The position numbers and the translations under genes were made by a program. The notes beneath the pieces are model-generated. The model was not told the origin of the DNA and made no database searches. It worked only from the letters and a program-made list of their open reading frames with translations. Shown one piece after another: positions 1-64,000 of a stretch of 64,000 nucleotides of DNA; within the stretch, counting starts at the first letter, position 1, and each line of letters starts with the position of its first letter. Source of the DNA: Myxococcales bacterium (lineage in GTDB: Bacteria; Myxococcota_A; Polyangia; Haliangiales; Haliangiaceae); assembly GCA_016794525.1 (NCBI GenBank), contig JAEUJY010000105.1, forward strand, positions 1-64,000, written 5' to 3'.

Positions 1-833
<833 letters not shown>

Positions 834-836
834 GCG

Positions 837-1412
837 TTACCGGCGATCGCCCAAGAGCCGCGTCCGCACCTGCCGCCGCGCCTCCCACACCAGCGACTGC
901 ACCATCGACTCCTGCTCGGCGGTCGGGCGCAGCTCGACGCCGCTGAACACGTGCTTGGTCTGCGCGACGATCTCGCGGGTGACGCGCGCCGGCAGGCGCT
1001 GCGCCGCCAGCGTGAACGCTTGATCCAGCGGCGGCGCGTGGCGGTTCTCGTCGATGCAGAACACGTCGAACCGCACCTTGCGGGTGGCGCCCGCCGCGAC
1101 CGCGACGCCGTCGACCGGCGCGTCCTCGCTGCCGGCGCGGATGCCGCCGACCATCGCCAACCGCTGCGGCGGGTCGCCGCTCGGGTCGTCGGGCAAGAAG
1201 TACAGCCCGCTGGCGACGAAGGTGGCCTCGGCGCCGTTACGGTTGTGCAGCTCGACGGTCATCTCGCCGTGGACGCCGCGCCCGTAGGCGACGACCCGCA
1301 GCTCGAGGCCGGGCGCGCCCGGGACCGGGTGAAACTGATCATCGGCCGCGGCCACCCCGGTGAGCGCGGACAACGAGACCAGCGAAACCAGGGCCAGGAG
1401 CGATGCACGCAT
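837..1412 (-). CDS. Secreted protein of unknown function
   Basis: I do not recognise the family. The chosen ATG at 1412 has a strong ribosome binding site (GGAGG, 6 bases upstream). It opens a 191-residue protein beginning MRASLLALVSLVSLSALTG, a clear Sec signal peptide with an Ala-Ala-Ala-Asp cleavage region near residue 24. A longer frame opening at 1469 lacks these signs. The mature part looks like a beta-rich domain (VELHNRNG, VRFDVFCIDENRH) with an acidic Pro-rich loop, followed by a C-terminal helix with many Arg and Gln. A single Cys sits in the FCIDENR segment. It is the 3' neighbour of the S46 peptidase gene on the same strand, about 100 bp apart, so the two may be co-expressed. No catalytic motif is evident. 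Confidence 0.75.
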   Translation of the reverse strand: MRASLLALVSLVSLSALTGVAAADDQFHPVPGAPGLELRVVAYGRGVHGEMTVELHNRNGAEATFVASGLYFLPDDPSGDPPQRLAMVGGIRAGSEDAPVDGVAVAAGATRKVRFDVFCIDENRHAPPLDQAFTLAAQRLPARVTREIVAQTKHVFSGVELRPTAEQESMVQSLVWEARRQVRTRLLGDRR

Positions 1413-1513
1413 GGCGGACCTCCGAACCGGGAACGCGCCGGCGCCCCCGTCTATTGCAGCATCCGACACCGCCGCGCGCCACCCGGTTGCGTCCGCTCGC
1501 TAACCCCGGACGA

Positions 1514-3784
<2,271 letters not shown>

Positions 3785-3935
3785 GGGCGGTTGGTACCAC
3801 GGCGACGCCCCGCCCATTCCTGACCGTCGCTGACGACGGCGTCGGCGTGACGTCGCGTCACACCTGCGACCGCCTGCGACGCCTGCGACGCCGCCTGCCG
3901 TGGCTCGCCGCTCGCACGGCGTGGGCCCAGCGATC

Positions 3936-3952
3936 GCCTCGCTGACGCTCGG

Positions 3953-3955
<3 letters not shown>
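3936..3955 (-). repeat. 20-bp stop-codon repeat, copy A
   Basis: The minus-strand sequence TAGCCGAGCGTCAGCGAGGC begins with the TAG stop of the deacetylase-like gene. The identical 20-mer occurs at 41318-41337, and a copy with one change occurs at 57178-57197, each at a gene end. It can form a weak stem (GCC/GGC and GC/GC with a two-base mismatch). Confidence 0.7.
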
Positions 3956-5047
<1,092 letters not shown>

Positions 5048-5074
5048 GCGGGCGGCGATGCTACTACGGCGTCG

Positions 5075-6457
5075 ATGGATCTGTACGGGCGGCTCCTCGG
5101 CAACGTGCTCTATCCGGGCTGGGAGCGGCTGCGCGGGCGCGACCCGCACACCGTCGGACGCCTGCTCGAGCGCACCCAGCACGCGAGCGCCGCCGAGCTG
5201 GCCGATCTGCAGTCGGGGTTCCTGCGCCGGCTGGTGCGCCACGCCTACGCCCACTGCCGCTACTACCGCGACCAGTGGGACGCCGCCGGCCTCCGCCCCG
5301 AGGACATCAAGGACGTCCGCGACCTCGCGCGGCTGCCGGTGCTCGAGAAGTCGGCCGCGCGCGCCAGCGACGAGGGCCGCCTCGCCGACGCGCCGCCGTG
5401 GCCGAAGGTGGTCAAGACCACCAGCGGCTCGACCGGCGCGCCGATCACCGTGCGCTACAACGAGGAGTCGCGGGTGTGGCGCGACGCCACCCGCTGGCGC
5501 GGCTACGGCTGGGCCGGCTATCGCCCCGGACACCGCGCGTTCCACTACTGGGGAGTGCTGGCGACGCCGGCGACCGGCTGGAAGAAGTGGAAGGCCGAGC
5601 TCGACCACACGCTGCGCCGCGATCACTACGTCGACTGCGGCCGCCGCAGCCCCGCCGATCTCGACGCCGCGATCGCGACGCTGCGGCAGGTGAAGCCCGA
5701 CGTGATGCTGGCCTACACGCAGGGCGCCGCGGCGCTGGCTCGCCACGTCAACCGCACCAACGCCCGCACCTGGGACGACCTGCCGGTGATCTGCGGCGCC
5801 GAGCGGCTGTGGCCCAGCGATCGCGACCAGATGGTCAAGGCGTTCGGCCCCGGCATCTTCGAGAGCTACGGCTGCCGCGAGGTCATGCTGATCGGTCACG
5901 AGTGCGACCGCCACGACGGCCTGCACCTGTCGATGGAGACGATGATCGTCGAGGTGCTGGTGCGTGACGCGGGTGGGACGCGATCTGCGCGTCCGGGTGA
6001 AACCGGCGAAATCGCCGTGACCGATCTCCACAACCTCTCGCACCCGCTCATCCGCTACATGGGCGGCGATCGCGCGGTCATGCGGGCGCCCGAGCCGTGC
6101 GCGTGCGGCCGGACGCTGCCGCGGATCGGCCCGATCGACGGCCGGGTCACCGACACGCTGCGCGACGGCGCCGGCACGCCGGTCAACGGCCTGTTGTTCA
6201 GCATCCTGTTCGTGTCCCTCGAAGACGAGGCCCGGGAGTTCCAGATCGTCCAGCGGGCCTCCGGCGATCTCAGCATCCGCGTCGTCATGACCACGCCCGG
6301 CGCGCGCATCTCGCCGCACCTCGATCGCATCACCCACGACTTCCTCGCCAAGTACCTGCCCGGGATCCGCTGGAGCTGGGACTACGTCGACGCGATCGCC
6401 GCCGGCGCCGCGGGCAAGCGCCACATCGTCGTGGTCGAGCCGCGCCCGGCTGCCTGA
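5075..6457 (+). CDS. PaaK/CapK-type adenylate-forming enzyme
   Basis: The 460-residue protein belongs to the phenylacetate-CoA ligase (PaaK) branch of adenylate-forming enzymes. Visible motifs are the nucleotide-binding loop KTTSGSTGAPITVRY (about residues 112-126), YGCREVMLIGHEC near the middle, and GETGEIAVTDLHN followed by LIRYMGGDRA. A Cys pair in CACGRTLPRIG is typical of the family. The reaction would activate an acid with ATP; the acceptor, CoA or a sugar, cannot be read from sequence. CapK relatives in capsule loci are linked to surface polysaccharide assembly, and the divergent deacetylase-like gene supports that context. The start is ATG 5075; an in-frame extension upstream to 4067 overlaps the divergent gene and is not credible. 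Confidence 0.8.
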   Translation: MDLYGRLLGNVLYPGWERLRGRDPHTVGRLLERTQHASAAELADLQSGFLRRLVRHAYAHCRYYRDQWDAAGLRPEDIKDVRDLARLPVLEKSAARASDEGRLADAPPWPKVVKTTSGSTGAPITVRYNEESRVWRDATRWRGYGWAGYRPGHRAFHYWGVLATPATGWKKWKAELDHTLRRDHYVDCGRRSPADLDAAIATLRQVKPDVMLAYTQGAAALARHVNRTNARTWDDLPVICGAERLWPSDRDQMVKAFGPGIFESYGCREVMLIGHECDRHDGLHLSMETMIVEVLVRDAGGTRSARPGETGEIAVTDLHNLSHPLIRYMGGDRAVMRAPEPCACGRTLPRIGPIDGRVTDTLRDGAGTPVNGLLFSILFVSLEDEAREFQIVQRASGDLSIRVVMTTPGARISPHLDRITHDFLAKYLPGIRWSWDYVDAIAAGAAGKRHIVVVEPRPAA

Positions 6458-6523
6458 CGGCATCCCGGTCGCTACCCCACGGCCGCTTGGCGGTCGTCGA
6501 CGGGGTAGGCGACGCTCGTCGGG

Positions 6524-13654
<7,131 letters not shown>

Positions 13655-13725
13655 CACCCGCCGGGCACAGGTCCGGCCAGTCATTCGAGCTGGCACCTGC
13701 GGTTGCGGAGCCGTAGCCTCGGGGG

Positions 13726-15159
13726 ATGGGCGGATTCGATCCGGTTTCGTCGAAGGCGGGCGTGCACGGCGTGGTCGGGATCGCGGCGGCCTTCGTGGCC
13801 ACCGTCGCGATGACGACGCTGCTGCTGGCGTGCGGCCACGGCGTGTTCGTCGTGCAGCGGTCGGTGGTCGCGCTGGTCGGCGTCGGCATGCTGGCGGTCG
13901 CGGGCGCGGCGACCGCGTGGACCGGGCGCGGCGCGCTGGCGCCGTGGCCGGCGCGGGTCGCGGTGGTGACCGTCGCGCTCCTGGCGGCGACGATCGTCGG
14001 CGCCGGGCTGGTGTGGAACGACGCTCGGCCGCGGGCGGCGGGGGACGCCGCCACGCTGGCGGTGCTGCACCCGCTGCCGATCGACGGCGTGGCCGCGTGG
14101 CTGGCCGGCGGCGGTAGCGCCGTGGTGCTGCTGCTGGCGGCGAGCCGCCGGTGGCGCTCGGTCGGCACGCCGACCTGGCTGCGGGTGGGGCTGGTCGCGA
14201 GCGCCAGCTTCGCGGTGGCGCTCGGCGCGTGGCTGGCGATCTACGCGCAGTTCGGCCACTACCCGACCCACCCCGCGCTGGTGATGATGGAGCCCGACAG
14301 CGACGCGATGGGCGCGGTGATCGCGTGGCTGGTGGTCCCGCCGCTGCTGGTCGCCGTGGTGGCGGGCGCGCTCGCGGCGCGGCGGCGACCGCTGTCGTCG
14401 CGCGCGGTCCGCGTCGTCGTCGGGCTGGTCGCGCTCGCGCTGCTGGTGGCGCTCGGCAGCGCGCTCGGCCCGCACTCGCGCGACGCCGACATCCACGAGG
14501 AGCACGTGATCCGCGACGCCGCGCCGCTCTTGATGGCCGCGATCTGCCTGGTGGTCGCCCACGCGCTGGCGATCGGCGTCGCGCACCTGCGCTCGCTGGG
14601 CCGCGAGCCCGGGCGTGCCGCGCCGTGGCAGCAGGTCGGCACGATCGAGGCCGTCGACGGCGCGCCGGCGGTGGCGCACCTGCACGACCGCGGCTGGCTG
14701 GCCGGCGTCGACGTCAGCGCGGGCGGGTTCGCGCTGCGCACCGCGAGCGGCGTGCTGCCGGTGCCGGCCGGCGCCGCGGTGATCGCGCCGCTGCCGGTCG
14801 CCGCGATGGCGATCGCGCCGGGCACGTCCTTGCCGGTGCTGGCGTCGGGCGCGCGGGTCGAGGTCACCGGCTTCGTCGCCGGCGGCGCCGCCGACGGCTA
14901 CCGCACGACGGCGCGCCCGGTCGCGGGCACCGGCGGCATGATCGTGCGGGCGCCGCGCGGCGCCGACGACTCGCTGGTCACCGAGTTCCTGGCCCGGGTG
15001 TGGCGGCCGTGCCTCGCGGCGCTGGTCGCGACCATGCTCGCGGCGGCGCCGGCGCTGGCGTCGCTGATCGCCACCGACGGCGACGACGACGCGGTCGGCG
15101 AGCCCAACCCGCGCCCGCGGGACGGGTGGCGCGTCGACGACAGCCGCGAGGTCGACTGA
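13726..15159 (+). CDS. Polytopic membrane protein of unknown function
   Basis: This 477-residue protein has about eight hydrophobic segments in residues 15-300, then a soluble part (about 305-425), a last membrane helix near 430-450 and an acidic tail. The soluble part has HLHDRGWLAGVDVSAGG and VEVTGFVAGG, which look like a small beta domain. I do not recognise a family. Two stretches, ALGAWLAIYAQFG and HEEHVIRDAAPLLM, are closely matched by ALGAWLPLYAQLG and HEEAVILDAAPVLG in the shorter protein at 15624-16250. The two are therefore paralogues or a duplicated core. The ATG at 13726 is the first plausible start. Confidence 0.7.
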   Translation: MGGFDPVSSKAGVHGVVGIAAAFVATVAMTTLLLACGHGVFVVQRSVVALVGVGMLAVAGAATAWTGRGALAPWPARVAVVTVALLAATIVGAGLVWNDARPRAAGDAATLAVLHPLPIDGVAAWLAGGGSAVVLLLAASRRWRSVGTPTWLRVGLVASASFAVALGAWLAIYAQFGHYPTHPALVMMEPDSDAMGAVIAWLVVPPLLVAVVAGALAARRRPLSSRAVRVVVGLVALALLVALGSALGPHSRDADIHEEHVIRDAAPLLMAAICLVVAHALAIGVAHLRSLGREPGRAAPWQQVGTIEAVDGAPAVAHLHDRGWLAGVDVSAGGFALRTASGVLPVPAGAAVIAPLPVAAMAIAPGTSLPVLASGARVEVTGFVAGGAADGYRTTARPVAGTGGMIVRAPRGADDSLVTEFLARVWRPCLAALVATMLAAAPALASLIATDGDDDAVGEPNPRPRDGWRVDDSREVD

Positions 15160-15178
15160 TCGCGATCGCGCGTCGGCC

Positions 15179-15565
15179 TCAGGGCGCGTCGGGCGCCGAC
15201 AGCTGGAACACGTTGCCCTCGGGATCGGCGCACTCGACGTAGCGGCGCCCGGCCCAGCGCCACGCCGGCCTGGTGGCGCCGCCGTGCGCGACCACCGCGG
15301 CGCAGCCGGCGTCGAGATCGTCGACCTCGAAGCACGGCTTGAGCGCGACGTCCTCGCGCCACGCCAGCGGCGCGTCGGCCGGCGGCGCCGACAGCGCGTG
15401 CGGCGGCGCCTGGTGCACCGCGATCCCGGCCGCCGCCGGCGGGCCGACGATCGTGAACCCCTCGGCCGGCTCGGTCCGCGGCCACCCCAGCACCGCGGCG
15501 TAGAACGCCGCCAGCCGCGGGTGATCGGCGGCGAAGATCAGCGTGTGCGCGAGCCGAGCGGCCAT
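15179..15565 (-). CDS. VOC/glyoxalase family protein
   Basis: This 128-residue protein has the vicinal oxygen chelate fold pattern in two halves: LAHTLIFAADHPRLAAFYAAVLGW at the start and FEVDDLDAGCAAVVAHGG, then CADPEGNVFQLSAP at the end. His, Glu and related residues could bind a divalent metal; the substrate cannot be deduced. The ATG at 15565 is chosen because it begins the domain directly; the frame is open far upstream but that part has no VOC features and overlaps the next gene. It lies between two paralogous membrane protein genes on the opposite strand, convergent with the first. Confidence 0.8.
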   Translation of the reverse strand: MAARLAHTLIFAADHPRLAAFYAAVLGWPRTEPAEGFTIVGPPAAAGIAVHQAPPHALSAPPADAPLAWREDVALKPCFEVDDLDAGCAAVVAHGGATRPAWRWAGRRYVECADPEGNVFQLSAPDAP

Positions 15566-15623
15566 CGCGCGAGCGTAGCGCACCCGATCCAAGGCGCGCG
15601 CCGGAGCCGGCGTCCAACGCGCG

Positions 15624-16250
15624 ATGGCCGCTGGTTCGCGACGCCCGAGGGTCCTGCTCCCCGCCCGCCCGCGGCGGTGGTCGGACGGCGCGTCGCCCGC
15701 GTGGTCGGTCGTCGCTGCCACCATGGCGTCGACGTTCGCGCTCGCTCTGGGCGCGTGGCTGCCGCTGTATGCACAGCTCGGCGCGGCGGTCGTCGGTGAT
15801 CGGCCGATGGAACACTGCGACATGGGGCCGCTCACGGTGCCGGCTTCGTCGGCGGCCCTGTTCGCGGCGCCGGCCCTGATCGCGCTCGTGGCCGGGCTCG
15901 TCGCGTCGCGGCGCTGCTGGCGCGGGCTGACCGCGCTCGCGCTCGGGCTCGCGGCCGCGCTGCTCGCGGCGCTCGGCTGCGCGGCGGACCCGCACGATCG
16001 CGTCAGCCACGAGGAGGCGGTCATCCTCGACGCCGCGCCGGTTCTGGGCGTCGGCATCGCGGCCATGGCCGGGCTCGTCGTCGGCTACCTCGGGGCGGCG
16101 ACGCGGCGCACGCGCGCGGGGGCCGGTCGGTGGTGGCGCGCGGGCCTGGTGGCGCTGACGCTGGCGGTGCTGGCGTGCGGCCCCTCGGCGCTCGCCGCGC
16201 GCGCGGCCATCGACCCGCACTACCTGCCGGCCCAGCGGGTGTGCTTCTGA
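15624..16250 (+). CDS. Membrane protein, short paralogue of the 13.7-kb gene
   Basis: The 208-residue protein starts at ATG 15624, 58 bp from the divergent VOC gene start. It has a basic N-terminus (RRPRVLLPARPRRW) and about four hydrophobic segments. It matches the core of the 477-residue membrane protein upstream: ALGAWLPLYAQLG and HEEAVILDAAPVLGVGIAAMAGLVVGYLG align with its segments in the same order. It lacks the first helices and the soluble C-terminal part of the longer paralogue. No function is recognised. The conserved His-Glu-Glu before the third helix may mark a functional site. Confidence 0.65.
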   Translation: MAAGSRRPRVLLPARPRRWSDGASPAWSVVAATMASTFALALGAWLPLYAQLGAAVVGDRPMEHCDMGPLTVPASSAALFAAPALIALVAGLVASRRCWRGLTALALGLAAALLAALGCAADPHDRVSHEEAVILDAAPVLGVGIAAMAGLVVGYLGAATRRTRAGAGRWWRAGLVALTLAVLACGPSALAARAAIDPHYLPAQRVCF

Positions 16251-16265
16251 TCGCCCGCCGCGCCG

Positions 16266-17600
16266 TCACCGCGGGCTGATCGTCTCGCCGGCCGGCGGCA
16301 GCGCGCGGGCGCCGTCGGCGCCGATGCCGTGGATCGCGGGCAGCGCGCCGACCTCGCCGGTGATCAGGCGGGCGCCGCGCTGGAAGGTCAGCCACGACCA
16401 CGCCCACGACAGCATCACGAAGAAGCGGTTCTTGAAGCCGATCAGGTAGAAGATGTGGATCACCCACCACAGGAGCCAGGCGAAGAAGCCGTGGTGGCTG
16501 CGCGCGCCGATCTGCGCCACCGCCGACGCCCGGCCGATCGTCGCCAGCGAGCCCTTGTCCTTGTAGCGGAACGGCGCGCGCTTGCCGCTGCCGAGATCGG
16601 CGCGGATCATCCGCGCGGCGTGGCGGCCGCCCTGGATCGCGCCCTGGCACACGCCGGGCACCGGCTTGCCGTCGAAGGCGCACGCCGCGAGATCGCCGAC
16701 GACGAACACCTCGGGGTGGCCGGGGATCGACAGGTCGCCCTCGACCTTCACCCGGCCGGCGCCGTCGAGCGGCACGCCCAGCGACGCGGCCAGCGGCGAC
16801 GCCTTGACGCCGGCGGCCCACAGCACCGTCCGCGCCTCGATGCGCTCGCGGCGCCCGTCGGCCAGCTGCACCTCGACGCCGCCGGCGTCGACCGCGGTCA
16901 CCTTGGTGTTGCAGCGGACCGTGACGTGGCGGCGGCCCAGCGAGGCCTCGGCGGCGGTGCCCAGCTTCGGCGTGAAGCCGCCGAGCACGCGCGGGTTGCC
17001 CTCGACCAGCAGCACCTCGACCCGGGTCGGATCGATCGTGCGGAAGTCCTTGGCCAGCGTGTGCAGGCCGATCTCGCCGAGCGCCCCGGCCAGCTCGACG
17101 CCGGTCGGCCCCGCGCCGACGACGACGAAGCGCAGCCACGCCGCCTGCGCCGCCGGGTCGGCCTCGCGCTCGGCCGCCTCGTAGGCCAGAAAGACGCGGC
17201 GGCGGATCTCGAGCGCGTCCTCGATCGACTTCAGGCCGGGCGCGTGCGTCGACCAGTCGTCGTGGCCGAAGTACGAATGGGTCGCGCCAGTAGCCACGAC
17301 GAGATAGTCGTACGCCAGCTCACCGTCATCGAGGGTGACGACCCGCCGCACCGGATCGATGCCGCGGGCGTCGGCGAGCAGCACCCGCGCGTTGGCCTGC
17401 TTGGCCAGCACCGCGCGGATCGGGTACGCGATGTCGCTGGGGTTCAACGCGGCGGTGGCTACCTGGTAGAGCAGCGGCTGGAACAGGTGGTGGTTGCGAC
17501 GATCGACGAGGGTCACCCGGACCGGCGCCTTGGCCAGCGCGCGCGCCGCGGTCAGGCCACCGAACCCACCACCCAGGATCACCACGTGCGGTTGTGCCAT
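16266..17600 (-). CDS. ndh: Type II NADH dehydrogenase (NDH-2)
   Basis: NDH-2 is a single-subunit flavoprotein that passes electrons from NADH to membrane quinone without pumping protons. The 444-residue protein shows the FAD-binding GGGFGGLTAARAL at its N-terminus, the NADH-binding VVVGAGPTGVELAGAL near residue 160, VLWAAGVKASPLA, and the FAD contact VFVVGDLAACAF. A hydrophobic/aromatic C-terminal part (WLLWWVIHIFYLIGFKNRFF) is the membrane anchor. The ATG at 17600 is preceded by AAGGGA and starts directly at the Rossmann fold; an ATG-less extension to 17636 adds 12 poor residues. It is divergent from the His-rich protein gene at 17722. Confidence 0.93.
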   Translation of the reverse strand: MAQPHVVILGGGFGGLTAARALAKAPVRVTLVDRRNHHLFQPLLYQVATAALNPSDIAYPIRAVLAKQANARVLLADARGIDPVRRVVTLDDGELAYDYLVVATGATHSYFGHDDWSTHAPGLKSIEDALEIRRRVFLAYEAAEREADPAAQAAWLRFVVVGAGPTGVELAGALGEIGLHTLAKDFRTIDPTRVEVLLVEGNPRVLGGFTPKLGTAAEASLGRRHVTVRCNTKVTAVDAGGVEVQLADGRRERIEARTVLWAAGVKASPLAASLGVPLDGAGRVKVEGDLSIPGHPEVFVVGDLAACAFDGKPVPGVCQGAIQGGRHAARMIRADLGSGKRAPFRYKDKGSLATIGRASAVAQIGARSHHGFFAWLLWWVIHIFYLIGFKNRFFVMLSWAWSWLTFQRGARLITGEVGALPAIHGIGADGARALPPAGETISPR

Positions 17601-17721
17601 GTCCCTTGGATGCGCCGGATCGCCCCGTCGACGCAAGTCGCAAATTATTCGTGGCCCGTCGAGCCCGGCCGGTGAGCGCCTGTGCCACCCTGCCTGCTCT
17701 CAACTCGAGCGGAGCATCACG

Positions 17722-18747
17722 ATGGGTTTTCTCGACAAGCTGAAGGGCATCTTCGGTGGCGCCAAGGCCAAGGCCGAGCAGGCGATGGGGCAGGGGAACC
17801 ACGGCCACAACCACGATCACGGCCACGACCACGGCCACGATCACGGCCACGATCACGGTCACGACCATGATCACGAGGAGGCCCACGCGACCGACGCGGC
17901 CGAGCAGTTCGATCTCGCCGGGTTCAACCCCGACGACGAGGAGGCGTTCTTCCACGCCGTCCAGCAGATGGAGAGCGAGGGCATGTTCGGCGGCACCGAC
18001 GAGAGCCGCGCCGAGATCATGAGCCGCTACGGCATCCGCGACCGCATGCACTGGCAGGGCGTCCGCGACTCGGTCTACTCGGTGCTCGCGCGCAAGCACG
18101 GGTCGATCGAGGAGGTCTCGCAGCGCGAGATGAACTGGCGCATGGGCCAGATGCAGCGCCAGCAGCAGGCCAACACCGCTGGCGCCGCCGCCAAGGGCGA
18201 GCTCAACCCGGTCGAGGGCATCACCCTCGAGAAGTGGGCCGCGATGAACGCCGCGATCGTCAGCGGCGCCAACGTCGAGGACATGCTCAAGGCCAACGGC
18301 ATCGACCAGGGCAAGTGGGAGCGCGCGTCGGCCGAGTGGAACGCGCGGATGGCCCGCGACACCACCTTCGCGATCACCACGGTCTACGGCAACGCGTTCC
18401 AGGCCGCGTCGCAGGGCAAGTACGGTAACTACGCCCGCGAGGCCAACGCCGCGCGCGCCGCCAACCGCGAGATGACCATGGAGCCGCCCATGACCATCGA
18501 GCAGTACTGGGAGATCCTGTACGAGCAGGACTACGGCAGCAAGCAGGGCAAGGATCCGATCGCCGTGCTCAAGGCCTCGGGCCTGACCGTCGTCGACTGG
18601 ACCGATCTGTCGTCGTACATGGGCTACTACATGAACCGCACCGTCGTGCGGAACTGGCAGCAGTTCAACGACATGCACGAGCGGGTCAAGGCCAAGTTCG
18701 CCGCCAAGTACCCGGGCGTCACGTCTGACGTCGACATCCGTTTCTAG
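17722..18747 (+). CDS. His-rich protein with three degenerate internal repeats
   Basis: The 341-residue protein starts at ATG 17722 after GGAGCATCACG. It begins with a short amphipathic helix (MGFLDKLKGIFGGAKAK), then a His/Asp/Gly stretch (residues about 26-52) built from a 12-bp DNA repeat, a likely metal-binding segment. The rest seems to hold three similar helical units of about 65-80 residues, each with an early aromatic/acidic segment, a small conserved motif (SRYGI, LKANGI, LKASGL) and a following Trp. It looks cytosolic, with no signal peptide. It may belong to a family seen in myxobacteria (DUF6620-like), but I cannot confirm this. A double hairpin follows the gene, and the zinc-ribbon gene lies 106 bp downstream on the same strand. 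Confidence 0.75.
   Translation: MGFLDKLKGIFGGAKAKAEQAMGQGNHGHNHDHGHDHGHDHGHDHGHDHDHEEAHATDAAEQFDLAGFNPDDEEAFFHAVQQMESEGMFGGTDESRAEIMSRYGIRDRMHWQGVRDSVYSVLARKHGSIEEVSQREMNWRMGQMQRQQQANTAGAAAKGELNPVEGITLEKWAAMNAAIVSGANVEDMLKANGIDQGKWERASAEWNARMARDTTFAITTVYGNAFQAASQGKYGNYAREANAARAANREMTMEPPMTIEQYWEILYEQDYGSKQGKDPIAVLKASGLTVVDWTDLSSYMGYYMNRTVVRNWQQFNDMHERVKAKFAAKYPGVTSDVDIRF
17808..17877 (+). repeat. 12-bp coding repeat for a His/Asp tract
   Basis: About five imperfect copies of CACGACCACGGC or CACGATCACGGC run head to tail inside the His-rich gene. They encode alternating His, Asp and Gly. Replication slippage here would change the length of the tract in multiples of four residues without a frameshift. 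Confidence 0.8.
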
Positions 18748-18749
18748 CC

Positions 18750-18792
18750 GAGGGGCTTTCGCAAAGCCCCTCGCCCCGGCATTCGCCGGGGC
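18750..18792 (+). terminator. Double hairpin after the His-rich gene
   Basis: GAGGGGCTTT (18750-18759) pairs with AAAGCCCCTC (18763-18772) around a CGC loop. GCCCCGGC (18773-18780) then pairs with GCCGGGGC (18785-18792) around ATTC. There is no T run, so an intrinsic terminator is uncertain; a structured intergenic repeat is the alternative. A similar double hairpin is at 21237-21284. Confidence 0.6.
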
Positions 18793-18853
18793 CCCCACCC
18801 GAAACGGCCCGGAACGTTCAGCGCGGTGTCGCGGGCCGAACTGGAGGTTCCAG

Positions 18854-19657
18854 ATGTCGGCGCTCGCACGCTGGGACGCGTTCCTCGCACAGATCCAGGG
18901 TCGGCACGCGCAGGTGCGGGCCGACGCCGAGGCCGAGGGCCGGGCGTTCATCGCCACGGTGGCCGGCGGCGGTGACTACCTGCCGCTGTCGCACCAGCTG
19001 GGCGCGGTGAAGCACCGGCTGCAGGATCTCGAGCGCAAGATCATGGACACCTGGCACGCCCAGGTCGACGACGCGATCCTCGCCGAGGGCAACCCGGTGG
19101 CGGTGCGCGACGCGGCCTGCGCCAAGGGGATCGCGATCGGCCACGCGCTCGAGGACGCGCGCGACGAGTTCGAGATCGGCCTGATGGCGGAGCTGGCCCG
19201 GGCGCGGTACGCCGCGGCCCAGGCGGCGCTGCGGCCGATCGTGTGCGCGGGCTGCGGCGCCACCTACCAGCCACCGCACGCGTTCCGCCTGATCGAGATG
19301 GCGTGCGCGTGCGGCGCGACGGTCCGCTACGATCCCGACGAGCTGATGCGCTCGGCCGGGGCCATCGGCACCCACCCGATCGCGCAGCAGGCCGCGGTCG
19401 CCGAGTGGCGCGCGATGGTGGCGGCCGATCGCGCGCGGCGCGCGGCGCGGTCGCCGGCGCCGCTGCACCTGATCCAGGCCGACGAGGCGGCGCAGATCGC
19501 CTACTGGTACCGCTACCTCGCCGCCCGCGCGTGGTTCGAGCCCGAGCTCGGCCGCGATCCGGCGATGGAGGTCCAGAAGCGGATGGAGCAGTGGTACCAG
19601 TACACCGCCGATCACGAGCCGGCGTGGGTCGAGGCCGGTCGCCCGCGCGCGGTGTAG
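18854..19657 (+). CDS. Zinc-ribbon protein of unknown function
   Basis: The ATG at 18854 has a good ribosome binding site (GGAGG, at 18842). The 267-residue protein has a helical N-terminal half (residues 1-125) rich in Ala, Asp and Glu, a compact zinc-ribbon-like core with CAGCGATY and CACGATV (four Cys in two CxC or CxxC pairs), and a C-terminal helical part with aromatic residues (YWYRYLAARAWFEPELG, EQWYQYT). It has no signal peptide or membrane helix. It follows the His-rich three-repeat gene in the same direction, so a joint function is plausible. Family unknown to me. Confidence 0.7.
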   Translation: MSALARWDAFLAQIQGRHAQVRADAEAEGRAFIATVAGGGDYLPLSHQLGAVKHRLQDLERKIMDTWHAQVDDAILAEGNPVAVRDAACAKGIAIGHALEDARDEFEIGLMAELARARYAAAQAALRPIVCAGCGATYQPPHAFRLIEMACACGATVRYDPDELMRSAGAIGTHPIAQQAAVAEWRAMVAADRARRAARSPAPLHLIQADEAAQIAYWYRYLAARAWFEPELGRDPAMEVQKRMEQWYQYTADHEPAWVEAGRPRAV

Positions 19658-19660
19658 CGC

Positions 19661-21166
19661 CTACAGCTTGATCAGCCGCGGCGTGCCGCGGCGGACCTCG
19701 ACCTCGGCGGCCACCGCCAGGTCGGTGGGCTCGGGCACGATGAGGTGGGCGTCGTCGAGGTGGTGGAACGTGCCGTGGACGCGGGCGCGGTCGACGTCGA
19801 GCACGAGGAAGCCGCGCCGCGACACCTCGACCCACTTGAGGTGGCGGTTCTCGGCCAGCCGCTCGGCGATCGTCGGCGCGAACGACTCGGGTAGGCCCGG
19901 CGACGCGATCGCCGGCGTCACCAGCTCGACCGCCAGCGCGCCGCGGCCGGTCGCGGGATCGTAGGCGGCGGCGTCGGTCGGGTCGCGGGTCAGGTCCATC
20001 GCCCACGACGAGTGGATGTCGCCGGTGAGCACGACGACGTCGGGGATCGCGTGCTGCTCGATCAGGTCGAAGAACCGGGCGCGGGCGGCGGGGTAGCCGT
20101 CCCAGGCGTCGGGGTTCACGAACTGCGGCAGCTGGCCCATCATCACCTGCTGCCCGATCAGCCGCCAGGTCGCGGTCGACGCCGGCAGCTCGGTCGCGAG
20201 CCACGCCTCCTGCGCGGCGCCGAGCAGCGTGCGCGCCGGATCCTCGAGCGGCGGGCCGCCGACGTCGCTCTGCACGTCGCGGCCGAGCAGCCGGGTGTCG
20301 AGCATGAACAGCTCGACCAGATCGCCGAACGCCAGCTTGCGGTAGACGTGGCCGTCGGCGCTGTCGCGGATCGGCATCCACTCGCGGTAGGCCTGCAGCG
20401 CCGCCGCCTTGCGATCGGCGAACGCGCCCTCGGTCTCGGGCTGGTGGTTGACGGCGCCGCCCTGCCAGCTGTTGTCGGCGACCTCGTGGTCGTCCCAGAC
20501 GACGATGAACGCGTGGGCGGCGTGGACCGCCTGGAGGTCGGCGTCGCGGCGGTACTGCGCGTAGCGGGTGCGGTAGTCGGCCAGCGTCACGATCTCGTGG
20601 GCCGGCTCGTAGGCGCGGGTCTCGCCGTACTCGCCGCTACCGTACTCGTAGATGTAGTCGCCGAGGTGGACCACCGCGTCGAGCTCCTGCGCCGCGAGCG
20701 CGCGGTAGGCGTGGAAGTAGCCGTGGGCCAGGCTGGCGCACGAGCACACGCCGAGCCGCAGCCGCTCGAGCGCGCCATCGGGGGGCAGCCGCGCGGCGCC
20801 GGTCGCCGAGGTCTCGCCGAGCGCGGTGAAGCGGTAGCCGTAGCGCGCGCCGGGCGTCAGCCCGGTGACGTCGACCTTCACCGTGTAGTCGCGCGCGGCG
20901 TCGGTGCTGACCGTGCCGGTCGCCGCGATCGTCGCGAAGTCGTCGGTCGACAGCTCCCACACCACGTCGACCGCCGCGCCGGCCGGCGCCGTCGACACCC
21001 GGGTCCAGATGATCAGCGCGGTCGGCGTCGGGTCGCCGCTGGCGACGCCGTGGACGAACACCGTCGCCGGCGCGTCGTCGTCGGCGCAGCCCGTGGTCAG
21101 CGGCAGCGAGGCGACGAACGGGACCAGCGTCGCACCCTTGAGGAACCATCGGCGAGACAGCGTCAT
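19661..21166 (-). CDS. phoD: PhoD-type alkaline phosphatase/phosphodiesterase
   Basis: PhoD enzymes are secreted, metal-dependent phosphatases and phosphodiesterases that release phosphate. The 501-residue protein opens with a Tat signal (SRRWFLKG) and a lipobox-like TTGC, so it is exported folded and perhaps lipidated. Family features follow in order: an N-terminal Fn3-like domain (VFVHGVASGDPTPTALIIWTRV), then metal ligands in CSCASLAHGYF, HLGDYIYEY, WDDHEVADNSW and LTGDIHSSW. The ATG at 21166 is chosen because it sits directly before the Tat motif. The stop is 3 bp from that of the convergent zinc-ribbon gene. Induction by phosphate limitation is likely from the family, but no Pho box was identified. 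Confidence 0.9.
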   Translation of the reverse strand: MTLSRRWFLKGATLVPFVASLPLTTGCADDDAPATVFVHGVASGDPTPTALIIWTRVSTAPAGAAVDVVWELSTDDFATIAATGTVSTDAARDYTVKVDVTGLTPGARYGYRFTALGETSATGAARLPPDGALERLRLGVCSCASLAHGYFHAYRALAAQELDAVVHLGDYIYEYGSGEYGETRAYEPAHEIVTLADYRTRYAQYRRDADLQAVHAAHAFIVVWDDHEVADNSWQGGAVNHQPETEGAFADRKAAALQAYREWMPIRDSADGHVYRKLAFGDLVELFMLDTRLLGRDVQSDVGGPPLEDPARTLLGAAQEAWLATELPASTATWRLIGQQVMMGQLPQFVNPDAWDGYPAARARFFDLIEQHAIPDVVVLTGDIHSSWAMDLTRDPTDAAAYDPATGRGALAVELVTPAIASPGLPESFAPTIAERLAENRHLKWVEVSRRGFLVLDVDRARVHGTFHHLDDAHLIVPEPTDLAVAAEVEVRRGTPRLIKL

Positions 21167-21236
21167 GGCGCGGACCCTACCCGCCGATCCGCACATCCGC
21201 GTCGCAACGCCGTCACACGGCCGCCGCACGCTCTTC

Positions 21237-21284
21237 GGAGGGTTTGTCGACAAACCCTCCCCCACGGGGTCATGCCCCCGTGGG
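21237..21284 (-). terminator. Double hairpin after the SPFH gene
   Basis: GGAGGGTTTGTC and GACAAACCCTCC form a perfect 24-bp palindrome (21237-21260). It adjoins CCCACGGGG (21261-21269) paired with CCCCGTGGG (21276-21284). It lies downstream of the SPFH stop and may end its transcript. The layout resembles 18750-18792. Confidence 0.6.
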
Positions 21285-21360
21285 TCCCCCTCCCGATACG
21301 CGAGAGCCCACAGCGCGGATCGGTAGTTGGATCAAGGGCGCGGCGGCGCGGCGGTTCAGC

Positions 21361-23229
21361 TCAGGCCTTGGGCAGCTGGCCGCTGGCCAGCATCCGCGCG
21401 ATCAGCACGTCGGCCAGGCCGGTGGTGCCGCCGCCGCCGCCGACCGCGACGTCGGGCACCAGCTTGACCCCGGCGTTGGCCAGCACCGTCGCGATCTCGA
21501 CCGACGCGAACGCGTCGCCGAGCGCGGTGCGACCGACCGTGAACGCGTCGGCGCGGGCCTCGCCGATCGCGCGCTGGGTGGTGGCCTCGGCCTCGCCGCG
21601 CGCGGCCAGCGCGGACGCCTGGGCCCGGCCGTTCATCTCGGTGGCCGCGGCGTCGGCCGCCGCGCGCAGCCGCATCGACGCGGCGTCGGCCTCGGCCCGG
21701 GCGATCGCGGCCGCGGCCTCGCCGCGCGCCGCCTCGACCGCCGCGGCGGCGTTGGTCTGGGCGATCCGCACCAGCTGCTCGGAGCGCACGACCTCGGCCT
21801 GCATGCTGGCCACCGCGCTCTCGCGGGCCAGCGTCTGCCGCTTCATCTCGGCGTCGCGCTGCGCGTCGTAGGTCACCTGCAGCTCGTCGGCGATCTTGCG
21901 ATCGGTCTGGGTCTTCATGAGGTCCGCCGGGGCCTGGATGTCGCCGATCAGCGCGTCGATGCACTCGACGTCGTACTCGCCGAGCGCCGCGCTGATGTGG
22001 GTGTACGCCTCGTGCTGGCGCTCGGTGCGCGCCGACAGGAACTCGAGCACGCTGACCTGCTGCGCCGAGTTGCGGAAGTAGTTGCCGACGACCGGCTGCA
22101 GGACGTGGTCGACGAGGTTCTGCATCGAGCCGACCCGCGAGATCACCCGCGGCGCGTCCTTCATGCCGATGTGGATGATCGCCGACACGTCGAGCGAGAA
22201 CGAGAAGCCGTCCTTGCTGCGCACGGTGATCGGCGCCAGCCGGTCGTCGTAGCGGTGGGCCTCGGTGCGGCCGGCCCAGTTGAGGACGATGTTGGTGGTC
22301 GGCACCAGCTCGACCTTCATGACCTGCGGGTTGAGCGGGTGCTTGCCGGGCAGGAGCGGCTCGATCCATACGCCCTTGCGGCCGCGCTCGACCAGGTCGC
22401 CGTGGGTGAAGTCGGCGCCGGTGACGTCGAGGTGCTCGTCGCCGACGTACGACACGACGACGCCGACGTAGCCGATCGGGATCTCGGTGAGCTCGTGCAG
22501 CTCGACCCGCGCGAACCACGGGTTGACGTTCCACGCGCCCGACAGCAGCACCTGCTCCTGCAGGCCGCGGCAGCCGCCGGCGTCGATGAACGCCTGCGCG
22601 CGCTGGAAGCCGTCGTGGCCGGCGACCGGCGGGCCGGCCAGGTCGCCGGGCGTGATCGGGCGGCCGTCGAGGACGGTGACGATGCCGACGGCGTCGGACG
22701 GGACCTGCAGCACCTGCAGGTCGCGCGCGCCGAGGCCGTGCTGGCTGGCGTTGGCCGCGGTGATGATCTTGAACGCCGCCGGGTTGATGCGGTAGGTGCC
22801 GGCGGTGAGGATCGCGAGCTGGCGGCCGCGCTCGCCGCCGCCCTCGAGGAACGCGCGCGCGTCCTGGAAGCGGTCGCACGGCACGTCGCGGCCGAGGACG
22901 TGCTCGGACGGCACCGGGCGGCCGTCGTTGGCGACGACGCAGGCGATCTGGCCCGGCGGCACCGTCACCAGCGGCACCCGCTCGACCTTGTACTTCCACC
23001 GCCACAGCGGGAAGTGCCAGCCCGGCGGCAGCAGATCGGCCTGGTAGCCGGCCTCGCCGCCGGTGGCGATCAGCCGGCCCGGGGGCAGCGGGTGGCCCAG
23101 GCGCTTGATGACCAGGCCGGCCTCGTGCTCGCCGATGACGCGGACGCCGAGCGCGGCCAGCGTCAGCGCGAGCGCCGCGGCGGCCAGCAGCACGAACGTG
23201 AACGGTTGATGAGCGATGAACGCGAACAT
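21361..23229 (-). CDS. SPFH/flotillin-like membrane protein
   Basis: SPFH (band 7) proteins assemble into large membrane rings that organise microdomains. The 622-residue protein starts at ATG 23229 behind a near-perfect site (AAGGAGG, 5 bases upstream). It has an N-terminal membrane helix (residues 10-30), an SPFH region with GEHEAGLVIKRLG and LPPGWHFPLWRWKYKVERVP, a second band-7 segment with TVRSKDGFSFSLDVSAIIHIG, and a long Ala/Glu/Arg coiled coil (about 430-560), where flotillins carry repeated Ala-Glu. The C-terminal Gly-rich stretch precedes VLIARMLASGQLPKA. It is about 100 residues longer than typical flotillins because the SPFH part contains an insertion. It is divergent from the sigma-54 activator. 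Confidence 0.85.
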   Translation of the reverse strand: MFAFIAHQPFTFVLLAAAALALTLAALGVRVIGEHEAGLVIKRLGHPLPPGRLIATGGEAGYQADLLPPGWHFPLWRWKYKVERVPLVTVPPGQIACVVANDGRPVPSEHVLGRDVPCDRFQDARAFLEGGGERGRQLAILTAGTYRINPAAFKIITAANASQHGLGARDLQVLQVPSDAVGIVTVLDGRPITPGDLAGPPVAGHDGFQRAQAFIDAGGCRGLQEQVLLSGAWNVNPWFARVELHELTEIPIGYVGVVVSYVGDEHLDVTGADFTHGDLVERGRKGVWIEPLLPGKHPLNPQVMKVELVPTTNIVLNWAGRTEAHRYDDRLAPITVRSKDGFSFSLDVSAIIHIGMKDAPRVISRVGSMQNLVDHVLQPVVGNYFRNSAQQVSVLEFLSARTERQHEAYTHISAALGEYDVECIDALIGDIQAPADLMKTQTDRKIADELQVTYDAQRDAEMKRQTLARESAVASMQAEVVRSEQLVRIAQTNAAAAVEAARGEAAAAIARAEADAASMRLRAAADAAATEMNGRAQASALAARGEAEATTQRAIGEARADAFTVGRTALGDAFASVEIATVLANAGVKLVPDVAVGGGGGTTGLADVLIARMLASGQLPKA

Positions 23230-23329
23230 GACGACCTCCTTCGGTCGCCGTGGAGAGAGAGCACGGCCCGTGCCGCCGAGGGCCGCGCGCAAGCCCGCGG
23301 AACCTGGGCGCGCGGCGCATTGCATGCAG

Positions 23330-23356
23330 AAATCGAATGCTGGTACCGTAAATCGA

Positions 23357-23359
<3 letters not shown>
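23330..23359 (+). promoter_or_regulatory. Direct repeat AAATCGAATG at the activator start
   Basis: AAATCGAATG occurs at 23330-23339 and again at 23350-23359, 20 bp apart, or two helical turns. The second copy contains the ATG of the sigma-54 activator. It lies in the 127-bp space between two divergent genes and could be an operator for autoregulation. The 20-bp spacing is out of frame, so it is not a duplicated start. Confidence 0.5.
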
Positions 23360-24697
<1,338 letters not shown>

Positions 24698-24718
24698 CCG
24701 CGCCGCGCGGGCGGGCGA

Positions 24719-25387
24719 CTACGCGGTCGCGAACTCGACCGGCGCCAGGTCGGCGATCGCCGACAGCTCGGTGAGCTTCTCGACGCAGCGGCGCAGGTGG
24801 GTGCGGATCTTGTGGTTCTTCGAGTAGACCGTCTTGAGGCTGATCTGCATCTCGGCGGCGACCTCCTCGGCCTCCATGCCGCGCGCGTAGAACAGATCGA
24901 GGAACTGGCGGTCCTTGGCGCTGAACTCGTCGAGGATCGTGTTCAGGTGGCTCCACCGCTCCTTGTCGAGCAGCATGTCGAGCGGGGTGCGGTCGTACGG
25001 CGCGTGCGGGTCGTACGACGCGTCGAGGCGGTCGCCGGCCGGGCGGCGGAAGCTGCCGCGCAGGAAGTCGTAGGCGGTGTTGACGGCGATGATGCCGATC
25101 CACGAGCCGAGCTTGGTGCCGCGGGTCGGGTCGTACATGCGGAGCTTGTGCATGTCGTCGCGCAGGAGGCCCATCAGGACCTCGGCGAACACCTCGTCCG
25201 CGTCGGCGTTCGACGCGTACGGCGCGCACTTGTTGGTGACCTTGGTGATGCACCGATAGATCAGCCCGCGGTAGCGGCGGACCAGCTCGTTCCAGCCCCG
25301 CTGCTCGTTCCGCAAGACCGATGCGAGCAGCTCGCGTTCCGTCCAGTCAGAGGCGATCGGGCTCTGGCGAATGGCGAGGATGGGCAT
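24719..25387 (-). CDS. ECF-type RNA polymerase sigma factor
   Basis: The 222-residue protein has region 2 (YRGLIYRCITKVTNK to LGSWIGIIAVNTAYDFLRG) and region 4 (DEFSAKDRQFLDLFYARGMEAEEVAAEMQ, then SLKTVYSKNHKIRTHLRR, the DNA-recognition helix). This is the two-region layout of ECF sigma factors. I chose ATG 25387. ATG 25441 and TTG 25447 would add a hydrophobic N-terminus (GCGIGLALMGG) that is unusual for a sigma factor, and neither start has a strong ribosome binding site. No anti-sigma gene is adjacent, and the gene stop lies 21 bp from the convergent activator's stop. Upstream, GCCAGGGA occurs twice 15 bp apart at 25497 and 25512. Confidence 0.85.
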   Translation of the reverse strand: MPILAIRQSPIASDWTERELLASVLRNEQRGWNELVRRYRGLIYRCITKVTNKCAPYASNADADEVFAEVLMGLLRDDMHKLRMYDPTRGTKLGSWIGIIAVNTAYDFLRGSFRRPAGDRLDASYDPHAPYDRTPLDMLLDKERWSHLNTILDEFSAKDRQFLDLFYARGMEAEEVAAEMQISLKTVYSKNHKIRTHLRRCVEKLTELSAIADLAPVEFATA

Positions 25388-25787
25388 CGTGCCGCCCATC
25401 AGAGCAAGCCCGATGCCACACCCAACCCACTGAAACTTCATAGCCAAATCCGGACCCAGCGGCTCCCGCCACCATCGGTAGGCTTATTTCACCAGCGCCA
25501 GGGAAGCTTTTGCCAGGGAGTACCGTACAAGGTTCCAGAGGGAAAGCGGGGACAGGATCCGGGGGGCCACCCCGTTGATTTCACTCGCGATTTCAGCCGC
25601 ACCGCGTCGCCCAAAGGGACACTTCCCCAGGCCGCAACCCGCTGAAATGGCTAACCATTTTGACGCTGGTGGGATCCACCACCGCCGCTACGCTGGCAGC
25701 GGGTCGACCACCGGACCGCGCGCGCGTATCGGCGAGTCACCACGGCGGCGATCCGGAGCCGCCATCCCCGTGACGTACGATGCGGCG
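25388..25787. other. Intergenic region between divergent genes
   Basis: No gene is seen in these 400 bp. The base composition is less GC-rich than in the flanking genes. It holds the direct repeat GCCAGGGA at 25497-25504 and 25512-25519, a GTAC-C-GTAC motif right after it, and the near-palindrome GGTGGGATCCACC. It probably carries the promoters of both flanking genes; no clear -35/-10 pair stands out. Confidence 0.5.
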
Positions 25788-27440
25788 ATGATGCGGATGA
25801 GCGCCTTGGTGGTCGCGCTGCTGGTCGGCTGCGGCAGCGATCCGGGTCCGATCATCGACGCGCGCCCCGGCGACGCGGCGGCGATCGACGGCCAGATCTC
25901 CGACGACGCCGGTGCCGTCGACGCGTCCGACGTCGACGCCGCGGCGCCCGACGCCGGTGCCATCGACGCGTCCGCCATCGACGCCGGGGCCGCCGACGCG
26001 GCCGAGCCCGACGCTGCGGCCATCGACGCCACGCCGCTCGACGCGCCCGCGCTCGACGCGCCCCCGCTCGACGCCGGCGTCGACGCCTTCGTCTGCACCG
26101 CCGACGGCGTCGCGTGCGCGGGCGGCACCGGCGTCTGCTGCGGCGGCGCCTGCGTCACCGGCGCGTGCTGCACCGCCGCCGACTGCGGCCCCGATCCCGC
26201 CGGCTTCGTCTGCACCAGCGGGCACGCCTGCGTCGACGTCGCCGGCACGCTCGACGGCCTGCTGTGGCTGTTGCCGTGCGCGCCCGGCGCCAGCGGCACG
26301 TCGTGCGCGACCACGCCGACCACCAGCGCCAGCGCCACGATGGGCGGCACGCCGGGCGTCACCTACGACGTCACCGTGCGGCTGCGCGGCGTCATCGAGC
26401 AGAAGACCTACCCCGCCGGCTGCGTCAGCGGCGCGTGGTCGAGCGGCGGCACGATCAACGGCGACCCGTACAACGTCTACCGCATCACCGTCTCGTCGCC
26501 GCCGCAGACGTACTACGTCAACGCCGGCACCTCGTACATCACCAACACGTTCGCGCTCGACTACCAGCAGACCTTCCGCGTCGACGCCGGCGCCACCGTG
26601 ACGCTGTTCGCCGACGCCGTCGACGGCGCCGAGATCCGCAACCTCGACGCCACCGGCACGCCGATCTCGATCCCCGGCACCGCGGTCGCGCAGCCCTACG
26701 ACGGCCAGTTCGTCCAGCTCGACGTGGTCGCGGTGACGCCCGACCCGATCGCCAGCGGCGCCACGATCGGCGGCGGCACGCCCAGCTTCGCGCTGCGCTA
26801 CGACGGCGCGCAGGTCACGACCATCGCCAACGCGCCCGACCTCGGCCCGCCCGACGTCACGATGCAGGCGTGGGTGCAGGTCGGCGCGCTGGCCGGCGGC
26901 TTCAACACCGTCTTCGGCCGCACCTACGGCGGCGGCTACCTCGACAGCTACACGATCTGGTCGATGGGCGGCCAGATCCGCACCGGCGTCGCCGCGGCCA
27001 ACGGCTTCCAGCAGACCGCGGTGGCGTGGACGCCGGGGGCCGCGTGGCATCACCTCGCCACCACCTACGACAGCGCCGCCGGCGCCGTGACGATGTACGT
27101 CGACGGCCAGCCGGTCGCGTGCTTCCCGGCCACCGCGCCGCTCGGCTACGACCTGCACGATCTGCTGATCGGCGCCGACATCGAGAACGGCGCGATCGAC
27201 GGCTTCTGGGCCGGCCCGATCGACGAGGTCCGGGTGTTCTCGACGGTGCGCACGCCGGCGCAGATCTGGGCCGACATGCACACCCACCAGCTCGGCCCGA
27301 CGCCGGGGCTGGTCGGCGAGTGGACCTTCGACGAGGGCAGCGGCCAGACCTCGGCCGACAGCAGCGGCCGCGGCCACACCGCGACGCTCGGCACCAGCGC
27401 CGGCGACACCACCCGCGACCCGGCGTGGGTCGCGCGCTGA
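25788..27440 (+). CDS. Lipoprotein with Asp-Ala linker and LamG-like domain
   Basis: The 550-residue protein begins with a lipoprotein signal (MMRMSALVVALLVGC). After the Cys comes a linker of about 75 residues made mostly of Asp, Ala, Ile and Pro (DAAAIDGQISDDAGAVDAS and similar), a pattern common in myxobacterial lipoproteins. A Cys-rich segment follows (VACAGGTGVCCGG, GACCTAADCGP), then an unrecognised beta domain (about 150-320), and a C-terminal LamG/concanavalin-like domain with MQAWVQVGALAGG, WHHLATTYDS, VTMYVDGQPV and IDEVRVFSTVRTPAQI. It is likely on the cell surface and may bind glycans. ATG codons at 25788, 25791 and 25797 are equally possible starts. Confidence 0.8.
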   Translation: MMRMSALVVALLVGCGSDPGPIIDARPGDAAAIDGQISDDAGAVDASDVDAAAPDAGAIDASAIDAGAADAAEPDAAAIDATPLDAPALDAPPLDAGVDAFVCTADGVACAGGTGVCCGGACVTGACCTAADCGPDPAGFVCTSGHACVDVAGTLDGLLWLLPCAPGASGTSCATTPTTSASATMGGTPGVTYDVTVRLRGVIEQKTYPAGCVSGAWSSGGTINGDPYNVYRITVSSPPQTYYVNAGTSYITNTFALDYQQTFRVDAGATVTLFADAVDGAEIRNLDATGTPISIPGTAVAQPYDGQFVQLDVVAVTPDPIASGATIGGGTPSFALRYDGAQVTTIANAPDLGPPDVTMQAWVQVGALAGGFNTVFGRTYGGGYLDSYTIWSMGGQIRTGVAAANGFQQTAVAWTPGAAWHHLATTYDSAAGAVTMYVDGQPVACFPATAPLGYDLHDLLIGADIENGAIDGFWAGPIDEVRVFSTVRTPAQIWADMHTHQLGPTPGLVGEWTFDEGSGQTSADSSGRGHTATLGTSAGDTTRDPAWVAR

Positions 27441-27475
27441 CGCACCCACGCGCGCCTGCGATCCAGCGACGCCGC

Positions 27476-27499
27476 TGCGACGGACGAGCGACCGTCGCA
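27476..27499 (+). terminator. Hairpin after the LamG lipoprotein gene
   Basis: TGCGACGG (27476-27483) pairs perfectly with CCGTCGCA (27492-27499) around an 8-base loop. No T run follows, so its role as a terminator is tentative. Confidence 0.4.
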
Positions 27500-27588
27500 C
27501 GAGCGCGCGCCGCGTGATCGCGCGCGTGCATCGGCGCGGGCTTGGCCGCTGCGACGACGTGGCACGGCGATCGCAATGCTCGCGCCGC

Positions 27589-27930
27589 ATGCACACCACC
27601 ACCAAGCTCGCCGTCCTCGCCATCGCGCTCGCCGCCGCCGCCGGCTGCGCCGGGACCTCGTCGCGCACCGCCGCCCAGCCGGCGCCGCGCGCCGCCGATC
27701 GCTTCGCCCACCGCGTCGCCTCCGAGCTCGGCGGCCACGCCCGCGCCGACCTGCGGGTGTGCGTCGGCGGCGACGGCGCGGTCACCGACGCGTCGGTGGT
27801 CCGCACCAGCGGCATCGCCGGCCTCGACCAGGCGCTGCTCGCCGACGCGCGCACGCTGCGCTTCCAGCCGCGCCCGGCCCGCGCCGCCGACGCCTGCCGC
27901 CGGGTCGGCATCGTCTACCGCCCGCGCTGA
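27589..27930 (+). CDS. Small lipoprotein with TonB-C-like domain
   Basis: The 113-residue protein has a lipoprotein signal (KLAVLAIALAAAAGC). The mature part has VRTSGIAGLDQALLADARTLRFQPRP, which resembles the C-terminal domain of TonB/TolA proteins (VVRSSG-hydrophobic-LD-A--A---W-F-P). A TonB partner role is not implied; such modules occur in many small envelope proteins of myxobacteria. The Cys pair (VCVGGDG and DACRR) could form a disulfide. ATG 27589 is the start that gives the signal peptide. Confidence 0.65.
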   Translation: MHTTTKLAVLAIALAAAAGCAGTSSRTAAQPAPRAADRFAHRVASELGGHARADLRVCVGGDGAVTDASVVRTSGIAGLDQALLADARTLRFQPRPARAADACRRVGIVYRPR

Positions 27931-28021
27931 CGCGTGCCCGGCCACCGCGCGCCGGCGAAAGTTCGACGAGACGTCACGATCCCGCCCCAAGGGTGTCGCG
28001 GGCGGGTGCGATCGTGGCGCC

Positions 28022-28489
28022 ATGACGATCGCCAACGCGGTGTCGCGTGCGCCTCGCCCGGCGGTCCGGCTCGGCGTCCTGGTCGGCGAACGCGCCGGCG
28101 CGCCCAGCCCGCTGGCGGGTGCGCGGCTGTCGTGGTTCGCGGCCAACGTGCTCGCGCTCGGCGGCGTCGTGATCGACGGCGAGGCGCCGGCGGCCGACGT
28201 CGACGCCATCATCCTGCCGCGGGCCGAGCGCCTGGCGGCGCTGGCGGTGATGGCGCTGGCCCCGATCGTCGCCGTCGGGCCCTCGTTCGCGGGGGTGGCG
28301 GGCCTGGCGCGCGTCCCGCGCTGGCACGCCCGCGCGCTCGCGCGCCCGCCGGTCGCGCTGCTGTCGATCGACGACCTCGAGGAGCGGTGGCGGTTCCGTC
28401 AGCGCGTGCTGGCCCACGTCACGGCGGTCCGCGGCCCGGCGGCCGGGCGCGTCACCCAGCTCCGGGTCCGCTGGCGCGCGGTGGCCTGA
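28022..28489 (+). CDS. Hypothetical protein
   Basis: I do not recognise this 155-residue protein. It starts at ATG 28022 and contains a possible Rossmann-like or periplasmic-binding-like pattern (VRLGVLVGERAGAP, DVDAIILPRAERLAALAVMALAPIVAVGPS). It ends with a basic segment (RFRQRVLAHVTAVRG, RVTQLRVRWRAVA). Its stop is 6 bp before the convergent rlmH stop. No signal peptide or membrane helix is evident. Codon use is like the neighbours, so it is probably real. Confidence 0.55.
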   Translation: MTIANAVSRAPRPAVRLGVLVGERAGAPSPLAGARLSWFAANVLALGGVVIDGEAPAADVDAIILPRAERLAALAVMALAPIVAVGPSFAGVAGLARVPRWHARALARPPVALLSIDDLEERWRFRQRVLAHVTAVRGPAAGRVTQLRVRWRAVA

Positions 28490-28495
28490 ACCGCG

Positions 28496-28927
28496 CTACT
28501 CGCGGTGGTACGGCTCGCCGCGGACGATCCGGAAGCCGCGGTAGAGCTGCTCGAGCACCAGCACCCGCACCAGCCGGTGGGCGATCGTCATCTTGCCGAA
28601 CGCGAGCAGGCGCGTCGCGCGCGCGCGCACCGCGTCGCCGAGGCCGTCGGCGCCGCCGATCGCGAACACCAGCGGCGCGCCGCCGCCGTGGCTCTGCTCG
28701 CGGGCCAAGACCGCGGTCGCGAACTCGGTCGACGACAGCGCGTCGCCGCGCTCGTCGAACGCGTACAGGTGCGCGCTCGCCGGCACCGCGGCCAGCAGCT
28801 CGGCGACGGTCTTGTGCTCGGTGACCGCCAGCGTGCAGTAGGCCTTGAGCCGCTTCCGGTACTCGTCCTCGGCGGCCCGCAGGTAGTCCTCCTTGAGCCG
28901 CCCGACCGTCGCCAGCGTGATCTTCAC
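28496..28927 (-). CDS. rlmH: 23S rRNA pseudouridine-1915 N3-methyltransferase
   Basis: RlmH methylates pseudouridine 1915 in helix 69 of 23S rRNA. The 143-residue protein (SPOUT fold) shows the start KITLATVGRLKEDYLRAAEDEY, the AdoMet-binding knot LVFAIGGADGLGDAVRARA, and the end KMTIAHRLVRVLVLEQLYRGFRIVRGEPYH. The GTG start (28925-28927) overlaps the rsfS stop as GTGA, the usual rsfS-rlmH pairing, so the two are translationally coupled. Confidence 0.95.
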   Translation of the reverse strand: MKITLATVGRLKEDYLRAAEDEYRKRLKAYCTLAVTEHKTVAELLAAVPASAHLYAFDERGDALSSTEFATAVLAREQSHGGGAPLVFAIGGADGLGDAVRARATRLLAFGKMTIAHRLVRVLVLEQLYRGFRIVRGEPYHRE

Positions 28928-29406
28928 GCGTAGTCGTCGGCCGCGACCCGGGCCTCGGCCGGCACCTCGATCGGCACCCGCGGCGCGTCGATCCACAGGC
29001 CCTCGAGGTCGTAGTGCTCGCGGGACGGGTGGTGGAAGACGTGGACGATCAGGTCGCCGAAGTCGAGCAGCGCCCACTGCCCCGAGCGCTTGCCCTCGGT
29101 CGACAGCGGCCGGATGCCGGCCTCCTTCATCCCGACCGAGATGCCCTCGCAGATCGCGTCGACCTGGCGATCGGAGCGGCCGCTGACCACCAGCTGGTAG
29201 CTGGCGTACGTGCACAGGCCGCGCACGTCGAGCAGCACCGGCTCGAGCGCCTTCTTGTCGAGCGCCAGCGCGAGCGCGCGCAGCGCGTCGTCGAGGCCGG
29301 CGTCGTCGGTGCGCGGGGTGGTCGGGGTGGCGTCGTCGTCGCCCTGGGCCCGCGCCGGGCGCGGGTCGGTGTCGGGGCGGCTCTTGGCCTTGGGGCGGTC
29401 ACTCAT
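28924..29406 (-). CDS. rsfS: Ribosomal silencing factor
   Basis: RsfS binds ribosomal protein L14 and blocks joining of ribosomal subunits when nutrients run low. The 160-residue protein carries the family core (LDDALRALALALDKKALEPVLLDV, TYASYQLVVSGRSDRQVDAICEGI, SGQWALLDFGDLIVHVFHHPSREHYDLEGLW). It has an N-terminal extension of about 35 residues that is polar and Pro-rich. The ATG at 29406 starts it. It overlaps rlmH by four bases and lies 45 bp after proA on the same strand. Confidence 0.93.
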   Translation of the reverse strand: MSDRPKAKSRPDTDPRPARAQGDDDATPTTPRTDDAGLDDALRALALALDKKALEPVLLDVRGLCTYASYQLVVSGRSDRQVDAICEGISVGMKEAGIRPLSTEGKRSGQWALLDFGDLIVHVFHHPSREHYDLEGLWIDAPRVPIEVPAEARVAADDYA

Positions 29407-29450
29407 GGGACGTGGGCATCAGTTGAGGTCTCCGGGGTGGTTACGCCGCG

Positions 29451-30730
29451 TCACCGGATCTGGCCGGTGCCGCGGACGACGAACTTGCTGGTGGTGAGGC
29501 CCTCGGCGCCCATCGGGCCGTAGGCGTGGAGCCGCGTCGTCGAGATGCCGATCTCGGCGCCCAGGCCCAGCTCGCCGCCGTCGGCGAAGCGGGTCGACGC
29601 GTTGTGGACGACGGTCGAGCTGCCGACCTCGGCCAGGAACCGCGCCGCGGCGGCGGCGTCGGTGGTGACGATGGCCTCGGTGTGATCGGAGCCGTGGCGC
29701 TCGATGTGGGCGATCGCGGCGTCGAGGTCGTCGACCACCGCCATCGCGACGATCAGGTCGAGGTACTCGGCGTCCCAGTCCGCCGCGGTGGCCGCGCGCA
29801 CGCCGGCGCCGCCCAGCCGCACGACGTCGGCGTCGCCGCGGATCTCGACGCCCTTGCCGCCGAGGCGCGCGCACAGCCGCGGCACCGCGACGTCGGCGAT
29901 CGCGCGATCGACCAGGATCGTCTCGAGCGCGTTGCACACGCCGGGGCGCGAGGTCTTGCCGTTGTCGGCGATCGCCAGCGCCATCTCGAGATCGGCCGCG
30001 GCGTGGACGTAGAGGTGGCAGACGCCCTTGTAGTGCTTGATCACCGGGACGCGGGCGTGCTCGGCGACGAACCGGATCAGCCCCTCGCCGCCGCGCGGGA
30101 TGCACAGGTCGATCAGATCGTCGAGGCCGACCAGCGTCCGGATCGCCTCGCGATCGGTCGACGGCACCACCGTCACCGCCGCCGCCGGCAGCCCGGCGGC
30201 CTCGAGCCCGGCCGCGACCGCGCCGCCCAGCGCCTGGTTGGAGTGGAACGCCTCGGAGCCGCCGCGCAGGATGCAGGCGTTGCCGGCCTTCAGGCACAGC
30301 GCGGCGGCGTCGACGGTGACGTTGGGCCGCGCCTCGTAGACGATCGCGATCACGCCGAGCGGGATGCGCATCCGCGCGATCCGCAGGCCGTTGGGGCGGG
30401 TCTCCTCGCGCTCGAGCCGGCCGATCAGCTCGGGCTGGGCCGCGATCTCGTCGACCGCCGCGGCGATCGCCGCCAGGCGCTGCTCGTCGAGGCGCAGCCG
30501 GTCGATCATCGCCGGGGCCAGGCCGCGGGCGGCGGCGCCGTCGAGATCGCGCTGGTTGGCGGCGAGGATGGCGGGCGCCTGGGCGCGCACCGCGGCGGCG
30601 ATCGCCACCAGCGCGGCGTGGCGCTGCTGGGCCGGGGCCTTGGCGACGACCCGGCTGGCGGCGCGGGCGGCGGAGGCGAGGGAGCGAAGATCGGCTTCGG
30701 TCACGAGGTGCGACTGACGCTCACGGAGCA

Positions 30731-30731
<1 letters not shown>
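29451..30731 (-). CDS. proA: Gamma-glutamyl phosphate reductase
   Basis: ProA reduces gamma-glutamyl phosphate to glutamate semialdehyde with NADPH, the second step of proline synthesis. The 426-residue protein shows family segments RIPLGVIAIVYEARPNVTVDAAALCLKAGN, then AILRGGSEAFHSNQAL, and SRPGVCNALETILVD with the catalytic Cys. The ATG at 30731 is chosen: its A is the last base of the proB TGA stop (TGATG), so translation is coupled. A GTG at 30734 is a weaker alternative. Confidence 0.96.
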
Positions 30732-31833
<1,102 letters not shown>

Positions 31834-31837
<4 letters not shown>

Positions 31838-32610
31838 GGCTTGCCTCGCCACGTCGCCTCGAACCGCTCGATCGCGGTGTCGAGGAACGGGTTGACGTCG
31901 GCGGTCAGCTGCAGCTCGATCGCCGCCACCGCCTTGGCGAACCAGCCGTCGCGATCGGCCAGCTCGCGATCGACCAGCGCGTCGACCTCGTCGACCGCCT
32001 CGGCCAGCGCGACCTCGTCCTTGCCGCGGTCGAGCAGCTTGCGCAGCCGCCCGCCCGAGGCCAGATCGGCGATCGCCAGCGGCGCCTTGGCCGCGGTGCG
32101 CGCCGCCACCAGCGCGCCGCGGCGGAACGGCTCGAACGACAGCCCGCCCGGCGTCGTCGCCAGCGCCGCGCCGATCGCGTCGGCGATCGCCAGCGCGCGC
32201 GGTCCGTCGAGCCCGAGCCCGGTGTGCAGCCGCGCGCAGTAGTGATCGAACAACGTCAGGCTGGCGAACGTCCGCGACGCGGCCTGGGCCCGGCGCATCG
32301 CGGTGATCGCCATCATCACCCGCTTGACGCTCTGGCTGGCCAGCCGCAGCGCCAGCGCCGACGACGTGAGGTCGACCCACGACGCCGGCTTGCTGCGGCC
32401 GTGGACGAGGTTCTTCACCGCGGTCGGGTCGAGATCGATCTGGTAGGTGGCGGCGATGCGCTTGTAGGCGCCGCCCAGCACCGCCTCGCGCAGCCAGTCG
32501 TCGAGGAACGGCACCGGCACCAGGCTGGCCGCGGTGGTCGCGAGCGCGCGCGCCACCGCCAGCCGGCGGTGGGCCTGCAGGTAGTCGCGGCGCAAGGTCA
32601 GCGTGGTCAC
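31834..32610 (-). CDS. Unknown helical protein in the proBA operon
   Basis: I do not recognise this 258-residue protein. It is mostly helical and Ala-rich, with a moderately hydrophobic stretch near the start (ARALATTAASLVPVPFLDDWL) that could touch the membrane, and no signal peptide. A motif FDHYCARLHTGLGLDG lies in the centre, and the C-terminal 70 residues are rich in Asp and Glu. It starts with GTG 32610, overlapping the upstream lipoprotein stop, and its own stop overlaps the proB start, so all three are coupled. Confidence 0.7.
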
Positions 32611-33608
32611 TTGCCGGCTCCGGGGACGGCGGGCGCGGCGGGCGTCGGCGCGGCGGGCGTCGGCGCGGCGGGCGTCGGCGCGGTCGGGTCGACCAGCGCG
32701 GGCTCGTCGACCGCGGCCTTGCCCTGGGGCGGGGCGATGCCCTTGAGCAGCGCGTTGCGATCGTCGACCTCGCGCGAGCGGGTCGGCGTGGCCACCACCT
32801 GATCGGCCGCCGGCGGCGCGATCGTCGGCGCGGCGATCGCGTCGACCTGCTGCTTGACGGTGATCGCCATCGTCAGGCGCTTGCCGTCGCGCTCGAACGT
32901 CACCTCGCCGGCCACCGCCGCGCGCAGCGCGACGCCGAGCTCGTCGTCGAGCACCAGCTCGCCGCCGATCCCGACCACCTGCACGGTGTCGCGCCACGAC
33001 CGCTGGGTGAGCGCCTCGCGCGCCACCGACCGCGGCGACGGCGCCAGCTTGAGCTCGAGCTTGTGGCCGGCGCGGCCGGCGACGGTCTCGGCGCCCTTGG
33101 CGCTGACCTCGAGGCCGCGGGCCAGCAGGTCGACGTAGTCGCCGAGCACCGCGGCCAGCTGATCGCGGATCGCCGCGGGCTCGTCGTCGGTCTCGGGGCC
33201 GCGGCCGTGCCAGCGCGCGTAGCGGGGTCGCAGGTACAGCCGGCCGCCCTCCCAGATCACCTCGCGGCCGTCGTCGGCCGTGTTGTCGGCGGTGGCGTGG
33301 TACGGGCCGGCGGCCGCCGACTCGATCGTCACGGTCTCGCCGAGCTGCTCGAGGGTGGTGTCGCCGTCCTTGACCGTCACCGTGCTGGTGATCGTCAGGC
33401 GGTGGTCGCCGAGCTTGGCGACCGCGACCCGCCACGGCTGGGCCAGCGCGCGGGCCAGCTCGCGGCCGTCCTTGCCGGCGCGGCCGACGTCGATCGGCGC
33501 CGGGGCGGTGGCGATCGGCGTGACCAGGCCCGGCGGCTCACGATCGCCGCTACCGCCACCGCAAGCGGCGATCGCGGCGACGAGCATCCAGGCGCAGGCG
33601 CGCTCCAT
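32607..33608 (-). CDS. Lipoprotein of unknown function, first gene of the proBA run
   Basis: The 333-residue protein has a lipoprotein signal (MERACAWMLVAAIAAC). The mature domain (about 40-260) is beta-rich, with a repeating look (LTITSTVTVKDGDTTL, GELVLDDELGVALRAAVAGEVTFERDGKRL) suggestive of an outer-membrane-associated fold similar to LolA/LppX-like carriers; this is only a resemblance. The C-terminus has three copies of TPAAP coded by a 15-bp repeat (about 32641-32685). It overlaps the next gene by four bases. Confidence 0.7.
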   Translation of the reverse strand: MERACAWMLVAAIAACGGGSGDREPPGLVTPIATAPAPIDVGRAGKDGRELARALAQPWRVAVAKLGDHRLTITSTVTVKDGDTTLEQLGETVTIESAAAGPYHATADNTADDGREVIWEGGRLYLRPRYARWHGRGPETDDEPAAIRDQLAAVLGDYVDLLARGLEVSAKGAETVAGRAGHKLELKLAPSPRSVAREALTQRSWRDTVQVVGIGGELVLDDELGVALRAAVAGEVTFERDGKRLTMAITVKQQVDAIAAPTIAPPAADQVVATPTRSREVDDRNALLKGIAPPQGKAAVDEPALVDPTAPTPAAPTPAAPTPAAPAVPGAGK

Positions 33609-33677
33609 CGCCCGTAGATAGCGTCCGCGTCCCCGAGGGTCAACCCGCGTCGACCGCAGGGTGGTACGGTGGAGCCG

Positions 33678-34640
33678 ATGCAGCCGTCGCCGCTGGACGA
33701 CCTGGCCCACAGCCCGGCCGCGCTGGTCGCGGCGTTTCTGTTCGGGACGCTGTGGGGCAGCTTCGCCAACGTCTGCATCTACCGCTGGCCGCCGACCGAC
33801 GCTCACCCCAAGGGCCGCTCGGTTGTCCACCCGGGGTCGCACTGCGGCGTCTGCGGCCACGCCGTGCGCTGGTACGACAACGTGCCGATCCTCAGCTGGC
33901 TGTGGCTGCGCGGCAAGTGCCGCGACTGCGGCACCGCGTTCTCGGCGCGCTACCTGATCGTCGAGGCGGTCACCGGCGCGCTGTTCGCGGCGGCGTGGTG
34001 GTTCGCGGTCGTGGCGCGGGAGCCGCTCGAGCCGATCGGCGACCGCGTCGCGCGCTTCGCGATCGGCGCGGCGTTCGCCTGGACGATGGTCGTGATCCTG
34101 TTCACCGATCTCGATCACAAGCTGGTGCTGCCGTTGCCGTCGTACCCGGCGATCCCGGTGTTCTACGGCCTCGGCCTGCTGCTCCCCGAGCGCCACTGGC
34201 CCGACGGGCTGATCGGCATCGCGGTCGGCTACGGGATCGTGCGGCTGATCGCCGACGGCTTCTACTACCTCACCGGCCGCGAGGGCATGGGCTACGGCGA
34301 CGGCGTGATCCTCGCGGTGGTCGGCGCGCTGCTCGGCTGGCGCGGCGTCGTGGTCGGGCTGTTCGGCGGCGCCATGCTCGGCACGGTGATCGCGGTGCCG
34401 ACGCTGTTGCTGGCGCGCCGCCGCGGCGGAGACGCCGACCCGGCCAAGCCGGCCACGGACGCGCCGGCCATGGACCCGCCGGTCACGGACGCGCCGGCCA
34501 CGGAGGGCGACGCTGACGGCGACGACGCCGACCCCGGCCTGGCCCGCGTCGAGGTGCCGTTCGGACCGTTCCTCGCCATGGCCGCGCTGTTCTGGTGGTT
34601 CGCCGAGCCGTACGTCCGGTTGCAGCTGCTCGGCCAGTGA
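33678..34640 (+). CDS. pilD: Prepilin peptidase (type IV)
   Basis: PilD-type enzymes cleave and methylate prepilins and type II secretion pseudopilins at the inner membrane. The 320-residue protein has the N-terminal GSFANVCIYRWP, the two Cys pairs of the zinc site (CGVCGHAVRWYDNVPILSW, then CRDCG), the first catalytic Asp in FTDLDHKLVLP, and the second in the GxGD motif GYGDG. Between the last helices it carries an unusual polar insert of about 45 residues (Pro, Ala and Asp rich, 34422-34545) before VPFGPFLAMAALF. ATG 33678 has a GGTGGAG site five bases upstream. Confidence 0.88.
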   Translation: MQPSPLDDLAHSPAALVAAFLFGTLWGSFANVCIYRWPPTDAHPKGRSVVHPGSHCGVCGHAVRWYDNVPILSWLWLRGKCRDCGTAFSARYLIVEAVTGALFAAAWWFAVVAREPLEPIGDRVARFAIGAAFAWTMVVILFTDLDHKLVLPLPSYPAIPVFYGLGLLLPERHWPDGLIGIAVGYGIVRLIADGFYYLTGREGMGYGDGVILAVVGALLGWRGVVVGLFGGAMLGTVIAVPTLLLARRRGGDADPAKPATDAPAMDPPVTDAPATEGDADGDDADPGLARVEVPFGPFLAMAALFWWFAEPYVRLQLLGQ

Positions 34641-34652
34641 GCCCGGCCGCGC

Positions 34653-35603
34653 TCACGCGGTGAGCGACGCGACGATCGCCGTCGCGACCGCGCGGCCGGC
34701 GTCGATCGCGCCGCCGGGCAACGTCACCCCGCCGACCACCGCGTGGCCGCCGCCGCCGTGGCTGGCGCACAGCTGGCCGAGGTCGTGGCGGCGCGCGCCG
34801 CCCCACGGGTTCCAGCCGACGCCGACCTTCACCGCGCTGTCCGAGGCCAGGAGCGTGACGGTGTACGTGCACGCCGGGAACAGGTCGTAGGCGGTCAGCC
34901 CCGGCGAGCCGACGCCGCGCCCGACCAGATCGAACAGCACGACCTCGCCGCGCACCTGCCCCAGCTTGCGCCACCGCTCGCGGTCGCCGGCGCGGCGGGT
35001 GAGGATCGGATCGAGATCGGCCCGCACCCACGGCGCGCGGTCGATGGCCTCGAGCGGCTCGCGCTCGAGCGCGGCGATGAAGCGCGCGATCAGCGGCGGG
35101 TTGCGCACGCTGGCCACCCACACCGCCAGCCGGGTCGCGGGCGAGCCCAGCGCGCACGCGGTGGCGGCGTCGGGGTAGGCGGCGGCGTCGACGATGTCGG
35201 CCCACGCGGTCAGCTCGGCGAGGTGCGGCGGCGGCGTCCAGCCGTAGCGCGCGGCCAGCGTGCGCGTGACGACGCCGGCGCACGACGGCGCGGTCGGCTC
35301 GAACGCCATCTGCTGATCGCGCCGCGCCTCGAAGTGCGCGGCCAGCTCGGCCGGGTGGAACGCGGTCGCGTGGTGATCGAACCACCAGCGCATCGCCGGG
35401 TGCGGACAGTAGCGGAAGTCGACGCAGGCGTTGTCGTCGCCGTCGATCGCGGCGTCGGCGAACGCGTCGCCCAGCTTGTGGTGCAGGCCGACCGGGACGA
35501 TCGTCGCGTCGGGGCGCCGCGTCCGGTAGAACGCCGCGAACAGCGCCGCCGACGCGGCGCCGTCGAAGCAGGCGTCGTGGAAGAACAGCTTGAGCGTGGT
35601 CAC
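34653..35603 (-). CDS. DHH-family phosphoesterase
   Basis: This 316-residue protein has the DHH phosphoesterase layout. The N-terminal metal site shows HDACFDGAASA and WFDHHATAF (the DHH motif), and the C-terminal DHHA1-like motif is SHGGGGHAVVGG. Members hydrolyse phosphodiester bonds, including oligoribonucleotides and cyclic dinucleotides; the substrate here is unknown. The GTG start at 35603 lies 13 bp after the stop of the upstream lipoprotein gene on the same strand. Its stop is 12 bp from the convergent prepilin peptidase. Confidence 0.85.
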   Translation of the reverse strand: MTTLKLFFHDACFDGAASAALFAAFYRTRRPDATIVPVGLHHKLGDAFADAAIDGDDNACVDFRYCPHPAMRWWFDHHATAFHPAELAAHFEARRDQQMAFEPTAPSCAGVVTRTLAARYGWTPPPHLAELTAWADIVDAAAYPDAATACALGSPATRLAVWVASVRNPPLIARFIAALEREPLEAIDRAPWVRADLDPILTRRAGDRERWRKLGQVRGEVVLFDLVGRGVGSPGLTAYDLFPACTYTVTLLASDSAVKVGVGWNPWGGARRHDLGQLCASHGGGGHAVVGGVTLPGGAIDAGRAVATAIVASLTA

Positions 35604-35616
35604 GACGGCGCGCCCA

Positions 35617-37779
35617 TCACATCGGCGGCGGGTCGTCGCAGCTCCACTGCACGTTGTAGCTGTGCACGATGGGCGTCGACTCGCGGTCGTCGGAGATCAA
35701 CCGCAGGATCAGGAGCAGGTACTTGCCGTCGGGCACCGGCCCCGGCGGCTGCTGCAGGTCGGCCGGCGACATCGTCCACGGCCCGTAGAGCGGCTGCTGA
35801 TCGAGCGTCAGCAGATCGTCGCCCGAGCGCACGTAGACCTCGACCCGGGTGCCGGGCGGCGTGGTCTGCGTCCAGGTCACGGTCACCCACTTGGCGGCGC
35901 GGCCGCTGGCGCAGCCCTGGATCGGCACGATGTACTCGCCCTGCGAGCGGGTCACGGTGCGCAGCCCGAGGCCGGTGAAGTCGGAGTAGGTGTACGGGTT
36001 CTGGCCGACCGGGAAGGTGTCGACGGTGTTGCCGGTCATCGGGTGGGCCGCCGGCTCGCCGGTGGCCTGGTCGATGTGCAGCCGCGACGCCGTCGACGAG
36101 CTCTGGTTGACCGCCCAGACGTCGCCGTCGAAGTCGACGCCAGCGCCGACCGGCACGTTCTGGCCCGGGAGGTCCCAGACGCCGGTGGCGGTCGCGGTGT
36201 CGGCGTTGATCCGCACCAGCCGCGAGCCGGTGAACGACGGGTTGGTGTGCAGCGCGCCCCAGACGTTGCCGCGGGTGTCGATGCCGATGCCGCGCACCGC
36301 CCAGCCCGGGGTCAGGCCGGCCAGCGCCACCGAGGTCCAGACGTTGGTCGCCGGGTCGTAGCGGAACGTCTCGTTGGTCGGGTAGCCGCCCAGCCACACG
36401 CGGTTCTGCAGGTCGACCGCGATGCCGTAGGAGCCGCCGGCCGACTGCTGCATGACGTAGGACAGCGGGGCCGGGTTGGCGCCGGTGTCGATGCGCGCGA
36501 GGTAGACGGCGCCGCAGCAGCCGCTCGGCGCCCACAGCCGGCCCATGCCGTCGATGGCCGCGCCGTAGGGGTTGATGTTCACGCCGAGCGCGCTGGCGAA
36601 GCTGCCGGTCTGCGGCACCCGCTGGAGGAGCGCGCCGGTGACGCCGTCGATCTGGTAGAAGGCCTGCTCGCTGAACATGCCGACCCAGACGTTGCCGGGG
36701 TTGCGCTGGCCGGGCATGGCGTTGCCGGCGTCGATCGCCAGCGCGCGGGCCTGCCAGAAGTTGCTGTCGCCCTGATCGCCGACGACCACCGTCATCGCGA
36801 CGCACTCGTCGGCCTCGCCGAAGAACTCGGCCGGGTTGGCCGGATCGATGCGGTTGTTGCCGTCGACGTCGCGCGACGTGTCGATCACGCCGTTGCCGTT
36901 GGCGTCGACGCAGTCGGCGACGGCGTTCCAGATCTTGGTGATGCTGGGCTGGAAGCCGGGCGCGCGGTTGGCGACCCAGACGTCGCCGTAGAAGTCGACG
37001 GCGGTGCGCGACGGCCGGTTGACCGCGTAGCCGTTGCCGGCGGTGCCGTCGCTGTACAGCGGGAAGTTGCGGCCGGTGTGGTTGACCACGCGGGCGTGGG
37101 TCACCGACGGGTAGCGGCCGACCTCGGCGCCGGTGCGGGTGTCGAGCTTGGTCACCGTGCCGTCGTGGTCGTTGGCGATCCACAGGAAGTGGTTCTCGAT
37201 CGTCGAGCTGTCGAGGACGATGTCGCCCATCGGATCGACGCCGACGCCGTCGCACTCGATCGACGGGTTCATCGCGGTGCACGGGAACGGATCGGTGTCG
37301 ACGCCGGCGCCGTCGCAGCCGGGCAGGCAGTTGCCGCACGCCGACATGACGCCCTCGTCGGTCGCGTTGTCGCAGTCGTCGTCGGCGGCGTTGCACACCT
37401 CGTCGTTGGGCAACACCTGGCCGACGCACAGGTTCCAGGTCGCGGTGGTGGCGTTGCAGGTGCGGGTGCCCTTGACGCAGGCGCCGGTGCCGGGGAGCGC
37501 CGGCGGGCCGTCGAAGCACGGCACCGGGGCGGTGTCGATCGCCGGGTCGCACGGGCAGCCCTGGTAGATGCCGGCGGCGCAGCAGTCGTCGTGCAGCGCG
37601 GGGTCGTTGTCGTTGCAGTCGGCGCCGGCCGGGCAGTTGGGCCCGTAGTGGTCGCCGTCGAGGTCGGTGCCGCCGACGCACGCGGGTGCGTCGCCCGGCG
37701 TGCTCCCGCACGAGCAGGCCGGCACGAACGCGGAGGCGATGACGAGAGCGAGCGCGGCGAGCGCGTCGGTGGTGCGCAT
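35617..37779 (-). CDS. Large lipoprotein with MopE-like motif and NHL/propeller-like repeats
   Basis: The 720-residue protein has a lipoprotein signal ending [10 protein letters not shown], preceded by a GGAG site. It has Cys-rich MopE-like motifs in the first 150 residues ([29 protein letters not shown]), a pattern linked to calcium or metal binding in surface proteins. The centre (about 180-600) repeats phrases such as [41 protein letters not shown] and [10 protein letters not shown], fitting a beta-propeller with NHL-like or lyase-like blades. The C-terminal 90 residues look like a beta sandwich. It probably sits on the outer membrane; its ligand is unknown. Confidence 0.8.
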
Positions 37780-37910
37780 GAGGTCTCCAGCCCGCGGCGA
37801 CCGCGGGCAGACCATTGTAGTGACATCCCGCGGCCCGACGCCAGCGTCGAAGGCGCCGCCCGGGGCGGGGAGGCGCGCGCGGATCGCCCTGTCAGGCTAT
37901 AAGGGGCGCC

Positions 37911-38348
37911 ATGAGCATCACGGTCCACGCCTGGCTGCACATCGGCCACATCACCGGCTTCGTCGCATGGGTCGCGGGCATGCTGGCCACCCTGTACCTC
38001 CTGCGGGTCCACGCGATGGTCGAGGGCCCCGCCCGCGACGTGTGCGCTCGCCAGGAGGGCCGCACCGCGATGATCATGGATCTCGGCGCGACGCTGGCGC
38101 TGGTGTGCGGCTTCTGGATGGCGTTCGGCACCACGCCCAGCGCGTTCAAGACCGGCGGCTGGCTGCACGTCAAGCTGACGATCGTCGCGCTGACCTTGTT
38201 CGCGATCCACGGCTTCACCCGCGCCCAGGTCAAGCGGTTCCGCAACGGCAACGTCAAGGAGCTGCCCCGGGCCCTGCCGTACGTCGTCATGCTGGCGGCC
38301 GCCGCGGTGATCATCCTCGGCGCCCACCCGACGCTGCTGCGGAAGTAG
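37911..38348 (+). CDS. hemJ: HemJ/CopD-like membrane protein
   Basis: The 145-residue protein has four hydrophobic segments with conserved His residues ([40 protein letters not shown]). This pattern fits the HemJ/UPF0093 family in the CopD superfamily. HemJ oxidises protoporphyrinogen IX during heme synthesis. The assignment rests on these motifs and the length; a plain CopD-like protein remains possible. ATG 37911 follows TATAAGGGG. Confidence 0.6.
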
Positions 38349-38359
38349 ACTGGCGGTCG

Positions 38360-39556
<1,197 letters not shown>

Positions 39557-39561
39557 GCGCT

Positions 39562-39576
39562 GGGGCGACCCGCCCC
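39562..39576 (+). terminator. Hairpin after dinB
   Basis: GGGGCG (39562-39567) pairs with CGCCCC (39571-39576) around ACC, six bases after the dinB stop. There is no T run, so it is only a weak terminator candidate. Confidence 0.35.
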
Positions 39577-39693
39577 CTGGAACCGAGCGCTGGCGGCGAG
39601 TTGGGCGCGATCGGCGGATCGCGGTTCCCATTTCTGCGCGCTCGCGTGTCAATGGGACGAAGCCCCCGCCGCTCCTCACCCCCCAGGCACCCC

Positions 39694-41316
39694 ATGCGCC
39701 CCCTCCTGTGCACCCTGTTCGCGCTCACCGCCGCCGCGGCCTCCGCCGGCGTCGCCCGCGCCGACGACGTCGTCAGCTACGCGCTGGTCGTCGGCTCCAA
39801 CCGCCCCGGTCCCGGGCAGGCGCCGCTGGCCTTCGCCGAGGACGACGCCCGCGAGGTCGCCGACGTGCTGCGCGATCTCGGCGGCTACGCGCCGAGCCGT
39901 GTCCAGGTCGTGCTCAACCCGTCGGCGCGGGCGCTGGGCGCCGCGATCGCGACGCTCGATCGCGCGGTCGCCGCCGACGCCGCGGCCGGCCGCACCGCGC
40001 GGGTGTTCTTCTACTACTCCGGGCACGCCAAGGCGTCGGGGCTGTCGCTTGGCCCCGACGAGTTCGCGCTCGACACGCTGCGCGCGCGGCTGTTCGCGAC
40101 CCGCGCGGCGCTGACCGTCGTGGTGCTCGACGCCTGCCAGAGCGGCGCGTTCTCGCGGATCAAGGGCGCCGAGCCGGCCGCCGACTTCTCGTACAACTCG
40201 CGGGCGCGCCTCGACGCCAGCGGCGTCGCGGTGCTGGCGTCGTCGACCGGCAGCGAGCTGTCGCAGGAGTCCGACTTCCTGCGCTCGTCGTACTTCACCC
40301 ACAACTTCCTGATCGGCCTGCGCGGCGCCGCCGACGACAACCACGACGGCCAGGTCTCGCTCGACGAGGCCTACCGCTACACGTACCACCAGACGCTGGT
40401 CGCCACCGCCGCCACCGCGGTCGGCAGCCAGCACGTCTCGGTCGAGGTCGACCTCAAGGGTGCCGGCGAGATCCCGCTGGCGTTCCCCGAGAAGGCGACC
40501 GCGACGTTGACGCTGCCGGCCGACGCCGAGGGCCAGGTGCTGGTGGTCAAGGCGCCGGCGCGCGCGGTGGTGGCCGAGCTGCAGAAGAGCAAGGGCGCCG
40601 CGGTGCAGGTCGCGGTGGCGCCGGGCCGCTACCAGGTGCTGCTGCGCACCGCCGCGCGGGTGGTGCGCTGCGACGCGACCGCCGGTCCGGGCGCGGCGCC
40701 GATCGACCTCGGCCGGTGCGCGGTCGACGCGCCGATCGCCAGCGCGACCAAGGGCGGCGGCGCCGCCGGCGGCCCGGCGTGGCTGATCAGCGCGACGCTC
40801 GGCCTCGGCGGCGGTCGCGCCGACGCGTACACCGACCGGCTCGAGGAGTTCGGCTACCACAAGCAGCTGGGCGTCGGCACCCGGCTCGGCGTCGACGTGC
40901 TGCGCCGGGTCCACCCGAACGTGCTGGTCGGCGGGCAGGCGGTGCTGTTCGGCGGCGACGAGTGGCGCCGCGACACCGACCTCGAGCCGCTGACGATCCG
41001 GTGGAACACCGGCGTCGTCGGCGCGGTCGGCCGCGTCGAGCACCGCGTCGGTCCGGTCGCCGGGTTCGCGCAGCTGGGCGCCGGCCTGGCGGTCACCGGC
41101 ACCACCTTCGTCGATCAGGAGTCGGTCGCCACCGACGAGACCCACGTCGGTCCCGCCGCCGCCGGCGCGCTCGGCGTCGACTGGATCATCGGCGCCGGCG
41201 TCGGCGTCACCGGCCGCTTCGACGCCAGCTACGCGCCGTCGCTGCCCAACCTCCTCGGCGATCGCCACGACACCGGCCAGCTCGGCCTGTCGATCGGCGT
41301 GGTCGTCGTCCGCTAG
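39694..41316 (+). CDS. Secreted caspase-like peptidase with predicted outer-membrane barrel
   Basis: The 540-residue protein has a Sec signal (RPLLCTLFALTAAAASAGVARA). The next 250 residues form a C14 caspase-like domain with the catalytic pair His111 (FYYSGHA) and Cys148 (LDACQSG). A canonical 12-residue EF-hand loop (DDNHDGQVSLDE, 214-225) follows the catalytic Cys region, so calcium may control it. A beta-rich linker comes next. The C-terminal half (about 345-540) ends in a pattern of alternating residues (VGTRLGVDVLRRV, GVTGRFDASYAP, LGLSIGVVVV) typical of a small outer-membrane barrel. The enzyme would act in the periplasm or at the surface. The ATG at 39694 is the only start giving a signal peptide. 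Confidence 0.85.
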   Translation: MRPLLCTLFALTAAAASAGVARADDVVSYALVVGSNRPGPGQAPLAFAEDDAREVADVLRDLGGYAPSRVQVVLNPSARALGAAIATLDRAVAADAAAGRTARVFFYYSGHAKASGLSLGPDEFALDTLRARLFATRAALTVVVLDACQSGAFSRIKGAEPAADFSYNSRARLDASGVAVLASSTGSELSQESDFLRSSYFTHNFLIGLRGAADDNHDGQVSLDEAYRYTYHQTLVATAATAVGSQHVSVEVDLKGAGEIPLAFPEKATATLTLPADAEGQVLVVKAPARAVVAELQKSKGAAVQVAVAPGRYQVLLRTAARVVRCDATAGPGAAPIDLGRCAVDAPIASATKGGGAAGGPAWLISATLGLGGGRADAYTDRLEEFGYHKQLGVGTRLGVDVLRRVHPNVLVGGQAVLFGGDEWRRDTDLEPLTIRWNTGVVGAVGRVEHRVGPVAGFAQLGAGLAVTGTTFVDQESVATDETHVGPAAAGALGVDWIIGAGVGVTGRFDASYAPSLPNLLGDRHDTGQLGLSIGVVVVR

Positions 41317-41317
41317 C

Positions 41318-41337
41318 TAGCCGAGCGTCAGCGAGGC
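41318..41337 (+). repeat. 20-bp stop-codon repeat, copy B
   Basis: TAGCCGAGCGTCAGCGAGGC lies one base after the caspase stop codon (CGC TAG C TAG). It is identical to copy A at 3936-3955 on the other strand. Confidence 0.7.
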
Positions 41338-41392
41338 CATCTCTGGATCTCCGCCGCTTCCGCACCACGCCCCGCCTCCCAGGACCTCCCCC

Positions 41393-42490
41393 ATGCGCCA
41401 CCTCCCCACGCTCCTCCTCCTCGCCGGCGTCGCCGTCACCAGCGGCGGCGCCACCGACTGCGGCCAGGTCATCGACGACCGCGGCTTCGACCTGTGGTGC
41501 GGCGATCGGCTGTGCCGCTGGACCCTCGAGAAGGGCCAGATCGCGCCGGTGCCGACCTGGCACGCGGGCGACCACGGCGTCGCGATGCTCGGCGCCGACG
41601 TCGCGATCTCGCAGCTGACCGAGGTGGCGTCGACGGACGGCACCTGCGTCGGCTTCGACCTGGTGGCCGACGTCGCCGCCGACGCCGAGGTCCACCTGCT
41701 GGTCGACGTCTACGGCGACGGCACGATCGAGCGCGACGAGCGCATCCCGACCAGCGCGTGGCGGCCGGTGTCGTTCCGGCTGCGCATGCCCGCGTTCTAC
41801 CAGGGCGTGCGGTTCCGGCTGACCAAGGTCGGCGGCCACGCGGTGCTGGCCAACATCGGCGCGGCGATCGCCGACGACGCCGAGTGCGTCGGGCCGGCGC
41901 TGGCGCCCGGGCCGCGCCCCGACGGCGTGATCTGCGGCGAGGACGCCGACTGCGCGAGCGGCGACTGCGTGCCCGGGCCGCTGGGCTCGGCGTGCGGCGA
42001 GTGCACCACCGACGCTGACTGCACCGGCGGCGACGTCTGCGGGATCGTCTCGTACGCCGAAGCGTCGCGCGGGTTGTGGTCGGCGTGCGTCGCGCCGGCG
42101 TCGACCGCGACCGGCCTGGCCTGCGTGCGCGACGCGCAGTGCGCGACCGGCATCTGCGCCGGCAGCTACTGCAGCGCGTGCCGCGACGACAGCACCTGCG
42201 GCGGCGGCAGCTGCGCGCCGATCCACTACGTCGTCGAGCACGACGATCGCGACCCCACCGACATCACCGGCGCGCTGCACTGCACCGGCGGGCCATCGGT
42301 GGCCAGCGGCGGCGCCTGCCTGGCCGACGCCGACTGCGCGTCGGGCGCGTGCGTCGGCGACGTGCTGGCGATGTGCACGACGTCGTTCTTCCCGCGGGCC
42401 TGCACCACCGACATGGAATGCCCGGGCTACGCCTTTGGCAGCGAGCCGGCGTGTGTCAACGTCGGAACCCGCGGTGGCACCTGCCAGTGA
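41393..42490 (+). CDS. Secreted Cys-rich protein
   Basis: The 365-residue protein has a signal peptide (RHLPTLLLLAGVAVTSGGA). Residues 20-165 form a beta-rich domain. Residues 175-365 hold many short Cys motifs of the type CxxDADCASGxCV, such as GEDADCASGDCVPG, TTDADCTGGDVCG, VRDAQCATGICAG and LADADCASGACVG, a repeat common in myxobacterial surface proteins. Several disulfides are likely. The last 17 bases overlap the next gene, a sigma factor in another frame. Function unknown. Confidence 0.75.
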   Translation: MRHLPTLLLLAGVAVTSGGATDCGQVIDDRGFDLWCGDRLCRWTLEKGQIAPVPTWHAGDHGVAMLGADVAISQLTEVASTDGTCVGFDLVADVAADAEVHLLVDVYGDGTIERDERIPTSAWRPVSFRLRMPAFYQGVRFRLTKVGGHAVLANIGAAIADDAECVGPALAPGPRPDGVICGEDADCASGDCVPGPLGSACGECTTDADCTGGDVCGIVSYAEASRGLWSACVAPASTATGLACVRDAQCATGICAGSYCSACRDDSTCGGGSCAPIHYVVEHDDRDPTDITGALHCTGGPSVASGGACLADADCASGACVGDVLAMCTTSFFPRACTTDMECPGYAFGSEPACVNVGTRGGTCQ

Positions 42491-42956
42491 ACACGAGGCC
42501 GCGTACCAGCGCTTCGGGCCCGCGCTCGTGCGCAAGGCCGAGCGCATCCTGCGCAACCGCGAGGACGCGGTCGATGTCGTCCAGGCGCTGTTCACCGAGC
42601 TGATCGCGCGCGGAGCTGCACCCGTGGATCTCCCCTACCTCTACCGAGCCGTCTCCAACCGGGCGCTCAACGTCGTGCGCGACGCGCGCGGCCGGGCCCG
42701 GCTGCTCGAGCGGCAGCAGGCGACGCTGGCCCCGGCGCCGCGCGCGTCGGGCGCGCTGGTGGTCGGGCTCGACCTGCTGGCGCGGCTGTGCGATCGGCTC
42801 GACGCCGACCACCGCGACGTGCTGGTGGCGCGCTACGTCGACGAGCTGACCCAGGACGAGATCGCGGCGCTGTACGGCGTGTCGCGCAAGACCGTCGGCA
42901 AGCGGTTGGCCCGGGTCGACGCCGCGGCGGCGGCGCTGGCCGCGGAGGGCGCGTGA
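42474..42956 (+). CDS. ECF sigma factor overlapping the Cys-rich gene
   Basis: The 160-residue protein has region 2 (YQRFGPALVRKAERILRNREDAVDVVQALFTEL, PYLYRAVSNRALNVVRDA) and region 4 (LDADHRDVLVARYVDELTQDEIAALYGVSRKTVGKRLARVD). The start is uncertain: GTG 42474 has GGAA seven bases upstream; GTG 42453 and TTG 42435 are also in frame. All overlap the end of the Cys-rich gene, so the two are coupled. Its stop overlaps the anti-sigma gene start as GTGA, the usual sigma/anti-sigma pairing. Confidence 0.85.
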   Translation: MAPASEHEAAYQRFGPALVRKAERILRNREDAVDVVQALFTELIARGAAPVDLPYLYRAVSNRALNVVRDARGRARLLERQQATLAPAPRASGALVVGLDLLARLCDRLDADHRDVLVARYVDELTQDEIAALYGVSRKTVGKRLARVDAAAAALAAEGA

Positions 42957-43636
42957 GCGGCGCCGCCTGCATCGGCGAGCCGGTGTCGTGGCTGCGGCTC
43001 GAGCGGCTGGCGCTGGCCGAGCTCGACGCGGCCACCGCCGCGACGGTGCGCGCGCACCTCGACGCGTGCGCGGCGTGCGCGGGCGCGTTCGCGCGGATCG
43101 CCGAAGACGCGCGGCCGCTGCCGAGGCTGCCGGCGGTGACGGTGGACGCGACCGCGCCGCCGTGGTGGGCGCGCTGGCGCGTCGCCATCGGTGGGATCGC
43201 GCTGGCGGCCGGCGCGGCCGTGGCGCTGGTGGCGCTGCGGCCCGCGACGGTGGCGCCACCGCCGCCGGGCGGCGTGCGGGTCAAGGGCGCGGGCGTCGTG
43301 GTGGTGCGGCTGGTGCGCGAGCGCGCCGGCGTGATCGCGTTCGACCCCGACGACGTGCGCGAGGACGATCGCTGGAAGGTCGAGCTGACGTGCGCGCCTG
43401 GCGGCGCCGCGTGGGTCGACGTCGCGGTGGTGCAGGGGCGCGAGGTGGCGTTCCCGCTGGCGCCGCAGGAGGTCGCGTGTGGCAACGCGGTGGCGGTGCC
43501 GGGCGCGTTCCGGATCACCGACGGCGCGGCGGAGGTGTGCGTGGCGCTCGGGCCGCGCGCCGCGGATCGGGAGAAGCTGCGCGGCGGGGCGCGAGGCGGA
43601 GTCGTGTGCCGGAGGCTGACGGCGAGCGGGACGTAG
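42953..43636 (+). CDS. Anti-sigma factor with zinc-finger-like start
   Basis: The 227-residue protein starts with GTG overlapping the sigma stop. Its first 45 residues hold the zf-HC2 pattern (HLDACAACAGAF), the fold that binds and holds an ECF sigma factor. One membrane helix follows (VAIGGIALAAGAAVALVALR, about 78-97), then a periplasmic domain of about 120 residues with a Cys pair (LTCAPGG, EVACGNA). The layout fits an anti-sigma factor that senses an envelope signal. The domain is not a recognised sensor. Confidence 0.8.
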   Translation: MSGAACIGEPVSWLRLERLALAELDAATAATVRAHLDACAACAGAFARIAEDARPLPRLPAVTVDATAPPWWARWRVAIGGIALAAGAAVALVALRPATVAPPPPGGVRVKGAGVVVVRLVRERAGVIAFDPDDVREDDRWKVELTCAPGGAAWVDVAVVQGREVAFPLAPQEVACGNAVAVPGAFRITDGAAEVCVALGPRAADREKLRGGARGGVVCRRLTASGT

Positions 43637-44032
43637 GAACGCGGCTGAGACCGCGACCGTGAGACCGCGACCGTGACCGCGACGGCGACCGCGACGGCGA
43701 CCGTGGCCGCGACCGCGACCGTGACCGTGACCGTGACGGCGACCGCGACCGTGGCCGTGGCCGTGACCGTGGCCGCGACCGTGACCGTGGCCGCGACCGC
43801 GGCCGTGACCGTGGCCGAAGTCGGGGACGGGGACGGGGACGGAGACGGGGACGGGGACGGGCACGGGCACGGGCACGGGCACGGGCACGGGCACGGGCAC
43901 GGGCACGGGGACGGGCACGGGGATGGGCACGGGATCCGGACTCGGATGTCGCGATGGCGGGCGGGCGGCGGCGGTGGTGGCGGTGGAAGTCGATGAGTTG
44001 CGGGCGGCGCGCGGGTTGCAGTGAGGGGCACG
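43637..44032. other. Intergenic region filled by a repeat array
   Basis: No gene is supported between the anti-sigma stop and the next start. Most of it is the hexanucleotide array described separately. After the array, 43934-44032 holds a GC-rich stretch with many GGTGG steps and then the ribosome binding site of the next gene. Confidence 0.7.
43647..43933. repeat. Hexanucleotide repeat array
   Basis: About 287 bp of 6-bp units in two blocks. The first block is GACCGY-like (GACCGC, GACCGT, GACGGC, GGCCGT) to about 43815. The second is GGGGAC, then a run of GGGCAC units, to 43933. One frame through it reads as Thr-Ala/Thr-Val, then Asp-Gly and His-Gly, but it is simple-sequence DNA and not taken as a gene. 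It is likely unstable in length and could affect expression of the gene downstream. Confidence 0.9.
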
Positions 44033-44752
44033 GTGCGCGTCGTCGTCCGCGTTGTCGTCATGCTCGTCGCGCTCGTGGTCGCGTCCACCGCGCGGGCGGA
44101 GCCGCTGGGCACGCACGTGGCGCCGTGGGCGCCGACGGGCGAGGTGGTGGAGGCGGGGAAGGTGCGCTTCGAGTACACGGTGGTCGCGCACGTCGGTGCG
44201 GCGGTCGGCGTGGCGCCGGGGCTCGAGCTGCGGGTCGGCGCGGGCGCGCTGATCCCGCCGGTGCAGCTGTACGAGGCTGACGCGGCGCTGCGAGGGCAGC
44301 TGGTGCGGGCGGGGGCGCTGCGGGTCACGGTGGGCGCGCAGGCGATGGCGGCGTCGCTCGACGGGGAGGGCGGGCGGCGGTGGGGCGGCGAGCTCGGCGT
44401 CGGGCTGTACGGGACGCGCGGGCACGTCGCGTGGTCGCGGCGCCGCTTCCTCGGCGGCGCCGAGGCGATCGACGTCGACCTGGTGACCGCGTCGATCGAT
44501 CTCGGCGCGGTGCGGGCGGTGGCTGCGGCGGGGCGCATCCCGGGACCGCCGCCGCCGTGCGCGCGCGACGTGCGCGCCCGCGGCCAGGTCGGCTGCCCCG
44601 ACACCCCCGCGCTGGCCCACGCGTTCGCGGCCGGCGTGCAGTTCCACGGCGGGCGCGTCAGCGGCTCGATCGGGCTCGCCGCGGCGCTCTACTCCGACTA
44701 CCCGCCGGTGCCGCTGCCGTACCTGATCGTGTCGATCCCGTGGTCGCCGTGA
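44033..44752 (+). CDS. Secreted envelope protein, probably a small beta-barrel
   Basis: The 239-residue protein begins at GTG 44033, behind GAGGGG, with a signal peptide (MRVVVRVVVMLVALVVASTARA). The mature part alternates hydrophobic and polar residues in strand-like blocks (GKVRFEYTVVAHVGAAVGVAPGLELRVGAGAL is one long region) and ends in IVSIPWSP, fitting an outer-membrane barrel. A Cys pair (PPPCARDVRA, VGCPDTP) sits in one loop. No family is recognised. It lies directly after the hexanucleotide array. The stops of this gene and its convergent neighbour share the 6-bp palindrome TGATCA. Confidence 0.65.
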   Translation: MRVVVRVVVMLVALVVASTARAEPLGTHVAPWAPTGEVVEAGKVRFEYTVVAHVGAAVGVAPGLELRVGAGALIPPVQLYEADAALRGQLVRAGALRVTVGAQAMAASLDGEGGRRWGGELGVGLYGTRGHVAWSRRRFLGGAEAIDVDLVTASIDLGAVRAVAAAGRIPGPPPPCARDVRARGQVGCPDTPALAHAFAAGVQFHGGRVSGSIGLAAALYSDYPPVPLPYLIVSIPWSP

Positions 44753-45316
44753 TCACGGTGCCGGCGTCGTCGCGCGGCCGTGGACCAGCGGCAGCCAGGT
44801 CGCGACCGTCGCCGTCGGGCCGATCGCGATCACCGTCCACGCGCCGCTGCGCCACGCCTCGACCCGATCGCCGTCCTGATCGTCGTGGAGGGTGCGGCTC
44901 TGCAGGTCGCGGGCGCGCTGCAGCACGACGGTGACCTGATCGGCGCCGATCTGGTAGCGGATGACCGCCGCCGGACGACGCAGGATCGCGATGCGGCGCG
45001 CGCCGAGCGGCACCAACCCCGCGCCGGCGGGGACCGGCGGGTCGCGACCGACCGCGCCCTTGGCCCACGCCATCAGCGTCGCGGCGTCGGGCCGCTCGAG
45101 GTCCCACGGCGCGGTGGCGCGGTGCGCCGCCAGCGCGCTGGCCGCGACCTGGTTGTGGCGCGACGGGAACAGCGTGAACACCGCGACGACGCAGCCGATC
45201 AGCACGGTCACGGTGAACACGAACGACACCGACACGCGGCGCTTGTCGAGCCGCGGCGGCGGCGGTGGCGGCGGCGCGACCGCGGGATCGTCGGCGTCGG
45301 CGTCGACCAGCTTCAC
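44753..45316 (-). CDS. Single-pass membrane protein
   Basis: The 187-residue protein starts with GTG 45316, overlapping the previous stop as GTGA. It has a Pro-rich cytoplasmic start (a run of seven Pro), one membrane helix ([19 protein letters not shown], about 32-50) and an extracytoplasmic domain of about 130 residues ([44 protein letters not shown]). This resembles the membrane half of anti-sigma or cell-envelope sensors, but no motif settles it. It is coupled to the 102-residue gene before it. Confidence 0.6.
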
Positions 45317-45621
45317 GGCGCCCCCGGCGCGCGCCCGAACCGCGCGGCGAAGTCCCGGATCAGCCGCGCGGCGATGTCGGGCGCGGCGGCCGGGTCGGCC
45401 AGATCGATCAGGTGGCGGCACAGCCAGTCGGCGTCGGGGTGGGCGGCGGCCAGCGCGCGGGCCGCCGCGCGCACGTCGGCGGCGGCCTGGTAGTGCACCA
45501 TCGCGCTCTTGCCGCGCGGGTACTCGACCAGGCCGGTGCGCACCCGCACCTGCAGCACGCCGGGCCCATCGGGCGCGTGGGCGTCGGCTGCGGTGAGCGG
45601 GTACCACCGCCCGAACTCCAT
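45313..45621 (-). CDS. Small protein, GIY-YIG-like pattern
   Basis: The 102-residue protein runs from ATG 45621. A pattern of [20 protein letters not shown] and a helix with WLCRH is loosely like a compact GIY-YIG fold, in which small proteins start with GVYxI and a GKS-like Tyr segment. The catalytic residues are not clear, so the match is weak. Its start lies 24 bp from the divergent methyltransferase start. Its stop overlaps the next membrane protein gene. Confidence 0.5.
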
Positions 45622-45645
45622 GCGCTCATGGTAGCACCGCGATCG

Positions 45646-46554
45646 ATGGCCAAGGCCCAATCGCTGGCGCTGCCGTTTGTCGCGCCCCCCGCGGTGCCGC
45701 CCGACGTGGTGGCGCACGGCGACAGCCTGGCGATCGCCACCGCCCACGCCGGCGCCGACCTCGCGCTGGTGTACATCGATCCGCCGTTCGGCACCGGGCG
45801 CATCCAGCGCGGCCAGGCCGGGCGCTACGCCGACGACGGCGACGACCCCGAGGCCCACGTCGCGTGGCTGACGCCGTGGCTGGTCGCCAGCAAGGACGCG
45901 CTGGCCTCGACCGGTTCGCTGATCGTGCACCTCGACTGGCGCGCCGTGCACCACGTCAAGGTGGCGCTCGATCGGCTGTTCGGCCGCGCCCACTTCGTCA
46001 ACGAGATCGTCTGGTGCTACGCGGTCGGCGGCAAGAGCCGGCGCGGCTTCGGCAAGAAGCACGACACGCTCTTGTGGTACGCGCGCGGCCCGTCCTACGC
46101 CTTCTACCCAGATCAGGTCCGCGTGCCGCGCCGCGGCGGCTCGCACATGAAGGTCGAGCGCGACGACGCCGGCCGACCGGTGCAGGTGAAGGTCGACAAG
46201 AAGACCGGCCGCGTCTATCGCTACCCGGTGGCCGACGGCAAGGTCCCCGAGGACTGGTGGACCGACATCGAGACGCTCAACCGCTCGGACCGCGAGCGCA
46301 CCGGCTGGCCGTCGCAAAAACCCCAACGCCTGATCGAGCGCCTGATCAACGCCACCACCGCCCCCGGCGATCGCGTCGCCGACTGGTTCGCCGGCAGCGG
46401 CACCACCGCCGCCGCCGCCCAGCGCCTCGGCCGCCGCTTCATCGTCGCCGACGCGGCCGCCGACGCCATCGCCATCATCCGCGCGCGCCTCGCCGCCCAG
46501 GCCGCCGCGCTCACCGCCGCCGGCACCCCGCCCCCCCCCGTCGCCTACCGCTAA
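45646..46554 (+). CDS. DNA methyltransferase, beta-class, apparently orphan
   Basis: The 302-residue protein has motif IV DPPFGTG (residues 45-51) before the AdoMet motif [18 protein letters not shown] (FAGSGTT at 248-254). That order marks a beta-class amino-methyltransferase, which methylates adenine N6 or cytosine N4. A target-recognition-like central part (about 120-220) holds [19 protein letters not shown] and the WPSQKP motif near the end. No restriction enzyme gene lies next to it, so it is an orphan as far as this window shows. Start ATG 45646. It is divergent from the 102-residue gene. Confidence 0.85.
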
Positions 46555-46582
46555 CGACCAAAGCCCCACGCAGGTCCGCCAC

Positions 46583-46767
46583 CCTCGCCCCGCCTCGGCG
46601 CCAGGTGAGGTCCCCCCTGGGCCGCGCGCAGTTGCGGAGCGCCCCCGTGCGATCGTCGGTGTCCACCGACCTCCGGTCGCTCGACCCACGCGCCGAGGTC
46701 ACCGGCGCGAGCACTGTCTGAGCACGGCCCAGGGGGGCCTCACCGCCCGCGCCGAGGCGCCTCGAGG
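46583..46767. repeat. Long inverted repeat, about 34-bp arms
   Basis: The left arm (46591-46624) and right arm (46725-46759) are inverted copies: CGGCCCAGGGGGG is perfect, CCTCACC matches after a one-base shift, and GCGCCGAGGCG is perfect. The outer CCTCG/CGAGG pair extends the match to 46583 and 46767. Between the arms lies a 7-bp hairpin GTCGGTG-TC-CACCGAC (46655-46670). It sits between two convergent genes. It may be a bidirectional terminator, a structured RNA or a small non-autonomous element; no target-site duplication was found. Confidence 0.6.
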
Positions 46768-46822
46768 TTCGCCTGCTGGCCCGTCTCGCCCGCGCCTGCT
46801 GGCCCCCACCGCCCGCGCGACG

Positions 46823-47749
46823 CTACGCCACCGCGCGCGCGTCGTCAGGCGCCGCCAGCTCGACGTAGATCCGCTTCAGGATCGGCAGCGCCGCGCGCAG
46901 CTTGACCTCGATGCCGTCGACCAGCGTCGCCACCTCGGCGGCCGTCGTGCCCGGCGCCACCGCGATCTTCATGCCGACCAGCACCTCCTCGGGGCCGAGG
47001 TGCATCGTCCGCACGTGGACCAGCTTCTCGACGCCGGGCGTGGCGGTGACCAGCTCGACGATCGTCGCCCGCTGGGGCGGCGTCACCGACTGGCCGATCA
47101 GCAGGTGTTTCGTCTTGCGCGCCAGGAACGCGGCCACCACGAACAGCGTGATGCCGACGATGATCGAACCGACGCCGTCCCAGACGCCGTTGCCGGTCAG
47201 CTGGGTGAGCAACAGCCCCGCGAACGCCGAGACCAGGCCGACCAGCGCGGCGACGTCCTCGAACAGCACGACGATCACCACCGCGTCGCGGGCCTCGTCG
47301 ATCGTCTGCTTGAGCGAGCGCCCGGCCTTGATGTGGCGGAACTCGGCGATCGCCGCCGACAGCGAGTACAGCTCGAGGACGATCGACACGCCGAGCACGA
47401 TGTACGCGACCGTGCGGCTGCCCATCGCGCCGCCCGGGTGCATCACCTTGTGGATGCCCTCGTACAGCGAGAACGTCGCGCCGATCGTGAACAGCGACAC
47501 CGCGACGATGAACGCCCAGAAGTAGCGCTCGGCGGCGTAGCCGAACTCGTGGATCGCGTCCTCGTGGCGCTCGGACTTGCGCATCCCGAGCAGCAGGAAC
47601 ACCTGGTTGCCGGAGTCGGCCAGCGAGTGGACGGCCTCGGCCAGCATCGACGCCGACCGCGAGATGAACGCCGCGACGAACTTGGCGATCGCGATGCCCA
47701 GGTTGGCGGCCAGGGCCTTGACGACGACGGACTGGGAGCCAGCGCTCAT
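46823..47749 (-). CDS. Cation diffusion facilitator, SLC30A9-like
   Basis: CDF proteins export divalent metals such as Zn in exchange for protons. The 308-residue protein has six likely membrane helices, with the metal site residues His41 and Asp45 in EAVHSLADSGNQ (second helix). At the second site, where many CDF members have HxxxD, this protein has Glu164-Asp165 (LFEDVAALVG), as in the SLC30A9-like branch. The C-terminal cytoplasmic domain (about 215-300) is present. It starts 15 bp after the dctM stop, so it may be read with the TRAP genes. Substrate is unknown. Confidence 0.85.
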   Translation of the reverse strand: MSAGSQSVVVKALAANLGIAIAKFVAAFISRSASMLAEAVHSLADSGNQVFLLLGMRKSERHEDAIHEFGYAAERYFWAFIVAVSLFTIGATFSLYEGIHKVMHPGGAMGSRTVAYIVLGVSIVLELYSLSAAIAEFRHIKAGRSLKQTIDEARDAVVIVVLFEDVAALVGLVSAFAGLLLTQLTGNGVWDGVGSIIVGITLFVVAAFLARKTKHLLIGQSVTPPQRATIVELVTATPGVEKLVHVRTMHLGPEEVLVGMKIAVAPGTTAAEVATLVDGIEVKLRAALPILKRIYVELAAPDDARAVA

Positions 47750-47764
47750 GTGCGCCGCACCCTA

Positions 47765-49387
47765 CTACAGCTGCACGCCCTGGTACTCGTCGGCGTCGGG
47801 TTCCGGGACGCCGGCGTCGCCGTCGGCGGCGGGCGCGGGGCCGGCGTCGCCGTCGGTCGCCTCGGCGCCCGGGCCAGCGTCGCCGTCGTCCTCGGTCGGC
47901 AGCGCGCCCGGGTCCTGGCCGCCGCCGAAGTAGTACTCGTCGCCCATCTCGTTGAGCTTCGGCGCGTCCTTGTCGGCCTCGGCCTTGGCCTCGTCGGACA
48001 GCGCCCCCAGGTCGACCCGGTTGCCGCCGCCGGCCACCGTCGTGCGCGGCTCGCCGCTCCACGGGAACGACTCGTAGAAGCCGGTGCCGCGGCTGATGTT
48101 GACCAGCCCCTTGGAGAAGGTCGGCACGAACATGAACACCACCAGCGCGGCGGTGGTGAGCGCCAGCCCGGGCAAGATCGCGCGCGACACCTGGCCGAAC
48201 GGCTTCTTGAACAGCGCCGCGGCGACGAACAGGTTGGTCGCGACCGGCGGCGCCAGGTAGCCGATCTCCATGTTCACGACGAACACCACGCCGAAGTGGA
48301 TCGGGTCGATGCCGTAGGTCTTGACCGCGATCGGCGCCAGGATCGGCGCGAACACCAGCGTCGCCGACACCGAGTCCATCAGCGCGCCGAGCACGATCAA
48401 GAGCACGTTGACGATCAGCATGAAGCCGACCGGGCCGATGTCGTTGTCGGTGAGCAGCTTGGTCAGCGACTCCTCGACGCCGATCTCCGGGATCAGCTTG
48501 TTGATGCCGAACGTGAACGCGATGATCAGGATCAGCATGCCCATCAGCCGGCCGGCGTTGGCCAGCGCCGCGATCACCTTGGGCAGGTTGAGCTCCCGGT
48601 GGATGATCGTCGTGACGATCAGCGCGTAGACGAACGCCACCGCGCCGGCCTTGAACGGCGGGAACTTGCCCGTGTAGATGCCGGCGACGATCACGATCGG
48701 CAAGAGCAGCGCCCAGATGCCCTCCTTGGCGGTCTCGCCCAGGCGCGGCAGCGAGAACGTCTCGCGGTTGGCGACCCGCATGCCGACCACGACCGAGTAG
48801 CCCGACAGCGCGAACATCATCGCGACCGCCGGCAGCGCCGAGGCCAGGAACATGTCCGAGCTGTCGACCGCGGCGACGCCGGCGCCCATCACCGACAGCG
48901 AGTAGATCATCAGGATCAGCGACGGCATCACCAGGCAGCCGAGCGAGCCGGCGGTCATGACCAGGCCCAGCGAGAAGTTCTCGGGGTAGCCGGCGCGGAC
49001 CATCGCCGGGAACATGATCGAGCCGACCGCGATCAGCGTCACCGGCGAGCTGCCGGTGATCGCGGCGAAGACCATGCACGCGAACACCGCGGTGATGCCG
49101 AGGCCGCCGGGCAGCCAGCCCAGCGCCGCGCGGGCGAACTCGACCAGGCGGCGCGCCATGCCGCCTTCGGTCATGACCGCGCCCGAGGCGATGAACAGCG
49201 GGATCGCCAGGAACTGATCGCGCCCCATCAGCGACTCGAACGGGTCGATCATCCACCCGCCGAGGTCGTCGAAGCTGTGGATCAGATCGGTCAGGCTCCA
49301 GAACGCCGCCGCCGTGCCGGCGCCGACGATCACGAACAGCGGCGCGCCGATCAGCGCCAGCACCAGGATGACGAGGAGGACGGTCAT
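47765..49387 (-). CDS. dctM: TRAP transporter large permease, with acidic C-terminal tail
   Basis: DctM is the large membrane subunit of the TRAP transporter that imports an organic acid using a sodium gradient. The 540-residue protein shows family features (FLAIPLFIASGAVMTEGG, AITGSSPVTLIAVGSIMFP, MDSVSATLVFAPILAPIA) and about a dozen membrane helices to residue 430. Normal DctM ends there. This protein adds a soluble tail of about 110 residues rich in Asp, Glu, Gly and Pro (EDDGDAGPGAEATDGDAGP). The start is ATG 49387. The gene lies 97 bp after dctQ. Confidence 0.9.
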   Translation of the reverse strand: MTVLLVILVLALIGAPLFVIVGAGTAAAFWSLTDLIHSFDDLGGWMIDPFESLMGRDQFLAIPLFIASGAVMTEGGMARRLVEFARAALGWLPGGLGITAVFACMVFAAITGSSPVTLIAVGSIMFPAMVRAGYPENFSLGLVMTAGSLGCLVMPSLILMIYSLSVMGAGVAAVDSSDMFLASALPAVAMMFALSGYSVVVGMRVANRETFSLPRLGETAKEGIWALLLPIVIVAGIYTGKFPPFKAGAVAFVYALIVTTIIHRELNLPKVIAALANAGRLMGMLILIIAFTFGINKLIPEIGVEESLTKLLTDNDIGPVGFMLIVNVLLIVLGALMDSVSATLVFAPILAPIAVKTYGIDPIHFGVVFVVNMEIGYLAPPVATNLFVAAALFKKPFGQVSRAILPGLALTTAALVVFMFVPTFSKGLVNISRGTGFYESFPWSGEPRTTVAGGGNRVDLGALSDEAKAEADKDAPKLNEMGDEYYFGGGQDPGALPTEDDGDAGPGAEATDGDAGPAPAADGDAGVPEPDADEYQGVQL

Positions 49388-49484
49388 GGTTCACCAGCGC
49401 CGGAACCGGCGAGCGATGGGGCAGGTGCGAGCGCAGCGAGCACGTCGGGGCGGCGCCCGTCGCGGGCCGTCGTGGAGGCGCGGA

Positions 49485-50207
49485 TCATGACGGCAGGCGC
49501 TCCTCGATGGGCTCCGCCTTGCCGGTGGCGGTCGTGACCGCCTGGGCCAGCAGCCGCACCGCCATCGCCGCGAAGGCGTAGGGGACGATGACGAAGGCCT
49601 TCCAGGTGGCCAGCCACTGGTTGGCGTCGACCTTCAGGCCCTCGTGGCGCTGGGCCCGGACCAGATCGACTGCCAGCCAGAAGGCGGCGGCGCAGAACGC
49701 GGCCGCCACGAACAGCGCCAGCGCCTTCACGTAGGGCAGCGCCTTGGCCGGCCAGAGCTTCTCGCCGAACTCGAGCGACAGGTGCGAGCGCTCGTAGGTC
49801 GCCATCGACGCACCCAGGAGCGCCACCCAGATCATCATCACCAGCGACAGCTTCTGGGCCCAGATGAAGCCGCCGGCGAACTGCTCGGTGTAGAGGTAGA
49901 CCGCGCCGGCGAGGATCACCGTGGCCGCCGCGGCGATGCCGACCGACACGCCCCACGACCAGCGGGTCTCACCCGGCTTGACGGCGCGGGTGCGCACCGC
50001 CAGCAGGCACAGCCCCGCGAGGATCGCGACGTCCTTCCAGTCGCGGCGGTTGCCGAACGTCTCGGTGATGACGGCGGCGAACACCAAGAGCGCCATCGTC
50101 AGGAAGATCAGGCCGCACAGCAGCCGCTCGGCCTGGTGCCACAGGTGATCGACGCGCCGGAGCGTCGGGAAGGTCGGCGTCCACGCCGCGGGTGGCTCGT
50201 CTGCCAT
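49485..50207 (-). CDS. dctQ: TRAP transporter small permease
   Basis: DctQ is the small membrane subunit that pairs with DctM. The 240-residue protein has hydrophobic segments near residues 30-48, 87-107, 120-140 and 160-180, and the family pattern around the fourth, HLSLEFGEKLWPAKALPYVKAL. A polar N-terminal 22 residues precede the first helix. ATG 50207 is chosen because it begins directly at the domain; the open frame continues to 50255 without signs of coding. It lies 81 bp after the dctP stop, with a hairpin between. Confidence 0.85.
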   Translation of the reverse strand: MADEPPAAWTPTFPTLRRVDHLWHQAERLLCGLIFLTMALLVFAAVITETFGNRRDWKDVAILAGLCLLAVRTRAVKPGETRWSWGVSVGIAAAATVILAGAVYLYTEQFAGGFIWAQKLSLVMMIWVALLGASMATYERSHLSLEFGEKLWPAKALPYVKALALFVAAAFCAAAFWLAVDLVRAQRHEGLKVDANQWLATWKAFVIVPYAFAAMAVRLLAQAVTTATGKAEPIEERLPS

Positions 50208-50243
50208 CCGCGCATCGTACGGGTCGGAGCCCGAAAACGCCAA

Positions 50244-50264
50244 ACCCCGGCGCACGGCCGGGGT
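50244..50264 (-). terminator. Hairpin between dctP and dctQ
   Basis: On the minus strand ACCCCGGC and GCCGGGGT (8 bp) form a stem with a five-base loop, followed by TTTGGCGTTTT. This has the shape of an intrinsic terminator. It may limit the amount of dctQM message made after dctP, so that the binding protein is made in excess. Confidence 0.65.
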
Positions 50265-50288
50265 CGAGGCGGTCGGAGGCGCGCTCGG

Positions 50289-51338
50289 CTACGGGGTCTT
50301 GCGGTTCGACTTGGCCTTGAAGTCGACCAGGCCGGCCTCGATGATCTCGACGATCGCCTTGGTCGAGGCGCTCTTGGCCTTGACCGTCGCGCGCACGCCG
50401 GCGGTGGCCTTGACGAACGCGGCGCGCTCGTCGGGCGACAGCGTGATCATCTCGACCGGCGTCTTGCCGTCGCCCTTCTTGATGATGTCGACCAGCTTGG
50501 GGTTCATCTTGCGGATCGCGGCGCGGCCGGTGCGGGTGATGGCGCGACCCTCGTCGAGGAGCAGCTTCTGCAGGTCGGCCGGCAGCTTGTCGAACCAGTC
50601 CTTGTTGAAGGCGATGACGGCCGGCTGGTAGATGTGCGCCGACAGCGTCACGTACTTGATCTTGGTGTGCCAGGCGCCGGCCACCATGTAGAGGAGCGCC
50701 TGATCGAAGCCCTCGACGGAGCCGGTGGTCAGCGCGGTGGTCACCTCGGTGGTCGGGATCGCCTGCGCCGCGGCCTGGAGCTGCTTCCACATCTCGATGT
50801 GGACGTAGGACTCCTGCGACCGCATCTTCTTGTTCTTGAGGTCGCCCGGCTTGTGCACCGGGAACGACGCGCCGAAGTGGCGGAAGCCGTTCTCGCTCCA
50901 GAACCCGAGCACCAGGCCCTTGGCGCGGAACTTCTCCTCCATCGGCGCCATCAGGAACTTGTCGAGGACGTAGTCGGCCTCGTTGGCGTTGTTGAACAGG
51001 AACGGGATCTCGATCGCCGCGAGCTCCTCGACCAGGGTCGCGACCGCGCCGGTCGACGCGCCCACGCCCGACAGCTGGCCGCGGGCGGTCATCTTGACCG
51101 TCTCGTTCTCGTCGCCCATCGTGCCGCCGAGGAACACCCGGACCTTGATCCGGCCGTTCGACTTCTTCTCGATGGTCTTCTTGTACGTCTTGAGCAGGTC
51201 GGCCCACGGGGTCTTGTCCGGGGCGACGGTGGCGATCTTCAGCTCGAACTTGTCGTCGGCCAGCGCCGGGACGGAGGACAGGGCCAGGCAGGCCAGGGCG
51301 GCGGCGACGACGGTGCGACGGCGGATGGACGTGGGCAT
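50289..51338 (-). CDS. dctP: TRAP transporter substrate-binding protein
   Basis: DctP is the periplasmic protein that captures the substrate for DctQM. The 349-residue protein has a signal peptide (RRRTVVAAALACLALSSVPALA) and family motifs: LKIATVAPDKTPWADLLK, VRVFLGGTMGDENE, EIPFLFNNANEADYVLDK, FGASFPVHKPGDLKNKKMR, and PTTEVTTALTTGSVEGFDQAL. The start ATG 51338 follows GAGGAGAACCG. The substrate is not readable, but such proteins usually bind dicarboxylates or other organic acids. It is the first gene of dctPQM. Confidence 0.92.
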   Translation of the reverse strand: MPTSIRRRTVVAAALACLALSSVPALADDKFELKIATVAPDKTPWADLLKTYKKTIEKKSNGRIKVRVFLGGTMGDENETVKMTARGQLSGVGASTGAVATLVEELAAIEIPFLFNNANEADYVLDKFLMAPMEEKFRAKGLVLGFWSENGFRHFGASFPVHKPGDLKNKKMRSQESYVHIEMWKQLQAAAQAIPTTEVTTALTTGSVEGFDQALLYMVAGAWHTKIKYVTLSAHIYQPAVIAFNKDWFDKLPADLQKLLLDEGRAITRTGRAAIRKMNPKLVDIIKKGDGKTPVEMITLSPDERAAFVKATAGVRATVKAKSASTKAIVEIIEAGLVDFKAKSNRKTP

Positions 51339-51540
51339 CGGTTCTCCTCGACCTCGGGACCGTAGACGGCCCGCACGCGGCGGTCAACGCTGGGGATTGT
51401 GACGTCCGAGGGGGCCCGCCGATTCAACGGGGATCCGGCAATCGGGCCGGCCGGCCTTGCGGTTCCGCCATGATCCAGGGAAAATCGGCTGACGTTTCGC
51501 GCTCCGGCGTTCGAAGCGCTGCCATGACGAAGGACCACGC

Positions 51541-52740
51541 GTGAAGCTCGAGGCGGTGATGCTCACCGACGTTGGGGTCGTCCGCGACCACAACGAGGAC
51601 TCGGTGTACGTGGACCCGGCGGCCCGGTTCTTCATCGTGGCCGATGGCATGGGCGGCCACGCCGCCGGCGAGGTCGCCAGCGCGATGGCGGTCGAGACCG
51701 TCAAGAAGACGCTCGACGCGGCGGTCAGCCTGGTCGACGCGTTCGTCATGCGGCCCACCGACAACGCCCGCAAGGCGCTGGTGCAGCTGCTGCAGAGCGC
51801 CGTGCTGGCCGCCCACCAGGCGGTCTACCAGCGCGGCAGCAAGGAGGCCGACAAGGCCGGCATGGGCACCACGCTCGACGTGGTGCTGGTGGCCGGGCGC
51901 GAGGCCTTCGTCGCCCACGTCGGCGACAGCCGCACCTACCTGATCCGCGACGGCAAGGCCGCCCAGCTGACCACCGACCACACCGTGGCCGAGGTGCTGG
52001 TGATCGAGGGCAAGCTGACGATCGAGGAGGCGCTGGTCTCGCCGTACCGCACCGTGCTGGTCAACGCGATCGGCGTGGCCGCCGACGTCGGCGTCGAGAT
52101 GGCCCACCTGCAGCTGCGCGAGGGCGACAAGCTGCTGCTGTGCTCCGACGGCCTCCACGACTACTTCCTGGTCGAGCAGGAGATCGCCGACATGCTGGGC
52201 GCCGACCCGGCCGGCGACGCGATCGCCAAGATGATCGACGCCGCCAAGGAGCGCGGCGGCCACGACAACATCACCGGCATCATCGTGACGGTCATCGACC
52301 TGATCGACGCGGTGCCCAACCCGATCGGCGACGACAGCACCCAGCCGGTCGACGTCAGCGGCGCCGCCGGGGCCACCTGGAGCGAGGACGAGTCGACCGA
52401 GAACATCTCGCCGCGCGAGCTCGATCGCCTCGGCAGCGCGTTCGGCAAGAAGAAGCCGGCGTCCGAGGCGGCGACCCGCCCGACGATGCCGATGACCGCG
52501 CCGGTGCCGCCGCCGCCCGACCTGCCGGGCAGCGAGGTCGGCGCGCTCGACGCGACCGACCCCGCGATCCCGGTCAGCGCGGTCACGCCCAAGGCGGTGG
52601 TCGGCGATCGCGCCGTCGACCCCGAGGGGCCGACGGTCCGCGGCTCCGGGCCGACGCTGCCGGCGCCGGTGCGCGACAAGCTCGCCCACGACGACACCGG
52701 CCCGACGCCGAAGACCGACGGCGACAAGCCCGGCTCGTGA
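51541..52740 (+). CDS. PP2C-type Ser/Thr protein phosphatase
   Basis: PP2C phosphatases remove phosphate from Ser/Thr with two metal ions. The 399-residue protein has the catalytic domain in residues 1-245, with [79 protein letters not shown] and [11 protein letters not shown]. The rest (about 250-399) is an unstructured Pro/Asp/Thr-rich tail with no membrane helix. It starts with GTG 51541 after AAGGA. It should oppose the Ser/Thr kinases of the cell. Its stop overlaps the next gene start as GTGA. Confidence 0.92.
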
Positions 52741-53195
52741 GCGGCGCGCGCGGGCCGGTCACGCTGCGCCGGGCCGGCCCGGCCGACCACGCGGCGCTCT
52801 TGCCGCGCACCCGCGGGCTCAACGACCACGAGGGCATCGCGATCAGCGACGCCGCGCTGGCCGCGGCGCTGACCCGCCTGCTCGCCGACCCGACGATCGG
52901 CGGCGCGTGGCTGATCGAGCGCGACGGCGCGGTGGTCGGCTACGCGATCGCGACGTTCGGGTTCGACCTCGAGTACGGCGGCCGGGACGCGGTCATGACC
53001 GAGCTGTGGATCGACCCGCCGGCCCGCGGCGGCGGCGTCGGCGCGACGGCGATCGAGCTGCTGACCGCGACCCTGCGCGAGCTCGGCGTCGGCGCGCTGC
53101 ACCTGCAGGTGCGGCCCGAGAACCCGGCGCGCGCGCTGTACGCGCGGTCGGGCTTCGTCGCGTCGCCGCGCATCGTCATGACGCGCAAGCTGTAG
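52737..53195 (+). CDS. GNAT acetyltransferase
   Basis: The 152-residue protein is a GNAT-fold enzyme: [15 protein letters not shown] at the start, [46 protein letters not shown] with the acetyl-CoA loop (RGGGVGA), and [20 protein letters not shown] near the end. The substrate, small molecule or protein, is unknown. It starts with GTG 52737 overlapping the phosphatase stop, so the two are made together. That may link protein phosphorylation state and acetylation, an inference only. Confidence 0.85.
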
Positions 53196-53202
53196 GCGCG
53201 CG

Positions 53203-53721
53203 TCACAAGGTCTGGGTGCCGCACCAGGCGGCGGACATCGTGCCGCTGACCACGACCTTCTTGCCCGCGTAGGCGCCCTTGGCCGGCGCGAGCTCGGTCC
53301 TCGGCACGCACAGCGAGACCTGGTCACCCGGCTTGGTGGCCGCGGCCGAGGTCTGCTTCACGTCGACGTCGAGCTCGGCGTGTTCGTTGAACCCGATGCC
53401 GCGGGTGGTGATCTTCTTGCCGACGCTGGCGCGGACCCAGATCTCGCCATCGGCGACCGCCCGCCCGGCGCCGAGCAGGTCGGCACAGGTGACCTTGTCG
53501 TGGTTGAAGACGTGGACCTGCTCGTTGGTGTCGTCGCCGGACTGCTGCGTCAACGCGAAGGCGTGGGTCAGGCCGTCGACGGGCTTGCCGTCGATCGTCA
53601 CCGTCAACGGTCCGCACGCGTCACCGGTGGGCTTGGCGGCCGGCGGGTTGTCGGACTTCTTCTCGCCGCCGCACGCGGCGAGCAGCGAACACAGGAGGAT
53701 CGAGGCAGGACGCAGGTGCAC
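53203..53721 (-). CDS. Lipoprotein of unknown function
   Basis: The 172-residue protein starts with GTG 53721, with AAGGAG seven bases upstream, and has a lipoprotein signal (LRPASILLCSLLAAC). The mature domain looks like a small beta sandwich (LTVTIDGKPVDGL, VHVFNHDKVTC, AELDVDVKQTSAA, KVVVSGTMSAAWC) with Cys residues that may form disulfides. It is convergent with the acetyltransferase gene. No family is recognised. Confidence 0.7.
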   Translation of the reverse strand: MHLRPASILLCSLLAACGGEKKSDNPPAAKPTGDACGPLTVTIDGKPVDGLTHAFALTQQSGDDTNEQVHVFNHDKVTCADLLGAGRAVADGEIWVRASVGKKITTRGIGFNEHAELDVDVKQTSAAATKPGDQVSLCVPRTELAPAKGAYAGKKVVVSGTMSAAWCGTQTL

Positions 53722-54026
53722 GTCGGGCTCCTTGGGTGGGGACGACCGCACGTCTCGCGATCGGCCCACCATCGTACGGGCAGGGCGGCCGGCGCGGGGC
53801 CAGGATCGGCACCGCACCGCGGTGATGGCCGACCGCGCGGACCGCGAGCGTCGAACGCCTGAGCCGATCGGCACCCTGGGCGGCTCTCCATCGGGCGGGC
53901 CCGATCTGAAGCCGCGCCGAAGTCGTGCGACGGGCGCCACGCCGCGGTCGATCGCGGTGAATGGTTGGCCGGGCTCGCGCCACAGAGCTTCCATGCGCGC
54001 GTGGTGCGCGCCAGGAGTCGCCCCCG
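53722..54026. other. Intergenic region between divergent genes
   Basis: These 305 bp separate a minus-strand lipoprotein and a plus-strand secreted protein, so both promoters must be here. I see the AAGGAG site next to the lipoprotein start and AGGAG before the plus gene. No other gene, repeat or clear -35/-10 pair stands out. Confidence 0.55.
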
Positions 54027-54626
54027 ATGTCCCGTCCGATCCTCGCCGCGCTGTTCGTCGTCGCCACCGTGGCCACCGCCGCCACCGCCACCGCCCAGCC
54101 CGCGCTGACCGCGCCGGCCGCGGCGCCGCCCGCCGAGCGCCCCGCGTCGAGCGGCGGCGAGCCGGCTAGCCCCGAGCGCTGGCTCGCCGTCGGCGCGCTG
54201 TCGCTCGACGGCGCCCAGGTCGACGGCGCCCGCCTGCAGGTCGACCTGTTCGGCGGCGGCCTGATCGCGGCGGGCCTGGCCGGCAGCGTGCTCGCGCGCG
54301 GCGATCAGGTCATGGACACCGAGGTGCCGGCGTTCGCGGGCCTCGGCTACCTGGCGGCGACGGTCCGCCTCACCGGGCCGCTGTCGCTGCGCGGCCAGCT
54401 GGGCCTCGGCGGCGAGCTGAGCGCCCACGCCACCGACCAGGCCACCGCGATGAGCGCCGACGCGCTGTCGACGACGCTCATCACCGAGGGCGCGCTGACG
54501 CTCGGGCTCGACGTCGGCCGCCACTGGGGCCTGACCGCCGGGCCGATCGTGCAGTCGGCCGAGTCGCCGGCGGTCGGCGTCGACGCCACCACGGTCACCT
54601 GGTTCGCCGGGCTGCGCCACCGCTGA
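54027..54626 (+). CDS. Secreted protein, probably a small outer-membrane barrel
   Basis: The 199-residue protein has a signal peptide (SRPILAALFVVATVATAATATA) and a Pro/Ala-rich start. Its core shows alternating residues in strand-like blocks (RLQVDLFGGGLIAAGLAG, GLGYLAATVRLTGPLSLRGQLGLGGEL, TLITEGALTLGLDVGRHWGLTAGPIV), ending in TTVTWFAGLRHR, which fits a barrel with an aromatic end. ATG 54027 has AGGAG nine bases upstream. No family recognised. It lies convergent with the next lipoprotein gene. Confidence 0.65.
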   Translation: MSRPILAALFVVATVATAATATAQPALTAPAAAPPAERPASSGGEPASPERWLAVGALSLDGAQVDGARLQVDLFGGGLIAAGLAGSVLARGDQVMDTEVPAFAGLGYLAATVRLTGPLSLRGQLGLGGELSAHATDQATAMSADALSTTLITEGALTLGLDVGRHWGLTAGPIVQSAESPAVGVDATTVTWFAGLRHR

Positions 54627-54648
54627 CGCGCGGCGCCCGGCGACGGGC

Positions 54649-55254
54649 TCAGCGCCCGGTCGTGTTGCAGCGGTCGAGCTGGACCCGCGCCCAGTCGGGC
54701 TCGTGCATCGTGCGGCCCACCGGGTTGCAGCCGCCGGTGATGCTCTGCATCGACACCTCGAGCCGCGAGCCCAGCTCGAAGCGCATCGGCACCTGGGCGC
54801 CGGCGTCGGAGCGGAAGACGATCGGGCTCGAGGCGCGGCCGTCGGGGTGGACGATCTGCACCTGCACCTGGTGGTGGCAGTCGCTGATGCTCGACGTGGT
54901 GGCGACGACGTCCTGGGTCTGGGTCGAGATCACCGTCGAGCCGTCGACCTTGAAGTTGCCGGCGAAGCACATCACCGCGTCGTTGTAGTCGGCGTCGCCG
55001 CCGGCGCCCTGATCCTCGAAGTTGACGCCGACCCGCACCACCGGCGTGCCGGGGATCTGGGTGGCGTCGGTGACGATCGGCGGCGGCTGGGTCGGGGTGA
55101 CGATCGGCGGCGGCGCGGGGGCCGGGGCCGGCGCGGGGGTGACGACCACCGGGGTGGCGCGGACGCGCCCCGTCGCGGCGAAGCGCGCGGTGCACCCGCC
55201 GACGGTGGCGATCAGGGACAGCGCAGCGACGGTGCGGGTGGCGAAGGCGGGCAT
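54649..55254 (-). CDS. Lipoprotein with calcium-type Asp motif
   Basis: The 201-residue protein has a lipoprotein signal (FATRTVAALSLIATVGGC), then a Pro-rich linker (about 30-65, PAPAPAPAPPPIVTPTQPPPI), then a beta-sandwich-like domain with VRVGVNFEDQGAGGDADYNDAVMCF. That Asp-rich stretch resembles calcium-binding loops in surface domains. Cys residues in CFAGNF, DCHHQ, GGCNP and DRCNTT may pair. No family recognised. The start ATG 55254 gives the signal peptide. Confidence 0.7.
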   Translation of the reverse strand: MPAFATRTVAALSLIATVGGCTARFAATGRVRATPVVVTPAPAPAPAPPPIVTPTQPPPIVTDATQIPGTPVVRVGVNFEDQGAGGDADYNDAVMCFAGNFKVDGSTVISTQTQDVVATTSSISDCHHQVQVQIVHPDGRASSPIVFRSDAGAQVPMRFELGSRLEVSMQSITGGCNPVGRTMHEPDWARVQLDRCNTTGR

Positions 55255-55338
55255 GGGCGTGAGACGGGAGCCGGCCGGGCGCGATTCAAGCCGGCGCGGT
55301 CCGCGATGTCGGGCACTTGGCCGTGATACCAACGAGCC

Positions 55339-57009
55339 GTGGCCGCCTCGCCCGATGTCCTCCGTCGCTCCGCGTTCCTGTCGACCTTCGCGCACCAGGG
55401 CGCCGTGTACCTGTACCACGACCTCTACGGCTACCTGCTGCAGATGTCGCCGGACCTGGTCGAGTTCATCGACCAGTTCGCCGAGCCGCGCACCGTCGCC
55501 GACGTCGTCGCGGCCCACGCCGATCGCTTCGAGGGCCAGGCCCAGCAGTTCGTCGACGTGTTCTACCAGCACGCGTGCCTGGTCGAGCCCGACGACGACG
55601 AGCGCGCCGGCATCTGGCCGATGATCGCGATCAAGGGCAAGTGGAACGTGTGGCGGCGCCACGGCGATCGCCTGACGATCTACACCGCGTGGGGCGACCG
55701 GCCGATCCAGCGCATCGAGCTCGATCCGATCGACACCGCGATCTGGGACGCGTGCGACGGCGAGATCCGGCTCAACGAGCTGCGCGCCAAGCACGACGCC
55801 AAGCGGGTGGCGGCGCTGGTCCACCGGCTGACCCACTCGAGCGTGCAGGCGCTCAAGCTGTCGGCGTTCCCGATGTCGATGTACGCCAAGCGGCCGGCGC
55901 TGACGCCGAGCTACGTCACGTCGACGATGCCGTACCCGAGCTGGGCCCCGGGCCAGCCGCTCGACGCGCCGGTCACCGACGTCGCCACCGACGGCTACTA
56001 CCAGCAGGTCGCCGACGCCGAGCAGCAGTTCGACCACACCGAGACGACGCTGTCGCACCTGTTCCGGGTCCAGCACCCGGCGCTGGGCGGCCGCACCTAC
56101 GGCGAGGCGCTGGTCGGCGCGTTCCTCGATCGCCTGCCGGCCCACCGGGTGCGCGTGCTCGAGATCGGCGGCGGCCTCGGCTACGTCGCCAAGGCGGTGT
56201 GCGAGGCGCTGATCGCGGCGGGCCGCGAGGTGACCTACACGATCCAGGAGATCTCGCCGCAGCTGGCCGAGGCGCAGCGCGCTCGCACCGCCGGCCTGCC
56301 GGTGGTGGTGCAGCTCGGCGACGTGCTCGCGGCCGAGCACCCGGCCGACGGCTACGACCTGATCCTCTCCAACGAGATGGTCGGCGATCTGCCGGCGGTG
56401 CAGCTGCAGCGCGCCGACGTCGGGCTGACCGCCGAGGGCGGCGAGGTCGACCCGGCGCTCCTGGCCGGGCTGGGGCGCCCCGGCGAGCTGGTGCGCGACC
56501 TGGGCATCAGCCTCGACGACGCGCCCGATCCGTTCTACCTGCTGACCGGCGCGCTCGAGCTGATGATCCGGATCGCCCGGTGGCTGGCGCCCGAGGGCGT
56601 CGCGATCGTCACCGAGTTCGGCGAGCGCCACATGTGGCCCAAGCTGTCGTCGCACCTCGATCACCCCGAGCTGTCGACGCACTTCGGCCACCTGCAGACC
56701 GCGGCGATCACGCTGGGCCTGACCGCGAAGATCGAGTTCGTGATGGACCTGATCGATCTCGACCGCACGCTCGACGGCCTGGCGACGACGCGCTCGCACT
56801 TCCGCGCGCTGGTCGCGCTGTTCGCCGACGCCGGCGTCGCGCTGCCCAAGGTCGGATACACGCGCGAGCTGCTGGCGGCGACCGCGTTCGGCAAGCTCGA
56901 CCTCGCCGACGTTGGCGAGCTGCGCTGGGATCGCATCGAGGACCGCCTGATGGGCCTGGTGCCCCACGAGTTCAAGGCCGTGGTCTGCCGCAAGGCCGGC
57001 GGGAATTAG
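55339..57009 (+). CDS. SAM-dependent methyltransferase with PqqD-like N-terminus
   Basis: The 556-residue protein has two parts. Residues 1-200 begin with a segment resembling PqqD-like small binding domains (FLSTFAHQGAVYLYHDLYGYLLQMSPDLVEF). Residues about 260-556 form a class I AdoMet methyltransferase, with LEIGGGLGYVAKAVCE near 274, ILSNEMVGDLPAVQL near 347, and LAPEGVAIVTEFGERHMWP. The catalytic half resembles the MidA/NDUFAF7 branch. The substrate is unknown; a PqqD-like part would hold a peptide, so a peptide or protein substrate is possible. It starts with GTG 55339, 84 bp from the divergent lipoprotein start. A hairpin contains its stop codon. Confidence 0.75.
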   Translation: MAASPDVLRRSAFLSTFAHQGAVYLYHDLYGYLLQMSPDLVEFIDQFAEPRTVADVVAAHADRFEGQAQQFVDVFYQHACLVEPDDDERAGIWPMIAIKGKWNVWRRHGDRLTIYTAWGDRPIQRIELDPIDTAIWDACDGEIRLNELRAKHDAKRVAALVHRLTHSSVQALKLSAFPMSMYAKRPALTPSYVTSTMPYPSWAPGQPLDAPVTDVATDGYYQQVADAEQQFDHTETTLSHLFRVQHPALGGRTYGEALVGAFLDRLPAHRVRVLEIGGGLGYVAKAVCEALIAAGREVTYTIQEISPQLAEAQRARTAGLPVVVQLGDVLAAEHPADGYDLILSNEMVGDLPAVQLQRADVGLTAEGGEVDPALLAGLGRPGELVRDLGISLDDAPDPFYLLTGALELMIRIARWLAPEGVAIVTEFGERHMWPKLSSHLDHPELSTHFGHLQTAAITLGLTAKIEFVMDLIDLDRTLDGLATTRSHFRALVALFADAGVALPKVGYTRELLAATAFGKLDLADVGELRWDRIEDRLMGLVPHEFKAVVCRKAGGN

Positions 57010-57027
57010 CCTCGCGAAGCGAGGCTA
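57007..57027 (+). terminator. Hairpin containing the methyltransferase stop
   Basis: TAGCCTCGC (57007-57015, beginning with the stop codon) pairs with GCGAGGCTA (57019-57027) around GAA. It is a 9-bp perfect stem with a three-base loop. No T run follows. Confidence 0.55.
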
Positions 57028-57062
57028 GCTCTGCGAGCCCTCGCGTCACCCGGGAAGTCGGC

Positions 57063-57127
57063 CCCCGATCCCGATCCCGTCCCCGATCCCGATCCCGATC
57101 CCGATCCCGATCCCGATCCCCGTCCCC
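57063..57127. repeat. Hexanucleotide array GATCCC
   Basis: About 65 bp of GATCCC units with two GTCCCC variants. It is a second simple-sequence array, like the one at 43647-43933, and lies between the methyltransferase and the kinase-receiver gene ends. It is likely variable in length. Confidence 0.85.
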
Positions 57128-57172
57128 ACGACCGACACGCGACGGGCCCGCGACCGATGCTGGGGCACGCGA

Positions 57173-57200
57173 GGTTAGCCTCGCTGGCGCTCGGCTAACC
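57173..57200 (-). repeat. 20-bp stop-codon repeat, copy C, within a hairpin
   Basis: On the minus strand TAGCCGAGCGCCAGCGAGGC (57197-57178) begins with the TAG stop of the kinase-receiver gene, with one change from copies A and B. The arms GGTTAGCC (57173-57180) and GGCTAACC (57193-57200) make a perfect 8-bp stem around it. Confidence 0.65.
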
Positions 57201-58526
57201 CATCGTCTTGCGGGCGGCGCCGAGGCGCGGGGCGGCGGCGAGGGCGCGGATCTGCTCGGCGATGACGAGGCCGAGGCGCGGGCCGGCGTCGAGCAAGCGG
57301 GCGCCGAACTGCGTGAACAGCGGCTGATCGCGGGGGCTGATGGGACCGAAGACGGCGAGCGCGGCGGTGGCGGTCTCTTCGAGGCCGCGGGCGAACATCA
57401 CCAGCTCGAGGGCGTTCATGCCCGAGCCGTCGTGGCCGAGCCGCGCGTCGATCAGCACCAGGTCGGGGTGATCGCGGGTCAGCTTGCCGGCGGCCTCGCG
57501 GCCGTCGCGGGCGGCGTCGACGGTGGCGCGCGGGTGGGCGCGGCGGACGGCGCTCCAGATCGCGCGGACGCGATCGCCGTCGTCGTCGACCACCAGCACG
57601 CGCAGGCCGCGCCGCCCGGCGGCGACGCGCTCGGCGATGATCTCGAGCTGGCCGACGACGGCGCTGGCGCTGGGCGGGCGGGCCTCGGGATCCTTGGCCA
57701 CCAGCTCGGCCAGCAGGTCGCCGAGTTCGGCCGGCAGATCGGCGCGGCCCTCGGTGACCGGCGGCGCCGGCGTGCGCGCGTGAGCGGTCAGCAGCGCCTG
57801 CGTCGAGTCGCCGGCGAACGGCGCGCGGCCGAGCGCCAGCTCGAGGCCGAGGCAGCCCAGGCCGTACAGATCGATGCCGATCGCGGCCGCGGGATCGGTC
57901 GGCGCCGCGCGGCCCAGCACCACCTCGGGCGCCAGGCACAGCCCCGACGGGCCGACCGCCGCCACCTGCCCGAGCGAGAACCGCCCGAACACCAGCCGGC
58001 GCATCCCGACCAGCGCGATCGTCTCGGCGTCGAGGTCGCCGATCGTGAAGCCGGCGCTGTGGATCGACTCGACGGCGCGCGCGACCCGCGTGAACAGCGC
58101 GAGCAGCTCGTCGGCGCTCATCCGCGCGCCGGCCGCCGCGTAGCCGCGCAGGTGCTCGCGCAGCGTCGTCGCGAGCAGCCGCTCGCCGGCGATGAACTCG
58201 ACGCCGCGGTGGTTGCCGACCGAGTACACGGCCGCGGCGGCGTCGCTGGCCACGCCCGAGCAGCGGCGCGCCTCGGCCAAGAGCGACGGCGTGCCGGCGT
58301 CGCGGTACGCGACCTTGAGCAGCACGGTGCGCTCGAGGAGCATGTCCCACGCCTCGATCAGCGCGGCGCCCTCGGCGCGCGCCACCTCGCGGCGGGCGAT
58401 GTACTGCGAGGCGACGACCTCGCCCGCGGCCAGCACCGGGTCCGGACTGTCGCGGAAGCCCGCGGGCGTCTGGAACGTCCGTGATGGGCCTCGCCCGCCG
58501 CCCGGGAAGTTGCCGCTGCCACTCAT
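57195..58526 (-). CDS. Pseudokinase-receiver fusion protein
   Basis: The 443-residue protein joins a Ser/Thr kinase-like domain (about 55-300) to a receiver domain (about 308-430). The kinase keeps the ATP lysine (Lys71 in TVLLKVAY), APE (199-201) and the structural Asp219. In the catalytic loop (GFTIGDLDAETI) His and Arg of HRD are replaced, the Asp stays, Lys becomes Asp and Asn becomes Thr. DFG reads VFG, so the Mg-binding Asp is lost. It is therefore probably an inactive kinase that binds partners. The receiver keeps the acidic cluster (VVDDD, 312-316) and a likely phospho-Asp (Asp360 in LIDARLG), but the Lys near its end is not evident. The chosen ATG 58526 follows no clear binding site; the open frame extends further but not credibly. 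Confidence 0.75.
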   Translation of the reverse strand: MSGSGNFPGGGRGPSRTFQTPAGFRDSPDPVLAAGEVVASQYIARREVARAEGAALIEAWDMLLERTVLLKVAYRDAGTPSLLAEARRCSGVASDAAAAVYSVGNHRGVEFIAGERLLATTLREHLRGYAAAGARMSADELLALFTRVARAVESIHSAGFTIGDLDAETIALVGMRRLVFGRFSLGQVAAVGPSGLCLAPEVVLGRAAPTDPAAAIGIDLYGLGCLGLELALGRAPFAGDSTQALLTAHARTPAPPVTEGRADLPAELGDLLAELVAKDPEARPPSASAVVGQLEIIAERVAAGRRGLRVLVVDDDGDRVRAIWSAVRRAHPRATVDAARDGREAAGKLTRDHPDLVLIDARLGHDGSGMNALELVMFARGLEETATAALAVFGPISPRDQPLFTQFGARLLDAGPRLGLVIAEQIRALAAAPRLGAARKTMG

Positions 58527-58691
58527 CGCCGTAGTGGGGTGAGTATCACGGGCCCCGGCGCTTGGGGCCAGCCAGCTCGCACAGCGCAGACCCTGAGATA
58601 GCCTCGCTGGTCTCCGTAACTCGAGGAGTTGCAACGCAGCCCATGGAGATGCATCGGCGGCGTGGCGGTTCAGAATCACGCGGTCGGAGCA

Positions 58692-59312
58692 CTAGCGACC
58701 GCGGGCGTCCTCGACCGCGCGCCACATGTACCAGGCGGCCAGCGAGCGGAACGGCCGCCACGGCGCCGCCAGCGTGGTCAACCGCGGGCCCTCGGGCACC
58801 GCGCGCAGGCGCAAGAAGTGCCGCAGGCCGACGCGCACCCCCAGGTCGCCGACCGGCCAGACGTCGGGCCGGCAAAGGCCGAACATCAAGAACATGTCGA
58901 CCGACCACGGCCCGATGCCACGCACCGGCAAGAGCAGCCGGGCCACGGCCTCGTCGTCCGCGGTCAAGAGGCCCCGCGTCGTGAGCCGCCGGTCGCCGAA
59001 GTGCGCCGCCAGGTCGAGCAGCGCGCGCGCCTTGGCCTCCGACAGCCCGGCGCTGCGCAGCCGCGGCAGCGGCGTGGCCGCCAGCGCCGCCGGGCGTGGG
59101 AACCGCTTGCGCGGGTACAGCGCGCAGACCCGGCCGTGGATCGTCTTGGCCGCGGCGCCGGCCAGCTGCTGGTAGATGATCGCCGAGCCCAGCGACGCGA
59201 ACGGATCGCGCGTCGGCGTCAGCGTCGGGACGCCGTGACGCTCGATCAGCGGCGCGAAGCGCGGCTCGGCGGCGCGCAGGTGCGCGGTGGCGGCCGCCAG
59301 ATCGTAGGTCAT
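58692..59312 (-). CDS. DNA-3-methyladenine glycosylase (AlkA-like)
   Basis: This 206-residue protein is a helix-hairpin-helix glycosylase that removes alkylated bases from DNA. It shows GSAIIYQQLAGAAAKTIHGRV, the hairpin LLPVRGIGPWSVDMFLMF, and the catalytic Asp in DVWPVGDLGVRVGL. It matches the AlkA/MAG short form, lacking the extra N-terminal domain of E. coli AlkA. Start is ATG 59312. It lies divergent from the EamA transporter gene, with 43 bp between. Confidence 0.88.
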   Translation of the reverse strand: MTYDLAAATAHLRAAEPRFAPLIERHGVPTLTPTRDPFASLGSAIIYQQLAGAAAKTIHGRVCALYPRKRFPRPAALAATPLPRLRSAGLSEAKARALLDLAAHFGDRRLTTRGLLTADDEAVARLLLPVRGIGPWSVDMFLMFGLCRPDVWPVGDLGVRVGLRHFLRLRAVPEGPRLTTLAAPWRPFRSLAAWYMWRAVEDARGR

Positions 59313-59355
59313 CGCGGCGCGATTGTGCCACGCCGCCTGCTACACCCGGGCGTCC

Positions 59356-60195
59356 ATGCTGGCCTACGCGCTGGTGATCGGCTCGGCGCTCCTGCACGCG
59401 TCGTGGAACGCGCTGGTCAAGCGCACCCGCGATCCGGCCGCGTCGGTGCACACCGTCGTCGCGACCGCCGGCGCGCTCACCGCGATCGCCGCCGCCGGCG
59501 AGTACGCGGTGACCGGCCGCGGCGGGTCGGGCACCGCGCTCGGCCTGGCGGCGATCGCCGGCGTGCTCGAGGCCGGCTACTTCCACGCGCTGGGCCGGGC
59601 GCTGACGCTCGGGCCGCTGGGGCCGGTCTACACGATCTCGCGCGGCGGCGCGGCGCTCCTGGTGTGGCCGGCGTCGATGCTGGCGTTCGGCGAGCGCTTG
59701 ACGCCGCTGGGCGCGGGCGGCAGCGCGCTGATCGTGCTCGGCCTGGCGGCGTCGACCTCGGTCGCCACCGTGCCCGGCCGCGCGGTGCGCTACGCCGTCA
59801 CCTGCGCCGGCTTCATCGCCGGCTACAACATCACGTACAAGTTCGCGCTCGAGTCGGGCACCAGCCCGATCCTGGTGTTCGCGGTGTCGATGGCGGTGGC
59901 CACCGCGCTGGGCGCGACGCTCGGCGGTCGCGCCTACCGCACCGCGTTCGCGACCAACCTGCGCGAGGCGCCGTGGGCCACGCTCGGCGCCGGCGCGATC
60001 TGCGCCGCCGGCTTCGTCCTCTTGATGTACGGGCTGGCGCGCGGCGGCGCGGCCTACGTGTTCACGCTGCGCAACACGTCGGTGCTGTTCGCCACCGCGC
60101 TGGCGTTCCTGCTCGGCGAGCGCCCCTCGCACCGCGCGCTGGTCGGCGTCGGGCTGGTGTTCGCCGGCGCCGTCGCCCTCGGCGCCTCGCGCTGA
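59356..60195 (+). CDS. EamA family transporter
   Basis: The 279-residue protein has about ten membrane helices in two repeated halves, the EamA/DMT layout: LHASWNALVKRTRD in the first helix region, RALTLGPLGPVYTISRGGAALLVW at the end of the first half, and GAAYVFTLRNTSVLFATALAFLLGERPS at the end of the second. DMT members export metabolites or amino acids; the substrate is unknown. The start ATG 59356 follows a C-rich leader. Confidence 0.85.
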   Translation: MLAYALVIGSALLHASWNALVKRTRDPAASVHTVVATAGALTAIAAAGEYAVTGRGGSGTALGLAAIAGVLEAGYFHALGRALTLGPLGPVYTISRGGAALLVWPASMLAFGERLTPLGAGGSALIVLGLAASTSVATVPGRAVRYAVTCAGFIAGYNITYKFALESGTSPILVFAVSMAVATALGATLGGRAYRTAFATNLREAPWATLGAGAICAAGFVLLMYGLARGGAAYVFTLRNTSVLFATALAFLLGERPSHRALVGVGLVFAGAVALGASR

Positions 60196-60212
60196 GGCCG
60201 CCGAAAATGCGT

Positions 60213-60236
60213 CGGGCCGGCTGGTTGGCCGGCCCG
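60213..60236. terminator. Bidirectional hairpin between convergent genes
   Basis: CGGGCCGGC (60213-60221) pairs with GCCGGCCCG (60228-60236) around TGGTTG, a 9-bp stem. It lies between the EamA gene and the convergent lipoprotein gene and could end both transcripts. No T run is present. Confidence 0.55.
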
Positions 60237-60257
60237 GAGGTCACGTCCGCGGAAGCT

Positions 60258-60995
60258 TCAGCGGATCGGGATGGTCACGGTCTGCAGGTCGAGCGCGGTG
60301 TTGCCGATCGTCAGCTGGCGGTTGGTGATCGGCGCCGAGTCGCCGATCGACAGGCCCTGCGCGTTGAGCGCGGCGACCACGACGGTGTACGCGCGGCCCA
60401 CCGGCACCGGCGTGGTGGTGATGGCGATGTTGTTGCCTTCACCGGCGGTGCACTGGTTGTGGTCGTCGTCGAAGCCGTTGGCGCCGCCGGCCTCGGTGGC
60501 GAGGATCGACACCTTGTCGGCGCTGACCGCGGCGCAGGTGGTCGGCGCGCCCTGGCGGGTCAGGTTCCAGCTGGCCGCGAAGAACGCGCGGTCCGAGTAC
60601 AGCGAGAAGTCGACCGGGGTCACCGCGCCGGCGGTGACGGTGACCGTCTGCTCGGCGGACTGGGCGAACTTGGTCACGCCCGAGTTGTCGGTGATCTCGA
60701 TCCACACGGTGTACGTGCCGGCGGGCAGGTCGAGGAACGGACCGCTGCCGTCGGCGCACAGGACCTTGCTGGTGTAGGGAGTGTCGCCGGCGCGCTCGGC
60801 GTGGATCGCGACGGTGTCGCCCGGGCAGGAGCCGGGGACGTTCGCGTTGTTGTTGTTGAGATCGGTCGAGAACAGCGCCCAGCCGACGTCCAGATCACCG
60901 GTGGTGGGGTCGGTGGTGTCGTCCGCGACGATGATGCAGCCGGCGAGCTGGCTAGCAGCACCCACGAGCATTGCCGACAAGACTAGGTTCTTCAT
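60258..60995 (-). CDS. Lipoprotein with tandem Ig-like domains
   Basis: The 245-residue protein has a lipoprotein signal (MKNLVLSAMLVGAASQLAGC). The mature part looks like two beta-sandwich domains: VGWALFSTDL, DTVAIHAERAGD and PAGTYTVWIEITDNSGV (first), then ASWNLTRQGAPTTC, DKVSILATEAGG and VGRAYTVVVAALNAQG (second). The two halves share the motif of W..., C..., V-I-A-----G, so they are probably a duplication. ATG 60995 has AGGGAGA upstream. Surface role; ligand unknown. Confidence 0.75.
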   Translation of the reverse strand: MKNLVLSAMLVGAASQLAGCIIVADDTTDPTTGDLDVGWALFSTDLNNNNANVPGSCPGDTVAIHAERAGDTPYTSKVLCADGSGPFLDLPAGTYTVWIEITDNSGVTKFAQSAEQTVTVTAGAVTPVDFSLYSDRAFFAASWNLTRQGAPTTCAAVSADKVSILATEAGGANGFDDDHNQCTAGEGNNIAITTTPVPVGRAYTVVVAALNAQGLSIGDSAPITNRQLTIGNTALDLQTVTIPIR

Positions 60996-61121
60996 TGCGG
61001 TCTCCCTGTGCATGGCCTCATCGGCCGGTGAGGTTCGGCGGGCACTATCCCGCGCAAGCGTGACTGCTGCAAGCCACGCGCCGGAGTGGCGCGGGCACGA
61101 GACGGGTAGATGTGATGGTGG

Positions 61122-61601
61122 CTACGGTGCGCAGACGCACGGGCGTGCGCCGCAGTCGTCGACCTGAACCACAAGCAAGAGCGCGTCCAACGTCACGGCC
61201 TGGCCGATCGCCACGTCGCGCCAGATCGGTGGCGGCGCGGTGAAGGTGTCTGGATTCGCGGCCTTGCCGTCCAGGCACTCCGGACTGATCGACAGCCCGA
61301 CCGAGCCGGTCGGCAGATCGAACGCCGTCACGCCGTGGTTGTCCTCGCACGGGAACGCCACCCAGCGCGTGTCGCGCCCGGTGTCCCACCACAGCCGGAT
61401 GCGCCCGATGCGCTCGCCCGCGCAATCCGAGATGTCTCGGTCGAGCGTGCTGCGCAGGGCCCAGGACAGCTCGACGGCTCCGCCGGTGGGTTGGGTGCAT
61501 CCGTGAACTCCGAGACACACGACCGTCGCCAGGATTCGCCACACTGTGGCGCGGAAGCGGCGGCGTGGTTCGGGCGGTTCGACCGTCGGGGACGCGGGCA
61601 T
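61122..61601 (-). CDS. Probable lipoprotein, Cys-rich
   Basis: The 159-residue protein has a basic, Pro-rich N-terminus and then a likely lipoprotein signal ([16 protein letters not shown]). The mature part has a beta-like core ([47 protein letters not shown]) and a Cys-rich end ([12 protein letters not shown]). It resembles the first domain of its neighbour at 60258 in the phrase [18 protein letters not shown] 61601 is chosen; a GTG closer to the signal is possible. It is divergent from tolQ, 70 bp away. Confidence 0.65.
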
Positions 61602-61628
61602 ATTCACAGGGGCGGGGCTTCCAGGTCG

Positions 61629-61658
61629 TTGACCCGACGACGAGGCCCATGCTATCCC
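61629..61658 (+). promoter_or_regulatory. Candidate sigma-70 promoter for the tol genes
   Basis: TTGACC (61629-61634) and TATCCC (61653-61658) are 18 bp apart, near the sigma-70 consensus spacing. The predicted start would lie about 7 bases before the tolQ ATG at 61672, so the leader would be very short. This is by eye only. Confidence 0.4.
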
Positions 61659-61671
61659 GTAACCACCGAAG

Positions 61672-62385
61672 ATGCCAGACATTTCCAAGCTCGTCGGGCT
61701 CGCTGTCGACGCCGCCGGCTCGACCGACATGGTGTCGCTGATCAAGCAAGCGCACTGGATCGTCAAGCTGACCATGGCGCTGCTCACGGGCATGTTCCTG
61801 GTCGGCGTCTACATCATCATCTACAAGACCCTGTACATCCGGCGGGCGTCGGTGGAGTCGGTGATGTTCAACGAGTCGTTCTGGCGCTCGCGGGACATCG
61901 AGCAGATCTACAAGCACGCGCAGATGCTGCGCAACAGCCCCATCTCGCAGATGTTCGTCGCCGGCTACACCGAGCTGGCCAAGCTCAACGCCGACGAGCG
62001 GATGAAGAGCGACAAGGAGGGCAACCTCGAGAACATCGAGCGCGCCCTGCGCAAGGCCCAGACGGTCGAGACCACCCGCCTCGAGTCGATGACGCCGTTC
62101 CTGGCGACGACCGGCTCGGCGGCGCCGTTCATCGGGCTGTTCGGCACGGTCATCGGCATCATGACCGCGTTCCAGTCGATCTCCGGCAAGGGCAACGCGA
62201 CCCTCGACACCGTCGGCCCGCACATCGCCGAGGCGCTGTTCGCGACCGCGATCGGCCTGGTGGCGGCGGTGCCCGCGGTCATGGCGTACAACTACTTCGT
62301 GCGGCGCATCCGCGTGCTGCGCTCGGAGATGGAGACGTTCGAGCAGGACTACCTGAACATCATCAAGCGGCATTTCCTGCATTGA
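61672..62385 (+). CDS. tolQ: TolQ/ExbB proton-channel subunit
   Basis: TolQ with TolR forms the inner-membrane motor that uses the proton gradient to drive the Tol-Pal system. The 237-residue protein has three membrane helices: about 32-52, 143-165 ([19 protein letters not shown]) and 178-202 ([22 protein letters not shown]). The conserved [15 protein letters not shown] and [13 protein letters not shown] are family hallmarks. The large cytoplasmic loop between helices 1 and 2 is present. Start ATG 61672. It is first of tolQ-tolR-tolA-tolB. Confidence 0.93.
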
Positions 62386-62485
62386 CGTTCTGCACTGGAC
62401 GATGCCGGTCGGCGTCCGCGGTCGCACCGCGGCGTAGACCTGGGCGGCGCGGCGCGCGTCGGATCTCGAACCAAGGACGCACTCC

Positions 62486-62922
<437 letters not shown>

Positions 62923-62926
<4 letters not shown>

Positions 62927-63633
62927 CGCTCACGGGCTCCCAGCTGCACACGTTCTCCGGACTCGGCACCGCGCTGGTGACCGCGGTGGCCGGCGTCGCG
63001 GTGTGGTGGGCGGACGGCCACGCCGACGCCGCCAAGGCGAAGCCCGACCCGTTCGCCGACATGGAGGTCATCGACGCCGCGCTGGCCGAGAAGGCGCCGG
63101 CGCAGGTGGTGCAGCCGCAGAAGAAGTTCCGCACCCCCGATCCGGTCAAGCCCGAGGGGGTGTCGCACGACGAGAACGCCAAGCCGGTCGACAAGCCCAA
63201 GGACGATCCCAAGGACGACATCGACATCGACAAGGTGCTCAACCGCAACCGCGACGACGACGACGATCTCGACGTCGGGCCGACCACCCAGCCGGTGGTG
63301 GGCGCGTTCGACGGCGACGAGCAGGGCTGGGGCGACGAGACCAAGGGCGATCCGTACCTGGGGGCGCTCAAGAGCGATCTGCTGCGCGCGTGGGAGTACC
63401 CCGAGATCCTGTCCGACGTCGGCACGCCGGTCGGCTGCATCCACCTCGAGCCGGACGGCACGATCCCCGAGGTCGTGCTGCGCGAGCAGAGCGGCAACGC
63501 CGAGCTCGACGACTCGGTCGAGCGCGCGCTCAAGGAGCTGCAGAAGAAGCGCGAGAAGGATCCCAAGCCGGTGCCCGCGCACCTCGTCCCCAAGACCAGG
63601 AAGTGGATATGCTACCGAATGAAGGTCTCGTGA
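62923..63633 (+). CDS. tolA: TolA-like protein with short acidic linker
   Basis: TolA bridges the inner-membrane motor to outer-membrane partners. The 236-residue protein has one weak N-terminal membrane helix (about 11-29, GLGTALVTAVAGVAVWWAD), a linker rich in Asp, Lys and Pro (about 40-125, DDPKDDIDIDKVLNRNRDDD), and a C-terminal TonB/TolA-like domain (about 148-236; GCIHLEPDGTIPEVVLREQ). It lacks the long Ala-rich helix of enterobacterial TolA. It starts at ATG 62923 overlapping the tolR stop, and its stop overlaps tolB. The identity is inferred from position. Confidence 0.7.
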
Positions 63634-64000
63634 CCCGCGCGCTGCTGGTGATGGCGGCGCTGGCCCTGACCGCGCCCGCGACCGTGGCCACCGCCGACGA
63701 CGGCGTGATCATCGACGTCAGCGGCGCCAAGCGCGGCCGCTACCCGATCGCGGTGCCGGTGGCGGTCGACTCCGACGGCGCGGTCGCGGCCGAGGTGGCC
63801 TCGGTCGCCAGCTTCGACCTCGGCGTCGCCGGCTACTTCAAGGTCCTCGACCCCGCGTCGTTCCTGGCCGACCTCGGCGCCGAGAAGCTCGGCATCGATC
63901 CCGCCAAGTGGAAGGACGTCGGCGCCTACGGCGTGATCAAGTACCGGGTGGTCGCGACCGGCGACAAGATCGATCTCGAGGCGCGGCTGTTCGAGGTCAG
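63630..64000 (+). CDS. tolB: TolB, N-terminal part
   Basis: TolB is a periplasmic beta-propeller protein that links Pal to the Tol motor. The gene is cut by the window end; 123 residues are visible. A signal peptide (RALLVMAALALTAPATVATA) precedes the N-terminal D1 domain, with IIDVSGAKRGRYPIAVPVAVD, FDLGVAGYFKVLDPASFL and DVGAYGVIKYRVVATGDKIDLEARLFEV. The GTG start (63630) overlaps the tolA stop as GTGA. Confidence 0.9.
   Translation, partial: MTRALLVMAALALTAPATVATADDGVIIDVSGAKRGRYPIAVPVAVDSDGAVAAEVASVASFDLGVAGYFKVLDPASFLADLGAEKLGIDPAKWKDVGAYGVIKYRVVATGDKIDLEARLFEV

Follow-up and report, generated by a model that had tools for sequence, protein, structure and literature searches.

A predicted outer-membrane caspase encoded with an ECF sigma factor and its anti-sigma factor in a conserved myxobacterial operon: a possible route of cell-surface signalling

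Five open reading frames follow one another on the plus strand between positions 39694 and 44752 of the window, the 64,000-nucleotide stretch of Myxococcales contig JAEUJY010000105.1 analysed here, as an earlier note on this DNA had described. The first encodes an exported, barrel-fused caspase of 540 residues (39694..41316, +), assigned from its Pfam C14 match, an AlphaFold2 model, Foldseek and VIA-align, and the second an exported Cys-rich protein (41393..42490, +), characterized by its structure model, its similarity to carbohydrate-binding modules (CBMs) and its linkage to the barrel. They are followed by an ECF sigma factor gene (42474..42956, +), defined by TIGR02937 and by ortholog starts and overlaps, and by the gene of a membrane anti-sigma factor (42953..43636, +) with an HxxxCxxC zinc finger, one hydrophobic stretch and a periplasmic domain that carries four conserved cysteines; the sigma and anti-sigma genes overlap by 4 bp. 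Hexanucleotide repeat arrays (43649-43933) separate the anti-sigma gene from the fifth reading frame (about 44033-44752, +), known from the ORF call. The note had included this last gene in the unit. It is indeed exported and does lie behind the repeats, but its membership is ruled out: of 56 genomes only 2 have a match, namely its own and one other with a weak hit at 33%, and no promoter-like site precedes the gene. On these matches it is an orphan outside the operon. The remaining genes (39694-43636) lie on the same strand, overlapping or closely spaced, as in metacaspase/sigma operons, and almost certainly form a conserved four-gene operon of caspase, Cys-rich protein, ECF sigma factor and anti-sigma factor. 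Both the gene order and a promoter-like site upstream exceed chance expectation.

The exported caspase that had been read from the sequence is borne out by a Peptidase_C14 match well above its Pfam cut-off (E 7.5e-9, 36 bits versus 21.4), and the same profile matches 20/20 family members. The protease domain (residues 26-265; 39769..40488, +) contains the catalytic dyad His111 (40024-40026, +) and Cys148 (40135-40137, +), both kept in 52/52 relatives, and structure comparison aligns 208 residues of it with metacaspase 4 (Z 21.6, rmsd 2.7); C14 match, caspase fold and His-Cys dyad together identify a caspase homologue. A sequence search of the PDB gave no useful match, and no TPR or CHAT match was found for the window protein in Pfam at E up to 1. 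Conservation along the protein is highest in the protease domain, with a mean pairwise identity of 62% versus 28% for the barrel. Lys157-Gly158, in the loop past the catalytic cysteine (40162..40167, +), is present in 52/52 relatives, falls in a segment modelled at pLDDT <50 (residues 155-173), and is a possible self-cleavage site. Further along lies an EF-hand-like loop, D214-x-N-x-D218-G-x-V-S-x-x-E225 (40333..40368, +), in which D214 and E225 are retained in 52/52 relatives and D218 in 51/52, and which EF-hand_5 matches in 4/20 members (Pfam, best E 0.01). A second such pair, Lys353-Gly354 (40750..40755, +), sits in the linker that joins the protease part to the barrel; a basic residue followed by glycine is found there in 51/52 relatives, and residues 351-359 are again modelled at pLDDT <50.

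The C-terminal part of the caspase (residues 363-539; 40780..41310, +) is predicted to form an eight-stranded OmpA-like barrel, which the earlier note had missed. The AlphaFold2 model has a mean pLDDT of 84.9 and a pTM of 0.57, with an uncertain relative placement of the domains, and the barrel block itself exceeds pLDDT 90. Its top Foldseek match is OmpA (9fzd, E 8.6e-9), with NspA, OmpW and Ail among the best ten, and OMP_b-brl matches 4/20 members in Pfam; the eight-stranded fold and the outer-membrane match assign the modelled barrel to the OmpA type. No TonB receptor, plug or signalling domain was matched in Pfam at E up to 1, which sets the protein apart from FecA-type receptors. The model thus makes it highly probable that the caspase is tethered to the outer membrane by its C-terminal barrel, and with its C-terminus so placed the protease should extend into the periplasm.

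The product of the second gene merits its description as Cys-rich, with 29 cysteines and a Myxo_Cys_RPT match of 24.4 bits, just below the cut-off of 25. Its model (pLDDT 87.4) comprises a CBM-like (lectin-like) beta-sandwich at about residues 24-165 followed by Cys-rich repeats, and structure comparison returned carbohydrate-binding modules at Z 13.6 (8xmz) and Z 13.1 (2zex); the protein may stay in the periplasm or be secreted. Its gene stands directly behind the barrel in 35/35 loci. Three of the loci (L126, L133 and L134) have the barrel and Cys-rich pair with no caspase or sigma match, the absence of the caspase at L134 being weak because that contig is only 3,972 bases long.

The third gene encodes a short protein with sigma regions 2 and 4, as expected of an ECF sigma factor: TIGR02937 matches at 60.9 bits versus a cut-off of 42.9, Sigma70_r4 lies above its cut-off, and Sigma70_r2 just below (23.2 versus 24). 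Comparison with orthologs indicates GTG 42474 as the most likely start, and the overlap with the Cys-rich gene that had been reported therefore stands, with its extent corrected to 17 bp. An identical 17-bp overlap is called in 9/35 named loci and two overlap otherwise; in the other named loci a gap is called or the junction is unreadable, and some of the called starts are probably too late. An alternative start at TTG 42435 was not preferred, since GTG 42474 matches the orthologs' 17-bp overlap, and position 42456 was discarded because its codon is TCA, which is no start codon.

A conserved promoter-like site of ECF type, GGTTCCCA-N13-GCGTGTC (39623..39650, +; pattern TTCCC-N14-GCGTGTC), heads the operon, and of the two places where the earlier note had suggested looking for sigma-dependent promoters, before 39694 and before 44033, only the first has such a promoter-like site. 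A similar site precedes 26/34 orthologous caspase genes versus 1/200 control genes; in the other 8 of the 34 it went undetected, and two of these begin where their contig ends. This conservation suggests that the operon's own sigma factor probably activates it, and we regard such autoregulation as quite likely. The exact site occurs twice in the 9.8-Mb genome, the second time before a lipoprotein-like gene, whose ortholog keeps a similar site in G011, a genome with the unit, and lacks it in G051; the support that this second site lends to a wider regulon is weak because only these two orthologous genomes are comparable. Five extra promoter matches include one (L166) with no gene start just downstream. 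The strict pattern has no match in 17 loci of the other caspase operon type (0/17), and a promoter common to both types was accordingly not supported by this pattern.

In the anti-sigma factor, zf-HC2 matches the window protein at 20.2 bits, just below the Pfam cut-off of 22.2, and 9/17 orthologs at E up to 1; the N-terminal HxxxCxxC finger is nevertheless clear, as H35, C39 and C42 are invariant in 17/17 orthologs, in keeping with the zinc-finger start first noticed in the sequence. The membrane-proximal stalk contains Lys111-Gly112 (43283..43288, +), likewise kept in 17/17 orthologs and a possible candidate for a site-1 cut. A [KR]G pair no more than 40 residues from the hydrophobic stretch occurs in 39/42 anti-sigma factors that have a caspase at most 5 kb away, and in 9/12 of those without one; for KG in the stalk the corresponding counts are 32/42 versus 4/12. 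The clear sigma-linked, caspase-free anti-sigma factors (L223-L226, the DNA covered at L226 ending about 1 kb downstream) have [KR]G in 4/4 cases. A fifth (L231), whose sigma match reaches only 23 bits, has its Arg-Gly just where the hydrophobic stretch ends. The presence of the motif in these caspase-free controls leaves a stalk Lys-Gly unsupported as a caspase-specific mark, and it may therefore be structural. Arg122-x-Arg124 was dropped as a cleavage site, since several distant members do not have it.

The unit extends well beyond this strain, which was the point on which the earlier note had made it depend: the order caspase-barrel, Cys-rich protein, sigma factor is kept in 30/35 named loci found via the Cys-rich protein, and the anti-sigma gene comes next in 29 of these 30. 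Across 56 genomes, its own included, 25 caspases match at E <1e-90, and for 23 of them an anti-sigma match lies 1.1 to 2.3 kb away on the same contig; for the other 2 it lies on another contig. Conversely, 51/60 anti-sigma matches of the operon's type in the 56 genomes have a caspase match no further than 5 kb away, a linkage that is biased because the search profile derives from caspase-linked genes; the profiles behind these counts drew in part on the very loci counted. The remaining nine comprise 2 near a contig end (G013, G026) and 7 with no nearby caspase match. Lower-GC loci (L079, L082, L087, L089, L102, L118, L126, L136) were read by tblastn or six-frame profiles; at two of them (L087, L089), whose caspases belong to the other operon type, a tblastn search over 10-12 kb matched neither a sigma nor an anti-sigma factor. 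Judged by sequence, the four-gene unit is present in many Myxococcota bacteria.

What might such an operon do? The favoured reading, for which we consider the balance even, is cell-surface signalling by a four-gene outer-membrane operon in which cleavage of the anti-sigma factor by the tethered caspase sets the sigma factor free. Specifically, the barrel and the CBM-like protein would sense an outside signal, a glycan being the obvious guess; this signal, perhaps with calcium on the EF-hand-like loop, would activate the caspase, which would cut itself at Lys157-Gly158 and at the linker Lys353-Gly354 and so leave its own barrel. The freed protease would then cut the membrane-proximal anti-sigma stalk at Lys111-Gly112, and intramembrane proteolysis would release the sigma factor, which would drive transcription of the operon itself and of a small number of further envelope genes. 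Orthocaspases cleave after basic residues, according to the portion of PMC6426788 available to us. With the barrel in the outer and the anti-sigma factor in the inner membrane, contact would need either self-release or a long reach. Cleavage of the anti-sigma factor by the caspase falls just short of an even call, and self-release at the linker can be proposed only tentatively. Unlikely, at present, is the extension to a general Myxococcota class in which outer-membrane caspases serve as site-1 proteases of ECF signalling: lectin- or barrel-sensing, calcium-binding, self-released and crossing the periplasm.

The caspase could instead be the output of the circuit. The anti-sigma factor would then sense stress with its four-Cys domain and be cut by ordinary site-1 and site-2 proteases, after which the sigma factor would make an outer-membrane caspase and a lectin for use against prey, competitors or damaged envelope proteins. 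The four conserved cysteines of the periplasmic domain fit this arrangement, as does the promoter-like site before the caspase gene, which makes the caspase and Cys-rich genes the leading genes of the regulated operon. Some sigma/anti-sigma pairs whose periplasmic domain is related lack a caspase (L223-L226), and at L087 and L089 there is a caspase gene with no detected sigma gene. The proximity of 51/60 anti-sigma factors to a caspase, in several gene orders, speaks against it, exceeding an arbitrary target, although this figure is profile-biased, and on balance we find the output reading rather doubtful. Direct contact, in which the barrel and Cys-rich protein hold or release the periplasmic domain of the anti-sigma factor in the manner of TonB-dependent transducers, with only a tuning role at the receptor left for the caspase, could draw on the barrel/Cys-rich pairing in 35/35 loci and on the interaction of such transducers with an anti-sigma factor, which they protect (PMC11637429, as far as its accessible text goes). 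It is improbable, given an eight-stranded barrel model with no TonB-receptor, plug or signalling-domain match, a fully conserved caspase active site and a caspase domain at 62% identity versus 28% for the barrel. Mere synteny, with the four genes adjoining by descent and sharing no function, would suit the frequent conservation of up- and downstream neighbours inside the window's own family and is very improbable, since the flanks differ in L081, L083 and L084, which represent three other families of the class, while the four genes stay together, with overlaps or short gaps and one promoter-like site.

The role of bacterial caspase homologues is an old open question, usually discussed in terms of cell death. 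An invariant dyad, a predicted outer-membrane tether and a probable own-sigma promoter, recurring in many genomes, bear on that question. If the class-wide reading were true, a released protease would carry the signal from the cell surface and caspases would be enzymes of signalling, not death, and the same basic-Gly linker in operons of other gene orders would make release a class-wide principle. The system offers testable candidates: the anti-sigma stalk as substrate, the two sites of predicted self-cleavage, and the promoter, for use in a reporter; were the caspase merely an output, the promoter and the small predicted regulon would still help to show its purpose.

In FecA/FecR/FecI signalling, a TonB-dependent transducer receptor with a signalling domain acts through an inner-membrane anti-sigma factor on an ECF sigma factor. 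The present operon resembles it in combining an outer-membrane protein, an inner-membrane anti-sigma factor and an ECF sigma factor, and differs in having an OmpA-like eight-stranded barrel with a fused caspase in place of that receptor. DegS is an inner-membrane PDZ serine protease, whereas the enzyme here is a cysteine protease with a predicted outer-membrane tether. The likeness to the envelope stress pathway DegS-RseA-RpoE lies in the periplasmic site-1 cut of a membrane anti-sigma factor, proposed in our case (compare the accessible part of PMC10028731). Within the accessible text of that same source, the caspase-like Csx29 of type III-E CRISPR systems cuts the inhibitor of an ECF sigma factor, and positive autoregulation is suggested; Csx29/Csx30/CASP-sigma thus shares with the proposed mechanism a caspase-like protease whose substrate is an ECF-sigma inhibitor. 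Csx29 is, however, a target-RNA-activated TPR-CHAT protease (PMC10028731), a type to which the window's exported, barrel-fused C14 caspase does not belong. EACC2/caspase conflict systems place a caspase domain and an ECF sigma gene in one neighbourhood, but are described as acting against invaders with TRADD-N, EACC2 and TPR proteins, and the part of PMC8195603 available mentions no anti-sigma factor or outer-membrane barrel. ECF54 sigma factors have a conserved neighbour with a CHAT domain, of caspase type; no anti-sigma factor is found there, and proteolysis is proposed in its absence (PMC8999054, accessible portion). A literature search combining peptidase C14 with anti-sigma and ECF found none, and the four-gene unit is described in no title or abstract opening among the matches listed, from a search that left most subscription journals outside. 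Also close are operons predicted for Myxococcus xanthus and further myxobacteria, in which metacaspases are encoded with sigma-70 factors (Asplund-Samuelsson et al. 2012, PMC3501461) and which likewise join a caspase homologue to a sigma factor in the same phylum; compared by description, the operon section of that paper mentions no anti-sigma factor, fused barrel, Cys-rich or CBM-like partner, promoter or four-gene order. Caspase genes in sigma-factor operons of myxobacteria are thus already known, at least from that section, and what the present locus adds is the predicted barrel of the caspase, its CBM-like Cys-rich partner, the promoter-like site, and the conserved basic-Gly sites in the caspase and in the anti-sigma stalk.

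The four-gene unit lies on the (+) strand of a 9.8 Mb genome, where codon-usage gene calls place a caspase gene of the C14 family (39694-41316), a gene for a Cys-rich protein (41393-42490; myxobacterial Cys-repeat match just below the cut-off), an ECF sigma factor gene (42474-42956) and an anti-sigma gene (42953-43636; zf-HC2 match just below the cut-off). Upstream, at 37911-39556, are UPF0093 and (by eye) DNA-polymerase-IV-like genes, frequent neighbours within the window's family. Downstream, two GC-rich hexanucleotide arrays side by side (GACCGT-like, then CGGGCA; 43649-43933) separate the anti-sigma stop from an orphan exported ORF (44033-44752, (+)), also called from codon usage, as was a low-complexity ORF within the repeat array (43673-43996). 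Elsewhere in the window, a 2376-aa ORF (6524-13654) has a signal-like start and tandem repeats of 288 bp and 402 bp.

The earlier note had proposed a five-gene envelope-sensing unit, and for four of those genes the order is kept outside this strain. Named genomes scanned with a Cys-rich profile gave 35 loci, many of them duplicate contigs of a 56-genome set (the window's own genome and 55 relatives); caspase-barrel, Cys-rich and sigma genes follow one another in 30 of these 35, as scored by six-frame profiles derived in part from the same loci or copies of them. The anti-sigma gene comes next in 29 of the 30, the remaining contig stopping inside the sigma gene. Among the five exceptions, a contig end interrupts the unit in L137; the sigma and anti-sigma genes of L122 precede the caspase and are themselves preceded by another barrel plus a short Cys-rich gene; and L126, L133 and L134 (a short contig) gave matches for the barrel and the Cys-rich protein but for neither caspase nor sigma factor. 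The layout of L122 is duplicated (1450-6731: barrel, short Cys-rich, sigma, anti-sigma, caspase-barrel, Cys-rich). The four-gene order was seen in four families of the class (f1, and f9, f7 and f13 through L081, L083 and L084, respectively); flanking genes are often kept too in the window's family, and in the other families the flanks change and the four genes remain together. Within the 56 genomes, the caspase protein was matched in 40, many matches being distant paralogs, and the anti-sigma protein in 28. For 23 of the 25 caspases with E < 1e-90, an anti-sigma match lies 1.1 to 2.3 kb off on the same contig; in G013 and G026, the two exceptions, that match is on a different contig, close to a contig end. 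Class-wide, Cys-rich profile matches of some kind occur in 65/317 genomes, many spanning the Cys repeats only, and matches spanning the N-domain fall in families f1, f7, f9, f12, f13, f14, f16 and f27, the other genes of the unit having been looked for at the loci named here. The fifth gene lacks comparable conservation: its 239-aa product has almost no relatives in the 56 genomes. A Pfam search with it gave no match.

A search upstream of 39694, also suggested earlier, revealed a conserved ECF-type promoter-like site at 39623. TTCCC, 14 bases and GCG[TA]GT or a near variant occur 5′ of 26 of 34 non-redundant orthologous caspase genes (22 by the strict pattern; near matches by eye in L083 and L121 are left out), compared with one loose and no strict match at 200 other genes from the same loci. 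None of 17 loci with the other caspase type, in which caspase, ECF sigma and anti-sigma genes occur in other orders, has a strict match. In the window's genome, exact GGTTCCCA-N13-GCGTGTC occurs twice, at 39623 and on contig 72, and 17 sites carry up to two mismatches versus 4 for the reversed pattern. Across the 56 genomes the exact core was found 20 times, spread over 16 genomes, versus 5 times for the control; a caspase gene lies downstream of 15 of these sites, four others have the start of an exported-looking (by eye) protein no more than about 130 bases away, and one (L166) has no such start nearby. The contig-72 gene is lipoprotein-like, and the next ORF, which overlaps it, is exported and has no Pfam match. 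The ortholog of the contig-72 gene in G011, a genome that has the unit, is split across two contigs and keeps a similar site, and at its ortholog in G051 no promoter-like site was seen, nor is there a Cys-rich match among the matches listed for that genome. We strongly infer autoregulation, in which the sigma factor would drive its own operon.

The caspase is predicted to be tethered to a barrel. Its AlphaFold2 model (35 sequences; mean pLDDT 84.9, pTM 0.57) places the caspase domain at residues 26-265, followed by a small beta domain (270-345), a linker modelled with low confidence (351-359) and an eight-strand barrel (363-539), with OmpA as best Foldseek match (E 8.6e-9) and metacaspase 4 as best VIA-align match (Z 21.6, 208 residues, rmsd 2.7). 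Mean pairwise identity is 62% in the caspase domain versus 28% in the barrel. A C-terminal F, W, Y or L ends 12/13 other-type caspases versus 47/472 other proteins, which fits a barrel end; for caspases of the four-gene (first) type the count is 31/53, redundant copies included. The partner is CBM-like: in the Cys-rich protein model (pLDDT 87.4), the N-terminal beta-sandwich resembles carbohydrate-binding modules (8xmz, Z 13.6; 2zex, Z 13.1). Because some equally good matches listed in the same comparison are not sugar-binding modules (meprin, for instance), sugar binding by this protein is a guess. The Cys-rich gene is directly 3′ of a barrel in 35/35 loci; this barrel stands alone, as a protein with no caspase part, in L126, L133, L134 and the first of the two L122 pairs. 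We therefore regard the barrel and the Cys-rich protein as the core of the unit, with the caspase as an add-on. With moderate confidence, this pair may sense a ligand.

An anti-sigma profile, whose source (caspase-linked genes of the other operon type) pushes the association upward, gave 60 matches spanning finger to periplasmic domain in the 56 genomes. Of these, 51 are ≤5 kb from a caspase match; 2 of the remaining 9 sit close to a contig end. Barrel-like ends are apparently present also in other-type loci (L085-L100, L102), and tblastn over 10-12 kb around the other-type caspase genes of L087 and L089 gave no sigma or anti-sigma match. Lys157-Gly158 is invariant among 52 non-redundant caspases (36 first type, 16 other type) and falls in a loop past the catalytic Cys that is modelled with low confidence; the linker ahead of the barrel has a basic residue plus Gly in 51 of the 52 (shifted by one in L074; Lys-Arg-Gly in L087 and L089), L118 having Lys-Ala. 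The anti-sigma stalk carries Lys111-Gly112 in 17/17. In anti-sigma-like proteins outside the first type, however, [KR]G within 40 residues from the hydrophobic stretch occurs in 39/42 with a caspase ≤5 kb away versus 9/12 without, and in 4/4 clear sigma-linked proteins without a caspase (L223-L226). As the motif is also present in caspase-free anti-sigmas, it does not demonstrate caspase cleavage of the stalk at that site. That the caspase would cleave its own chain and the anti-sigma factor is, in our estimate, slightly less likely than not; the main rival reading makes it an output of the sigma factor.

No description of a barrel-tethered caspase unit was found among the matches listed in literature searches. 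A 2012 survey (PMC3501461) reports sigma-70 genes in four M. xanthus metacaspase operons and the same operon structure in Anaeromyxobacter, Haliangium, Sorangium, Ralstonia and Fibrobacter. Conflict systems that carry caspases together with genes for ECF sigma factors are described in a study from 2021 (PMC8195603), and the caspase-like protease Csx29 cleaves an ECF sigma factor inhibitor (PMC10028731).
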